From positions 8,818,552-8,882,551 of the forward strand of contig NC_054391.1 of assembly GCF_001625195.1 (NCBI RefSeq): a stretch of DNA of 64,000 bases. Reading direction: 5' to 3'. How positions within the stretch are numbered: position 1 is the stretch's first letter; each line of letters starts with the position of its first letter. Positions 1 through 64,000 of this stretch are shown here, one piece after another. The notes under the pieces are model-generated. The model worked only from the letters and a program-made list of their open reading frames with translations, searched no databases and was not told the DNA's origin. The stretch is from Drechmeria coniospora (lineage: Eukaryota > Ascomycota > Sordariomycetes > Hypocreales > Ophiocordycipitaceae). The translations under genes and the position numbers were made by a program.

Positions 1-1303
1 ATCTACGGTCCGTGTCGCCCTTGACGACGGCCAGGATTCTCCGCAGCCCCTCGTCGAGAATGTCGGCCTCTTGCGTAAAGATGATGCGGAACCAGCCGGC
101 CTGCTCGGCTCCGAAGCGGACGCCGTCGGCCAAAAAGACTCTCCTCTCGAGCAACGCCTTCATGACCGTCTCGTCGACGTCCGCGACGCTTCGTCCCGGC
201 CGATGCCTCCTGTACGCGGACCCGAGGTTCACCCAGACGAAGAAGCCGGCGTTGGTGCCGGCGGCGTACGGAATCTCGTGCTCGCGCGCCCAGCGAATCA
301 CCCTTTCGTGGTGCGCCGCCAGCCGCCGCCGGTTTTCGGCGAGGTACGATTCGACCCAGTCGTCGTCCTCGAGGATCCGCACCGTCACGAGGTCCGACAG
401 GGCGCTGGTCCAGGAAAACTCAAAGACGGACCCGAGGGCGGCTTGCAGCTTCGTGTTGGCCTGCGTGACGACGAAGCCCATGCGCAGCCCGTTGGCGCCA
501 AAGTCCTTGGACATGCCCCAGAGGACGTGGACGAGGCTTCGGTCGATGATGCCGGCCGGATCGATGGACAGGACCGAGGTGAACGGCGCCGATGCGTCGG
601 CGTCGCCGTCAATGGTGTTGTCAAAGACGGAGAGGGCGTAGATTTCGTCGCTGACGAGGTGCACCTGGTGCTTCTCGCAGAGGCGCATGTAGGCGACGAG
701 CACGTCGCGAGGGTAGCACCGGCCCAGCGGGTTGTGCGGGTGCGCGAGCATGATGGCGCCGATGCGTCCCCCGCCGTCCCTGGCCGCGCAGATGGCGTCC
801 TCGTAGCGCTGCACGGCGGCCATGCCCATGGCATCATCGTCGCCAAAGGACACGGGCACAAACTTCACGCCCGTCCGCTTGCCAATGTCGGTCGGAAACG
901 CGCCGTAATATGGCCGTCCGACGAGGATGCCCTCGCCCGGGTTGGCCAAGGCCCAGGCCATGTTTTCGATGGCCACGGTGCACCCGTTCCCCGGCAGCAC
1001 GTGGCTCGGCTCGATGGGGAAGAAGGGATGCAGCTGGCGCGTGAGGAACCGCGAGACGGCCTGACGCAGGCGCTTGTAGCCGTCGCCGTAGGTGAGGGCG
1101 AGGTCCGGTATCGCCCCGGGCTCCTTGAGCATCATGTGCATTCGGGAGAGGAGCTGGCCGTGCATCAGGCAGTTTTCGGCGAGGCCCAGGTTGACGTATC
1201 CTCGCGGGTTGCTTTCGGGGTGCCAGAGATCGGCGAGAACCTCGAGGAAGAAGAAGTTGGGCTGGGGGCGGGCGAGCTCGCCGGCGTGGAGGGACAGAGC
1301 CAT
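1..1303 (-). CDS. ACC-synthase-like PLP aminotransferase (3' part outside window)
   Basis: Translating the minus strand from the ATG at 1303 gives an uninterrupted frame of about 434 codons to the window edge; the C-terminus is cut off. The protein is a fold-type I PLP enzyme of the aminotransferase class I/II group, in the fungal branch annotated as 1-aminocyclopropane-1-carboxylate synthase-like (GliI belongs to the same branch). Visible motifs are NLGLAEN near residue 40, YGDGYKRLR near 75, HPHNPLGRCY near 190, VSDEIYALSVF near 220 and the PLP-lysine motif WGMSKDFGANGLRMGF near 265. No intron is needed. Family members act on sulfur or aromatic amino acids or in secondary metabolism; which substrate this one uses cannot be read from the sequence. 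No biosynthetic neighbours are visible on the right, so any cluster would lie to the left. Confidence 0.92.
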   Translation of the reverse strand, partial: MALSLHAGELARPQPNFFFLEVLADLWHPESNPRGYVNLGLAENCLMHGQLLSRMHMMLKEPGAIPDLALTYGDGYKRLRQAVSRFLTRQLHPFFPIEPSHVLPGNGCTVAIENMAWALANPGEGILVGRPYYGAFPTDIGKRTGVKFVPVSFGDDDAMGMAAVQRYEDAICAARDGGGRIGAIMLAHPHNPLGRCYPRDVLVAYMRLCEKHQVHLVSDEIYALSVFDNTIDGDADASAPFTSVLSIDPAGIIDRSLVHVLWGMSKDFGANGLRMGFVVTQANTKLQAALGSVFEFSWTSALSDLVTVRILEDDDWVESYLAENRRRLAAHHERVIRWAREHEIPYAAGTNAGFFVWVNLGSAYRRHRPGRSVADVDETVMKALLERRVFLADGVRFGAEQAGWFRIIFTQEADILDEGLRRILAVVKGDTDRR

Positions 1304-2040
1304 GGTGCTTGGGTGGTGCCTGGAGAGGAGAGACGCCGCAGCTGTACGGAGAGGCCGATGAACAACGGACGCCGTGTCATGCAGGGAACGAACGAACGAA
1401 CGAAGGAGGAGTGCACAGCGTCAGTCTGAGCGATGCACCCACCTAGGCGGCACGCACGTTGGTACGGTGTATGGGAATGATGTTTCGGCGGCGAGTGATG
1501 GAATAGCCAAGCATCCACCGGATGGCGCGAAGATGGGGCTCGGTGTTGGCACTCGTCGTTGCGGGGCCGTCGGATTGGAGTCGGAATCTCCCAGCTCGGC
1601 GATTTGTGTCATATGGATCGCCAACTTGTCAATCCATCAGCGTCAAGGAACAAGAAGCAGGATTGTGGACCATCAACATGGCAGCCGTGAGTACGGAGTA
1701 CTGTCCATTTGCATTTGTAAGCCTAGATGCCATGCAACGGACACGCCGTAGTGTGACGACAGTTGGCATCGACATGGGGGCGGTGTGTCTTTGTTCGGCC
1801 CGACCGCATCGGCACTATGAACTGGAGGAGGGTAGGATAGAAAGTCGACAAGGCATACTCTGCCGGCTCGATGCTCAGACAAGCGGCACGTCATGCTGCG
1901 GGCCGAGGGAACTTGACGAGGACGAGGACGAGGATGAGTCAATGGATTCTCCGATCATGAGCTGGAGGTTCTTGGGTGCGACGTCGGACGATGACAAGGG
2001 CGTCGGTCGTTACTTTTTCCGTCGATGATTCAGCAAAGCC
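1304..2040. other. 5' flank of the aminotransferase, no gene seen
   Basis: Upstream region of the leftward aminotransferase. It carries a short GAACGAACGAACGAACG microsatellite near 1385-1402. Open frames here have no recognisable domain, and their codon use does not resemble the neighbouring genes. Confidence 0.6.
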
Positions 2041-2720
2041 GTCATTAGGTGCATGTTTCGGAACAGTAAGTATTAATAGGTGCACAGGGAATCAAGTGTG
2101 TACAGTGAGTACCTACCTGTAGATAGGCGGTAGGTTAGTAGGTAAGTACCTAGTACCTAGTAGGCAGTAATACTCTTTGAACACATTCATGTCAAGTCCT
2201 GCAGGTATTAGTATTGTACGGAGTACGGGGAACGCTTTCATCGTGCAAAGCGCTGTATTTCTACGTGTAAGTATTCCCTACTGCAGGTGCCGAACACCTT
2301 CATTCAGCGACTGGGTATGTACCTAGTACTTAAGTGTGCTGCAAGGAGTACCACATCTACTACCTACCTAGTAGTACTGTACTCCGTACATGTAAGTGTG
2401 CTGTACTTGCGGAGCAGCACCGTAGGAGGCCTACCTAGTACCTACAATCAGTACCTACCTAGTATGTTACAGCGAGCAACACAGTACTGCTGGGCGGCAC
2501 CTACACCTACACGTACTTGCATCTGGAACTCCGTCAGGTGTATCCGTGCAGTGCAAGTCCGTACTTGCAACAAATAGGTATACTTGTAGGTGCAGTACCT
2601 ACAGTATTGTACGCACCAGATTTCGTACTCATTACACCATAGTACTGTCCGCATTGTACTTGACATGCAAGTACTGACTGCAAGTGCTGCAATCAAGTAC
2701 TGTAATACACCTGCCGCCTG
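2041..2720. repeat. GTAC/CGGAGTAC-rich island A
   Basis: Dense mixture of the words GTAC, TAGGTA, CCTAGTA, AAGTAC, GTACTCCGTAC and their complements, many overlapping and palindromic. No fixed period is seen. Short open frames inside it are low-complexity by-products (rich in T, Y, V and C). It ends about 230 bp before the lysyl-tRNA synthetase ATG. Confidence 0.85.
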
Positions 2721-2949
2721 TGGGTCTCGGCACCCAGCGACGGCGACAGACACGGCTGGCACCCCCACCAAGGGCCATGGCGGGGTGGTCCTGGGTGACT
2801 GTTTTTCGCTTTCTTGCCTCCTCCGACTCGACCTCGACTCCGATATCTATCATCCAACTTTCCCCGTCAAGCTCGATTGCTCGCTCGATTGCTCGTAGCA
2901 TCCCCAAAAGGACAGGACCGATTGCCGCAGCACGCCGTCGCATACCATC

Positions 2950-5178
2950 ATGGCCGACACTTCCACCAGCGCCGGCGACGCCGCCGCGGCCGCCGTGGCC
3001 AAGCTTCACCTCGACGAGGTCACGGGCGAGATGATCTCCAAGACGGAGCTCAAGAAGCGTCAAAAGGCCCGCGAGAAGGAGGCGGCCAAGAAGGAGAAGC
3101 AGAGTGCGAAGCCGCAACCTGCGGCGAGCGCCAAGAACGCCGAGGCTGCCGAGAAGGAACTCACCCCCAACCAGGTGCGTCCTCGTCGGCCGCCTCGCCA
3201 ACCGCTTTGCTGACACGCCGCCAGTACTACGAGATTCGATCTCGTGCCGTCAACGAGCTCCACGCCCAGAACAAGGCCTACCCTCACAAGGTGCGAAGGG
3301 GCGTGCCGTCGTCGGAACCGCCGACGCCGTGGCTGACCCGAGAACCAGTACCACGTCGACTACGACATCCGCAACTTTGCCGACGACTTCTCCCACCTCA
3401 AGAACGGCGAGTCCGACAAGTCGAGGATGATCCAGCTCGCCGGCAGAATATACGTCAAGCGCTCGGCCGGAAGCAAGCTCTTCTTTTACGACATCCGTTC
3501 CGATGTACGGCCGTGCCCGCCCGTCCGCCCGCCGCCCCGTCCCACCCGTCCCTCTCCTCCCTCTCCTCGACGGCGATGCCGCTGACACGCACACCGCAGG
3601 GCACACGCCTGCAAGTCCTGGCCCAGGCCGACAACGTCGGCGAGGATGCCGTCAGCTTTGACGAGCAGCAGGTCCATCTGCGAAGGGGCGACATCATCGG
3701 CGTCCGAGGCTTCCCCGCTCGAACCAACCCCAAGACCAAGCAGGGCAGCGGCGAATACTCCGGCGAGCTCTCCATCGCCGCCGCCGAAATCACTCTCCTT
3801 TCGCCTTGCCTGCACCAGGTAGGCCGAACCTCGACGCCGCGACGTCATCCGCGGGCCCCGCCCCCCCGGGAACCGTCCTGACGCTTGCCAGATCCCCGAC
3901 GACCATTACGGCTTCAAGAACCCCGAGCAGCGATTCCGCCAGCGCTACCTCGACCTCATGATGAACGAGCCATCGAGGCAAATCTTCATCACCCGCGCCA
4001 AGGTCGACTCCTACATCCGCCGCTGGTTCGACGACCGCGAGTTCGTCTCGGTCCAGACGCCCATGCTGAACCCCATCGCCGGCGGTGCCACGGCCCGACC
4101 CTTCATCACCCACCACAACGACCTGAACATGGACATGTTCCTCCGCGTCGCCCCCGAGCTGTACCTCAAGATGCTCGTCGTCGGCGGCCTCAACCGCGTC
4201 TACGAGATGGGACGCCAGTTCAGGAACGAGGGCATCGACCTGACCCACAACCCTGGTAGGATCCGTTCCGGCTCCTCCCCCGACGAAGCCGCCGCGGTCG
4301 AGCTGACGGACGAGCAGAATTCACGACGCTCGAGTTTTACATGGCCTACGCCGACGTCAACGACCTCATCGGCATGACCGAGGAGCTCGTCAGCGGCCTC
4401 GTCAAGCACGTCCACGGCTCCTACAAGACCAAGTTCCACAACGTCAAGGGCGACGAGGTGGAGATCAACTGGGAGGCCCCGTGGCCCCGGATCGAAATGA
4501 TCCCCGGCCTCGAGGAAGCCGTCGGCGAAAAGTTCCCGCCCGCCGATCAGCTCCACACCGAGGAGACGGGCGTCTTCCTCAAGGGCGTCCTCAAGAAGAT
4601 GAACGTCGAGTGCAATCCGCCGCTGACCAACGCGCGCATGATCGACGCCCTCGTCGGCGAGTTCCTCGAATCTCGATGCGTAAGTCGTCGGCGGCAAAGC
4701 GTGCGGTGCGTGCGGAGTGGTAACCAACGTCGTCGCAGATCAACCCCACCTTCATCATGGGGCATCCCAAGATGATGTCGCCCCTGGCCAAGTCCTCGCG
4801 CACGACCCCTGGCCTCTGCGAACGATTCGAAGTCTTCGTCGCCACCAAGGAGATTGCCAACGCGTACGTCCCGACCTGCCGATCCTTGGCCATCCCGCTG
4901 CCCATGGCGTCCCGTGGCGCTCGCTGACCCAACCGCGCAGCTACACCGAGTTGAACGTCGCCGCCGAGCAGCGGCAAAACTTCGAGGAGCAGGCCCGCCA
5001 GAAGGCCCAGGGTGACGACGAGGCCCAGATGGTCGACGAGATTTTCTGCCGCGCCCTCGAGCACGGACTGCCGCCCACCGGTGGCTGGGGCATGGGCATC
5101 GACCGTATGATGATGTTCCTGACCGACAACTACAGCATCCGCGAGGTCCTCACCTTTCCCACCATGAAGCCAGAGTAG
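2950..5178 (+). CDS. KRS1: Lysyl-tRNA synthetase, cytosolic (8 exons)
   Basis: Class II aminoacyl-tRNA synthetase that charges tRNA-Lys with lysine in the cytosol. Exons that join in frame: 2950-3174, 3225-3290, 3349-3504, 3600-3818, 3892-4255, 4318-4679, 4739-4863, 4941-5178, giving 584 aa, close to the usual eukaryotic length (about 590). All seven introns are GT-AG and 50-95 nt long. The N-terminus is the Lys/Glu/Ala-rich tRNA-binding extension of eukaryotic LysRS ([20 protein letters not shown]). The OB-fold anticodon domain follows (residues about 80-220), then motif 2 ([18 protein letters not shown], split by intron 5) and motif 3 ([20 protein letters not shown]) near the C-terminus. 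The end sequence TFPTMKPE and stop are followed by a short stretch that reappears near 10.6 kb. The gene converges with BUD23, 275 bp away. Confidence 0.97.
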
Positions 5179-5453
5179 AGCGGAGGATCCGAGCATGTTA
5201 GATGCACGCGCCGAGGCCGGCCGAGGGTGCGCATGACCTTGGATCGCATCACGAATGCAGACACCTTCACCGCCGATGCGGAACAATGCATCTCACCATT
5301 GCTGCCTTGCCTGTCTCGAAGAGGGTATCTAGTTTGCCTCGGACCTCTAAACTCAAGTGAATCAACGCAAAATCCAAGAACGCGCCTAACGCCGTGCAAT
5401 GCCGCTTCTCGAGATGCCGGCCAGGCCACGGCCCCCGCTCGACGAGGCCACGG

Positions 5454-6356
5454 CTAGAACTGGATGCGACGTTTCCGTCCCGTGTACTTGGACGTTGCCT
5501 TGACCACGCGGCCCTTGCGCTCCATCTGCTCCTTCTTCTTGACGATCCACGCCTTGCTGCCTTTCTTGATGCTCACGGCGTTGCTCTTCAAACCCTTGCG
5601 TGCGTCGAGGACGTCGACGTCGTCCATGCCGGCCACGACGCCCGTGATGTCACCCGACGCCGTGCCTCCCTCCGCTTCTCTGCTGCCCGCCGTGAGGACG
5701 AGGTAGAGCTTGACGTTCTTGGTGCCCGGATCATCTTCGAGGATGCCGGCGCCGAAGCCGGCCTTGATGGCCGCCTGGGTGATCATGTTGCGCTGCGTGT
5801 CGTTCTTGGGGTAAAACTGGCAGACGGCGCGGCCGCCGCGCTTGAGGGAGGCGTAAAGACCGTTGAAGAAACGCGTCAGGCGCGCGGCGGGGCTCATCTC
5901 GCTGCTCTCGGCGCTGCAGAGCCACTGGATGGCCGAGATGCTGACGGCGGCGTCAAAGGTGCCGGCGCGAAAGGGCACGCCCTGGCCGATGTCGGCGAGC
6001 ATGAGGTCGCCCTCGACGTCGCGCTGCAGGGCCACGTCGAGCATGCTGGGCGAGACGTCCATGCCGATCCACGTGTGGGGTCCCCTCTCGTCCGCCGAGA
6101 GGATCTCGCCGGAGAGGCCGCTGCCGCAGCCGACGTCGAGGATGAGGCTCGGGTGGGGGAGGTCGAGCAGGTCGAGGGCGCGCCGCGTCATGCTGGCCTG
6201 GATGTTCTGAATTCGGGACGACGTGGTGTACTTGCGGGCTTCGACGTCGTCGTAGTGCACGTCGGCGGCGCTGAGGGGGTGCTGTGTCAGTCTCGACGAC
6301 GGTCCTGCGTGCACCTCGGCCACCATCACCTACAGCGTATCTTCGGGACGCGACAT
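5454..6356 (-). CDS. BUD23: 18S rRNA (guanine-N7) methyltransferase Bud23
   Basis: SAM-dependent methyltransferase that, with Trm112, makes the m7G in 18S rRNA and supports 40S export. A continuous frame runs 6270-5454. The conserved N-terminus MSRPE lies in a 23-nt first exon (6334-6356), joined through a 63-nt intron (6271-6333; donor GTAGGTGA, acceptor CCCCCTCAG) to AADVHYDDVEARKYTTSSRIQ. The spliced product is 279 aa (yeast Bud23 is 275). Motif I is ILDVGCGSGLSGEIL near residue 55, then WIGMDVSPSMLDVA, ADIGQGVPF and the FDAAVSISAIQWLC segment. The basic C-terminus KYTGRKRRIQF is typical of the family and nuclear. A longer frame starting within the intron is rejected because it loses the conserved MSRPE start. 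Divergent from the SVP26-like gene. Confidence 0.95.
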
Positions 6357-6922
6357 GGTGGGCAGATGCGACGCCCTCTAGGGGGTGAGATGGGCGTTTC
6401 CTTCAAGTGCACGGCCGACTCCTTGGACCGCTGGGTTGGGGCTGGGACGGTGATGCTTGCTTGCTCGACTTTTTTGACCGTCGGGTGTGAATCGATAAGA
6501 ATCGGGGTGGGGAGACAAGGCGGACAAAAATGTCTTCCTTGCCTCGACGGCGCTAATGTCGAATGGAAAGGTTTACAGGAAGAACTGCCATCATTCGACG
6601 CGTCAGCTTCTCTGTCAACGGGCCATGAATGGCGAAAGAAAAGGCATCGCACCGATAGCTCGCCCTTCTCTTTCGTCATTCAGCCGGGCGTGTAGTTCAC
6701 ACCTCTCTCTCTGCTGTCGGGCAGATTTGCTGCTGTGATTTTGTCCGTCATGCGGCGGAGCGGAAGAACGAAATCCCCAAGACATCGCCCAAGCTCCAGA
6801 ACGTGTCCACTAAAGCTACCTTTTGCCTCGACCTCAAAAAGCCCTTTCCTTTCCCTTCTCTCTCTTCCATCGCAGCGCGTCACGCCATGTAACACGCTGG
6901 CTCACGCCCTGGCCAAAGCAAG
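6357..6922. promoter_or_regulatory. Divergent intergenic region BUD23 / SVP26-like
   Basis: 566 bp separate two divergent start codons and must hold both promoters. It shows pyrimidine-rich stretches near 6700-6720 and 6850-6875 just before the rightward ATG, but no clear TATA box. No gene is seen. Confidence 0.55.
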
Positions 6923-7614
6923 ATGTGGATTTTACCGCTCATCGGCTACGTCGGTGCCATCGTCGGCTTCTGCTTCCTCACGCTCGCCATCGCGTCCGGG
7001 CTCTACTACCTGTCGGAGCTCGTCGAGGAGCACACGGTGATTGTGAAGCGACTCCTGACGCGCTTGATATACACCATCATCGTCGTGCAGCTTCTTCTGT
7101 GGCTCTTCGATGGCTTCCCTTTCTGGTCGACGATGCTCGGCATTGCCGCTCACGTCGTCTACCTGGGCAACATGCGACGCTTTCCCTTTGTCCGCCTAAC
7201 CGATCCGCTCTTCCTCTTGTCGTGTGGTATGAGAGCTTCCCCTCCCCCCCCTCCGTCCTCGGCGCCGTGTGGCTGATTGATGCGTCAGTCATCGTCCTCG
7301 CCGACCACTACGTGTGGTTCAAGTACTTCTCTGGCAGCCAAGCGCGGGCCCTGCAGCGATCGTCGTACCTCACCGCCGCCGACGTGCCGAGCTTCACCAT
7401 GATTGCCTCGTACTTTGGCCTCTGCGTGTGGCTGGTACCCTTTGCGCTCTTCGTCAGCCTGTCGGCGAGTGACAACGTCCTTCCCACCATCGGCACGGAG
7501 CCGGTGCGCGGCATGGACGGCAAGCCGAAACCCCAGGGCATGGTCAAGGCCGTGGTGGACTACGTGCGCGGCGCCATCGGCGAGATTGCGAGCGCAGCTG
7601 GCATAGGACGATGA
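6923..7614 (+). CDS. SVP26: SVP26/TEX261-family ER-Golgi membrane protein
   Basis: Two exons (6923-7226 and 7289-7614) separated by a 62-nt GT-AG intron whose branch site CTGAT lies just before the acceptor; the product is 209 aa (yeast Svp26 is 228). Svp26/TEX261 is a multispanning COPII adaptor that helps export and retain type II Golgi glycosyltransferases. Hydrophobic segments are at residues about 3-27 (ILPLIGYVGAIVGFCFLTLA), 47-65, 70-85, a segment across the splice junction (FLLSC-VIVLADHYVWF) and about 145-165 (TMIASYFGLCVWLVPFALFV). The DHYVWFKYF motif after the junction is the hallmark of the family. The hydrophilic C-terminal tail is short. Confidence 0.9.
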
Positions 7615-8355
7615 TGAGGCTAATAATGCTGTATGATATGAATGATGAAAACATGGCTGTTTGCGCATGCACGAGCTGTCAGTGTACACACGCATGGGAC
7701 GCCTGCAACGCCCGAGGTACGTCGAAGCTTGATTTCTTGTGTACACCCTGCACGCGCACCTGCTTCTTATCATCATGATGAATACCCTTTTCACGCTAGA
7801 TTGTATATGACAAGGTTCGCCTTGCATGATTGCTCATAAAAGAATGTCATAGTTACTCTGACATGATACCCTCCCTCACCATGGTTGCTGCACTCACAGT
7901 TTGGAATGGCCACGGACTGACATGCAAATAGGGCGATGGACGATTTCCCGATGCGTGACTCCGGACTTGTTGCGGGCCGCCATGACTTGGACACGACGGG
8001 TCAGGGCAGGGCGCAATTGGCTATCCTGCCGCCTGATCGGCGCAAGCTTCCTTCTTGACGTAGAGGGACATGCTTTCATGTGCACGAAATCATGATGCAA
8101 TACTGGATGATTCGAGCCGCCGGGGCTGAAGGAGCTTGGCAGGGACCATCAGCGATATGGTTTGTAGTTTTTTCTCTCAAATACCATCTTCATCTCCCCA
8201 GCACTGGGTATCATACTGGGCAGTCCTCATGGTCACAGTACTCATGGACCTGCTCAGGCAGCCATGTCCCGTCAATCCATCCCTGCTGTCGAAAAGTTGA
8301 CTGATCAAAGTACGCACTTGAATATTCGCTCGCACTCTTGCATCCGTCCATTCCG
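7615..8355. other. Convergent intergenic region, no gene seen
   Basis: 3' flanks of the SVP26-like gene and of the small leftward gene at 8356-8781. Moderately AT-rich, with no coding signature and no repeat array. Confidence 0.55.
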
Positions 8356-8781
8356 TCAATCCTTGCTGCCCCTCCAAAACTTGGCGTCAACCTTGCCATC
8401 CTGTGCGGCCATGCCGCGGTCGTGCTTCTTCTCAAACGTGCTATTGTGCTCGTCCACCTCCCTTTTCTGCTCCTCGGTGAGGTCCGGGACGAGGTCGTCG
8501 GAGAGGTGCACGGCGGAATTGAAGACCTTTGGCCTCGAGGGCGCGCCAGGGGAGGTGCTGCCGAGGGGGTCGCCGCCACCCGTCTTGCCCTTTGCGCCGG
8601 AGCCGGAGCCGATGACGGTGTTGTTTATTGGGCTGGACTTGGCGGTGCTGGCTGTCGGAGGTCCCCGGATCTTGGACTGTTTGTTGGAGAGGAATGCGGC
8701 CGGCGAGGTGGCGTTGATGGTGTTTGTCGTCGTCGTGAGGGCGCGACGAAGGATGACAGCTGTGGCGGGATGGGGACGCAT
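8356..8781 (-). CDS. Small probable mitochondrial protein, function unknown
   Basis: 141-aa open frame from the ATG at 8781. The first ~20 residues (MRPHPATAVILRRALTTTTN) are Arg/Thr-rich without acidic residues, as in a mitochondrial presequence. The middle is low complexity (Ser/Gly/Pro/Lys). The C-terminal ~50 residues are charged and look conserved: LSDDLVPDLTEEQKREVDEH, then NSTFEKKHDRG and KVDAKFWRGSKD. I do not recognise a named family; the layout resembles small conserved ascomycete mitochondrial proteins. No intron is needed. Confidence 0.6.
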   Translation of the reverse strand: MRPHPATAVILRRALTTTTNTINATSPAAFLSNKQSKIRGPPTASTAKSSPINNTVIGSGSGAKGKTGGGDPLGSTSPGAPSRPKVFNSAVHLSDDLVPDLTEEQKREVDEHNSTFEKKHDRGMAAQDGKVDAKFWRGSKD

Positions 8782-10011
8782 GGTGTTGAAGATTCCCTTT
8801 TGTGATGTTACGCTGTCGTCCGCTACTCACTTTGGATGGTGACGATATGTATGATACGTATCGTCTCGATTGCAGATTGCTTGTTTACGTGTCTGGCTGC
8901 TTTATTCCCTGGAACTTTGGTTGTTGCCACCCTGTTGCGGCCAGGTGCGTTTGGGCGGTGGTGTTAGATGACTTTGTAGGGGACATGGACACAAGGTAGG
9001 AACTTGAGAGGAGACGGCGATTTCTGCCTATTTATTCATCTGGTCTGGTCCGTTCCGGAGGATATTCCAAAGGATATTAGCAGCCCTTGTCTTGACCTGG
9101 CATGTCGATCTCGAGGGAAATTGTACTTGGACGCCTGTGACGTAGTGTTGTGATGTCATTCGGAATGGGAATCCTCAGGCAGTTGGGAGGGTTGGAGAGT
9201 TGAAGGGTTGGAGGGTGTAGGGTAGGAGGGGGGAAGGCTATAGGGGGGGGGGGGGGGGGGGGCGGTCAGCAGCACGCAAACCACGACACCGTATGTACCA
9301 ATATATATACATACTGTATATTTTATGGCAGGTTTTCGGTGCAAACAACTTGCGTTAGGCCTTATCATACTTACGGAGTACTGTGTACTAACGAGGACTC
9401 ACTGCATAAAGTAGCGATCGTCCCTCATCGCAGGTGCCACCGACGATGGTGCCTCCAACTGGCACAGTGCACTGGCAGCAGTGCGTACGGAGTACTGCTG
9501 ATCCAGCAAACTGCAAACCGACATCACGCCCATCTCTTTCGCCTCGTCCTCCCTCCTTCGACTGTTGCACGTAAGGAGCATCGAAAGCTCCACGATATGG
9601 AATCCGCCGACTCTCATCGCTGCTCTCGAGACCGTCGGCGTATGTTCAGAGCCCGAAATCATGTCACTACCCCTTTGTCACCCAAATCTGTGTTCAAGCG
9701 CCGTTCCCTTTCCGCCTCTCGTCAACTGCGTTCCTCCGTGCTGTACGCTTTCATTTTGTGAATATCCCACCCGTGTTCGTTACGATGTTTGTATTAATAT
9801 CGTCTCATGCCCCGATGCATCTTCTTCTTGCACCCTCTGGGTGCGACGTCATCGAATTCCATCCACGCAACAGGACATGCAGATCTAGGCGGGCGCAACA
9901 CCCTACCGGAACGAAGGCGTCTAATTCGAGCCAGCTCACATTCTCCCCCACGGACCGCCCCTTGAGCATCCCGGTCGTCAAAGTGCCGCACGCTGCCGCG
10001 GCGCCGTTGCC
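8782..10011. other. Intergenic, no convincing gene; holds a 20-nt poly-G run
   Basis: 1.2 kb without a recognisable coding region. It contains GGTTGGAG/GGGTGTAGGG-type purine repeats around 9180-9240, a poly-G run (separate entry) and scattered CGGAGTAC words around 9370-9495. Confidence 0.5.
9243..9262. repeat. Poly-G tract (20 nt)
   Basis: Uninterrupted run of 20 G, preceded by a purine-rich G-tract strand, in non-coding DNA. Such runs are slippage-prone, so the exact length in the assembly is uncertain. Confidence 0.9.
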
Positions 10012-10518
10012 ATGCCGGCTGACTACTTGGAGCTCTTCTGCGCCGTTTACGCTCAGGTCCACGACAGTCTGTACCACTGGGCCTTTGCCATATACACGCA
10101 GGGAAGTTCGAGCCGCGGCTGGCACATCTACGAAGTCGTCCAGGAGAGGAGAGTCTGTGGCGGACGCGAGTATAGAGCGGTGCACCGGCAAGCGAACCCG
10201 AACCGCAGCACCAGCTGTCTGAAGCCGCTCGTGCCCCTCGGCCTCGTCCACAAAAGCAAGTGGGCGGCAATCACGGAGAAGATCGAATCGGTGCCGATCG
10301 CGGTCCCGAGAAGGAGGCGGTGGAACTGCCAGAGCTACGTGCTCGACATCTGGAACCGACTGCTCATGTGTCGGATCGTCGACGGCGAGGCCTGGCAGCG
10401 AGGCCGGGATATGATGCTGCCATATCACGGCCAGGCCCGCCTCTGCGGATACAGCGAAAAGGAGGGAGAGCGACGATTCACATCAAACGAGTTCGTTTAC
10501 GATTCTTCCGATGAGTAG
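10012..10518 (+). CDS. Small protein with possible NlpC/P60-LRAT-like (permuted papain) fold
   Basis: 168-aa frame with no signal peptide. The arrangement of an early HWAFAIY segment (His about residue 22), a WHIYEVV strand near 38 and a later WNCQSYVLDIW segment (Cys about 104) resembles the His-then-Cys order of circularly permuted papain-fold proteins (NlpC/P60, LRAT, PPPDE), in which His lies in the first strand and the nucleophile Cys starts a helix. Similar small fungal proteins exist, but no named family is certain. The rest is basic (PVPRRRRW-like stretch) with an acidic Ser/Asp end. Catalysis is inference; it could equally be an inactive scaffold or, less likely, not a gene. Confidence 0.55.
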   Translation: MPADYLELFCAVYAQVHDSLYHWAFAIYTQGSSSRGWHIYEVVQERRVCGGREYRAVHRQANPNRSTSCLKPLVPLGLVHKSKWAAITEKIESVPIAVPRRRRWNCQSYVLDIWNRLLMCRIVDGEAWQRGRDMMLPYHGQARLCGYSEKEGERRFTSNEFVYDSSDE

Positions 10519-10581
10519 CCTGCCTACACCGACTACATGTTACCCGATCATCACTCTGCTCACCGGTTTCCCTGCGCGTTT

Positions 10582-10650
10582 CATGAAGCCAGAGTAGAGC
10601 GGAGGATCCGAGCATCGATGTACGCGCCACGGCCAAGGCCACGGATGCGG
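10582..10650 (+). pseudogene. Copied fragment of the lysyl-tRNA synthetase 3' end
   Basis: The 34 bases at 10582-10615 are identical to 5163-5196, covering the last codons (MKPE), the stop codon and the first 3' UTR bases of the lysyl-tRNA synthetase gene. Diverged similarity continues to about 10650 (GATG-ACGCGCC, then a GGCC-rich stretch) and probably upstream, where CTCACC, TTTCCC and CATGAAG occur in the same order with small insertions. Same orientation as the source, 5.4 kb away. Too short to encode anything. Confidence 0.8.
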
Positions 10651-10687
10651 CATGAATGGAATCGCCAGGGCGCTCCATCAGTCAACA

Positions 10688-10773
10688 TTTTGACGACTAT
10701 ATCATTTGACGACTGTATCATTTGACGGCTATAAAATTTTGACGGCTATATCATTTTGACGGCTATATGCGTA
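10688..10773. repeat. 16-17 bp tandem repeat, five units
   Basis: Five copies of a TTTTGACGGCTATATCA-like unit; the TGACG cores start at 10691, 10707, 10723, 10740 and 10757. Units differ by A/G at the eighth position (GACGACT versus GACGGCT). AT-rich and non-coding, between the copied tRNA-synthetase fragment and the HET gene. Confidence 0.9.
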
Positions 10774-11224
10774 CATGTACGTGCAGCTCGGGCCAGGGAT
10801 TCTTTTTTTTTTTGCCATGTATTTGTCCCCGTCGTGGTGACATGGATTGGGAAGAATGCTTCTTACCCTTGCTCGACAAGGCCCTGCAAAGTTTGTCCCC
10901 CGTCTTTTGCCTCCCTCTCTGGATTTTTCTTGTAAAGGGTTCGGCAATGGGTTGGCGATGCATCCCTGCAGAAATGGCAAGGATTTTTTTTCGCTTCCAT
11001 CATGGGCTTGCTCGTCATGAGGCAGAACGGGGCACCTGTTTGCCCATGCTGTCCGATGGCAACCTACCCGATCGGGCACTCCCGCCGCGACGCTGACAAG
11101 AGGAAAAATGGTGGTGGAGGATGGAGACCTGTGCGCAGATGACACTTGATCCATGACGCCGCACCCTAACCGACGTCTGAACCACCCAATCTACATGTGC
11201 GCAGCATCGGCATGGGCGGCAGAC
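10774..11224. other. 5' flank of the HET-domain gene
   Basis: Holds a 13-nt poly-T run at about 10801 and no clear TATA box. Two in-frame ATGs (11153 and 11195) lie upstream of the preferred start at 11225. No other gene is seen. Confidence 0.5.
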
Positions 11225-13078
11225 ATGTCGGCGCCTGCGCAGGAAGAAGAACCATATGCCAGTCGGCCCCTGGACGACGAGACGGACAGCATCCGGCTCG
11301 TGACCGTCGAAAGTGATCTGAACGTGGATGGTCTACTCTGCTGCCGCCTACGGACGAGAACGTTCGGCTCGAAGCCCGTCTACGAGGCTCTTTCGTACCG
11401 CTGGGGCGACGAGACGCTCAGGAAGACAATTGTCGTCGACGGCTTCGCGTTCGACGTGACGGAGAACCTGTGGCACGCGCTGGAGGAGATGCGCAGGAAA
11501 CCGCGCAAGGCGCCGATCTGGATCGACGCCATATCCATCAATCAAAAGAACATGGCGGAAAAGAGTCGTCAGCTGCGCATCATGCCGCACATTTACACGC
11601 GAGCCTCCACCGTCCTCGTCTGGCTCGGCGTCGAGCATTCGGCCGTGACCGTTGATGTCGATGACGCCGACGGCCATCAAAGCCTCAAGAGCAAGATCGT
11701 CACCGATGCGTACTGGAACCGGGTCTGGATCCTGCAGGAGATTGGCAAGGCGCGCCGGATTCAGGTATGGATCGGCACCGGCATCGGCGACGGCGACGGC
11801 GAGGCGTTGGACTGGGACCGCTTCCTCGCCTGGCTCGACTCGTACTCGCGCTGGAGCATGAACCGCCGTGGACCGTTCCACCTCGACCACCTACGACGGA
11901 ACAAGTACAACGGCAGCTGCTCGCTGAGGAAGCTGCTGGAGAACCATGCGGACGCGTGCTGCAAGGACCCGCGAGACAAGATATACGGCCTCGTCGGCCT
12001 CTCCTCGGACGGTCGCGGATTCCCCATGGACTACGGCAAGTCCCTCCTCGACGTCTGGGTCGACACGATCCATTTCATGAGCCGCAGCCGGTTGCTTCCG
12101 GACGACTGCGCCGAGCTTGTGACCTTTTGCGCGCTCGTCCGGCGCTTGCTCGGCGGAGACGGCCTCGAGACGGTCGGCGGCGTCGTCCAGTTTCGACGGA
12201 ACCAAGACTCGGACTGCTCGCTCTACCACAGCTGGGACCGTCGCGACAACGACGAGATGGCACTCTCGGCCATGACCCTGTCCTGCGACGTCTTGGGTGC
12301 CGTCCACGCGCTCGGCCCTTCCGCCACCGAGCTCGTCTCCTCCCTCGAGCTCACGGACGCGTGGGAGGCCGAACTTCAGCGGATTCATCCGCGGGAGCTC
12401 GACACGGCACGGCAGGAGCACGACCATCTGATGCAGCGCATGCTCGACGACGCCGACGGCCGGCTCGAGCCCCTGAGCTCGTTTGACCATCACCGCATCG
12501 ACTTTGTCGGCGACGAGCTCTTCAGCGACCTCTTCTACTACCCCGACGACGAGGACGAGCCGATGGCGGCGGCTCTTCGGGAATCGTGGAACCACTCGAC
12601 GACGAGGCCGTCGGAGCCTCGGCTTGCCATTCTTCGCCACCGCAAGCCAAAGGACAAGACGCCCTTCAAGATCGCCCTCGTGCCGGCCCGGGCCCAGCTC
12701 GGGGATCTCGTCTGCCGAGTCCAGGGCTTTCCCATGAAGCGCCTCGTCCTTCGTCACGAGCGGTGGGCCCATAACGCCATACTGACGAGGATGCACGTCT
12801 TCGGCACGGCCACGACGGCGCGCGATCTCATGGCCGAGCGGCGCTGGGATGAGTCGGCGGTCGAGGGCGGGCACGAGATGAAGGTCATGATGGATGCAAG
12901 GACCTTTTACGCCTTGATACTGGGGCACGGAGCGGACAGGGAACACGGAGCGGACAGGGAACACGGAGCGGACAGGGAACACGGAGCGGACAGGGAACAC
13001 GGAGCGGACAGGGAACACGGAGCGAACAGGGAACACGGAGCGGACAGGGAACACGGAGACGGAGACGGGGATGGATGA
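11225..13078 (+). CDS. HET-domain (heterokaryon incompatibility) protein with C-terminal tandem repeat
   Basis: Uninterrupted frame of 617 aa from the ATG at 11225, the first with an ordinary N-terminus; in-frame ATGs at 11195 and 11153 would add 10 or 24 residues. The HET domain spans about residues 50-180: [54 protein letters not shown], and [20 protein letters not shown]. Such proteins trigger cell death when incompatible hyphae fuse. After the domain come the [13 protein letters not shown] motif and a HET-6-like C-terminal region ([19 protein letters not shown]). The tail is a run of EHGADR hexapeptides encoded by an 18-bp tandem repeat, then an acidic GDGDGDG end. It converges with the amidase gene with only 35 bp between stop codons. 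Confidence 0.9.
12925..13056 (+). repeat. 18-bp coding tandem repeat in the HET gene
   Basis: Seven consecutive 18-bp units (CACGGAGCGGACAGGGAA), each encoding HGADRE; one unit has GCGAAC, giving Asn for Asp. Otherwise the copies are nearly identical at DNA level, including third positions, implying recent expansion or homogenisation. Unit length is a multiple of three, so copy-number change keeps the frame. Confidence 0.95.
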
Positions 13079-13113
13079 AGAAATGCGTCGCTACCATGGC
13101 AACTAATTATCCG

Positions 13114-14793
13114 CTAAGACCTTGTCACGTTGGCCGGCTTTCCGACAACATGCTCGAGCTCCGTCTTGGGCGTGCTCGACGCCCACGGCTTGACCTTTTC
13201 ACGCGCCTTGGTCCGCTGCTCAAAGGCGTAGGCCATTCCGATCAACGATTCCTCGGACCATGGTTCGCCAACGAAGGAAATGCCAAACGGCATGTTTGGC
13301 CCGGTCATGTTCATGGTGCCCGTCTCGCTGTCTATTTCGTTCGCAAAGGCCATCGACGTGCACGCCAGCGGCACCGTCATTACTGGCCAGCCGGCCATGT
13401 CCGCCACTTGGTAGGAACCGTCCGAGTCCGTGACCAGTGCGTCCAGTTTGCCCTCGTTCTCATGCCCCTTGAAGGCGTCGAGCAGGCCCTGCCTGGCGAC
13501 ATCTGTTAAGTTCTTCACTATCTCGATGACTTCGGGCTGGGTCTTGCTCCATCCTTCGCTGAGCGCGTCGTCCCAGTATGCGGAATCCGTCACGTTCTCT
13601 CGACCGTCGGCTTGCGTGAAGGCGTGCAAGTCCTCGAGGGAGGTTATGTTATGCGGGTTAGAAACCAGACGGGCGAGATACTCTTGCAGGTTGGACGAGA
13701 AATCGGACATTATGGCCACCTCATTATAGCCCAAGTATACCCTGGATTCCAAGACACCAGCGGCAAGCTTCGTCACGTTCACAAGCTCCGCCCCGGCATC
13801 CTTCATCGTTTGCAAGGCCGCGTCGAAGGGGCCGGCCAATTCGGCCGAGCGAAAGGCAGGGCGAAGGACGCCGATGCGCTTCCCTCGCAGTGCCGTGCCG
13901 TCGCAGGCGTCTGCGTAGTTGGGGACTTGGGGCAAGGGAAAGGCAGACGTATACTGGTCCTTGTCGTCGGGCCCGGCAATGGCGGAGAGGACATGGGCCG
14001 CGTCCCTGACGGTTCGTGCCATGGGACCGATGCCATCTCGACGCTCCGAGCCCATGATGACGTTGTAGCGGGACGTGAGACCGAGGGTGGGCTTGATGCC
14101 GACGATGTTGTTGCGGCTGGCGGGCATGATGATGGAACCAAAGGTTTGCGTCCCCAGAGCGGCAAAGGCGAGGCCGATGGACGCGGCGACGGCACTGCCG
14201 GACGAGGAGCCGCAGGGATTCTGGCCCTGGCTGTAGGCGCCGACGGTTTGGCCGCCGACGGACGACCAGCCGTACAGCGCATTCGCCGATCGCAAGCCGC
14301 ACCACTGGGACAGATTCGTCTTGCCTAGGAGGACGGCGCCCGCCTGGCGCAACTTGGCCACCACGGTGCTGTCCTCGGCCACCTTTGCGTCGAAGAGGGC
14401 GAAGGAACCGGCCGTCGTCCTCATGGTGTCGTTGGTCGCGATACTGTCCTTGAGAAGGATCGGTATGCCGTGTAGAGGCGGGCAACGATGCTCGCAAGGA
14501 CCGGTACGCGTGCGTCTCTCCTCGTCGCGCTTCGCGGCGACATGACGGGCCTCGGAGTTGACCTCGTTGACGGCGTGGAGCGTCGGGTTCACCTCGCCGA
14601 TGCGACGGAGGTAGGCATCGACGAGATCGACGCTCGTGAAGTCGCCGTTGTCGAGGCCGGCCCGGAGCTCGTCCAAGGTGGCATCCAGCAGAAGGGGAAG
14701 GCGACGGCCGGCGGCATTCTCGGCGAAGGCGTAGGACGAGAGGATGGCACAGGCGACGAAGACGACGCGACGAAGCGAGCTGGACGACGGCAT
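13114..14793 (-). CDS. Secreted amidase (amidase-signature family)
   Basis: 559 aa from the ATG at 14793, chosen because it starts a signal peptide (MPSSSSLRRVVFVACAILSS, then YAFAENA); the open frame extends upstream but only through low-complexity sequence beyond the TATA-like box. Amidase-signature hydrolase: lysine in HGIPILLKDSIATND (about residue 113), Ser-rich GSSSGSAVAASIG (about 197) and nucleophile motif FGSIIMPASRNNIVGIKPTLG (about 220), which supply the Ser-cisSer-Lys triad. The segment before the nucleophile reads GTQTFGSI, where fungal relatives commonly have GTETDGSI. Probably acts outside the cell or in the endomembrane system on an unknown amide. N-glycosylation sequons are present (e.g. 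NVT, NLT). No introns. Confidence 0.92.
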   Translation of the reverse strand: MPSSSSLRRVVFVACAILSSYAFAENAAGRRLPLLLDATLDELRAGLDNGDFTSVDLVDAYLRRIGEVNPTLHAVNEVNSEARHVAAKRDEERRTRTGPCEHRCPPLHGIPILLKDSIATNDTMRTTAGSFALFDAKVAEDSTVVAKLRQAGAVLLGKTNLSQWCGLRSANALYGWSSVGGQTVGAYSQGQNPCGSSSGSAVAASIGLAFAALGTQTFGSIIMPASRNNIVGIKPTLGLTSRYNVIMGSERRDGIGPMARTVRDAAHVLSAIAGPDDKDQYTSAFPLPQVPNYADACDGTALRGKRIGVLRPAFRSAELAGPFDAALQTMKDAGAELVNVTKLAAGVLESRVYLGYNEVAIMSDFSSNLQEYLARLVSNPHNITSLEDLHAFTQADGRENVTDSAYWDDALSEGWSKTQPEVIEIVKNLTDVARQGLLDAFKGHENEGKLDALVTDSDGSYQVADMAGWPVMTVPLACTSMAFANEIDSETGTMNMTGPNMPFGISFVGEPWSEESLIGMAYAFEQRTKAREKVKPWASSTPKTELEHVVGKPANVTRS

Positions 14794-14896
14794 GCTGGAT
14801 ACGACGAGCTCGACGCCGAGGACGAGGGGAACGAGGGAGTGAAGGGCAAGGAACGCGAAGCAGGGAGACGGGAAGGCGGCGGGCGGTCGCGTGCAG

Positions 14897-14901
14897 TTAT
14901 A
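14897..14901 (-). promoter_or_regulatory. TATA-like box of the amidase gene
   Basis: On the minus strand GGTATAACTG lies about 105 bp upstream of the amidase ATG, a spacing like the other secreted-protein genes in the window. Confidence 0.5.
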
Positions 14902-15189
14902 CCCGCGAGCCGTCGCACATGCTCGTCGTGCGCTTGGCGCATTACAAGCACAGCCAGCATCACACCCACACGGACAACAGAATACTGGCACCCACACGGG
15001 CACCTGATTGTACTTGCATGGACACCTACCTGGATGGAACCACCGTGGACGCCAGACACGCGTCAGGCAGACCACCAGCAGATGCTTGCCGTGCCCGCGC
15101 AGTCCGTGGTGAGCTGCACGGATGGAGATGGATGCAGCCGACGACCACGCGCCTGCGATGGACGATCAAGACGGGATAAGGAGTCTCTT

Positions 15190-17230
15190 GTGCCCATTCC
15201 ATGTGCTCTACCGGTGAGTATGCATGTGCAGTACAACTACGGCAGCATCACAGAGACGAGCAAGTACACGTACAGGCAGAGGGACGCGGTTGTATCTTGA
15301 CCGTCGGCTAGATCGTCCCTTTCAGCTTGCCTTGGAGCGACCTCACACAACAGGCGGGCAATTTGGAAAGAATTTTACTGGGTAGGAATATCGGGCTCCG
15401 CGAGGCATACAGGTACCTTGCCGCTCGTATGTCTGTACTCGTCCAACGCCGACCTTTGTTCGCACGCATGCACTCGCATCACTGGCTGGTAGTCCAATGA
15501 GGCAAGTCTGGATGTACATGTAGTACTGTAGATGTAAGTACGGGTGTGGGTGTAGATGGAAATACGATGTGTACAAGTGCGGAATATAGTGTGGGCAAGT
15601 ACAGCACCTGTCATTGCATTACTTTCTTGTGTGTCCTGCGATGGTTAATCTACACCGTAATGCAGTCCTCAGGAAGTGAATCCTTGGCGCGGGCGCTGAT
15701 GTAACGAATACTCGTACGAGTCCATGTACGGAGCACGGAGGGCAAGCCGGCGGAGTTGTGAATAATTACCATTATTCATAGTCGGAATCCCATTACGGAG
15801 TCGGCGAGTCGGTCCACCGACGATCACGGCCGACCGGCCATTATCAGCAACGGGGCCATTAATACAAGGCCCGCCGGATTGGCAGGCAAGCGGACCTCGG
15901 TTGGCAAGCAATTCCCCGATGCGGATAGTGGGGGTTGTACACTGTGCATGGATATGTAGCTGAACACTGTGCATGTACCCGTTCCAGTACTCCGCAAGTA
16001 CATGAAGCTGTACACTGTCCATGTACATGTACAAGCACTCGGTACATGGTACAGGTAGGTACTACAAGTTCTCAGTACATGTAGGTGCCACAAGTACTCG
16101 GTACATGAAGGTGCTACAAGTACCTGTACTTTGGAGCACAAGTATTTGCACTGCACAGGTGCGTATAACACCCACTACAGTATACTCCGTACTTGAGTAC
16201 ATGTAAATTGCACTCGCAAGGACTGCCAACCCTACGAGTGCATGTACGTTGAACAACTGCGAGAACATGTGCGTCCCAGTAAGTACTTACTTATACGCAT
16301 GTACGCGCATCCAGCAATTGCTTGTGCGAATACAGCAGCCATGTATAGGCGATTACAGGTGCGCACATTGGCAAGTACAAGCATTACAGTACACCTGCAA
16401 CAACCACGGAGTAAGTTCCTAGTACTTACTGTAAGTTCTTGCAGCACTGCAGCTTGCTTGTAATTACTGTGGTGTGTGGATGTACTCGATACATGGACTT
16501 GCGCATCACTTAGTTCGGTACTCCGTACATGGACGTTCAAGTATAGCACATGTACATGTACATTCACCAAATCATCTATTCAATTGTTACTCCGTACCGA
16601 GTACTCATGTCGGTACCACTACAGATCTTTACTGCACGGCACATAAGTACAACCTACTTGTGCAGTGTGCGTACAGTATTACTATAGTTGTACAATTACG
16701 GAGAACATGTACGGGTACAAAACTCCGTACTGTGCTTGTATCGTACTTAAGTACCCGCTGGTTCTGCACTGTATTTCGCACGGAGCACTTACTCCGTACG
16801 TAAGTAAGTGCAGTATGTAAGTATCCGTTCGAGTGGACTCGTGTATACAACTATGTACTCTGTACTCCGTACTCCGTACCTGCATACGTGATACTGTACT
16901 GTACATGCACTTGTACATGCACGGAGTACTTACTCCGCTGTTTTCCAGAAACGTCTTGGACGTGCATGTACTCCGTACTTGCATGTACTTGATGTACTTT
17001 GGATAAGCGGCAAGAGTATTACTATGTACTTGTACGTACTGTTGCGACCTACATGTACTTACTGTACAGTGCTTGTACTTACTGTACAGTGCTTGTACTT
17101 ACAACTACAAGTACTTGGTCATATTCGGTGCATCTACGGAGTACACTACAGTATTCATTGACGTACGGGGCACGGAGTACTCCGTGTAACAAGTATCAGT
17201 ATCAATACATGTACGTTGCTGCAGAGTTCA
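15190..17230. repeat. GTAC/CGGAGTAC-rich island B (about 2 kb)
   Basis: The longest of the islands: almost every line holds GTACTCCGTAC, AAGTAC, ACATGTAC or GTACTTGTAC words on both strands, with local small duplications (for example the 19-nt step TTACTGTACAGTGCTTGTAC-like around 17060-17100). Frames inside encode only C/T/Y/V-rich low complexity. No gene is seen. Confidence 0.85.
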
Positions 17231-17606
17231 AGTTCGCGTATCATCGTTGTGATCAAGTGTTCAAGTTTATACAACAGCCTTCGGTGCAATTGCATTCTCA
17301 TGGTAGAATTACTTGTATTGGCGAAAAGACGACTGATGGATGCACCGTGTCATGCATGCGGCACGGTACGGCATGTGTTCCCTCTGCACGTACCATGCAC
17401 ATGTATGACTTCACCCCCGACTGCATGCACAGCATGCCTCCAAGCATCCTCGTGCGCGTGCGTGCAGATCGTAATTCGCACAGCAGTGTAGAAACCGCCG
17501 CAGCGTCCTGTACTTGCCATGTGCCATGGTAGGTGCGGGGGGCAGGCCCGTGTGGTGTGCGACGGAAAGCCGTCCCCGTGGCTGCGGAGACTTGGCCTCC
17601 GACAGA
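17231..17606. other. 3' flank of the metalloprotease gene
   Basis: 376 bp between island B and the metalloprotease stop codon. Contains GCATGCA-type words and no gene signature. Confidence 0.45.
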
Positions 17607-19460
17607 CTAATAGTCTAGGGAGCCGGTCTCGCCTCCAGGGCCTTGGGCCTTGCCTCCGGGGTATTTGGTCTTGCCTCCGGGGCCTTGGACGTTGCCTCCG
17701 GGCTGCATGGCCTCGCCTTTGGAGTATGTGGTCTCGCCTTCGGGCTGCTTGGCCTCGCCTTCGGAGTAGTTGGTCTCGCCTTCGGGCTGCATGGCCTCGC
17801 CTTCGGGCTGCTTGGCCTCGCCTTTGGAGTATGTGGTCTCGCCTTCGGGCTGCTTGGCCTCGCCTTCGGAGTAGTTGGTCTCGCCTTCGGGCTGCATGGC
17901 CTCGCCTTCGGGCTGCTTGGCCTCGCCTTCGGAGTATGTGGTCTCGCCATCGGGCTGCCCGACCTCGCCATCGGGCTGCCTGACCTCGCCTTCGGGCTGC
18001 CTGACCTCGCCTTCGGGCTGCTTCTCGCCTTCGGCGTATGTGGTCTGGCCTTCGGGGCTACTGGGGGGGCCGTTGGCTTTCCCTCCGGGCCGGTTCATGA
18101 TGCCTCCGGCCGTGTTGATGCCGCCTCCGGGACCGTAGGGAGGGCGACCTTGCTCCTCTGGACAGTCGCCATTCTCGGCAGAATGTCCCAGAGGGTTGCC
18201 GCCGCCAGGGGTCTTGCCCTTGATTCCGGCCGGAGCGGCCATCTCGGCGCCTTCGCGGCCGGCACCGGTATCGTAGCTCTCCTCGACGGCCTCGGCCGAC
18301 GGTGGAGTCTTCTGCTCGCCCTGGCCGTTGCTGTGTTCGGATCCGCTCGGGCCCTTGCCCGACTCGACGCTATTGTACCCTTCGCCTTCAGCCTGGCCGC
18401 CCGTGGCATGCTCCCTGTTGCCGTTCATGTTCGACGGGGGCATCCCGGGCTGCTGATAGTTGCCGCCCTGCATGCCTTGGCCGGCGCCGGCCGGTGGGGG
18501 AGGATTGGGGCTGTAACCGGGATTGGGGCTGTAGGCGGGATATGGCTCCTGGTTCGCGGCACCGTTCTGTTGATAATTGCCGACCTGGCCTTGCTGGCCC
18601 TGACCGGCACCGGGGCCGTACGCCGCAGATGGCCCCCCGTTCATGCCGTTCACGGCACCGCCCTGTTGGTAGTTGCCGTTCTGGCCTTGCTGGAGAGGGC
18701 CGGCCCCTCCGGAATCGGCCATCTGACCGGCGCCGGGCCTTCCGTGCATTGAAGGAGACGAGATGCCGGCCATGGCCTCCTGCGTCGTGCAGTTGAAGGA
18801 AACCGCCTGGGCGAAGAGGGAGTAGGTGTCGGCGTGCCGAAGGTTCATCTGAGCGGGGAGATTCGTCACCGCCTGCATGCCGTAGCCGTTTCCAAGGTCG
18901 TCGGTCCAGGCCTGCGAGTGAGACATCTCGTGCAGGACGGTAAAGGCAAGATCGTGACTGCCGCAGTTCTTGGTCTGGTTGCTCGACGTCTGGAAGCCGC
19001 GGTCGCAGATGAAGATGCCCTGTCCGCCGACCGAGCTCGTGTAACCATTCTGACCCTGATGGCAGAGGTTCATCTCGTCCCCGCAGCTGATGGTCGTCTT
19101 TCCGGCCTCCTTGGCCTCGCACTCCTTCAGGATGGCCCCGAAGACCTTGGCCGCCTGCGCGCGCGTCCCCTCGTCGTCGTTCTTGAAGAAGAGCTTCACC
19201 AGCTCCGACCCGGACTTGGTGTCCTTGCACGTCTCCAGGGCCGCCCGGGCCCTGGTGGCGCAATCACCCAGCGCCTTCTCCAGCATCTCCTTCTTGACGC
19301 CGGTGCAGCTGCTTTGAATCTGGCCGTGCTGCTGCGATCCGGTCGAGCCACCCTGCGTCATGCCGTTGGGGCCTCCGGCATAGGCTTCGCCGTCGGCCTG
19401 CCTCACCGGCACCGCGTTGGCCAGCAACGCGAAATGGACGAGCGACAAGGAGTACTTCAT
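17607..19460 (-). CDS. Secreted aspzincin-like (M35/deuterolysin-type) metalloprotease with repeat tail
   Basis: 617 aa from the ATG at 19460, which begins a signal peptide (MKYSLSLVHFALLANAVPVR); the frame stays open upstream but crosses the TATA box. Residues about 50-270 form the protease domain: zinc motif HEMSH (177-181) followed by AWTDDLGNGYG, matching the aspzincin HExxH plus GTxDxxYG arrangement in which Asp is the third ligand, and HADTYSLFAQAVSFNC at the end of the domain. Eight or more Cys suggest disulfides. After the domain come a Gln/Gly/Asn/Pro-rich region (residues about 280-400), a Gly/Pro/Glu-rich region, and about 18 heptapeptides of the GEAKQPE/GETTYSE type. Likely an extracellular or wall-associated enzyme; the acidic repeat tail may anchor or extend it (inference). 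Confidence 0.85.
   Translation of the reverse strand: MKYSLSLVHFALLANAVPVRQADGEAYAGGPNGMTQGGSTGSQQHGQIQSSCTGVKKEMLEKALGDCATRARAALETCKDTKSGSELVKLFFKNDDEGTRAQAAKVFGAILKECEAKEAGKTTISCGDEMNLCHQGQNGYTSSVGGQGIFICDRGFQTSSNQTKNCGSHDLAFTVLHEMSHSQAWTDDLGNGYGMQAVTNLPAQMNLRHADTYSLFAQAVSFNCTTQEAMAGISSPSMHGRPGAGQMADSGGAGPLQQGQNGNYQQGGAVNGMNGGPSAAYGPGAGQGQQGQVGNYQQNGAANQEPYPAYSPNPGYSPNPPPPAGAGQGMQGGNYQQPGMPPSNMNGNREHATGGQAEGEGYNSVESGKGPSGSEHSNGQGEQKTPPSAEAVEESYDTGAGREGAEMAAPAGIKGKTPGGGNPLGHSAENGDCPEEQGRPPYGPGGGINTAGGIMNRPGGKANGPPSSPEGQTTYAEGEKQPEGEVRQPEGEVRQPDGEVGQPDGETTYSEGEAKQPEGEAMQPEGETNYSEGEAKQPEGETTYSKGEAKQPEGEAMQPEGETNYSEGEAKQPEGETTYSKGEAMQPGGNVQGPGGKTKYPGGKAQGPGGETGSLDY
17640..18035 (-). repeat. 21-bp coding repeat with 105-bp higher-order period
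   Basis: Heptapeptide units GEAKQPE, GEAMQPE, GETNYSE, GETTYSE/K and GEVRQPE are encoded by 21-bp units. A block of five units (105 bp) is duplicated: the GTAGTTGGTCTCGCCTTCGG start recurs at 17766 and 17871. Units keep the reading frame. Confidence 0.95.
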
Positions 19461-19553
19461 GGTGAAAAAACAAGTATTGCAAACGGGAAGAAGAGAAACA
19501 CGGGACGAACGAACTTGTCGTGAGCAAAAGGCAGGCGTGGAGGAACCCTTGCT

Positions 19554-19559
19554 CTTATA
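19554..19559 (-). promoter_or_regulatory. TATA box of the metalloprotease gene
   Basis: Minus-strand GTATAAGAGC about 95 bp upstream of the ATG at 19460. Confidence 0.6.
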
Positions 19560-19560
19560 C

Positions 19561-20539
19561 TCGTGGCCGGCAAACCCGCCCCGACGAGCTGCCCGTGGCG
19601 TGAAACGACTGAGCCTCACGGCCTGCTGTTTTGAATATGGCCAGGCTCATGCGCGGTGCGGGTGTGCGTCGTTCAGCTTCGCCGTCGTGGCCATGCCTCG
19701 TCCTCCCCACCCCTACCTGCTTGCTCGAGCTTGCCAGTCCCTCCTCGGCCGAGGGAGCGGGAGGACCGCCGCTGCGGACGCGTGCCTTGCCGCGGGGGAC
19801 AGGTCAGGAGCCGCCACGAGGTCGCCGTGAGCCGCATGGTGTTTACCCACCCGCTAGGTGCGACACCATGCCGGGCTACTGCTCGGGACGTTTGACATTG
19901 CGTGCGAGGTCAGGCCTTGGTCCGTAGCGGAGCACCATGTCCTGCCTCTGCCGTGATGGTGCGGCGTGCGTCGTTGACGCCAGACATCATGCAGGCATGC
20001 GTAAAGGGTCGATTCGATGCCTCTCGACACGTCGCCGTCGTTTGTGCGAGGGAATATGCCGAGCTCGTCGAGATTTGTGCAAGGCTGACGGGGTCAATGA
20101 CGAGCAGAGGGGAATGGGAGTGCGTGAGAGCAAAGGCAAGCATCAGCCATCCGTCTCCGAAGGCGTTGGAAGACGGTCGTCGAAACGCAAGTGTCGGTCT
20201 CGTGCACCTGGCTCCCGATGCCTCGTTCCTTATTCCACACCGACAATGTCAAAAGGCGAGGTTCTGCTGACACATGTTCCACATAACGATGTGGTCGTTG
20301 CGAGCGCCTTGTAGCCGAGTTTTAACCCAGTTTCCATGCACGGAACCACAAGATCAACCATGGCTTCCTTTCGAGTATTGCCTTGTACCCGAGTGTTGAT
20401 GCGTAGCGGCGGCACTGTACACGTTACTTGCTGAACATGTATCTCGTCACATCTCGCCTGCGGCACCTTGCGATCCGTGCCGCGTACGAGTACTCCAAAT
20501 CCCTCTACATCAAGAGCCAAGCCAAAGTACACCTGGTAC
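19561..20539. other. Intergenic, no gene seen
   Basis: About 1 kb, GC-rich at its left end. Overlapping open frames in several phases have no domain, signal peptide or conserved motif. Confidence 0.45.
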
Positions 20540-21320
20540 TCGTACCTGCCATTGGTACTTGGTAGCCATGTACTGAGTACATTTGCGGGATACTTGAAAC
20601 TGACATCTACTTGAAAAGTACTTTACAATGTACTTGGGGCCTAGTGCCATTGAACAAAGTGCTTGTGCTGTATAATGCTCATGTACCGTGCTCCGTACCC
20701 CCCCGTACTAAGTACTTATGCAAGTACCTCCGAACGCAGGCTGAAACTGACATTGTGTAGCATGGCCGTCCCTTTTACAGTACAGTATAGAGGGAGCCGC
20801 CTACGCTTCAGCCAATACATACAGCACTACCTTGGCTACGGAGTAAGTAGTGACAACTACTAGGTAGGTTGCAATACTACGTACTCCGTACTACCTACTC
20901 CGACCATCTAATCCGTACTACCTACTCTGTACCTGAACAGCAGTTGTACTTGCTACTTAAATGCAACTACGCCTAGGTGGTGAGTGCTTGTTACCTACTA
21001 GTAAGGTACCTAGTACTCAACTCGTACTACAACTACGAGTAATTACAGCACGAATACAGCATGGCGCCCATCAAGCCGACACACTCAATGAGGCGCCCGT
21101 TGTTTGTGTGGTTCAGCTGGGTGCGACATGCTCCAACACATGCAAGTTGTATCATTCGGTGCCTACTGCGCACAAGCAGTCGACGTCAGCAACTGTACTT
21201 GTACCATCCAGCACCTACTCAGCAGCAGATGACAAGTACCTGTAGGCACGATGCGTACATGACACGATACAATGGCACAGGTGACAAGTACGTGTACTCC
21301 GTGCCGTGGTTAAATGATGA
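20540..21320. repeat. GTAC/CGGAGTAC-rich island C
   Basis: Dense GTACTTGG, AAGTAC, TACTCCGTA, CTACCTACT and GTACTCCGT words, including several direct copies of a TCCGTACTACCTACTC-like word near 20890-20930. No gene is seen. Confidence 0.8.
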
Positions 21321-22015
21321 TACGGTGCGGTCACCTGGTGACATGTCCGTTACCTGTAGTTTAGCAGGCACTGGTTGGTTTTTCAGCCCAACCAACATGG
21401 TCGGCCAAAACCACCGCCTGATCAGATGTGCAAGTGCATGCACCGCAATTCTGTTGATTTGATGCCTATTTCCAAACAAGAAATGTAGCCTATTGTTTAG
21501 AGCTGCCGGCGAGGCGTCGACAGAGCCACCCTAATCCCACGGTGTCTCGGTGATGATTGCATGGTGTCCTGACCCAATTTGGCATGAGCGACATGAGGCA
21601 CCTCCACGCAGTGCTTACAGGGCAAGCTCCGTCCGTCCACCAACTTACCGATAGCAGCTGCACTACTCCGTATACTTACTTGCAATTCCCCAGAAGCTCG
21701 TCCATAAGGTGCAAGATCAACATCAACATCCCCGGTCAACGCCGTCCATCTGCACCATTAACGCTACCTAAGCCGATGTTCCAAATTTTTCTACATTATG
21801 CGGCAGTCGCAATGATTCTGCCGTAAAGTTGAGGCGAACTGTGGCAAGAAAATTGCCGTATTGCGGAGTGCTGCCATGGTGATGTGCAGGTCCCATTCAC
21901 TCCTTGCCGCTTAGTTGCTGCACATGCACTCTGCGCTCAAGGCAAGGCAAATACTTGCATTTCGGCAAGGCCAGGCGCTCGATTTGACAACATGATAATT
22001 TAAAGAGGGCCGCGC
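21321..22015. other. Intergenic, no gene seen
   Basis: No coding signature or clear repeat array between island C and the 20-bp minisatellite. Confidence 0.45.
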
Positions 22016-22335
22016 AGACAGTGCAGGCAGTGCACAAGCAGCGCAGGCAGTGCACAAGCAGCGCAGGCAGTGCACAAGCAGCGCAGGCAGTACACCAGCA
22101 GCGCAGGCAGTGCACAAGCAGCGCAGGCAGTACACCAGCAGCGCAGGCAGTGCACCAGCAGCGCAGGCAGTGCACAAGCAGCGCAGGCAGTGCACAGCAG
22201 TCCAGGCAGTGCACAGGCAGCACAGGCAGCACAGGCAGTAAAGGCAGCGCACGCAAACGCAGCGTACAATTAGCGCAGGCAGTAAAGACAGCGTGGGCGG
22301 TGCACAAGCAGCGCAGACAGTCAAGGCAGTTGTGC
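22016..22335. repeat. 20-bp minisatellite (CAGGCAGTGCA type)
   Basis: About nine successive 20-bp units of the form GCGCAGGCAGTGCACAAGCA (variants TACACCAGCA, TGCACCAGCA) occupy 22021-22200, then decay into shorter GCACAGGCA units and two or three distant copies up to about 22335. All six frames stay partly open because 20 is not a multiple of three and the unit has no stop; none looks like a gene. Confidence 0.95.
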
Positions 22336-23149
22336 ACCGTCTAGTATGGAGCAGGAATAGCTTGCTAAATTAGGTCATGATCATTTGTATTAAATAATAT
22401 TACAAGCAGTCTACCGAATTGGGTCATGACAACGTGGGATAATCGCCAAGATACCGTGGGATTACTTGGGGTGGCCCGAGACACTGTGGGTTTAGGCTGC
22501 CTCACCGTTGCATTGCCCCGGGAGCTATCGAACCAAATCTCGGGGCGACGATGCCAAGGCGGGTATCAATAGATAAACAAGTACATACTGGTTGTGCAGC
22601 ATCACCGAGTGCGAGTGCATGATGCTGGCGACCGTAGACGCACCCTGCCACCTTGTTCGCTTAAACACTTATTCCAGAGGCCTGGACTAGATTTTGGTTG
22701 CCGGGAGTGCATCGACAGGCGGCTGCAGAGACTTGCCTTTCGCTGCGCAGTGTGAAAATGCACGGTGTGAACCTTTCGTAGCACCACGCATCTCGGCCCA
22801 TCAACTGAATACATGCCGTCGCCCATCTACTGCAAGGGACCGGTAGTCATGCTGCATTGTGTTGTTCTCGCATCCTGGTAGAATGGGTCTTGGATTTGTA
22901 CATTAAGGATTCCTCTCTTCGAGCTGGCATGCTTGCGTACTACCCCGTCGATGCTCACTCCCGTGGCTCTGTCCTCTTTTCTCTCCAATTCATCGGCACA
23001 TGCAAAAGAAGGCGTTATTGCTGTCAGGCTGCCTCCTCAAACAGCTGCTGATTAGGTTCGATCGATCGTTAGCCTATCGGTCCTCTCTGCCCCGGCGGGC
23101 TCGGATGCACAAGAACGTACAAGTGTTGAAGCCATGGGTGCGCATACCC
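22336..23149. other. Intergenic, no gene seen
   Basis: AT-rich left part and a small inverted repeat at 22517-22548 (GCCCC...GGGGC arms). No coding signature. Confidence 0.45.
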
Positions 23150-23830
23150 TCGATAGTACGTCATACACCCACGGTAATGCTCCGTACTGACTGTTTGGAG
23201 TGCCTGCAAGTAATGTTAATCTTGTAGTTACTTACACCGACAGCACCGCCTCTCCATCTGGTTGGACATTCTGCTGCGCCACACTCTACCATCCTTCGCT
23301 ACACTTACTTTAGTACCTAAGTACAGTGCATGCTACGGGACACCGTCAGTGTATTCCTCCAGGCTACAGGTACGGTGAGCAAGTACCTATTTAGGTACCT
23401 GGTACCTAAGCATGGCAACGTCCATCTCGGTATCACCGCCCATTCCCGACCATCACTACTGATCCTCAACCATTACCGCCCATCCTCGACCATCACCGCC
23501 CATCACCGTCCATCCTCGACCATCACCGTCCATCCTCGACCATCACCGTCCATCCTCGACCATCGCCGCCCATCCTCGACCATCATCATCCTTCACCGTC
23601 CATCATTGTCGTGTTTATCCGTCCCCGAATCCCCGTGCATCCCGGTGCATCTCCACTATCTGTGCTCCGTACTTGCACTTGTTACTTGCAGCCGTGTTCA
23701 AGTATACTTGTTACTTGCAGTAGGTGTTCATGTACTGTACTTGGGTGTACCGAGAAATACACATACATGTACGCGTAATACTTGTACAATCAAGTACAGT
23801 ACTGTAATCCGGTGCATCCATAACCCGGTT
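23150..23830. repeat. GTAC-rich island D with embedded 20-bp minisatellite
   Basis: GTACCTAAGTAC, TTTAGGTACCTGGTACC and GTACTTGTTACTTGCAG words flank a minisatellite at about 23437-23600 made of 10/20-bp units (CATCACCGTCCATCCTCGAC), about seven to eight copies with variants. No gene is seen. Confidence 0.85.
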
Positions 23831-24228
23831 CAACGGTCCCGCACCGCCGCTGGTGACGACATGTGGACGCATCAGCCGACAAGCTTGCCGCCTTGGTGTG
23901 CTGTGGCGCAGTGCCCGTCACCATAATTCTTCGTTGTTGCCTGGTCGTGGACGCGGGCCGCGCAAGCCTACCTCGCGTCCAGGTACTGCAAGTTCATGCA
24001 CGTGCACGTCGACGAGCGCGCCGTCTTCACGCCGTGTTGGGGCGGCGATAAATAATGCAGCATCGACGTCGCCTCCCACGCCCGACATCGTTTCCATTGC
24101 CGCATCCCCCCCCCCCCCCCGCTCGCAATTCCCGTCGCCATGGGCTCGCTGTTCGTCGAACCCCTCCCCTCTCCTACGCCGTCCGTGTGGTCCCTGGTTT
24201 CGCTGCTGACCGACGCAGCAGCCGTGAG
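23831..24228. promoter_or_regulatory. 5' flank of the dynamin-like gene with poly-C run
   Basis: Holds a 15-nt poly-C run at 24106-24120, about 110 bp before the ATG. The open frame extends upstream of the ATG, but that part has the composition of a leader rather than of the protein. Confidence 0.5.
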
Positions 24229-26655
24229 ATGGACCCCTCCATCGAGTCCTCCCTCGACACCCAAGGCCTCGCCAACGAGCAGCGCGGCCTGTTGGACCTC
24301 ATCGATAAGCTGCAGTTCGCCCGGCTTGAAAATGTCAAGCTGCCCCAGATCGTCGTCGTCGGTGACCAGTCGGCCGGCAAGAGCTCCGTCCTCGAAGCCC
24401 TCACGGGAACGCCCTTCCCTCGAGATGCCGGCGCCTGCACCCGGTTCGCGACGGAGATTCGCATGCGGCGGGCCCAGCAGACGACGCTCAAGGTGTCCAT
24501 CATCCCCGACAAGAGCCGTCCGTGGAACGACCAGGCCAAGCTGCTGCAGTACGGCGCCAGCCTCACCGGCGACGTCTCCTTCCAGACCATGATGAGGGAC
24601 GCGACCGAGCTCATCGCCCCCCGCCACCTTCCCGGCCGCTTCGCCGCCCGCGACATTCTCGTCGTCGAGAAGAGCGGGCCGGACATGCCGCTCCTCACCC
24701 TCGTCGACCTCCCGGGCCTCGTCCGGGTGGCGAACCGCGACCAGTCCGAGGCCGACATCCAAACCATCGACGCCCTCTCGGAGCGCTACATGAGGAGCTC
24801 CCGGACCATCATCCTCGCCGTCGTCGGCGGCAACAACGACTACGTCCAAGCCCCCATCCTGAAAAAGGCCCGCCGCTTCGACCCCAAGGGATCGCGCACC
24901 ATCGGCGTCCTCACCAAGCCCGACATGACGGAGCGCATCGGCCTCGAGGCCAAGTTCATCGACCTCGTCATGAACAAGGACAAGGAGAACAGCTGCAAGC
25001 TCGGCTGGTACGTCCTCCTGAACCCCGGTCCCGGCGAGCGCTGGCTCGCCGACGAGGACCGCGCCCGGCACGAGGCCGACTTCTTCACCCGCGGCCGCTG
25101 GTCCGATCTGCCCCCCCAGATGTGGGGCGTGGCCGCTCTCCGCCAGAAGCTGAGCGCGCAGCTCCAGAGGCACATCGGCAAGCACGTCAGGACGCTGCGG
25201 CGCCAGATCCAGCAGGCCCACGAGACGTGCGAGGCCCAGCTCCGGGCCATGGGCGCCGCCAAGGACACCATCGAGGAGATGCGCTTTCAGATGGGCGAGC
25301 TCTTCACGAGCTCCAACAACCTCGTCACGCCGGCCGTCAACGGCAACTACAAGAACCCCTTTGGCGAGCGCTTCTTCGCCCGCCAAGGCACTCCCCAGGG
25401 CACGCCCCCGCAGAAGCTGCGAGCCCGCGTCCGCGAGGAGACCGAGCGCTTCTCCCGCCTCTTCCGCCAGCAAGGTCGCAGGGTCAACTTTGCCGCCGCC
25501 TCCGCCGGTGCCGGTCCGAGCCACTCGGCCGCCGGCCCCGCCGGTTCCCAGGCTGGCCAGTCCAAGCAGGACTTTGCTCGGCACGAGGTTGAGCCGCTCC
25601 TGCGTCAGATCCGCGGCAACGAGCTGCCCCTGGACTCGAACCCGCGCGCGCCCTACATCCTCTTCCAGGACTACTCTCGGAACTGGCCCACGCTGGCCCG
25701 CGAGTACAAGGACAACCTCGGCGTCATCTGCGTCGAGTTCCTCGGCGAGGTCATCGACCACGTGTGGCCCCTGCGCATGCGCGATCCCCTCCGGTACCAT
25801 TTCCTCGACGTCAAGATGCGCGAGCTCATGGAGAGCGCCGGCAAGGAGCTCGCCCGGCTGACGGACGACATGGAGCTCGAGATTCAACCCTACGATCCCG
25901 AGTACGAGGAACGATTGATTCGCTGGCGCGCCGACGCGACGGAGAACGGCGGCACCTACACGGAAGCCGAGGAAGTCCTCGAGAAGATGCTCATCTACTA
26001 CGACCTCACGGCGCGCATCTTCACGAGGAACGTCATCACCCAGGTCGTCGAGCGTCACCTGCTGCTCGGCATGCTCCGCCTCTTCAACCCCATCGAGATT
26101 CTTCGCATGGCCGATGGCACCATCGAGTCCATCTCGGCCGAGAACAAGGAGATGCGCGATCGTCGCCTGGCGCTCAAGAAGCAGATGGCAGCCATCGAAG
26201 AGGCCAAGAGCATCTGTGCCGGCTTAGCCATGCGCAGCGATCTGCGTTCCCATGACGACGATTCGGACGAGGATGTGGACACGGACGGCGGCGAGGAGAT
26301 GACGACGACGAATACGCCTATCCACACCCCGCTTGCGCCGGTGCCTGTTTCAAACCCGTATCAACCGGAACGCCTCGAGCCAAAAGAGTCGCATCGCGTG
26401 GATGTGAACTACCAGGTGCCTCGCAAATGGGACTCGACCCACGATGCCTACGACGCAGGTTCACGTGATGGGCCGCCCATTCAGCCGCCCCCACCACCGC
26501 CTCGTCCCCAGAAGGTCGATATTGACAATGCCGAACGGCAATACAGAGCCGAGGGCGGCTACAGGACGGAGAGAACGGAGGGCAGCCTTCCGAACCAGAA
26601 ACATACCACCCGGCAGAAGCTGGCCTCTGCTATGAGACTTGGATCCCAGGTCTGA
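24229..26655 (+). CDS. Dynamin/Mx-like large GTPase
   Basis: 808 aa without introns from the ATG at 24229 (MDPSIESSLDTQGLANEQRG). Complete dynamin-family GTPase domain: G1 LPQIVVVGDQSAGKSS (residues about 38-53), the conserved CTRFATEIRMRR switch region (G2), G3 DLPGLVR (160-166), G4 TKPD (229-232). The middle/stalk region follows (about 300-640, with YILFQDYSRNWPTLAREY), and a GED-like segment at about 590-690 (EVLEKMLIYYDLTARIFTRN, VVERHLLLGMLRLFNP). The last ~110 residues are disordered: acidic DDDSDED, then Pro-rich QPPPPPPRPQK. Fungi have several such Mx-like paralogues distinct from Vps1 and Dnm1; no PH domain is present. Its membrane target is unknown. A relic of a similar P-loop sequence lies 180 bp downstream. 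Confidence 0.95.
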   Translation: MDPSIESSLDTQGLANEQRGLLDLIDKLQFARLENVKLPQIVVVGDQSAGKSSVLEALTGTPFPRDAGACTRFATEIRMRRAQQTTLKVSIIPDKSRPWNDQAKLLQYGASLTGDVSFQTMMRDATELIAPRHLPGRFAARDILVVEKSGPDMPLLTLVDLPGLVRVANRDQSEADIQTIDALSERYMRSSRTIILAVVGGNNDYVQAPILKKARRFDPKGSRTIGVLTKPDMTERIGLEAKFIDLVMNKDKENSCKLGWYVLLNPGPGERWLADEDRARHEADFFTRGRWSDLPPQMWGVAALRQKLSAQLQRHIGKHVRTLRRQIQQAHETCEAQLRAMGAAKDTIEEMRFQMGELFTSSNNLVTPAVNGNYKNPFGERFFARQGTPQGTPPQKLRARVREETERFSRLFRQQGRRVNFAAASAGAGPSHSAAGPAGSQAGQSKQDFARHEVEPLLRQIRGNELPLDSNPRAPYILFQDYSRNWPTLAREYKDNLGVICVEFLGEVIDHVWPLRMRDPLRYHFLDVKMRELMESAGKELARLTDDMELEIQPYDPEYEERLIRWRADATENGGTYTEAEEVLEKMLIYYDLTARIFTRNVITQVVERHLLLGMLRLFNPIEILRMADGTIESISAENKEMRDRRLALKKQMAAIEEAKSICAGLAMRSDLRSHDDDSDEDVDTDGGEEMTTTNTPIHTPLAPVPVSNPYQPERLEPKESHRVDVNYQVPRKWDSTHDAYDAGSRDGPPIQPPPPPPRPQKVDIDNAERQYRAEGGYRTERTEGSLPNQKHTTRQKLASAMRLGSQV

Positions 26656-26835
26656 TGGCATTGCAGCATCACGAGCAAGGGACGTTCATCTCGTCCCCTT
26701 GGGAGCGCCTAAAGCTAGCTCCGGCAGCGGGCTCCGATAGCTGGCTCTTGCGGCGGCGGCGGGTTGCTGCGGCGACTTGGCTACTCTGCTCACCGACGAC
26801 AACGATCCGGGGCAGCTCCATAACGATCCAGGACG

Positions 26836-26955
26836 AAGCTGCCCCAGATCGTCGTCGTTGGGAACCAGTCAGCCGGCAAAAGCTCCGTTCTCGGAACCCT
26901 GACTGGTAGCCGCTTCCCTTGCTGGTGCCTTTACTCGGTTTGCGACCGGCCTTGT
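26836..26955 (+). pseudogene. Relic of a dynamin-like P-loop region
   Basis: 23 bases at 26836-26858 equal 24337-24359 of the dynamin gene, and about 100 more remain alignable. Conceptually it reads LPQIVVVGNQSAGKSSVLGT then LTGSRFP, after which a frameshift breaks the frame, while the DNA still matches the switch-I coding segment (GGTGCCT...ACTCGGTTTGCGACC). It has Asn where the intact gene has Asp in the P-loop, a residue common in other fungal dynamin-like paralogues. Hence it is either a local duplication or the remnant of a tandem paralogue. Nothing before or after it continues the protein. Confidence 0.85.
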
Positions 26956-27088
26956 CTGCCTGTCTGTGACCACCATTTATGAAGGCGGAATTTCTTGTCC
27001 TGCCAGAAACGGGAGAGCTACGGTGACGATATGTAGCTAGCAATCCACCGGCTGCGAAAACGAAGGCGATGGTTGAGTGATTTAGTCC

Positions 27089-27281
27089 CTAGAGAGCCCT
27101 CCCTCAACTTCGGAACAGAGTGCAATACTTACCTCGAGTCGGGATCCAACAAAAGAAGCAGCGCTCTCCTACTCGGAGTTTTGCACTAGAGAGCCCTCTA
27201 CTTTGGAACAGAGTGCAATACCTCGAGACGGAGTGCAACATCGGAGTGCAACAGAAGAAGCAGCGCTCTCCTACTCGGAGT
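27089..27281. repeat. Tandem duplication of a ~92-bp unit
   Basis: Units 27089-27180 and 27186-27281 share CTAGAGAGCCCT, GGAACAGAGTGCAATAC, CCTCGAG and AGAAGCAGCGCTCTCCTACT in order, with a few substitutions and small insertions. Non-coding. A third, partial trace is not seen. Confidence 0.9.
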
Positions 27282-27666
27282 TGAATCGATACGTGCCTAC
27301 GGGGTACAGTAATATTTACGTAGACTTGTATAACTCTCCTGCTTTGTTGCATGTGAACCCCCCTTTGTGCATGTGCATGTAAGCACAAGCATCACAAGTA
27401 ATTCTCTGTCCTCGGTAAGTGCATATCAGATCTGATCTGATCTGGGCACCATGTTCAGACAGGCTTGGAAAGCCACATCCCGATGATTAGCCGCGGCGCT
27501 GCATCCTACTCTGAATCCACTCCGTTGTCTCACACAATGGCGCGCTAGAAATACACACACTCCGAGCTCGCTCTCGTTCAAGCGCCAAGCCCGATGCTTC
27601 ATACCGTGCTCCGTGCCGTACTTGCGTCACATCGCGCCGCGCGCCCGTACCGACACGTCGGTCGTC
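27282..27666. other. 5' flank of the FAR1-type gene
   Basis: Contains a small GATCT repeat near 27427-27443 (AGATCTGATCTGATCTG). No TATA box is evident. Confidence 0.45.
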
Positions 27667-28851
27667 ATGTTCGGCATCCTCGAGGCCGTCACGGTGCCCA
27701 CGGAGGGTGTCTATTCAACCCTTGACGATTTGATGCAAGAGCTCAGCAACCGGACGCAAAGGGAAGGCTACAAGGTCGTCAAGGCAAGGTCGCATCGGGG
27801 CCGACCCGGAGCGCCAACCATGCGTGTCGACCTCTGCTGCGAGCGCGGCGGGCGCCCCTACAGGTGTTCGGCAACAAAGCACAAGACGTCGACGAAGAAG
27901 ACGGACTGTCCGTGGAAAGCCAAGGCGGTCGACCGCAAGATGGTTGGCGGCTGGGTCTTGACCATCATCTGCGATCAGCACAATCACGAACCGGGAACGC
28001 CAGAGCCGGCGACGCCGTCAGATGCCACCGGCGTCGACGACGAGTTGGAGGACGAAGGCGAGCCCTGCCGGACACGGACCGATCTGGGAAGGAAACCCGC
28101 TGACCGAATCGCAGACGGCCCTCCGCCGGACGCCGAAAGCCAGGCGGCGCTGCAGGTGGCCGGAGTCTCCGATGCTGTCCTTCGACTCAGCGGCGATACC
28201 TTTCATCGATTCAAGAACGAATATCGCAAGATGTCTCAGCCGGAACGCATGGGCATTCTTGCCCAGATGCAGCTCCGCATCGCCGCCATTTACGCCATCC
28301 AGAACGAGGAGGTGCAGCGGCAGAGGAGACAGGATGCCCAGGAAAAGCGGCACCAGGACGTCGACGGGAGCCGCACGAGGCTCGAGGGCGAGGGAGGCAA
28401 ACACTCGAACCATCGGCGAGGCGCTCCGCGAGTCCCGCACCCGGGAAACCCTGCAGTGTTTCCGCATGGTTCCGTTCCCTACCAAGAACCGCGGCAGGGG
28501 CAGGAAGACGCCTTCACACAGCAGCTGGCGGCCCATCAGCAGCCGGAGCAGCAAGGCGGCCCGCACGAGTACGCGACGCTTGCTCATGCGCCGGCCCTGG
28601 CCGAGATGCAGTTTCAACCTCTGGCGCCGGTGACCGCCTCTGGTGAGAAACGCACGCTGCCCTCCTACCCGCTGTTCCCCGGGCCTCCGAAGAGACTACG
28701 CGGCAGCAGGCAGTCGCAAGGCCGCCGAACAAATTCACAGCAGCCTCCTCGAGACTCTCAGCGGCCCAATGCCCCGGCGGGCCGACAGCCATCGCCGCCG
28801 ATGGCTCTGGCCAATCCCCAGCAGTCACCGACTGCAGAACCCAACCCGTAG
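27667..28851 (+). CDS. FAR1-type DNA-binding domain protein (putative transcription factor)
   Basis: 394 aa from the ATG at 27667; the frame opens upstream only from non-ATG codons. Residues about 1-110 form a FAR1/WRKY-GCM-like zinc domain: VYSTLDDLMQELSNRTQREGY, VDLCCERGGRPYRC, TKKTDCPWKAKAVDRK and GWVLTIICDQHNHEP, where the CCx...C...HxH residues would bind zinc. In fungi this domain occurs in many single-domain regulators and in Mutator-like transposases; no transposase core is present here. A coiled, Arg/Gln-rich segment (residues about 175-245: FHRFKNEYRKMSQPERMGI onward) and a long Gln/Pro-rich disordered C-terminus follow. Probably a nuclear regulator; targets unknown. Confidence 0.8.
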   Translation: MFGILEAVTVPTEGVYSTLDDLMQELSNRTQREGYKVVKARSHRGRPGAPTMRVDLCCERGGRPYRCSATKHKTSTKKTDCPWKAKAVDRKMVGGWVLTIICDQHNHEPGTPEPATPSDATGVDDELEDEGEPCRTRTDLGRKPADRIADGPPPDAESQAALQVAGVSDAVLRLSGDTFHRFKNEYRKMSQPERMGILAQMQLRIAAIYAIQNEEVQRQRRQDAQEKRHQDVDGSRTRLEGEGGKHSNHRRGAPRVPHPGNPAVFPHGSVPYQEPRQGQEDAFTQQLAAHQQPEQQGGPHEYATLAHAPALAEMQFQPLAPVTASGEKRTLPSYPLFPGPPKRLRGSRQSQGRRTNSQQPPRDSQRPNAPAGRQPSPPMALANPQQSPTAEPNP

Positions 28852-29186
28852 CGTCATTTCGCTACTCACGCCGATGCACGAAATTTACGGCCTTTTTTTC
28901 TTTGAATTTTCCAAGAATAATCTCGAATGACGGCGTAATCGGGCGCTTCAGAGTGCAGCCGTGCGTGTGCAACAGCCTCGTGCAGCAGTCCACTAGATGA
29001 CGACAGTTATGTGGGGTTCATTTGATCGATGGGCATTAGTGCCTCGTGCCTTGCTTCACCGCCCAAATTTTCTAGATTTTTGCCGCTCCACCATGAATCG
29101 GCTCTCTCATCGTCATCAAGAGTTGCACGAGTTTGCCGGAGCTGTGCAGACAGCAATCCGGTTGCAAACATTTTTCCGTCCCCAAG
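28852..29186. promoter_or_regulatory. 5' flank of RSA4/NLE1
   Basis: 335 bp between the FAR1-type gene and the RSA4 start. AT-richer, no TATA box seen, no gene. Confidence 0.45.
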
Positions 29187-30854
29187 ATGGCGACAGTGAT
29201 ACCCCCTCCGTCCAAACGGCAGAAGCGCGAGGTGCTGGAGAGAAGCCGAATCCAGCAGGATGTGACGGCCGCGACGGGTCCAGCAGGCTCCTTCAAGGCC
29301 CGTTTCCTCGACGGCGACGGCAAGCAAGCCTGCGACGTTATCGAAGTTCCCCTCGCCGATGCGTCGGAGAAGAATCTCTCGCTGCTTCTGAACACGCTGC
29401 TTGCGAGGGCACGTCTCGCACCCCGTCGCCACCGTGGGCCACTGCTGACCGTTGTCCGCAGGAAAAGGAAGATTTCCTCCCCTATCGATTCCGAATCCAC
29501 ATCCCCGACACGGACATCATCGTGGACCAATTCCCCACCGATCTGCTCCAGCTCTTGCGCAGCCATGGGATCGAAAACCCGTTCGAGACGACGGTGACGC
29601 TCACGGCCGAGCCCCAGGCCGTCTTCAAGGTTCAAGCCGTCACCCGAATGTCGCACAGGATACCGGGGCACGGAGAGGCCATCCTCGCGGCGCAGTTTAG
29701 CCCCGCGACCAGCTCGATACTGGCCACCGGCTCGGGAGACAAGACGGCCCGCATCTGGGACACGGAAACCGGCACGCCCAAGTACACCCTCGGCGGCCAC
29801 ACCGGCTGGGTTCTGTGCGTCGCCTTTTCCCCCGATGGCAAGAGGCTCGCGACCGGCAGCATGGACAAGACGGTCCGGCTCTGGGACCCGCACACCGGAA
29901 AGCTCATGGGATCGGGTCCCCTGACCGGACATGCAAAGTGGATCACGAGCATTGCCTGGGAGCCCTACCATCTGTGGAGGGACGGGACCCCGCGGCTCGC
30001 CAGCGCCAGCAAGGACGGGACCGTACGGGTCTGGGTGGCCAACACGGGCAAGACGGAGCACGTCCTGTCGGGGCACAAGAGCTCCGTCAGCTGCGTTCGC
30101 TGGGGTGGCACGGGATGCATCTACACCGGCAGCCATGACAAGATGGTGCGGGTTTGGAACGCCGAGAAGGGCACCCTGATGCACACCCTGTCGTCGCATG
30201 CTCATTGGATCAACCATTTGGCCTTGTCCACCGACTTTGCCCTGCGCACCGCCTTCTTCGACCACGAGCCGATACCGTCGACGGAGGAAGGCAAGCGAGC
30301 CAAGGCCAAGGCGCGCTTCGAAAAGGCGGCCAAGATTCAGGGCAAGGTTTCCGAGCGATTGGTTTCCGCAAGCGACGACTTCACCATGTACCTGTGGGAG
30401 CCATCGCAAGGGACGAAGCCCGTCGCCCGCATGGTTGGCCACCAGAAGCAAATCAACCACGTCACCTTTTCACCGGACAGCACCCTCATCGCCAGCGCAG
30501 GTTGGGACAACCACACAAAGCTCTGGAGTGCAAGGTACGACGGAGAGGCAACCCAATGCGGCAAGTGTCAAGAAGAATCAGCTGACAGATGATCCGAACA
30601 GGGACGGTAAATTCATCAACACCCTTCGTGGCCACGTCGCGACCGTCTACCAGTGCGCCTTCTCGGCCGACTCTCGCCTGCTGGTGACTGCTTCCAAGGA
30701 CACGACGCTCAAGGTCTGGTCGATGGCCACCCACAAGCTCGCCGTTGACCTCCCAGGGCACAGCGACGAGGCCTGGGCAGTAGATTGGGCGCCCGACGGG
30801 AAGCGAGTAGGCAGCGGCGGGAAAGACAAAGCGGTGCGCCTGTGGCAGAACTAG
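29187..30854 (+). CDS. RSA4: Ribosome assembly factor Rsa4/Notchless (NLE domain, WD40)
   Basis: Three exons, 29187-29408, 29462-30534 and 30602-30854, giving 515 aa, the same length as yeast Rsa4. Intron 2 (67 nt) is GT-AG; the only phase-correct junction found for intron 1 (53 nt, 29409-29461) is a GC-AG intron (AGG|GCACGT ... GTCCGCAG) with a good CTGAC branch site. The NLE (MIDAS-interacting UBL-like) domain lies at about residues 30-105 (SFKARFLDG, VDQFPTDLLQLLRSHG), followed by eight WD40 repeats forming the beta-propeller (e.g. GSGDKTARIWD, GSMDKTVRLWD, SASKDGTVRVW, SASDDFTMYLWEP, SAGWDNHTKLW, GSGGKDKAVRLWQN at the very end). In the nucleolus the protein binds the Rea1/Midasin AAA ATPase during 60S maturation. 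Confidence 0.96.
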
Positions 30855-31847
30855 ACGGTGGAAGCGGAACCGAAAGCGATGCCCCCGCAAGCCCGCACGC
30901 CTTTGCGTCGTGAAGCCGTACCGACCGCCCTATTCGGCTCCTTTTCCATCCAGTTGAAGAATCGGATAGGACACGCAAGTGCCGGCATGAGCGGAATGAA
31001 GGAGCTGCTGCTGATGGGGTGTACCTGGCTGCGCCAATGAACTTGGAAAGCGGTTCATTCAGACCTTGGTGGAATGACGCGATCGCCGTCAAGTGAGGAA
31101 GCACTGCAAGCACCCAACATCCATCACATGAACCAGAGCCCTGGATGGAGCAACCCAATTCGGGAGCCCGATGATGGTAATTCGTGTCGGAGCGAGCGGA
31201 ACGGTCGTTACGCCGTGATGCAAGCAAGTACAAGTACTGTATTTGCAGGTGAACTCCGTAGTTGCACCATGAATTACGTAAGAATTCAATCGGGTCCGAA
31301 AGGCAACTAAACAGGACCGACGTCACCAGTCATTCGGTTCTACCTACAGTACACTGTAATTACTCCATACTGTGCTGTACTTTGGTCTCTCCCCCACCAT
31401 AAGTTGGCTAAAGACCTCCCCTCTTTAAAGTTCAAATCCAAATCCACGACCTCTCCTGTGTCGTTCTCCATTTCTCAATCGACAAAGTTATCAGGAATTC
31501 CAGGGAGTTTGTTTCGCTCCTGGACACATCTGCATCTCATCTCTTAAGCTTGTATACGCAGATTCAATCGACGTCCGCTGCCCACTTCTCCTGCTCCCCC
31601 CGCTCCTCCTGCTCCTCCTGCTCCTCCCGCTCCTCCCGCTCCTCCCGCTCCTCCCGCTCCTCTCGCTCCTCCCGCTCCTCACCATCGACATTCGCCGCCT
31701 GGGTGTCCGCAGCTCGATCCAATAGCCAATCGATACATGCACAGATAAAGAAGAGACGACGTCACCCTCTGCCATCGTGAAAAGGGAGAGCGGCAAGGTT
31801 TCTCGTCCGAGGATCAGGCATGCGAGGTGGGCGAGCTGAAGCTCAAG
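30855..31847. other. Intergenic; 5' flank of the trehalose gene with 9-bp microsatellite
   Basis: About 1 kb, no gene seen. Scattered AAGTAC/CTCCGTA words occur at 31220-31390. A pyrimidine-strand tract of nine 9-bp units (GCTCCTCCC with variants) runs from 31602 to 31682, 165-245 bp upstream of the start codon. Confidence 0.6.
31602..31682. repeat. 9-bp tandem repeat GCTCCTCCC, nine units
   Basis: All pyrimidine on one strand apart from the G opening each unit; variants are CTCCTCCT, CTCCTCTC and CTCCTCAC. Lies in the promoter or 5' UTR of the TPS3/TSL1-type gene. Confidence 0.95.
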
Positions 31848-34653
31848 ATGACTGTTTTTATATGCTCCCTGTAGGTGATCCCTTCTTCTCGGCCCACGAC
31901 ACCGGCGAATGTCTAATTCCATGGCAGCTTCCTCCCCAAGACGATACAGTTCCGCCTCCCGGGAACGCCCCCGCAAAGAAGCGAAGCAAAACGTCGAAAG
32001 AGTAGACCGACGCCGCTGTCGACGCTACCGACGACGGCGCCGCCGCCGAGCCTCTTCAGTGAACGAGCGGACCTCACACCGCCCGATAGCCCTGTCGACG
32101 ATGATCCCTCGATGAACCCGTTTTCCCCCGAGGATGGCCCTCGAATTTCGTTTCCGCGCGCCACAGGCTCGCCCAGCGATGCTGGAGTCCCCTCCTGGGG
32201 ACCCCGTGCCTTCCAGATCCCTTCGGGCGCCAACTCGCCATCGCGAACCGAAATCTTCGAGCGCAACAGAGCTCTCGACAAGGCGCGCGACCTGGGTCGT
32301 CGCGGCATCTTTCAGCCCCTCTCGATGATTCGAAGCGATAGCTCCGACAGGGTATTTTCCGTCGCGCCCTGGAAGGTTGTCGATGCCGACCAGGGCAACG
32401 GCGGCCTCCGCAACGCCGCCGAGGCAGCTGCCCGCGACGGCATGCTTCGCGGGTACACGTGGGTCGGCACTCTCGGCATGCCGACGGACGCCTTGGAGGG
32501 CACGCAGCAGAAGCAGGACATCGAGAGCCGGCTCGCCGCCGAGCATGACATGCTCGCCGTCTTCTGCTCCGACAAGGACTTTGACGGTCACTACAGCCAC
32601 TTCTGCAAGCAGATACTATGGCCCGTCTTCCACTACCAGATCCCCGACAATCCGAAGAGCAAGGCGTTCGAGGACCACTCGTGGAAGTATTACGTCAACG
32701 TGAACCAATCCTTCGCCGACAAGATCGTTGGCAGCTGGAAACGGGGCGACGTCATCTGGATCCACGACTACCACCTCCTCCTCGTCCCCAGCATGGTTCG
32801 CCAGAAGCTCCCCGAGGCCAAGATCGGCTTCTTTCTGCACGTCGCCTTTCCCTCGTCGGAAGTCTTCCGCTGCCTCGCCGTCCGGAAGGAGCTTCTCGAG
32901 GGCATGCTGGGCGCCAACCTCATCGGTTTCCAGATTCACGAGTACAGCCGGCACTTTCTGCAGACGTGCAGCCGTCTGCTCACGGTCGAGGCCACGCCGG
33001 ATGGCCTGCAGCTCGAGGACCGCTTCGTCGACGTCGTCAACCTCGCCATCGGCATCGACACGGTGAACCTAAACAAGCACCGCCGTGAGCAGGACGTCAT
33101 GCGCTGGCTCGGCATCCTGCAGGAGCGCTACGAGGGCAAGAAGCTCATCGTCGCCCGGGACAAGCTCGACCACGTGCGAGGCGTGCGGCAGAAGCTGCTG
33201 TCGTACGAGCTGTTCCTCAACCAGAACCCCGAGTGGCGGGAGAAGACAGTCCTGATCCAGGTCGCCCTCTCGTCGAGCGAAAAGACGGATCTCGACGCGA
33301 CGCTATCCGACATCGTGACGCGCGTCAACTCCTCGTGGGCGACCTTGGCCTACCAGCCGGTCGTCTATCTCAAGCAGGATATCGATTACGCGCAGTATCT
33401 GGCCTTGCTCACCATCGCCGACGCTCTGATGATCACGACGCAGCGCGAAGGCATGAACTTGACTTCCCACGAGTACATATTCTGCCAGGATGGCCAAGTC
33501 TACCCGCCCCAGAGGCACGGCTCTCTCATCCTGTCGGAATTCACGGGCACGTCGTCATTGTTCAAGAAGAAGGAGCTCTCGGTGAACCCTTGGGACTATC
33601 GTCAGTGCGCCAACGCCATCAAGCAGGCGCTGGAGATGGGCGAGGAGGAAAAGAAGGCTCGGTGGGAGAGCCTGTACGAGGCGGTGACGAGCCACTCCGG
33701 ATCCCGCTGGATCGCCGGCTTCCTCTCGCGCTTGGATCGAGCCTACGATGAGCAGCACAAGCGCGACCAGACGTCGGTCCCGCGCATGTCGATACCGGCC
33801 ATCGCCTCGAGCTACGAGCAGTCGAGCCAACGGCTGTTCATCCTCGACTACGAAGGCACCCTCGTGAAGTGGGGCCCCGTCAACCAAATCATCCCCGTCA
33901 GCCCGCAGCGGACGCTGGACGTGCTCAACGACCTGCTTCTGGACGAACGAAACGTCGTCTATGTCATGTCCGGCCGCCGACCGGAGGAGCTGGATCGCGT
34001 ATTTCGGCGGGTGCCCAACCTCGGGCTGATCGCCGAGAACGGCTGCTTCATCAAGGATCACGGCTCCGAACGTTGGGTGGAGCTGACGGACAACAGCCGG
34101 ACCGAGGACTGGAAGCAGTCGGTGAAGCCCATCATGACCTACTTCCTCGAGCGGACGCCCGGCACCGAGATCGAGGAGCGGCGCTGCAGTCTTCTCTTTC
34201 ACTACGACGGAGCCGAAGATTACGAGACGGCGTCCCGGCAGGCGTCCGACTGCGCGAGCCACGTGAACGACGCTTGCGAGTCACAGCGCGTCCATGCCAT
34301 TGCCATGGACGGTGCCATCGTCGTTGAGCCGACCGACTTCAACAAGAGCACGGCAGCGCAGAAGGTGTTTGAAGAGCTCAGCGCTCGTGCCGAGAGCGCC
34401 GTCGACTTTCTCATGGTCGTGGGCGACGGCCGCGAAGACGAAAAGGTGTTCAAGTGGGCGAACAAGCTGCATCAGGCTGGTTCGGTGGAGCGGGTGGTGA
34501 CGGTGAGCCTCGGGGACCGCAGCACGGAGGCTGCGTCCACCTCGACGCAGGGTGTGAGCGGTAGGTGCCTTCAAGAACGAGACGGTGACGGACAAGCGAC
34601 TAACAGGGACAATAGGCGTGCTAAGCTGCCTGCGGCGACTTGCTTCGGCGTAG
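31848..34653 (+). CDS. TPS3: TPS3/TSL1-type regulatory subunit of trehalose-6-phosphate synthase complex
   Basis: Three exons: 31848-31870 (23 nt), 31928-34560 and 34616-34653, giving 897 aa. The first exon plus exon 2 read MTVFICSLFLPKTIQFRLPG, the conserved start of the family; the last exon restores the usual GVLSCLRRLASA end. A Ser/Pro-rich N-terminal stretch (about 20-115) precedes a glycosyltransferase-20 domain (about 130-620: GMPTDALEG, WIHDYHLLLVPSMVR, GFQIHEYSRHFLQ, TQREGMNLTSHEY) and a trehalose-phosphatase HAD domain (about 640-880). Key catalytic residues are changed: KLDHVRG where the synthase has RLDYIKG, DYEGTL where the phosphatase has DYDGT, and VGDGREDE for GDDxxDE. That pattern fits the non-catalytic Tps3/Tsl1 subunits rather than Tps1 or Tps2. 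The complex makes trehalose in the cytosol under stress and in spores. Confidence 0.92.
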
Positions 34654-36233
34654 TGGCATGCCACAGTTGTACGACCTACAGTGCATGTCCTGCATTCTTG
34701 TTGCGACTTTCCCCTCCTGGTGCAGTTCATCATCTCACTGCTGAGCCGTTCGAGATGAATATATGTTATGCAGGCTGGTGGGCATACGGAGCACGACAGC
34801 TCATATCCTTTCGGGACAGAAGACGACGGTCGACAGGAATGACGAACGGTCCAGAATTTTTGAGATATTGACCGCAATTAGAAGAGATATGCCATTGTCG
34901 CCAGAGGCATCTCGCATCTCGGAGTGCTGTCACGCTGTGGACGAAGCAAGCAAGTTATGGCGGCAAACGGGGATAATCGACGGGCAGACCAGTGGGCAGG
35001 CACCGCTTCTGCCACCTGTCGTGTACAAAGAAAAGAAGATTGGTGTTTATTGGTCTAACGTGGTTAACACCCTCGCTTCACCCGGGTTGACTTGGACGTT
35101 GCGGCGTTGCGGCGTTGCGGCGATGGCAGATCGACAGAAGATGGCATGGTGTCAACACCTCCATACCTGGCACAATCACCAACCCGTGGCCAAATGTGCA
35201 TTGTATAAACCAAAACCTATGTGGTGTTTCAACGTCTGTCCTGACCGCTGTGGCACTTATCATGGTGACCTTCATTGCTACCGTCACGCAGAGGGTCGCG
35301 ATCCCGGCGCGGTCAAATCTTGTCCGCACCTTCGGCTCGACGAGGCTTGACATGTGTCAAAAACAGCTCACTAATCCCCAAATTTCGCATGGATCGTACT
35401 GAGCTGTTTGAAGGTAACGACTCCGGCAACTCGAGCATGGGGCGTGGAAATGACTCGCAGCAGTCTGCGTCACAGCATCGAGAATGATCCGTGTGAGGAG
35501 GGCGGAAGTGGATGACCGAAGGATTTCAAATTGAGTTTCGAGTCTGAATATGCAATCATTGATGGCTCGGAAGCTGCGGTTGGTTGAAGGCATAGTAAGC
35601 ACGGTTACAGGTTTCGAATGGGTGTCATGTTCATGCCTGTCCTATCCGTCAAGGATACCCCGTCGGCTAGGTCAACTTTCTGGCCAGAGGCCTTCTGCCG
35701 CCATGGATGTGATGAGGATGATTGCATGATTGTAGGAGTGTAGGATTTCGGAGTCTTTTCCATATTCGATGCGTCATCGTCACACAATCACAAGCACATA
35801 CAAGCGCTAGTTGTACTTGTATAAATGAATATAATAATGAGACAATGAATCCACGTCCCATCGAATGCAAATACATAGTTGTAGTTGTAGTTGTTAAGTT
35901 GTATTAATAGAGAGTGAAACGAGTTGGCTGGGGCCCCACCCCACCCGCAAACGGCAGGCAGGTGCTGCGGGCGGCACTTTCCTGCAGAATCGACCCCACT
36001 GCCCGATATCGGCGGAGCCGGCATGGCAAGCGCAGCCCACTCATTGCCCGACCCTCTCCTGCCCAAAAGCTTGTTGGCCGACGAGCTTCAAACTCCTTCA
36101 TCACCAAGGCGATTGCGTTCAAGCTTCACGACCATCCAAGGTAATTTCGAATCCATCATCTCTACTGCTTGCCTCGAGACCCGTCAACAGGCTGTCAGCT
36201 TCCGACGCCGTAGCCGTACCAGCAAGCATCCTT
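34654..36233. other. Intergenic, no gene seen
   Basis: 1.6 kb. Contains a short GTTGTAGTTGTAGTTGTTAA tract near 35878 and no coding signature; several short frames on both strands look random. Confidence 0.5.
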
Positions 36234-36250
36234 CCCCCCCCCCCCCCCCC
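36234..36250. repeat. Poly-C tract (17 nt) just upstream of the BCAT start
   Basis: Seventeen C in a row ending 11 bases before the aminotransferase ATG, so inside its 5' leader. Confidence 0.9.
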
Positions 36251-36261
36251 TCAGCATCACC

Positions 36262-37543
36262 ATGGCTGCCTTTCCTCCACCGCCCACCAACTCGATCGAC
36301 TGGTCCAACGTCGGATTCCGGGTCCGCGAAGGTACGTAAAGGCTCAATAGGTCGAGATATTTCTGCCACAAGCTCGGCCGATGGCGACTTGGGTCTCACG
36401 TGGACGGCAGTGAACGGCCACATCGAATCGACCTACTCGCACACGACGGGGAAATGGACGCCCCTCCGCTTCGTTGCGGACCCCTTCATGCGCATCCACG
36501 GCATGGCGCCGGCCCTCAACTACGGTCAACAGGCCTACGAGGGCCTCAAGGCCTTCCGCGACCCCGGCGACGGCGGCATCGCCATCTTTCGCCCGGACCG
36601 GAACGCGCTGCGGCTGCAGCACTCGGCCGACGTGGCCTCGATGCCGCGCGTCCCCGCCGAGATGTTCCTCGAGGCCTGCCGTGCCGCCGTCGCGCTGAAC
36701 GCGGGCTTCGTCCCGCCTCACGAGACGGGTGCCGCCATGTACGTCCGACCCCAGCTCTACGGCTCGAGCGCCCAGCTCGGCCTCACGGCGCCGGACGAGT
36801 ACACGTTCTGCGTCTTCGTCATCCCCACGGGCGTCTACCACGGCACCCACCCGGTCAAGGCCCTCATCCTCGACGAGTTTGACCGTGCCGCGCCCAACGG
36901 CACCGGCAGCGCCAAGGTCGGCGGCAACTACGCGCCCGTGCTGCGTTGGAGCGACAAGGCTCGACGCGACGGCTACGGCATCACGCTGCACCTCGACAGC
37001 GCCAAGCACGAGGAGGTGGACGAGTTCAGCACGAGCGGCTTCATCGGCATCGTCGCTGACAATGGCCTTGACGGCGAGGTGACGCTCGTCGTGCCCGACT
37101 CGTCGTGCGTCATCGACAGCGTCACGAGCGACAGCGTCCAGCAGATGGCCCGCAGCTACGGCTGGAAGACGGAGAAGCGGTCCATCAAGTACGGCGAGCT
37201 GCCGCGCTTCACCGAGGTCATGGCCGCCGGTACGGCCGCCGCGCTGGTCCCGATCCGCTCCATCACCCGGCGCACGACGGCCGGTTCGGCAAAACTGCCG
37301 GCCGGCCCGCGCGTGACGACGGACGGCGAGTCGGAAACCGTCACCTACATTGCCGAGACGCAGGAGGATGCCGGCGCCGTCTGTCTCAAGCTACTGACGC
37401 ACCTCAAGGCCATCCAGCTGGGCAAGGTCAAGGACGAGTTTGGCTGGCGATGCGCCGTCACCGAGAAGGACTTGACGATCGAGGGCGCCACGGTGGAGAC
37501 GAGGAAGAACGGTGAGGAACAGACGGTGGATGAGCTGGACTAA
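36262..37543 (+). CDS. Branched-chain amino-acid aminotransferase (fold type IV)
   Basis: Two exons, 36262-36331 and 36411-37543 (79-nt GT-AG intron), 400 aa. The start MAAFPPPPTNSIDWSNVGFR and the junction VREVNGHIESTYS match the family; there is no clear mitochondrial presequence, so a cytosolic enzyme is likely. Fold-type IV PLP features: HGMAPALNYGQQAYEGLKAF (residues about 55-75), RPDRNALRLQHSA, MYVRPQLYGSS, the PLP lysine at about K192 in GSAKVGGNYAPVL, and VDEFSTSGFIGI. The last motif resembles the fungal TOXF-like branch (usually STSNF; here Gly replaces Asn). Catalyses the last step of Leu/Ile/Val synthesis or the first step of their breakdown. A TOXF-like role in peptide metabolite supply is possible, but no NRPS is nearby. 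Confidence 0.93.
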
Positions 37544-37732
37544 GGTGCATGACATCACGGTCATGCGGCATCTATTCACCTACGACGGGGGCCACGATAC
37601 CGACGATGTCGGCTGGGAGACAGGCGCCGCTTCGAGGACGAAGCAGACGGTGGGTTTGTGTTTATGTCTTGTTTTGCTTATCCATCGGCAGTGTGCAACT
37701 GCATCTGTACAACCAACGTACTACAGAAGTGC

Positions 37733-37738
37733 AATAAA
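37733..37738 (+). terminator. Possible polyadenylation signal of the BCAT gene
   Basis: AATAAA 190 bp after the stop codon, in a T/A-rich context. Fungal signals are loose, so this is suggestive only. Confidence 0.35.
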
Positions 37739-37809
37739 AAGTCGCAATGATTATCATGCCCATGGGCCCCAAACGACCGATGTCTGCAACAGCGTAGCCC
37801 GTTCATAGC

Positions 37810-37866
37810 CAGTCACCCAGTCACCCAGGTCACCCAGTCACCCAAGTCACCAAGCCACCAAGCCAC
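37810..37866. repeat. 8-9 bp tandem repeat CAGTCACC
   Basis: Six to seven units of CAGTCACC/CAAGTCACC/AAGCCACC in the convergent region between the BCAT and HsbA-like genes. Confidence 0.85.
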
Positions 37867-37904
37867 TCATCGACTCACGGCATGTCGCACTTCCCAGCCG
37901 CCGT

Positions 37905-38429
37905 CTACAGATAAATATGGTAGACGTCGAGGGCCTTGGCGAAACCATCGTCGATCGGCTTCACGAGGGCGGCCGAGATCTGCTGCATTTCGGCCGGCAC
38001 CTTGGCGGTGACGCTGGCGCCAAAGTCCTTGGCGGCCCTCGATTGCTGTCGCAGATTGAGGAAGACGATGGGGTTGACGACGAGGAGCTTGTCGAACCTC
38101 GGCTTGGCCGCGATGATGGCCTCGAGCGTGGCGTTGACGGTGCCGGCGAGGCCTTGGACCGACGAGGCGAGGGTGATGGCCTCGGCCTGGCTGAGCGGCG
38201 CCGAATCATCCGCCGTGCTCGTTCCGGCGTGGAGGGAGGCGAAGAGGCGCAGCGAGTCGACGGCGATGGGGATGACGCCGAGGATGCCACCACGGTAGGC
38301 GGTGACCTGATCGCCGAGGGACTTTGCGTCGCTTTTGATTTCATTGATGGCGCCGACGATCGACTGCCCGTCGGCTCGCACGGTCGCGGCGGCGAGGGCA
38401 AACACGGAGAGGGCGCGAACGATGAGCAT
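37905..38429 (-). CDS. HsbA-like (hydrophobic surface binding) secreted protein
   Basis: 174 aa from the ATG at 38429, the start of a signal peptide (MLIVRALSVFALAAATVRAD); an in-frame ATG nine codons upstream would spoil it. The remainder is predicted all-helical and alanine-rich without Cys, with the HsbA/galactomannoprotein pattern: IVGAINEIKSDAKSLGDQV, LSQAEAITLASSVQGLAGTV, NATLEAIIAAKPRFDKL and a C-terminal VPAEMQQISAALVKPIDDGF helix. HsbA of Aspergillus binds hydrophobic surfaces and recruits esterases; family members in insect and plant pathogens are wall-associated or secreted. Single exon. Upstream of it the region becomes gene-poor. Confidence 0.85.
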   Translation of the reverse strand: MLIVRALSVFALAAATVRADGQSIVGAINEIKSDAKSLGDQVTAYRGGILGVIPIAVDSLRLFASLHAGTSTADDSAPLSQAEAITLASSVQGLAGTVNATLEAIIAAKPRFDKLLVVNPIVFLNLRQQSRAAKDFGASVTAKVPAEMQQISAALVKPIDDGFAKALDVYHIYL

Positions 38430-39722
38430 CTTGTCGAGTGCGTGCGCGTGTGCCAAGCGGGTCTACTATTGTGCGCACACGGGAGATGTTCGTCGAGGTC
38501 TAGATGGGCTTGAGATGAGGTCGAGAGGAGGTAAAGATGAGGGCGAATGACACAATATCAAGGCGGAAGGAAAGCTTGATGACTTGAAGGGGGTACGGGA
38601 GCATTGGTTCTATATCTATGACTGAGTCTTATTCGAGTACCTCTTTGCGCAGCTGCTTGCCCGTCTCTCGAATCAGAAGAGGGCAGAAAGCTGAGCACGG
38701 AGAAGAGGCATGTTGTCGACAGATGCTTGCATGGACGCATTACGACCTTCCGCTTACGGGCCACCAGCCTCGGCAGATACCGAGAACTGACTCGGTCCCG
38801 GACGATGGAAACATGGCAGGCCTCAGCGATGGCGAGATGATGATGACAATATCGGCGAGGTGGCGTGAGTTGGGCCCAATATTCACAATCAAACCATCGT
38901 GCTCGTATCGTACGGAGCATATGCGGATTCTTGAAAGGTAAGCTCGTCAGTTCCAACGGCAATTCCATGCGGAGTTCCTATGGTGGATGTCATGCGGTAA
39001 TGAGGACGGATGGGCCCAAACAGGGTACCAACATTTCGGCGGAGCAGGCAGCAGTCGTCATTTTCCGTCGATGCGTTTGAATTATCAATAAAACATGTGA
39101 ATCTCGTCCGCTCGTCTGGCCAGATTTATAGTGCCAGCTGGAATAGGCTGGAATGTAAACACTGATGCGTGACTACCTAACTGCCTAGACTTATGCCCCG
39201 ATAAAGACAATTCGGACCGACATAGCACTCATTATTGTTCCTCCTATTCAGTGGAAGTTCTGTAGCCTCTTCCGGGCCCATAAACTCTTACAATTTTCAG
39301 AGGCACAGTTGGAAGAATGCACATGTTGCCAGCAATTACATCACCTCCCCTTATTTTCGCTCCTGTGGTTTCTCCAACTGTACGCTCTGCAAAAGTAAGA
39401 TGCTAAGAGCTTAAGGAGAGCTCGAAAGCTACAGAATGCCCCAACTACCCTTCTTACGGCATAGAATGCTCGGGGATAGCTCGAGACCATAGTGCTACAT
39501 AATCAATGGAGTCAATGCTAGATTGCTTCTTACGAAACTAGTCTCAGGCAGATACAACGAGCCCATCGCTGCCTGCGGTGGTTCCATAACAAGGGGAATA
39601 ATAACAGGACCAATGTTAGGCACGCGGGTATTAATACATAAATAAATAATGTAAGTACTCCGTACGGAGCACCCGGATCAATAATGCAACGGCACAATAG
39701 CATACTCTCCTCGAGCGATTCG
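38430..39722. other. Intergenic, no gene seen
   Basis: 1.3 kb, AT-richer than the coding regions, with a GTACTCCGTACGGAGCACC palindromic word at about 39656. No domain or signal peptide in any frame. Confidence 0.5.
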
Positions 39723-40307
39723 CTAGACCTGCTCACCCACACCTATGGACATGTACCCCCCCTCGTCGTAGGGACACTGGTTGAATTCGCCGCATTTTTT
39801 GTCGCTCCAGCATTCTTCCGGAGTCCATTTCCAGTACTTGGTATCTGATCGGATATACCACTTCATGTTCCCGACGAGCCGGCCCCTCTCGTACGTGCCG
39901 CGCCTGAATGCGCGGATGGCGCCCACTCTGTAGAGTTCGGGCCAGTCCCGGCCCTCCATGCCACTGACCTCCACGGTCATCTTGCGAGTCTGCTCCGTCC
40001 GTTGATATAACGCCTTGACATTGGCCGAAAACGAACTCTGGCCCGTTCGGACGGCGTTCTCTATGCCGGCGAACAGGTTGCTCGCCGAGTCGAGGTGCTC
40101 TTGCGTCTTGAGCTCCATGCCGATGCTGTACTGATACACATCATCAGTGCCGTTCCAGCCGGCTTCCCAGTACTTGTTGCAGTAGCATGTCTGGTCCACG
40201 TCGTTGGTGTTGAGCGTATTGCACCAGACGTGCCATGGCTGGAACTCGCCCGGTCGGGCGGCCGCCACGGCGAGGGACGCAAGGGTGGCGAGAAGACACT
40301 GATGCAT
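39723..40307 (-). CDS. Secreted cysteine-containing protein, unknown function
   Basis: 194 aa from the ATG at 40307 (MHQCLLATLASLAVAAARPG signal peptide; an ATG five codons upstream is also in frame). The mature part has six Cys, three near the N-terminus (HVWCNTL, DQTCYCNK) and three near the C-terminus (EECWSDKKC, QCPYDEGG), and is Trp/Tyr-rich. The central part looks helical (EHLDSASNLFAGIENAVRTG). One sequon NGT. I recognise no family; the size, signal peptide and paired Cys clusters fit an effector-like or structural secreted protein of a host-associated fungus (inference). Single exon, in a gene-poor region. Confidence 0.65.
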   Translation of the reverse strand: MHQCLLATLASLAVAAARPGEFQPWHVWCNTLNTNDVDQTCYCNKYWEAGWNGTDDVYQYSIGMELKTQEHLDSASNLFAGIENAVRTGQSSFSANVKALYQRTEQTRKMTVEVSGMEGRDWPELYRVGAIRAFRRGTYERGRLVGNMKWYIRSDTKYWKWTPEECWSDKKCGEFNQCPYDEGGYMSIGVGEQV

Positions 40308-41689
40308 TTTGCCGCTGCGCATTTTGCCACGTTATTGTCGATGTCGGGCTTGTCTTGATGTCCCTTTCATGTGCTTTTCTTCATGCCTCTATGGGCAATG
40401 GCCGTGGAAGCGGACGAGGGATTGAAGGAATGCTTCGTTTCGTCGTGTGTACTTGGTCAAGTTCGGAACAGAAATAGTAGTCCCGTACTATGCGCCACGT
40501 TCAGTGTTGACATCCAGTAGAGCAATGTAATCTTTGTTGAGAATGGACTCTGAACGACAGGCATCAAGAGTGATGCCGGTTGTCGTCTTTTATAATTGCT
40601 GTTCGGTGCTTGGCAGGCAGCCTGTGTCTATATCATGTGGCGCCTACCGGGTGCTTCCAGTTCATCAAGCTCCGGCGGCGCTTCTTGGCGAACTGACGAT
40701 GCCGGGCCGGCTCCACGCTTGACGTAACGATGCGGATGGGCAGCACCGGATGGAGACATGGCCTAGGCAACGTGTGAGTTCAGATCAAGCTCAAGGTTAC
40801 ACAGCAACCTGACAAGCGCCCCTGGCCTGGGGGAGAGAAAATCAAGCCGTATCTAGGTGCCGAGGCACTACTGCGATGATTCTGCTCATGGAATTTTCAG
40901 CCCAAGTATGCGAAAGTAGCTGCTTGGCCCGTTCATGGTATAGTAAAAACGAGCGCGATTCGAAGCCATCCATACGACGGGCAAACGCTCATCATTAGAC
41001 TGTCACATTCTCCTGGCGATGGCCCGTGTTCTGCCATTGCTCAGCACATAGATAGGCCTCGGCCAGAAAGCTATGATCTACGTTGTTGCACAAGGGAATC
41101 GTTGAATTGTCTTTTTGATCATCGAGTGCGATAATGGCTGTCGCGCTGCTCTGGAATTCGGCTGTCATGGAATGACAGCAAGTGTGGAACCCTTGTTGAC
41201 TCGGACAGGACGGGGTCTATCTTTAGAGTTCGCAACCATATCGGTCCGGCTCGGGGTCGCCGTTCGGGTATCGGAACCAAGGGCAGCAAAGCGGCTGCAT
41301 GGTTCTCGGTCGAGCTAGCATGCAGGCGGTTCTGGTTAGGTCGGCTCCCGCCAAAGTGTGTGAAGTTGAACAAGATGTAGGGCGACGTGCGCCAAGCTTT
41401 CGGAAACTTAAATCTTCAAGCCTCGGTTGGAGTTTCTGCTCGTCGTTCAGTCGTCGGCGCCGAACGTAGCGAAGTGGCTGAAGAGACCTAAAGTCAATGG
41501 CTGTATGCCAAAAATAGAGCTGGGAGCAAATGCCGCGTGCTATTCCCGGTGTCACGTACCAACGTAGCGGTCGTGGGACGAGGAAGCAGAGGATGGTCGT
41601 GAGAGGAAGCGGACGAGGACGGCCTGGCGGAGACGTCACCGATGAGAGGGAGGACAAGGGTCTGATCGTATTGTCGATTCAATGAAAGG
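40308..41689. other. Intergenic, no gene seen
   Basis: AT-richer sequence with frequent stops. No coding signature. Confidence 0.45.
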
Positions 41690-42125
41690 GACACCCAGTT
41701 TGGATATGTTTTGTTCGCATGTCGCAGAGCTGGAGGCCTATGATCCAATCGTCCTGTCGAATCTGGAAACGCTAGGCACAGTTTAGCACAGGCCAGGGCG
41801 TCTTTAATCCGCATGTCGTCGGGGATAGGCAGGCCAACGATCCGATGGTACTGATGAGGTACGCGTACAGTTCAACACATACCACATACCAGGACGTTCT
41901 TTATCCGCAAGTCGACGCTCAAGGGAGGCCAACGACCCGATGGTGTGGACAAGGTACGCACAGTTCAACGCATACCAAGACGTGTTTTATCCGCACGTCG
42001 ACGCCTGAAGGCGGCCAGCCATCCAATTGTATCGTCCAGCTGTTGCGAAGGGACACCCAGTGTAGCTCAATCTGGCACATATTTTGTACGCAGGTCGAAG
42101 TGAGGAAGGGTAACGATCTAATCCA
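41690..42125. repeat. Degenerate ~94-bp tandem satellite, five units
   Basis: An anchor GCANGTCG recurs at 41717, 41811, 41907, 41993 and 42090 (steps 94, 96, 86, 97), each preceded by a TTT-TCC-like box and followed 10-15 bp later by GGCCAACGATCCGATGG or a diverged form. CAGTTCAACACATACCA and a GAAGGGACACCCAGT word are also shared between units. Divergence between units is high, many differences being C/T or G/A. Confidence 0.88.
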
Positions 42126-44368
42126 TCGTCGGGCCGTAGTCAGGGAAACGGACGTGTTGTGCAAAGGCCCACGGACTTTGCCATCCTAGAATTATGTTCA
42201 CAAGATGTAGAACAGTGCATGATTTGTCTTCGTCATGCACCGCTGGCTTTATTGTTGATCCTTGGCGGTTGGTTTGGTCTTCTCTTTCCATCCGTGGCAT
42301 CACAGATTCGAACGTAAAATATTGGTGATTATCGTGGGCAACATGGTTCGGCAAAAAGAAAATCCACAAGTGGTCACGCTGTCCACCTCCTTCCTCCAAA
42401 GTGACTATCCCGATCGCCACTTCCTTCGTTCTCCATAGAATACATCTGTCATTGGCGGCTCCCTCATCGAGCGGCGAGCTGCTGTCTGGACACGTTCACC
42501 GGCCTTGTTTTCCACCCTCGTTTTCCTCGTCCTTTTTCACCTTCTCCTCCTTCCATTCCCTCCAACGGCCTAGTCTGCGCTTGTTCGCCTATTTAATGCC
42601 GTTATTTTCGCCGACATTGACCTGCTCCCTCGTTGTGAACACGATCGAAAAATTGGAGCGAGAAAGGATGACAGTGGCAAGCCTTCATCCATCGTCCTGC
42701 TGGGGGGTGTAGTGTAGGTATTGGGATTCTCGCAACTGCGTCGAAGACGGCTCAGTGACGTTGATCAACAGGCTGCTGTTCCTTCGCCGCCGCCATGCTT
42801 CTGTTCTGCCTGTGACCTGCAGATGAAGGTTTCTGGCAGCCCCTGTTTGCCGGTCTGGATATCCTTTGCTCTGGCCGCAAAAATGCGCATCAATCCTCCG
42901 ACCCGTCTTCCTCTCCATATGTAAGTGACACTTAAATGATAGACCTACCGCTTACTCGATGCTCAGTGTCTGGTGATTTATACCAAGTCTTGCATAGGGT
43001 GTTACGGGATAACTGTTTTGCTTACGCAGCCATGCCACCTTTCTCATGATGCGGCAGCGTTCACTCCATAGCAACCCGACCACTCATTCAACTCGACGCC
43101 GACCTTCATCTGTTTCTCTCTGTCGCCTTCGTCACGCCGCTTGCTCTTCTCCTTTTACTGTCTTCCTACTCATGGAGGGCATACGGTCCTTTTCTCACCA
43201 TTTCACGCACCGAGATCGAGTTTTGCTGTGCAATGTTGCCACCTGGCGTCAATCCCATCTTCTCGTCAGTTCACCACCCTTTCTCCAACGACCATTTCGC
43301 CGCAGCGATAGTAACCTTGACTATATCCAAGGTACTCGAGCGGCATCCCTTTGCACAAAGTCTCCGTCACGAAGAGCTCGAGGATTAATTCAATTCAAAA
43401 CAGCGTCCCTGGGCCTCGAAGGCCTTTCCTTGGGCCATGATTTCCCCTAGCGGCCCGCCTACGGAACCAAGGGCACATTGTTGGCCAGACAGTGACTTAA
43501 CCGCTACCACATCACCCTTTACCCCGACGCCCGGCAAGAAATTGAACCACATCGTTCGCCTGCTGCTGGACACGCCAAAGATGGCACCCTATGTGCAAGG
43601 TTCTGCCCGGTCAACCGGCCAGGACGAAGCTCGATCTAGCCCAGACACAGAACGTGAATTGCTTTGCTGTCCAGAGCCCTGCCGTCAATTCTGCACCCAT
43701 CTTGAGCTAGGCAATACGAAAGCGGGCGCATTTGCTCTCGGGAGGCTGAGGTATGTCCAGGTACCTTATATAGCCGCATCAAACTTCTGGCCGAATCCCG
43801 ACACGGGGTCCAAACGGTGTGCGCTGTCGGCCACAGGCCGGCCAGGACCCGAGGCAAGTAATCAAGCCCGAAGTACTCCGTAGTTATCAAAGACATGTTC
43901 GCTTGTGGCACCTTTTTGTAAATGTGTAAAAGAAAAGATTCTTACTTTGATAGGCTACATATACTACAGACTCGCCAGTGTCGCAGATGTCAACCGACGA
44001 CAAGCCTACACTGTTTATCGATATTGACTTGAGACAGTCTCAGACAAGCGAGCAGTGACAACGACGATGCCCGACATGATTCAAGAGTGTATGGATAGTG
44101 GTCACCAATATCATCGACGGACATCAATATTACTGACAATGCATGAATTGTTGATTCTCATCTCACGCATATCACGGCATCATGAAAACAGTCGATAACC
44201 CGCCGCCATTATGTAAATTAACGACCTTCCTATATAATTATATCTACGGACAAAAGTATTCCAATCCCCTTGTGAAAGTTTGCAGCCTCACATCGGCGCG
44301 TGCACACAGCCGGAGCCTTCCTGATTCCCCTGACGTAAAGCCAACGAGGGACTTGCAGGCGATGCTCT
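42126..44368. other. Intergenic, no gene seen
   Basis: 2.2 kb. Pyrimidine-rich stretches at 42520-42560 and 43100-43160. No domain, signal peptide or splice-compatible gene found. Confidence 0.45.
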
Positions 44369-44900
44369 CTAGTTGATGCCCACAGGGTTCGTGCAAAGAA
44401 GGGCTTGGCCAAGCTATGAAAGACGATTAGTTTCTTCGCAACAGTCTAGTACCAGTAGTTGATCTGTAAACGTACGACAGGCAAGGCGCAGCAACGGGCC
44501 GTCTTGCCGCTAGCGGCACAAATACTCTTGAAGTTGTTCGGAGAGTAAGGGTATGGGTGAGCTGAATGTTTCGGTTAACAAGAGCCGTCTGATCAAAAGT
44601 TGTTCCGAGCAGAACCAGCTTACGAGTGGTACAGTCAAGGTTGGCGACACCGAGAATGTCGGTAGCACAGCACTGGGGGTTGCTGTACAGCGTGCTCCTG
44701 CAAGGCACGTAGCTGCCGCCATCGCCGTTGCCGCCGTTGCCATTGCCGCCGTTGCCGTTGCCGCCGTTGCCGCCGTTGCCGCCGTCGCCATTACCGCCGT
44801 CGCCATTGCCACCGTCGCCATTGCCACCGTCGTCACCGCCTCCATGGCTCGGAAGGGCCATGGCACCAGCAAAGAGAGCAAGGACTGTCAGGAACTTCAT
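44369..44900 (-). CDS. Class II hydrophobin with Gly/Asn/Asp-repeat N-terminus
   Basis: Three exons (44624-44900, 44476-44561, 44369-44413; introns of 62 nt each, GT-AG) encode 135 aa. Signal peptide MKFLTVLALFAGAMALPS, then a GGNGDGGN-type low-complexity stretch (residues about 20-62), then the hydrophobin core with all eight Cys in class II spacing: C67, C77-C78, C90, C107, C116-C117, C128. Recognisable segments are LYSNPQCCATDILGVANLDC, YSPNNFKSICAASGKTARCC and ALPVLGQALLCTNPVGIN. Splicing is required: the unspliced frame loses Cys5-8. Class II hydrophobins coat hyphae, spores and interfaces with amphipathic films. A strong TATA box lies upstream. Confidence 0.95.
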
Positions 44901-45020
44901 GTTGGCGTTGGAGTGCTCGGACGCGTTGAAAATTGGTTATGATTCTGAGTATTGGTTGGAAAGAAGACTGTCTTGGAGTGATGGAGAAAGGCAGTGAAGG
45001 ACATAGGAGGGAAAGGCCGA

Positions 45021-45028
45021 TATTTATA
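45021..45028 (-). promoter_or_regulatory. TATA box of the hydrophobin gene
   Basis: Minus-strand GGTATAAATATC, about 120 bp upstream of the hydrophobin ATG; the best TATA consensus in the window, fitting a highly expressed gene. Confidence 0.7.
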
Positions 45029-48000
45029 CCTCAAAAGGACCAGAATCTTTTTCCTGTTGCTCACAACGAAAGATGCTCGTGGTCGGGCGCAAGCAGAGAG
45101 GCATGGGCCTGAGAGGTCGGGCCGTCGCTCACTGACATGGGCCGTCTGCAGGCACGTCGGCCGGAAATTGTCTCATGCATGCTCGTAGAGTGCTTCTGCA
45201 GGTACCTTCATTGACATTTCCTGGAGATTGATCATCTGGCCGTGCCTCTGCAAGCCGAAATCCTCCGCCTTCCTCCCCTGTACGGCCTTTCCAACCCTTG
45301 AATGCTGAATGATTCTGTTGCAAACGGTGTCTTGTCTCCACTATCATGAGCTTTTTCTGATGAAAATCCTGTATAAACGGAGGATCCAGGCACTATGATT
45401 TCATCTGTTATGATGTTCTTGTTCTGCGATACAAAGCGGTGTAATCGTCGAGTCATCCAGCGGCCCAGAGATTGAGGCATACGCGGCCGCATCCCAGATA
45501 ACATGTCACTTCTGCAGTCTCTGCCGCGGGAGATATCCCACAACCCGGACATGGGCTTGAAAATATTGACCGAGGCAGGGCTCAACGTGTCGCGTCGCAC
45601 AAACCATTTCTTGACCGTGCGATCAAGGTGCCGGCCCCATGTCGCTGCCTCTCCCGCTCGTATAGAATTACGATTGCGTATGCAGAATAATTGCAGCTGC
45701 ACAGGGGTTCTGCATGTTTGTGATGAGTTGGGATGAAGAGGCCGGATTCGGAGACCGGTATGTGCGTATTCGGGTGCCGACCTTTCATGCCCGTGCCGTA
45801 GACCTTCTCGCCAGTCGCAGGGGCAATATTTTGTGTATGAGGGCATCAAAGAGATTCAGGCACGAAATTTGAGTTGCTGCATCCATCAATGATCGGTCGA
45901 CGGAGGCATGCTACTCAATAGTCTCCCGCCAAATACGACAGGGGCAGCATCGATTCACCGCACCGCTCGATCGTTTGGTCCGGCTGGTTGACTGGGAATC
46001 GTCCGCTCAAATCGGGAATTGGTATGTAGCCTTCACTCTGGTTTACGCACATGCAATTTTGGATCCCGCTTGCTCGTGCAGAGCAGTGCTGGCCTAGGGT
46101 TGCTCCTTTTCCACGCAGATAATACCCGTTGCGGCCGTGTTGGCAGGGATGGAAATGATGGGCAGGTTTTCATGCAGCCCGACGAGGGGGGGGGGGGGGG
46201 GGGCAACGGAAAAAATGATGCATCCAGCATCATCCGGATGACGTCTGGCTGTGCATAGTGCATACCTTGTCCTGAAAAGCGACATTTGTTGGGCGAATAG
46301 GTTGATATTTGCCGATTCCCCGCACTCGAAGGCCGAACTCAACTTCAATATGCAACCCCGTCTGCTCTCAAGGAGTGCCGATATTCTGACGAAGAAACAA
46401 TTGTCTGAAAAACAATTCCTCGTATTTGATGCAAGGACTCGTAATGACGACCTTGCTGGGTCGTGTCGGCGAATCTCCCTGCCATCCTTGGCAAAGTTGA
46501 TGCATCGCAAGGTCGGGAAGCAGGCCTGTCGGTTCGGTACATGATGGTCAAGTCTACGGCTGCTCCCATCACACCCGGGACCTCTGCCGGCAGAGTCATG
46601 CCCAGCTCGAATCCGTTCCTTGCCGTCTCATCCATCAGATGCATGTTGGCTGACGGATTCCGCCGCACAAAGCCAATATCGGATGCGCTGCACGTCCCTC
46701 ATCAGCTGTAGGTTTGCGTTTTAATATCCTCCTCGATCAAACCTGGCCCTGTGCTTCCCGAGCTTGCAACGTAGTCCTCCACCCAAAGAAAGCGCCGTCG
46801 ACCAGTGAACAGCCGGCATTCCGTAGAATCGATGGGAGAAGGTGCACAAATATAGTGATCCCCGCTGCCCCCCTCCACCATGCCCTTCCAACCCACGAAC
46901 TGGCGTCTTTGACCTCGCCGACGGCGAAGTCATCGCGGCGTTGCAGAGTAGATTGTCGCCCATCCCGCAGCCCAGCACAGGGGTATATGAAGATAATGGA
47001 GTGCATGAAAGGCAAGCTGTTGCAGCCATGAGTTTGCGGCCCCCGAGATGAGCCATCCACTCAATACCGCGATCAGCACGAACCCTTGTTGCAGCCGCCA
47101 GAAGGGTGGCAAACGCTGACGTGTAAAACTGATGAACGATGGGATGGAATAGCTTTGTTCTCGACAAGTCATTCGTCATGAAATGGACAAGAGTAAAACT
47201 GCCTGGATCGTACACGTGACGACTCAGGGGGCGTCGGCCCCCAGTGCACGGCCCCAAATATCAGCTTCGTCAAGTCGTAGATGACGATAGTTACCCACAT
47301 CATCCGGATCCTGTGGACTAACAACACCGATGGCTGGTGGGAGAGTTGAAGCTTGTCTCAGAATCGGCACATTTGCATGCAAGCCCGATTCCTTGGGTCT
47401 TTGCTGTATTATCACAATGCCCAGCGAAGTTCCTTTCCTGGTCGTTTAGGAAAGGTACCAAATTAGTTGGGTCTCTAGATTTGAATATCCGTGGTGCTTC
47501 CAGGTAAATGAATTATGTCAGTCAATCACAATTTGTACTCCTTTGCTGTTGTTTCATTGATTCTATCGATTAGTTCATCCAATTTTCACCTGCATGATAT
47601 TTGTCTCTGGACCCCTATTCTGAGGAAACGAAAAAAAAGCTCTAGCTTTCCACACATTGCATTCTCGAATACCATCGTTGATTTTCCCAAGCGGTCAAGT
47701 GTGTACTGGATGCTTGGTGGTTTTCAACCTGCAAATGGAATGTAGTGCTGATAACTCTTCGCGCTGTGCGAGCAAGTACGAACTGGTTCCATGGGACAGA
47801 AAAGTATCAAGGGTAGTATCAAATGCAAAGGTTAGCATGCTACAATGACCCTGAATCCATGGGCTGATATGGTATAACCGTTTGTTGACTGCATCTTTTG
47901 GCGATAATCTGAGAGATATTTGCATGGAGCTCCAGCTCCTGAGTTGTATGACGCGATTTTAGGAGTCATCTCCACGCTGATAATTTTCCTCGGCTGAGTT

Positions 48001-51000
48001 CACTACTCGTCGACATGAAACTTGAGGGTTCAACAATCTTTATTGAGTGCCGTCCGTCGGTAATGAATTGGACGGGGTTATCAGTATGTTGACGTATCGA
48101 ACATGCTAGAAGAGAAGATGGAGGAATCAAGTAGTTTCAAAATATTCATGACCGTAGGTATGCTATATTAGAAGCTGGTTAGTATTTTTCTTTTTTTAAA
48201 ACCAAAACCAAATTTGAAGCAATGCGTTCTCTGTTGCGTCTTTCGCGTTGTCGCAGAGGGGATATGTAAAGGGGATATATGAGGCGAATTCCTACAGTTC
48301 CACCTACCCTGCAAGACATAAGGGATTGCCTAGATGCACATAGCAAAATGGTTCCTTGCTGGAATTCGGCTACTACCCGACGCTGTTATGGATAATTTTC
48401 TTCATTTGAGGGTGAATGGAAGTCGCAGACCATGGAAGGCTGGGCCCTGGTCAAGCGACTTCCTCCCAAATCTTTGGCACTCTCGCATCGAAAACGCCGA
48501 TGCGTATGGAGGCCATCATCTTATTTTCCAATGTTCAGAGAAGTGTCAGAGCTTGTATCTCATTGGCGACTTTCGAGGCCGGCTGTTGGCTTCGACCTTG
48601 GTACCCTGAGGCTCGTCAAGTCGCGTTTTTGATTGGGAGCCGTGTTTGCCGCAATATTGGTTTGGTCTGCCCTTCGAGCAGGCCTCATGCAGCCGACTAT
48701 TCTCTTTCCGGTCAATGCCAATCAATCATGCCGTGATCTTCAGCCATGTGCCCGAATTACAGTCATGGCGGCGTGGCACGACAGACTGACAGCAGTATGG
48801 CCTGAAAAATCCATCACGGCAGTGGCATGGCCAGGCATCTTGTTCGCGGCAGCGGGTCGAGAAGTAATATTCGGATTCTTCACCTTGATCCCTGTCGTGT
48901 GGTACGGCACAGGTACGGGACCTTCAATTGCGAAGGCGAGCATGCCGCAGACCTGAAGCCTGTCCTTCCGTCGTCTCGTCGTCGTTCAAAACTTGAGCGT
49001 GATTTCAAGCGTTGCGGCCTGCAACGCAATCGATCGACACTGTGCCTCGGTGGGTAAGCTGGCCAACTAAAGCCTACTTGTTTTTGCTGGAATTGTCACT
49101 GCAGTTTTTTCTGTCCAGGCAACAGGGCTCTGTTGGATCGGCACATGACCGATACGACTCGTTCGCTTTCTTGGAATACAATGGCACTGCATTGATACGT
49201 AACATGCCGTGTTTCGCTGGCGATGTATGGAGCAGCTCATCTGCTTGGAACGACAAATGGCGGGTTGCAACAAGCTTGCCGCCGGGTGTATTGTTGCGCA
49301 TCCTGGTGGCTTCCATGAGCGAGAGGAGGTCAGGTCTTGAGCTGAGTTCAATTCGTTCCTCCATCTCCATGGCAATTGCTGTAGGGCTGGCTATCCTGAC
49401 CCTCGCGTCGGCGAAATTCGTGCCGTCTGATTTCCAATACCCACCCGGTTTCGTACAGCATGAGGTTGCAATGGACGAGAAGCTCCCAATGGACTTGACA
49501 CATCGACTAGTGTATTTGTTGCTGGCTCTTTCGTTCCAACCTTGCACCGTTGCAAGATAAGAGCTGTCACAAACTCGATCGCGCCTGAGTTACTGGTGCT
49601 CCCGATTCCCGGTGGAAAGGCTGTGGGAGCATTCGCAGTCTGTCTTATATTTGCCGATTAAGATACTCTTCCGATGGTCGTCAATGCATTAGCGGACACC
49701 GACATGGAAAACTGAAGCCGAATTGTTCTTGGGAAAAGCGTTCGTAGCCTTTGTGAAAATTTGCAGACACTCCTGCCGTTTAGGGAGAGTTGACACTTGC
49801 GCCGCAAAAGGCCCTTTTTGCACCGTCAACAGTTGAGCAGGAGTCAGCAAAAATGACCGATCCATCGCTTGACAACGATAATACCCCAGCGTTTGACTTG
49901 GAGGCGACGTTCGTCAACAGGAGCTACCTGGCCTCATCTTTCCCCAAATGCGTGCCGCATAGGGGTGTTGGCAGGGCATGGATCGAGATCCGGACGGCGG
50001 CGAGCAGCAGATGGCAGCAGCGACGGCGTCACACAAACAGCAATCGAATCGACTACCATGGACTCCCAAGCGTCGACTACCTCCTCTCGATAACACCTCT
50101 TGGCCAAGGCGTTCCATGCCGGCGTCTATTGTGCGCATCACCAGAGCAGTCGACGTTGTCTTCAGGCACACGAACAAGGCTCGAAGGGGAATGCTGCCCA
50201 CACGACTGCGTACGAAGCACCCCCATGACCTCATGCACAGAAAAATTCGGCCCAAACCGAAGACACTGGTCATACTACACGTGAGATGGCCAAAGCGCCT
50301 CGATCGTCGTCCGTCGGACGCACCAGCCTCGGTACGACCTTGCGCTGCTGCCTCACCTGATTCGCGCGGTCTGTCACCTGCCCTGCCATGCGAGGCTGTC
50401 TGCCCTCGTCCCCGACCTATCAACGAACTTCATTATCCGTTGGTCATGCTTGGCTCGGCGTCGAAGGAACCCATAGCCTAGGACCGAAGTGTTGACGAAT
50501 GAATCATACGGTATCCTCGTCCCAGAGTCGGGTGCCGATACAGGAAACCATGACAACGAACAAGAACACAATGAACACTGTGCAGACTTGCGTATCTGCA
50601 TAAAAACCCTCGCAGAGGTGCTAACTGTTCGGAGTCGAACGATTACTAGTCGGCCATGCCAGCCGCCTTGTAACCGCCTGCTGGGAAGCGCCCTCCGAGC
50701 TAAGCGATTCTTGTTTGTTAGTAGTTCTGCGGCCCCATGGCGAAAAATGCAGTGCGGACCAAGGTACAGGCGGGAAAGCTTGTGCAAAAAGCATGTCATG
50801 TCACTGGAGGCGGGAGGGCAAAGTTTCCCTGCTCTTGATGTTGAAGTTGCCGATATCGATATTGGCTAGGGAATCGCGGCACTTTGGTAATCGCCAGGTC
50901 CACCAGCTTGTGCCTGACACGAGTTCGAACACGAAAGCTTTCTATGTCTGATGTTTAATAGGTGCACCTTTTCGGGCGTCATACTGAGCGATGTCGATGG

Positions 51001-52723
51001 CGTCAAGGCATCTCTCCCCGACGACGTTTTCAACACCCCTCGTTGCCAACGTCCTAGCTCTACCAGCCCCCGAGCGTGGGCCAACATGAGGTCCGATGCT
51101 CGCAAAATGGTGTCCACAATTGGCACTCAGCTGGGCGGTGCATACAAGCAAGGAACGAACCTGAAGGGGAAGCAAGCAACGGCACAAGTCACATACAGGA
51201 AACGGCTTTTCCACCCTCTGGCCGACTTTCCCAATGCGTCGCACAATAGAATCGGCTGTTCTCTCGCGAAATTGGATTTTGCATCTCCAGGCGTACACAT
51301 ACTTGCACGCCTATATCCGGGCTTCTCCACGACGGGGGATCCCCGGGAATCACGGGGAACAAGGCGGCTCCGTGTGCCGAATATTGGGAGGGAATCAATG
51401 ATGATACTTCTGACTGAACATGCGCGCTAGTGTCGAATCATCACGAACATGACCGATGCAGAGATCGCCCTGTGTTGCTTGAGGGGCCTCCCATTGCCCG
51501 CAAAGGTCAGGTTGGGGTCCTATTGATTGATTGGTCTCCTAGTCGTCTCCAATGAGTCGCGACGGCAACCCCGAGCAGCCTTCGCGCCAGCAGTCTAGCT
51601 TAACTCTACCCATTGCCGTCCCACGATGGCGCAGGTAGGGCTGCTGCTCCGCATCGTGGACATCGACATCCGTCCAGTGACCTCGTACGATTGATAATCG
51701 GTGCCCCTCAGGTCAGCTTTCCTAAAATTCTCTGCAGCCACGCACCAAGAGCCTGGGCGGCAGTTGAGAGTACGAGGATAGTACCAAGTCATCACTTTCC
51801 CATCATGGTGGCGACGACCTCGGCATACGCATATTTTCCGACCGCAAAGTCATTCATTTTCGTCACCGTCCTCGTACAACCCGGTCACATTCTTCTAGCC
51901 AGCTATCCATGAAATTGGCCCACACAACTACAATGACGAATGATGTTATGAACGGAAATCTGCCATCGTCTTCACTCATATTACCTTCGGTTGGTGCCCT
52001 TGGCCATGGCTTGTCGTCCGTTGGGGTTGTTCTTGGCGCCTTGCCCGATTCGGGTTTGAATAGAACGTCAATAAGGGGCAACGACACACGCACAGTTGAG
52101 CCTGTTGCGGACGGCAGTGTGTACCTTCTGATTGGGTTCTCAATTTCTTCGCCATCAGATTATTGTCGCCCCTATCCAGATTTCCCTTCTGGGGCTGAAG
52201 CAGCCGCACCTCTATCGGATAGTCACGGGGCGTCAACCAGACCACCGCCAGCTGGCTGGGGGCTTCGAGTCAAGATCCATGGCTTCGGGTTCGGGTGAGG
52301 CGACGGAGTTATTGAACACCATTCTGCTCCTGCCGCTATTTACTTGCCGGAGGCGGCGTTAGGGCACGGCACAGCGGCGCCGCGGACACGCCACGAGATG
52401 TCAGTCAAGGCACCAGTCGAGAAGCGCAACTCGATTCCAGTCATGGGCAGCCGAATTCGCTCATCTACTGCATCTTGTACTTGTATCAAAATGTGCCGGC
52501 CAGGAGCATGGGCGGTACCTAGGCTAGCGTGGCAGGAAGCCATGCAGCTTTGTTGTCGACTTGACCCATCGGCACATTCCCCTGGCATGGCTTATTGACC
52601 ATTTTGATCAATAACCAGCTCAACGGGCCGCCTTGATCTACCACCAAGTCTTGAGAAAGGCTAGTCAGCTCTCAGCATGAGCATCTCGAGCCTCTGCCTG
52701 GCCTCTTTGACTCCTGGTGATGA
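45029..52723. other. Gene-poor stretch of about 7.7 kb
   Basis: No frame of this stretch shows a recognisable domain, a convincing signal peptide with conserved Cys, or splice sites that join into a known protein. Composition is AT-richer and more mixed than the coding regions, and stop codons are frequent. An 18-nt poly-G run lies at 46186-46203. The GTAC islands seen elsewhere are absent. It may hold decayed, repeat-derived DNA or lineage-specific non-coding transcripts; neither can be shown from the sequence alone. Confidence 0.5.
46186..46203. repeat. Poly-G tract (18 nt)
   Basis: Eighteen G in a row in the gene-poor stretch. Confidence 0.9.
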
Positions 52724-52729
52724 TATAAG
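52724..52729 (+). promoter_or_regulatory. TATA-like box of the pheromone gene
   Basis: GATATAAGAT about 125 bp upstream of the pheromone-precursor ATG. Confidence 0.55.
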
Positions 52730-52853
52730 ATTCCCTGGATGACACCCCGTTCTGCCTGCACCCTCGTGTGCTCGCAAAGTATCAGAAAGCAACAATCGTT
52801 ACCCATTGATAGCTTTCGAGGCACCTCCACACCATTGACTCTTGTCTCACATC

Positions 52854-53606
52854 ATGAAGATTTTTTCCGCTGCCGCCGTCCTCTTGGGCCTCGCTGCTGT
52901 AGGATCGGCCGCTCCCGCACCGGAGCCATGGTGCACTCGCCCCGGAAGTGGTTGCTGGAAGGTCAAGAGAAGTGTTGAGGTATTTTCCAGGGCCATACGA
53001 TCGTCTGGCGGCCTCGAGGCTCGCAGTCCGGAAGCCGACTTCAGTAATGCGCCTGGTGGAGTGGCGTACGCGGTGAAGCGCGCCGTCGACCACCTTGCCA
53101 ACGTCCTGGCCCTTTCATCCGACAACCCCGAGCAGTACTACAAGGAATTGGGGCTCGAAAAGGAGTTTGAACCGGACAGCGGCGGCAAAGTCAAGCGAGA
53201 GGCTCTGCCAAACCCTTGGTGCACCCGTCCCGGAAGCGGATGCTGGAAGAAACGCGATGCGACTGCGGTCCAGAAGCGGAGCTGTGCGGGTGCTGCCTCG
53301 GTCTGCTGGGAAGACGACGGCGAGACATCCACCGAGGAGAAGAGGTGGTGCACTCGTCCCGGGTCTGGGTGCTGGAAGGCGAAGCGCGCGGCCGATGCCG
53401 TCCTCGAGGCCATTGGTGACGACGACAACGAAGCCCTCGAGGCGGCCTTTGATCCCGCCGCTTCGCACAGCCACAGCGGTGCCAGAAAACGCGAGGCTAG
53501 CCCAGAGCCGTGGTGCACTCGTCCCGGCAGCGGCTGCTGGAAGGTGAAGCGGGACCTTGAAGCCATCCGGGCAGCTGCCCGCAGCATCTCGGCCGCTCTG
53601 GAGTAG
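52854..53606 (+). CDS. Alpha-factor-type mating pheromone precursor
   Basis: 250 aa from the ATG at 52854, single exon. Signal peptide MKIFSAAAVLLGLAAVGSA. Four exact copies of the decapeptide WCTRPGSGCW lie at residues 26-35, 122-131, 165-174 and 220-229 (52929, 53217, 53346, 53511), each followed by K(V/A)KR or KKR, i.e. Kex2-type sites. A fifth, decayed unit SCAGAASVCW follows KR at residues 143-152. Preceding spacers APAPEP, EALPNP and EASPEP split wholly into X-Ala/X-Pro dipeptides, the substrates of Ste13-type dipeptidyl aminopeptidases. The W-C-x6-C-W layout is that of Fusarium/Trichoderma-type alpha pheromones (Ppg1 family), recognised by a Ste2-type GPCR (Pre2). Long acidic or helical spacers of 20-86 residues separate the units. 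Expected to be used by cells of the partner mating type or in homothallic development. Confidence 0.93.
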   Translation: MKIFSAAAVLLGLAAVGSAAPAPEPWCTRPGSGCWKVKRSVEVFSRAIRSSGGLEARSPEADFSNAPGGVAYAVKRAVDHLANVLALSSDNPEQYYKELGLEKEFEPDSGGKVKREALPNPWCTRPGSGCWKKRDATAVQKRSCAGAASVCWEDDGETSTEEKRWCTRPGSGCWKAKRAADAVLEAIGDDDNEALEAAFDPAASHSHSGARKREASPEPWCTRPGSGCWKVKRDLEAIRAAARSISAALE

Positions 53607-54809
53607 CCAACGGCGGCCACCCCTTTTTTTCTCTTACCCAGGCTTGAAATTTCGTATAGTTTGCGCCTTCTTTTGATCACTTTCAGGCAATACGCATGAT
53701 TCGAGATCATGTCCGGTGTTGCTTTTCATTGCCCGCTCTCGCGTCAGTCGCTTCCGTCCCGACTCGATGGGAACCGACGCGCCCTACCCCGTTTCCTCCC
53801 TGCTCAAGCAGTTTCGCCCATTTTTGATTCACGCACAAAAGACTCGAAAAAAGACTTGAAAAAAGACTCGAAAAAAGACTCGAAAGAAATTGAAATGACA
53901 AACGAGAAACTGGACGCGAGAAGTGCCGATCACTCCGACAAGACGACTGCAGACGACTGATGAGGACGGCACCACCGCATTCGTCCATGTTCGCTTCTTT
54001 GCCCGACTACTTCACCACCAGTCGCGGCCTTGACTTTGGTTCATCACACGGCGGGCCGGGTCGGTAGAGTCGAAGCCTGCCTTCTTGTTGTCCCGTTTTT
54101 TTATCTTTCGACTTGACCCGTGGCTCCTTGGAGGAGCGGACCATGGGTGGTAGTCGCTGCCGCGCAGACACATGGACAGCCGGAATCGAATCGGTGGGGA
54201 AGGATTGGAATGACTGTTGTACATTACAGCTTCATAACTATTAGCTCCCAGCCGAATGTCATCGCTTGCCATGAGACCCCATGACTGTGCAACGGGGCCA
54301 TGATGCACGCTCATGCGGCATCTGCTTGTGAAAGCATGCACGAGATGGCTTGGGTGTCGATGACTTCAACCCGTCGCAGGCAATGGCCCGTCCTTGGCAA
54401 AGGTGCATCCATCTCGAAGTCTGGGCAGACAGACATGGGCATGGAACCGGAAATACAATGAGGATATCTAGTCGGAACTTCAATTGCTAGTCCTGGCGTG
54501 GCATGTACGTTCAATCATTGCGATCCTTCCCACGAGACCTGTCAGTCCGGAAAGCACCGCACCCAAGATTGTTCGCGTTGATTCTTCTCCATCCTGAGTC
54601 CTTGTCTGAGCCGGCAGTCGTGGGCGCTGCGCAAGGCGCGCCTCGGACGGCGAATTAGCAAGAACGTGGACGTGGAATTTGCGTTGTTCAATAATAATGA
54701 AGAAGAAGAAGGAAAAGGAAAGGAACGTCGTGAAATTTCGGTTTTGGCATTTTGGGAAGTGGAGCAGCGTGGGTCGAATGTGTTGGTGCCTGAGGATACG
54801 ACATGGGTA
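53607..54809. other. Intergenic, 12-bp repeat, no gene seen
   Basis: Contains four units of GACTCGAAAAAA (53841-53888; one GACTTGAAAAAA, the last GACTCGAAAGAA). A small open frame across it is low complexity. No other feature. Confidence 0.6.
53841..53888. repeat. 12-bp tandem repeat GACTCGAAAAAA, four units
   Basis: Four head-to-tail 12-bp units with two variants, about 240 bp downstream of the pheromone stop codon. Confidence 0.9.
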
Positions 54810-55430
54810 GCGTACGGAGAACGGAGAATACGTAGGTACTGTACGTACAGTACTTAACGGAGTACTTCGTACGGAGTACATGTGCTAAGTAATAATTCCT
54901 TGGGTGTACTCCGTACTTACGGTACTTGCTGCAGCTGTACTTTGTACACCAATAACCTGCCCCAACCACCAGGTCCACAGGTCCTAGTACTTAGCTTCGA
55001 CTGTATGTACTGTAAATACTGACATGTGGGAAGTCCATGTGCATGTAAGTACAACTGATAATACAGTCTGCAGTACTCCGTACTACTGTATGTACTCCGT
55101 ACTGTGGGTGTAAGTAATTAGTTGTACTGTAAGTACGGTGGGTGCCCATATAAGTACTGTGCAGTACTCCGTTAGTACAGAGTGAATGTACTGAGTACAG
55201 TAATAATTATTACTGTAATACTCACTCCGTACAGACCAAACCAATCGCCGCAAGTACTTGCTTAGTTGTATTTATGTATGCAGTTATTCGTTCTTGTACA
55301 CCGACAACTCGCAAATGTCGGAGTACAGATGTTACTGGACTTCATGCACGTTCTGGAACAACATCATCTTTTTCGACTGCCTGCATATGCCGAGTAATGT
55401 ACGCACAATGTAGGTCCATGTACTCAACCT
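54810..55430. repeat. GTAC/CGGAGTAC-rich island E
   Basis: Starts abruptly around 54815 with TACGGAGAACGGAGAATACG and continues with ACGGAGTACTTCGTACGGAG-like palindromes, TACTCCGTAC and AAGTACTGTGCAGTACTCC words. Non-coding. Confidence 0.85.
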
Positions 55431-55921
55431 CGCGCACTTGATGGGCGAAAATATTGAGAAATGTTCGACCTCCAACCTCGGCCGCCGTCGTCGAATGGAT
55501 CATCTCCAGTACATGCATCGTTCAACCTGTCCTTGACGGCATCGCAGGATGGGGTTTCCACTTTGGAAGGGTATTTCGGCTTTGCCACGCTGATTCTCGT
55601 CGGCAGTTGTCGCTCGCTGCCTGCCCCTGCATGTGGTACAAGCGGCTAGAGCCTCGAAAATCGCTGATCGTTGCACAACTCGGACGGCGACATGTATCCC
55701 CTGCAAACCGCCGTTGGGGTTGTCGGCTCATGCATGTGCCGTCAGACAAACATGGTTCGGGCGACAGCAAACAAAACAGACTCCGGGGGGTACCCGTCCG
55801 TCAAGCACCCGGGGACCTCGCTCCTCGCCATCACTCATTCCATCGACAGCCTTGGACGAGGCGATTGGAGCATAAAGCACGACGAGACGGTTGCATTTCG
55901 TCGTGGACGACATAGCTTGCC
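55431..55921. other. 5' flank of the F-box-like gene
   Basis: No TATA box and no separate gene seen in the 490 bp between island E and the next start codon. Confidence 0.45.
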
Positions 55922-57269
55922 ATGATGCCCACAGCGGGTTCGCGCTTCGCCGCCCGCTACCCGAAGCTAAAGGCCGTCGTTGGGCTGCCATGGGTCACGC
56001 TGCGGTGGGTTTGCTGGAGGATCATGCGTGGTAGGGTTGACACGTCTCTGCGAAAGCTGCCGGCCCAGCGACAACGTCCGTTGACGCCGACGCCGTCGTC
56101 GACGATGGACATGAAAGATCCCGGCACCGTGGTGGCCAAGAGTGCTTTCTTCCAGAGGCTCCCGGTCGAGATTCGACGGAGGATCCTGATTGAAGCGTTT
56201 GGTGGGCGGACCGTTCACATGGACCTCATCTACGACCACGAGCCTCGAACGCCGCGTCGTTGCAGGTGTCCCGCTCCGGATGAGGCCAGTCCTTGGAAAG
56301 GGTACCGACACGGCGGCTTCAGCAGGGTAGACGTTCAGTACTGGCAGCCAAAACGATGGATGTGGCGTTCCTCCGTCTGCCATCGAAACCCTCCCGAGCC
56401 GAACGACACGGCGTACCTGCCCCAGCCGCCCGAGGACCTGTGCCGTTTCGGGGGCGAAGATGGCGAGGTGTGCGGTCTCTGGCCGGGTCATGCGCCGGGA
56501 AAATGCGGCATCGGTGCCATGGGATGGCTGTTGACTTGCCGACAAGCGTAAGTGTCGTGTGTCGTGTGCATCGGAGACGAGACCTTGGAGCTCGCGAGCA
56601 TCTCGCGGGTACCGTTCGACGGCTGACATGGCATCACGCTCCAGCTACGTCGAGGGCATCGAGGTGCTCTACGCGACAAACACGATTCACTGCGCGAGCC
56701 AGGAGCTGCTCCTCCGGCTCGACAAGTTCCTTCTGCCGCAGAGACGATGGAGCATGGCCTCGGTAGAGCTCATATGGGAGTTTGCCGAACCGAGGCTGCA
56801 AGACACCATCCTCGACCACGCCAACTACACCTACTTTCTGCGGACGGTGCCGACGGTGCTTCCGCGGGTCCGGTCCTTTTATCTCTCCGTGCAGTGGCCA
56901 AAATACTTCCCCGAGCATGTAGGGATCCCGGATCCGGGCGAGGAAGAGTTCCAGACGGACGAGACGTTGATCATGGAGCCTCTCGATCATCTGGTCCGTC
57001 GACTGGGCCCGCACGTACGCGAGTGCGCCGTGGCCATACCGAGCACCCTCTACGGGCCCCGTCGACGCAGGGCTGTCGCGGCCGGAGGAGTCGTCGAGTA
57101 CGCATGCTACGAAGGGATCGAACGGCTCTGGCGACCGCTGAGAGGATCGCCCCATCGCGACGGATACTGGTTGCGGCACGGCCACAAGAACATTCGGGTG
57201 CCCGACGTGGACGAGCTCTCGGGCATCACCATGGAGGACCTTGTCTTGTACAGCAAAGAATTGTGGTGA
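55922..57269 (+). CDS. F-box-like / DUF7730-type protein
   Basis: Two exons, 55922-56547 and 56645-57269, with a 97-nt GT-AG intron (GTAAGT donor) give 416 aa; the start is the first ATG, but an in-frame ATG at codon 61 (MDMKDPG) may be the true one. The conserved segment begins FFQRLPVEIRRRILIEAFGG (residues about 74-95), like an F-box start, followed by RTVHMDLIYDH and WLLTCRQAYVEGIEVLYATN across the splice junction, a pattern of the large fungal DUF7730 family. The rest (NYTYFLRTVPTVLPRVRSFY, LIMEPLDHLVRRLG) has no known motif. Members are numerous in filamentous ascomycetes; function is unknown, and substrate recruitment to SCF ligases is only an inference. Confidence 0.78.
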
Positions 57270-57854
57270 CGGACGAAGAGTTTATTGTACCATTCAATGA
57301 CAAAAGAGATGCTTGGTGCCTGCCTGGCTCTGGAAACGGCTGATGGTTTGTTCGCATAAAGGCGGGGGACGAAGAGGGCGAGGGAGGGGGAGGGTCGCAT
57401 TTTGCTGGCATTGAGGCAATTGAGTTCGGCCTGGACGATGCCAATGCGGCCAACGACGAACCCCGCCGCGCTTTTCCAGCTAGTGTCCATGACGCAACCT
57501 CGAGGAGCCATCATTCCATCCATCACCAGAGCACCGCCTCGCCTTGATTACTCGGTTCCATCTGGTCCGTTTTCAAATCAGCTCGAACCTGAAGCTGTGC
57601 CAAACACAAGAGAAACGGCAGGATCCTTGCAGTCAAGTATTCGGCGAGACGTGGCTGTGCTGCATCGTCATATCATTGTCGTCGTCATCATCTCACACCG
57701 CTCCCCTCGTTACGGCACGGGCAAGGATTTCCCAACTTGTGCGTCCATGTGCTGGTAGAAAACACACGACGCATTCCTCACATCAGCAGCTGTCGACGCC
57801 GCCGCCGCATCTCGCCGGCCTTCCTCTTCGTTCGAAAGCGGACACGTTGGCATC
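57270..57854. promoter_or_regulatory. 5' flank of the phospholipase C gene
   Basis: 585 bp, no TATA box evident, no gene seen. Confidence 0.45.
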
Positions 57855-59657
57855 ATGTCGGACCACCACCTCAGCTCGCGGCTCGCAAATCTCAACCCCT
57901 TCACCAAGGGCGGAGGTGGAGGTGGAGGCGATGACGATGACGACCAGGGCGATCGAATCGACAACGAAAGCATCGGCGGAGCCGGCCGCCACCACGCACG
58001 CAGGACGGAGGAGGCCAAGGTTGAGCTCAGGGTCAGCCATGCACTGCGTTCGTTCCTCCTCAAGGAGCGCCTGCTCTCCGAATCGGAGGCGGCCGAGGAG
58101 CACAGCGAGGCCCTGCAGCGTCTGCTGAGCCGCACGTCGTTTGACGCCCCGGGTGCGCTGCTGGATCGCTCTCATCCGCTGCCGGAATATTTCATCAGCT
58201 CGAGCCACAACACGTACCTCATGGCCCACCAGCTGTACGGCTCCTCGTCGGCCACGGCGTACGAGACGGCCATCAACACGGGCTCCCGCTGCGTCGAGAT
58301 CGACGCCTGGGACAACGGCGCCGACGAGGACGAGCCGAAAGTCACGCACGGCTTCACCCTCGTCTCTCACATCCCCTTCCGAGTCGTGTGCGAGACGATC
58401 CGCAACGTCCTCGACCGGGAGCTCGCCGTCGCCGAGGAGGACGGCATGCCGCCGGTGTCGCCCATCCTGCTCTCGCTCGAGAACCACTGCGGCGAGCACG
58501 GCCAGCGTCGGCTCGCGAGCATCATGAGGGAGGTCTTTGGCGAGCGTCTGCTCAGCGAGTCGGTTCGCGAGGCCGGCCACCGCGAGCAGGAGAGCGCCGG
58601 CGATCACGGCGAACACGTCACGCTCGCCGACTTGGGGCCTCGCGTAGCCGTCATCGTCGAGTACCACATCCCGGGCGAGGCCGACGAAAGCGACAGCTCG
58701 TCGAGCGACGAGGCCGAAGCGGAGGCCGACAAGGGCAAGGACAAGGATGACGACAAGGAGCAGGCGGCGCGCAAGGAGTACCGGGACAACAAGAAGGAGA
58801 AGGCGGCGGTGTCGAGCGTCATCGTCCCCGAGCTCGCCGAGCTGGGCGTCTACGCGCAGTCGGTCAAGCCGAGCGACAACTCGTGGTACGATCCCGGCGC
58901 GCTCGTCAACGGGCCTCACCACCACCTCATCAACGTGTCCGAGTCGGGCCTCTCGAAGCACCTGCCGGCAAGCGCGAGCCCCATCGCGAAGCACAACGCC
59001 CACCACCTGATGCGCGTGTATCCGAAGGGGACGCGCATCGGATCGTCGAACCTCAAGCCCGTCGCCTTCTGGGGCATCGGCGCCCAGATCTGCGCGCTCA
59101 ACTGGCAGTCGTTCGGGACGAGCAACCAGCTCAACGACGCCCTCTTCTGCGGATCCGAGGGCTTCGTCCTCAAGCCTGCCGCCCTGCGCGCCGGCGGCGA
59201 CGGCAATCTCGGCACGGGCCGCAAGAAGAGGCTGCGCCTGCACGTCGCCGGCGCGACCGACATACCGCTGCACGAGGACCGCGGCTCCGATTCGATCAAG
59301 CCGTACCTCACCTGCAACCTGTACAGCCCGTGCGCCATGGACGGCGAGACGAACAAGCGCAAGACGGCGGCGTACAAGCACCACAAGCTCAGCATGCTGC
59401 ACCGGGGCGAGAATCCGCCGGCGACGGATCCCATCTGGGACGAGACGCTCGAGTGGGTCTACGAGGACAACGAGCTTGTCTTCCTGCGCATGCTCGTCAA
59501 GAGCGATGACGCCTGGGCCCGGAACCCCAAGTTTGCCGTCGCCGCCGTGCGCCTATCGTACGTCGTGCCGGGCTGGAGCTTCATCAGCATGCTGGATATG
59601 AAGGGGGGGGAGACGAAGTGCACCCTTCTCGTCAAGTTTGAGGTGACGGACGCCTAG
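57855..59657 (+). CDS. Phosphoinositide-specific phospholipase C
   Basis: 600 aa in one exon. An N-terminal Gly/Asp-rich linker (residues 18-36) and a short helical region precede the catalytic X box (about 105-250): YFISSSHNTYL with His118, CVEIDAWD with Glu148 and Asp150, THGFTL with His165, and SLENHCGEHGQ. A highly charged insert (about 275-315: DESDSSSSDEAEAEADK...) separates X from the Y box (about 320-450: ELAELGVYAQ, SFGTSNQLNDALFCGSEGFV). A C2 domain ends the protein (about 455-600: LRLHVAGATDIP, SIKPYLTCNLYSP, DPIWDETLEWVYED, VPGWSFISMLD). It lacks the PH and EF-hand parts of PLC-delta, as usual for short fungal PLCs. Cleaves PIP2 to IP3 and DAG in Ca2+-dependent signalling. Confidence 0.94.
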   Translation: MSDHHLSSRLANLNPFTKGGGGGGGDDDDDQGDRIDNESIGGAGRHHARRTEEAKVELRVSHALRSFLLKERLLSESEAAEEHSEALQRLLSRTSFDAPGALLDRSHPLPEYFISSSHNTYLMAHQLYGSSSATAYETAINTGSRCVEIDAWDNGADEDEPKVTHGFTLVSHIPFRVVCETIRNVLDRELAVAEEDGMPPVSPILLSLENHCGEHGQRRLASIMREVFGERLLSESVREAGHREQESAGDHGEHVTLADLGPRVAVIVEYHIPGEADESDSSSSDEAEAEADKGKDKDDDKEQAARKEYRDNKKEKAAVSSVIVPELAELGVYAQSVKPSDNSWYDPGALVNGPHHHLINVSESGLSKHLPASASPIAKHNAHHLMRVYPKGTRIGSSNLKPVAFWGIGAQICALNWQSFGTSNQLNDALFCGSEGFVLKPAALRAGGDGNLGTGRKKRLRLHVAGATDIPLHEDRGSDSIKPYLTCNLYSPCAMDGETNKRKTAAYKHHKLSMLHRGENPPATDPIWDETLEWVYEDNELVFLRMLVKSDDAWARNPKFAVAAVRLSYVVPGWSFISMLDMKGGETKCTLLVKFEVTDA

Positions 59658-60627
59658 CCTCACGCGCAGCCTCGGATTTTGCCGTCTCCGTTTTGACCGA
59701 CCGGTCACAGCGGCTGTTTACTTTGCTCCACGTTTGATGATGATTTATTTCCTATTCTAGCAATTTACCCCCATCTCTGGGCCGTTTCTCGGCGCTCCCT
59801 GTTTCTTGCTCGATGCATGGAAGGGAAATGATGAGTCGAATCAACACGCAGCACTACGTGATTGAGGTGGTATGTTGACGAGTCGGACGATCTGACGTCT
59901 ATTGCTTGATCTTCGTCCATGACGCCGCTCTCGGTACCGTAGCCGATCGACAGCCTGTCCTCATTCCTCTCGCACGCGTCACTTGGCCCGTCCCACGTGT
60001 GCGGGCACAAAGCCATCCGCCGCGACATGAACAGGATGACGACGTTTCAACGACGTCAGAATGTCTGACCCGACCCTACTCCAACCCAACGGTGGCATGA
60101 CTCTGCTCTGGTCCCTCCGCGTCAGGGTTTTCGAAGAGGTTGATTCACACAGTTGCGGAATAGGGCCAGATTCGAATAACTGCCCTTGTCAAAGTGAGAA
60201 CTTGGGCAATGACGAAATAAATCAGTCGTGGGTGGGAGGGTGCGATGAGGTGATGATGAAGCCGGCCACCATGGCGAGAATATTATTGAGAGAACTTTGG
60301 CAAGGTCGAAAAGGCAATGCACTGGCTTCGTTCTGGCCATGGAGCTAGAGCAGTTTGGGCGCTCAAACGAGGGCTAGCAGAGTAAAGCTTAAATCATTCC
60401 AGTGACCATGTCGTCATCATGGGAACCAACTTTGAACCAACGAACCCCCCGTGCTGCCTTGTTCATACATGCTCTGCATGCTGCAGGCACACCCTCCAAC
60501 CTAAAAACCGGCGACAACGATTTCGTGGTTGATCGACATCGCGGCTGACATCCGCCTCGATCATCTCCATCCTCCTCCGCATCGTCATCGTCATCACCAT
60601 CGTCGTCATCGAACATTCGGCGAGTAG
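59658..60627. other. Intergenic, no gene seen
   Basis: 970 bp between the PLC and PEBP genes. ATCATC/GATGATG-type trinucleotide stretches near 60580-60615 lie just upstream of the PEBP start. Confidence 0.5.
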
Positions 60628-61375
60628 ATGGCACCCGTGGCCGCGGCGGCCGGCCACCTCGCAGGGGTGACCGCCTCGCTCGAGATTGGCAATCTCGTCC
60701 CCGGCAGCGCCTCGTCCCTCGTCCCCCCCGGCTTCAAGCCGACGACGTACCTCTGCGTCGAGTACAAGGGAATGGCCGTCGAGCTGGGCAATCTCTTCCG
60801 CGCGAGGGACTGCAAGCTCGCGCCGACGATCCGTTTCGCGCCCGAGGCATGTTCACAAGTCCGTCCACGCTCGAGGCCGGCACTGGCTGACGATGGATGA
60901 CGGGTGCAAATGGCAGAAGGGGGCATCGGCCAAGACCTACTACACGCTCATGCTCGTCGACCCCGAGTCGCCGACGCCGGGGCGCTTCTGCCGGCACTGG
61001 GTCTTGCCCGGCCTGCAGCCGATCGATGACATCGACGGCACCGTAACGCAGACGAGGCCGGCGTCGACAGAGTATCTCGGTCCCAGGAACGAGTGCGTTG
61101 CCCATTCCTATCGCCCGCACCCAACTTGCCTACCCGGCTGCCGTCGAGGTCATGCTGGTCGCTTGTGACGAGACGAACCGGGCTGATGTGAAAATGCCGA
61201 AACCAGGTCACAGCCCCATCGCTATCTCTTCCTGCTCTTCCGCGAGCCGGAAGACCTGTCGCTCGGCCACGACGACGCTTCGGACACGCGACAATTCGAC
61301 GCGGCCGGCTTCATTGCCAAGCACGGCCTCGAGCTCATCGGGGTGAACTGGATGCTCGGCCTTGGCGACGGATGA
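60628..61375 (+). CDS. Phosphatidylethanolamine-binding protein (PEBP family)
   Basis: Three exons inferred from phase and homology: 60628-60858, 60917-61092 and 61207-61375 (introns 58 and 114 nt), 191 aa. PEBP landmarks: VTASLEIGNLVPG start, LCVEYKGMAVELGN, APTIRF, YYTLMLVDPESPTPGRFCRHWVLPGLQP (the DPxxP and HW ligand-pocket motifs), then ESQPHRYLFLLFREPEDLSL (usual GPHRY) and the C-terminal FIAKHGLELIGVNWMLGLGDG. The family includes yeast Tfs1, an inhibitor of carboxypeptidase Y and of Ras-GAP. No signal peptide, so cytosolic. The intron 1 boundary (GTCCGT donor) is the weakest part of the model. Confidence 0.88.
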
Positions 61376-62985
61376 CATGCAGATGGCATGCGGATGACAT
61401 GGTGGAATGTGCCTCTTCTCGCTTGCATAGGGCACACGGTTGATCGTCGGAGCGAGCCGGTGCCAGGATGATCTGGTGCAGCCAATCTCCCGCCACACAA
61501 GAGACGAGCGACGCCCATTGCCACGGGCGGCACGAGGCGACAATGAGACCCCTGAAATGCCCATCATCATTGTTCACATCGTCATGACGTGATGCTTGAA
61601 GCACTGCAGCAGACGCTTGGCATGCGCCATTACGCATCAATCCATGCGTCTGGCCATGACCATGAGTCGATCCAGCCATCTCACGTCGAGCCCGCCCTGC
61701 AGGGTGAGCATGCGTAGGACAGGAGCGTCACGAGACGGCAAGTGGCGATTGTGCAACGCTCACGCTCGTTGGTCCGCAAGCCATGCCGTCGATGGAAGTC
61801 GATGGATCCGCGCGTCGACAGATGGTGGTGGGAAACCAGCCGCTGCCGAGACGAGGACAGGAGTTTTCCTGTGATACAACGACGGCAAGAGTACTCGAAC
61901 TCGTGTGTGCGCAGGGCGAAACATGGCATGCGGCGACACCACCGCCCGAGGATGCAGGGTGCACGATGGGCTCCCAGCTATCATCCGCACCGTGTACTTC
62001 GTGTACTCTGTGTACGGTGTGTTCCGGGCCAGGAGGTGCCGTCTCGTCAAGCCGTCCGGCGATCTGCACGCACGTGGCCGCTCATAGGCTGGTTGTTGCA
62101 GGGCGTCAAGAAATTGGGGATCAAGTTTGATCGGCAGGCTGCTAGGGCTCCATCCGGGCCTCGAGACACGACCATGTTGGCGAAGACGGCAATTCGAGCG
62201 TCATTCTTTGGCCGTGCACAGGTACCGACTGAACGTCATCGACCAAGCATGCACGGTAATACAGCGTACGCATGCAGTAGCGTCCACACATGCCGACGTC
62301 GCCTGACGGATTCGAATTTGCCAGGGCCAGTGCTTGGCAGCACCCGTTCGGCCGAGAGCCGGCGGAACAGAGGGTTGATGGCCCGTTTCGACCTCGGTTT
62401 CTGATCCATGACATCAGACAGCATCAAGCGGCACCAAGGTGGCTCCGTCTCAGCAATGCCGTCTCTGCTCCATCGGTGTGCCGTCGTATCTGTCCGTCGT
62501 CCGTAGTCGGTGGGGGTAGAGGAGGCCAACGAAGTGGGCGAATCGAAAGAGGTCAAAAGCAACGACATATGACCCACGCGTTGGGTGGACTGCGGCATGC
62601 CTACTCCGTAGTCCCTTTCGAGCACCCGAGGGAAGCGGAAAGGGCGCGCGGTGGAGAAAGATCAGAGCCGGATCGGGCGTCTGCGTGTTCCCTCGCCGTC
62701 GGTGCAGATGCACCGATGCGTGGTCGGACATCAGGCGGCCACGCAATGAGCGAAGGCGTCGTCCGTTGAAGGGACGGGAGGCTCCTTTTGCACGGCATTT
62801 CGGGACACGCGAGAAGCGGCCCCCTCGGTTGCCGCGGAGGAGGAGAGCAGGCGAGGACGACGGAATGAGCAGCGTTGCCGTTGGTGGCAAGGCTGGATGA
62901 AAGGATGAAAGGGCATAGTTGCGGTATTACTTGCTGCACCGTAAGAGTAGGGGCTCGAAATTAGTCGGCACGAAGACAGGTTAGC
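61376..62985. other. Intergenic, no gene seen
   Basis: 1.6 kb with several overlapping open frames on both strands, none with a domain or a consistent coding signature. Confidence 0.45.
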
Positions 62986-64000
62986 ATCGGTGCAATGTAC
63001 AGTACTTCGGTGCAGGTGTAAGTATTGCTCCGTATTCCGTACTTGTACATCTGCAGCTCTGCAGATGGGTAGGCACTGACCTGCCTGCCTGCCAAGGGGT
63101 TGTTCTGCACCGTGCCACCGACGCAAGTACAGCTCAGGTACAACAACACATGCGATTGCATCGTATCCCCGGTCGAGATCCGACAATGAAGTGCCAGGTC
63201 CAGGTACCGGTAAGCAAAAACTTGCAGCAGGAGGCCAGGATCAGGTTGATGCTGTTCTTCGGTGCAGTTGTAGGTGCAAGTAAGTAGGTGTACGGGAGTC
63301 CTGCACTCGACGCTCCGTCCGAGCAAGCAACAGCACTCCCAATGGCGGTCAGTTTCCGCACGGAGTACGGAGTAACACTGCGCGGAGTGTTCCTCCGTAC
63401 CTGCTCCCACGACACCGCGCAACACCACGGCGGTACAAGTACATGCCAGATCGGTACAGATAGTCTTAGCTGGTCGCACACCAACAGTACTTGCTTGGGG
63501 CAGCACGAGCGCACAAAGTTGCAAGTACACGCACGTACGGACTGTTACTCTGTACTTGCTCCTAGAAGTACTCGGCACACCCAACCAAGTACATTCTGCC
63601 AAGGGACAATGGCGTCACCGTCGCTTATCTTGCCGAATTACGGTGCCCGCAGAACTCAAGTAACGGTACATGTACTTGGGTGTACCAAGTATGTGCGCTC
63701 CGCAAGTACTTGAAACCTGTTCATCAACATACAAGCACAGTACTTGCATGTACTGTGCCATTTGGTAAATATTCAATGTGGGCCAGCCATCAGCAGCTCA
63801 GAGTACTGTAAGTGTACTCCTGATACTGCAATGCTGCAATACTGCGAGCACATGCACTGTGAAACTACTTGCATTCACAAGTGGTGCTTCGGGCGTAACT
63901 ATGATGCTGATACTGCGGAGCAAGTACGGAGCACAAAATTCTGTACGGAGTACGTATTACATATTAGTACTTACTTCAGGAGTAGTCCAGTGTGTGTCGG
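62986..64000. repeat. GTAC/CGGAGTAC-rich island F (reaches the window edge)
   Basis: AAGTAC, GTACTTGCA, CACGGAGTACGGAGTAACAC-like and GTACGGAGTAC words on both strands continue to the last base. No gene is seen. Confidence 0.85.

What the first reader, a model, noticed from the sequence alone, without database searches (positions are those of the whole stretch)
52854..53606. Pheromone precursor with four amino-acid-identical, synonymously diverged decapeptides
The four WCTRPGSGCW copies have no amino-acid difference, yet differ at third positions (GGA/GGG/GGC for Gly, CGC/CGT for Arg) and in one copy use TCT instead of AGY for Ser, which takes more than one base change. So identity is not due to recent DNA duplication but to selection on the peptide. 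The peptide itself (TRPGSG loop between the Cys) differs from the loops of known Fusarium, Trichoderma and Neurospora pheromones and may define a lineage-specific recognition code.
Basis: partly seen in the sequence, partly recalled or inferred. Interest (0 to 1): 0.75.

Follow-up and report, generated by a model that had tools for sequence, protein, structure and literature searches.

The report
Drechmeria alpha-pheromone precursor with unusual turn
The gene is a standard fungal mating-pheromone precursor of the nematode-killing fungus Drechmeria coniospora, and its four identical ten-residue signals carry a Gly-Ser-Gly turn where most relatives have Gly-Gln, which offers a natural test of a residue pair described as essential.

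Summary
An intronless 250-aa ORF (52854-53606, +) carries four identical WCTRPGSGCW cores whose DNA differs at silent sites; Ser is TCT in copy 3, AGY elsewhere. The genome matches Drechmeria coniospora ARSEF 6962. The ORF is a single-copy alpha-type pheromone precursor (PPG1/CCG-4 kind), alignable along its length with Hypocreales precursors, with Kex2 and Ste13-type sites; Ste2, Ste3 and MAT1-1-1 genes are present. The loop differs from WCTRPGQPCW and WCTRPGQSCW only at positions 7-8. The interesting point is Gln7 to Ser: Gly6-Gln7 is called essential in F. oxysporum; GQ occupies 123 of 183 cores counted, GS only these four. Ant-infecting Ophiocordyceps also have Ser7. New member of a known kind; activity and receptor match untested.

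The parts
52854..53606 (+). alpha-pheromone precursor ORF, 250 aa, found once in the genome
   Evidence: homologous over most of its length to proteins whose sources name them clock-controlled pheromone ccg-4
52854..52910 (+). signal peptide MKIFSAAAVLLGLAAVGSA (cut after Ala19 proposed by inspection)
   Evidence: hydrophobic, mean Kyte-Doolittle 2.09 over residues 3-19; no signal-peptide program was run
52929..52958 (+). core 1 WCTRPGSGCW, preceded by AP-AP-EP, followed by KVKR
53217..53246 (+). core 2 WCTRPGSGCW, preceded by KR-EA-LP-NP, followed by KKR
53280..53309 (+). degenerate fifth core SCAGAASVCW directly after KR; inside the Cys/Trp frame no more like the four cores in DNA than permuted codons are
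   Evidence: codon-permutation control (0.12-0.71 of permutations reach the observed match)
53346..53375 (+). core 3 WCTRPGSGCW (Ser codon TCT), directly after KR, followed by KAKR
53511..53540 (+). core 4 WCTRPGSGCW, preceded by KR-EA-SP-EP, followed by KVKR

Best explanation
This is the alpha-type mating pheromone precursor of Drechmeria coniospora (a MAT1-1 strain). The protein enters the secretory pathway, Kex2 cuts after Lys-Arg, a Ste13-type dipeptidyl peptidase strips the X-Ala/X-Pro dipeptides (AP-AP-EP, EA-LP-NP, EA-SP-EP), and carboxypeptidase trims the tails, so that all four sites give the same decapeptide WCTRPGSGCW, which acts on the Ste2 receptor. The repeats were homogenised to the Gly-Ser-Gly form in the past and have since been kept identical by selection on the peptide while their silent sites drifted. 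Shown here: the ORF, its orthology, the identical cores, the likeness within precursors, and a Ste2 gene in the genome. Inferred: cleavage, secretion, exact C-terminus, receptor binding, use in mating or as an autocrine signal, and the homogenisation event.
For: The framework outside the cores aligns along the length with Hypocreales precursors: P0002 F. zealandicum E 9.2e-78, P0004 Dactylonectria 1.3e-75, P0023 Cordyceps militaris (named clock-controlled pheromone ccg-4 precursor) 2.6e-20. Three of four cores are preceded, back to the proposed cut site, by exactly three X-Ala/X-Pro dipeptides, and core 3 directly by KR. Own genome: STE2 E 6.5e-77 without stops, STE3, MATalpha. A P_proprotein match (positions 1-58 of 86, with one TGA inside, perhaps an intron) lies beside reading frames that look like a Kex2-type protease by inspection; three DPPIV_N places could include Ste13, but that family is broad and also rings in 5 of 14 control genomes. 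The precursor is found once. One identical sequence is held on two contigs, one of 11.68 Mb, which is none of this genome's three large contigs and too large for the rest, so another assembly encodes the same protein. Concert. Purifying selection. Ste2 Arg89, aligned with Arg84, which PMC12582325 places against Trp10, is Arg in all 18 aligned rows.
Against: No transcript or peptide data were available. Position 7 lacks the Gln described as essential in F. oxysporum (PMC7289986, PMC12582325), although the test quoted there was D-Ala at Gly6-Gln7, not Ser at 7. No sexual cycle of this fungus has been observed (PMC4792172; PMC4859500). The 1000 bases upstream hold none of TGAAACA, TGAAAC and ACAAAGGGA. 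No Pfam or NCBIfam model reaches its cut-off. The second Ste2 contact named in PMC12582325, Arg187, could not be placed: the aligned F. solani and D. coniospora residues are Ala and Pro. The homogenisation step rests on protein comparison; no DNA of relatives was available.
Confidence: 0.9

Rival explanations
1. The four slots acquired Ser7-Gly8 separately under selection by a changed receptor, without homogenisation of the DNA. The TCT against AGY Ser codons would mark two origins of Ser7.
For: AGY and TCT are two base changes apart. Of 66 Ste2 columns fixed in at least 15 of 16 other species, D. coniospora departs at three, P116S, L274M and S278A, all in extracellular loop 1 or the outer part of TM7.
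Against: It needs Gln to Ser and Ser/Pro to Gly in four slots with no mixed intermediate left, while within-precursor likeness is general in the 22 precursors compared. The receptor zone was drawn after the three sites were seen; 17 of 66 columns lie in it, so about 0.015 by chance. Pyricularia also departs at P116 and one Ophiocordyceps at S278.
Confidence: 0.2
2. The peptide works mainly as an autocrine or quorum signal of asexual growth through Ste2, and the mating role is lost.
For: No sexual cycle observed (PMC4792172 passage); alpha-pheromone of F. oxysporum controls germination and chemotropism outside sex (PMC7289986 passages).
Against: MAT1-1 and MAT1-2 isolates both exist (PMC10512298 section 21), Ste2 and Ste3 match nearly their whole profiles without stops, and the cores remain under constraint. 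The two roles are not exclusive.
Confidence: 0.3
3. A Kex2-processed repeat protein of another kind (effector or ribosomal peptide) that only resembles a pheromone.
For: Kex2-processed repeat proteins of several kinds occur in fungi (PMC6339444 passages), and the core breaks the GQ rule.
Against: Orthology of the whole framework to annotated pheromone precursors, single copy, a Ste2 gene, the Ste13-type dipeptides.
Confidence: 0.04

Closest known systems
Alpha-type pheromone precursors of Hypocreales (PPG1 / ccg-4), e.g. P0002 Fusarium zealandicum, P0004 Dactylonectria, P0023 Cordyceps militaris
   Same: Hydrophobic N-terminus (by eye), Kex2 and Ste13-type sites, WCxxxGxxCW cores, conserved inter-core framework with slots 1-4 in the same places (slot 4 of C. 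militaris holds another sequence)
   Different: Position 7-8 is Ser-Gly in all four cores where these have Gln-Ser, Gln-Pro or once Glu-Pro; four intact cores where these three have three to seven
Ant-infecting Ophiocordyceps precursors P0031 and P0032
   Same: Same framework; Ser at position 7 (21 NS and 3 LS of 24 cores counted)
   Different: Position 6 is Asn or Leu, position 10 is mostly not Trp; slots 3 and 4 hold other sequences
F. oxysporum alpha-pheromone with its Gly6-Gln7 turn (PMC7289986 passages; PMC12582325 passage and section 6)
   Same: Decapeptide with Trp1, Cys2, Gly6, Cys9, Trp10
   Different: Ser7 instead of Gln7, and other loop residues

Membership tests
Ascomycete alpha-type pheromone precursor (PPG1/CCG-4) | N-terminal secretion signal | tested here: inconclusive
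   Hydrophobic N-terminus, judged by inspection; no dedicated predictor was run
Ascomycete alpha-type pheromone precursor (PPG1/CCG-4) | Several copies of a short core flanked by Kex2 sites | tested here: met
   Four identical cores; KR ends 3-4 residues after each; KR (cores 2-4) or the proposed signal cleavage (core 1) precedes
Ascomycete alpha-type pheromone precursor (PPG1/CCG-4) | Ste13-type X-Ala/X-Pro dipeptides after the cut site | tested here: met
   AP-AP-EP, EA-LP-NP, EA-SP-EP before cores 1, 2, 4; core 3 needs none
Ascomycete alpha-type pheromone precursor (PPG1/CCG-4) | Core with two Cys, terminal Trp and central Gly (consensus in PMC3068285, printed there as WCXXGXXCW) | tested here: met
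   WCTRPGSGCW, four of four; judged as WCxxxGxxCW, the ten-residue form of relatives, since the printed consensus has nine letters
Ascomycete alpha-type pheromone precursor (PPG1/CCG-4) | Gly6-Gln7 turn (usual, not defining: the published consensus fixes only the central Gly) | tested here: not met
   Gly6-Ser7; GQ is the commonest dipeptide in 24 of 36 precursors compared, one further a tie
Ascomycete alpha-type pheromone precursor (PPG1/CCG-4) | Homology of the precursor framework to known members | tested here: met
Ascomycete alpha-type pheromone precursor (PPG1/CCG-4) | Ste2-type receptor in the species | tested here: met
   415-aa product with one intron
Ascomycete alpha-type pheromone precursor (PPG1/CCG-4) | Secreted mature peptide activates Ste2 | not testable with these tools
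   needs mass spectrometry and a receptor assay

The most novel reading that the evidence does not exclude
In Drechmeria and Ophiocordyceps the turn glutamine of the Sordariomycete alpha-pheromone has been replaced by Ser or Thr, with matching changes in the outer face of Ste2 (in D. coniospora P116S in loop 1, L274M and S278A in TM7), so that D. coniospora holds a pheromone-receptor pair that works through a Gly-Ser-Gly turn and is partly orthogonal to the GQ-type pairs.
Probability: 0.25. Interest if true: 0.6.

Novelty: new member of a known kind. Interest (0 to 1): 0.4.

Why it matters
Gly6-Gln7 has been treated as indispensable: D-Ala at these two residues abolishes activity of the F. oxysporum pheromone (PMC7289986), and an 8,000-member library was built with GQ held fixed as essential (PMC12582325). 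A natural, fully homogenised Gly-Ser-Gly pheromone in a species with an intact Ste2 gene lets that rule be tested directly in an existing yeast assay. [quoted passage not shown]

Tried and rejected
Chance repetition: rejected by orthology and codon evidence. Recent tandem duplication: rejected, silent sites differ at 0.47-0.67 per site. The degenerate fifth core as a decayed WCTRPGSGCW copy: tested against permuted codons and not supported; it may instead correspond to SCARIGQGCW of P0009, which was not tested. Promoter words: none of TGAAACA, TGAAAC, ACAAAGGGA within 1000 bases upstream, uninformative. Framework tree of 22 of the 36 precursors: D. coniospora stands on one side of a weak split (79/90) with Ophiocordyceps, RAO-2017, Hirsutella, Purpureocillium and two unnamed metagenome proteins, but 11 of 19 inner branches are open, no starred set holds it, and by path length its nearest rows are Fusarium nematophilum and Dactylonectria. 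So whether Ser7 is shared by descent with Ophiocordyceps is unresolved; Purpureocillium keeps GQ and Hirsutella has GF and GH, which counts against a family-wide change to Ser. Receptor comparison used 17 of the 69 Ste2 relatives; P0037, same species, was dropped before counting. D. coniospora: 3 of 3 departures in the outer zone; the 16 others: 20 of 74 (my sums); the zone was set after the sites were seen.

Pfam, NCBIfam and PDB searches with the precursor gave nothing above a cut-off. The three protein searches scored only about 8,000 candidates each, so they are not exhaustive; no Tolypocladium precursor appeared, although its Ste2 did. The exact decapeptide is in none of the papers of the PMC library. 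Paper search for other core strings returned 3,162 papers; the 25 listed held only the string CMRPG, mostly in grant numbers as far as their abstracts show, and no pheromone paper. Main texts on D. coniospora: pheromone occurs 0 times in PMC4859500, PMC7500977 and PMC10512298 and 4 times in PMC4792172, where the passages shown and section 12 concern signalling and receptors; supplements were not seen. PMC6265332 and PMC7329392 held nothing on this peptide in the words searched. Core counts required W, F, I or Y before the first Cys and six residues between the Cys, so cores of other form (most of P0025, with seven between) were dropped.

Full report
What is there. The ORF at 52854-53606 (+) encodes 250 residues without an intron. 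It starts with a hydrophobic leader and carries four identical WCTRPGSGCW cores. A DNA pattern for the core's first six residues matches four places on the forward strand and none on the reverse in the 32.8-Mb genome, all four in this gene; the pattern read backwards matches once on each strand. A protein search finds the gene once. A fifth, degenerate unit, SCAGAASVCW directly after KR, sits between copies 2 and 3; it keeps the Cys-x6-Cys-Trp spacing, but its DNA is no more like the cores than permuted codons are.

Whose genome. The three long contigs are 12,542,233, 10,204,147 and 9,751,215 bases, matching the 12.5, 10.2 and 9.8 Mb chromosomes of Drechmeria coniospora ARSEF 6962 (PMC4792172, passages). 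The best relative of its Ste2 is a D. coniospora protein at 96% identity. A MATalpha gene is present, as reported for this strain. The identical precursor is also on an 11,679,135-base contig, which is none of the three and larger than all remaining contigs of this genome together. The Swedish assemblies are described with chromosomes of 8.5, 11.6 and 11.6 Mb (PMC7500977, section 4 part 1), and PMC10512298 (section 21) reports MAT1-2-1 in the Swedish strains, so the peptide is probably the same in an isolate of the other mating type. That last step is inference.

What it is. phmmer gives 28 other proteins at E <= 1, 26 of them at 3.1e-12 or better, and a profile search adds seven more (P0030-P0036); several are named clock-controlled pheromone ccg-4. 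Both searches scored a capped set of candidates. The alignments show four slots with conserved flanks: slot 1 before the block KVKR...SSGGLxAR, slot 2 before KKR/KAKR, slot 3 between EEKR/EDKR and KAKRAAEAVLEAI, slot 4 before KxKRDLxA. Processing signs agree: core 1 is preceded by AP-AP-EP after a likely signal cleavage, core 2 by KR-EA-LP-NP, core 4 by KR-EA-SP-EP, core 3 by KR alone. So one N-terminus, Trp1, is expected at every site. The tails (KVKR, KKR, KAKR) must be trimmed; the exact C-terminus is not shown. Ste2, Ste3 and MATalpha genes are in the same genome. For Kex2 there is a partial profile match with one TGA inside, perhaps an intron, next to frames that look like the protease by inspection. 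Three DPPIV_N places exist, but which, if any, is Ste13 was not determined, and that family also rings in 5 of 14 control genomes.

Selection or duplication. Between copies 3-6 of 30 bases differ, pS is 0.47-0.67 and no residue differs. That is strong purifying selection, and it speaks against recent duplication or recent conversion across the whole core. But selection alone does not explain a shared novelty. In 22 aligned precursors (of 36 found, this one included) the cores of one protein are more alike (0.698, 101 pairs) than cores in the same slot of different species (0.485, 711 pairs); shuffling cores among species within slots gives 0.484 with s.d. 0.014, and 0 of 5000 shuffles reach the observed value. 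The window's four cores are identical, and 0.51 on average, at most 0.75, like the same slots elsewhere (Cys columns left out). The likely history is an older homogenisation to GSG, then silent drift under constraint. The TCT against AGY split is either a double change in copy 3 or a second origin of Ser7; the data do not decide. A study of Ceratocystidaceae discusses concerted against birth-and-death evolution for such repeats and favours the latter there (PMC13037118, passages).

How unusual is the peptide. Two of six loop residues separate it from WCTRPGQPCW (C. militaris) and WCTRPGQSCW (F. zealandicum first core). Over 183 cores in 36 precursors, positions 6-7 are GQ in 123; GS occurs only in these four; Ser7 also occurs in all 24 cores counted in two ant-infecting Ophiocordyceps (21 NS, 3 LS), and some other precursors have mostly GA (6 of 7), GN (6 of 6) or GE (5 of 6). 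So the loss of Gln7 is not unique to this gene. In F. oxysporum the turn at Gly6-Gln7 was found crucial by D-Ala substitution (PMC7289986, passages; the underlying 2017 study was not read), and a screen of 8,000 variants kept both residues fixed (PMC12582325, section 6). D-Ala disturbs the backbone, so those results do not show that Ser at 7 is inactive. The window peptide lies outside that library.

Receptor hints. D. coniospora Ste2 (415 aa, one intron) keeps Arg89, aligned with Arg84, the residue that molecular dynamics in PMC12582325 place against Trp10 (numbering taken from the aligned F. solani protein). The other contact named there, Arg187, could not be placed by this numbering (Ala in F. 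solani, Pro192 in D. coniospora). Of 66 columns fixed in at least 15 of 16 other species it departs at three, P116S, L274M and S278A, in loop 1 and the outer part of TM7 (placed by alignment to yeast Ste2, and by inspection). Pyricularia also departs at P116, and O. camponoti-rufipedis, itself a Ser7 species, at S278. In the 16 others 20 of 74 such departures fall in the same zone (my sum over). This fits co-change with the ligand, but the zone was chosen afterwards and three sites are few.

Verdict.

Noticed in passing
G000:C1:4894034-4894984 (-), L008/L009: A STE3-family receptor gene matches the profile in two pieces without stops (164.5 and 68.7 bits, positions 2-292 of 292), although PMC4792172 (section 12) states that a PreA orthologue is absent.
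   Followed up: partly
L005 / P0037: The public D. coniospora Ste2 model RJ55_01526 lacks 15 residues (WVPKAVLITNIVSIS) that are open in frame in this genome and aligned with sequence in the relatives; probably a wrongly predicted intron.
   Followed up: partly
window 54503-54693 (-): Rfam match to Afu_182, an A. fumigatus small RNA family, 78.5 bits (cut-off 65), about 900 bases downstream of the pheromone gene.
   Followed up: no
P0016, P0022, P0025, P0031, P0032, P0033: A second core-like element, CxAEGGACW or CxEEGGACW followed by xAKRA, recurs in these precursors, in slot 3 of the aligned ones; by eye it looks more conserved between them than their pheromone cores. A possible second peptide.
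   Followed up: partly
window 53280-53309: Degenerate fifth core SCAGAASVCW after KR; SCA is shared with SCARIGQGCW in P0009, so it may be an old, separate unit.
   Followed up: partly
P0020: A clear pheromone precursor of Purpureocillium lavendulum is named a Zn(2)-Cys(6) cluster protein in its source record.
   Followed up: no
window 53840-53889: Short tandem run of GACTCGAAAAAA-like units downstream of the gene, seen in the sequence.
   Followed up: no
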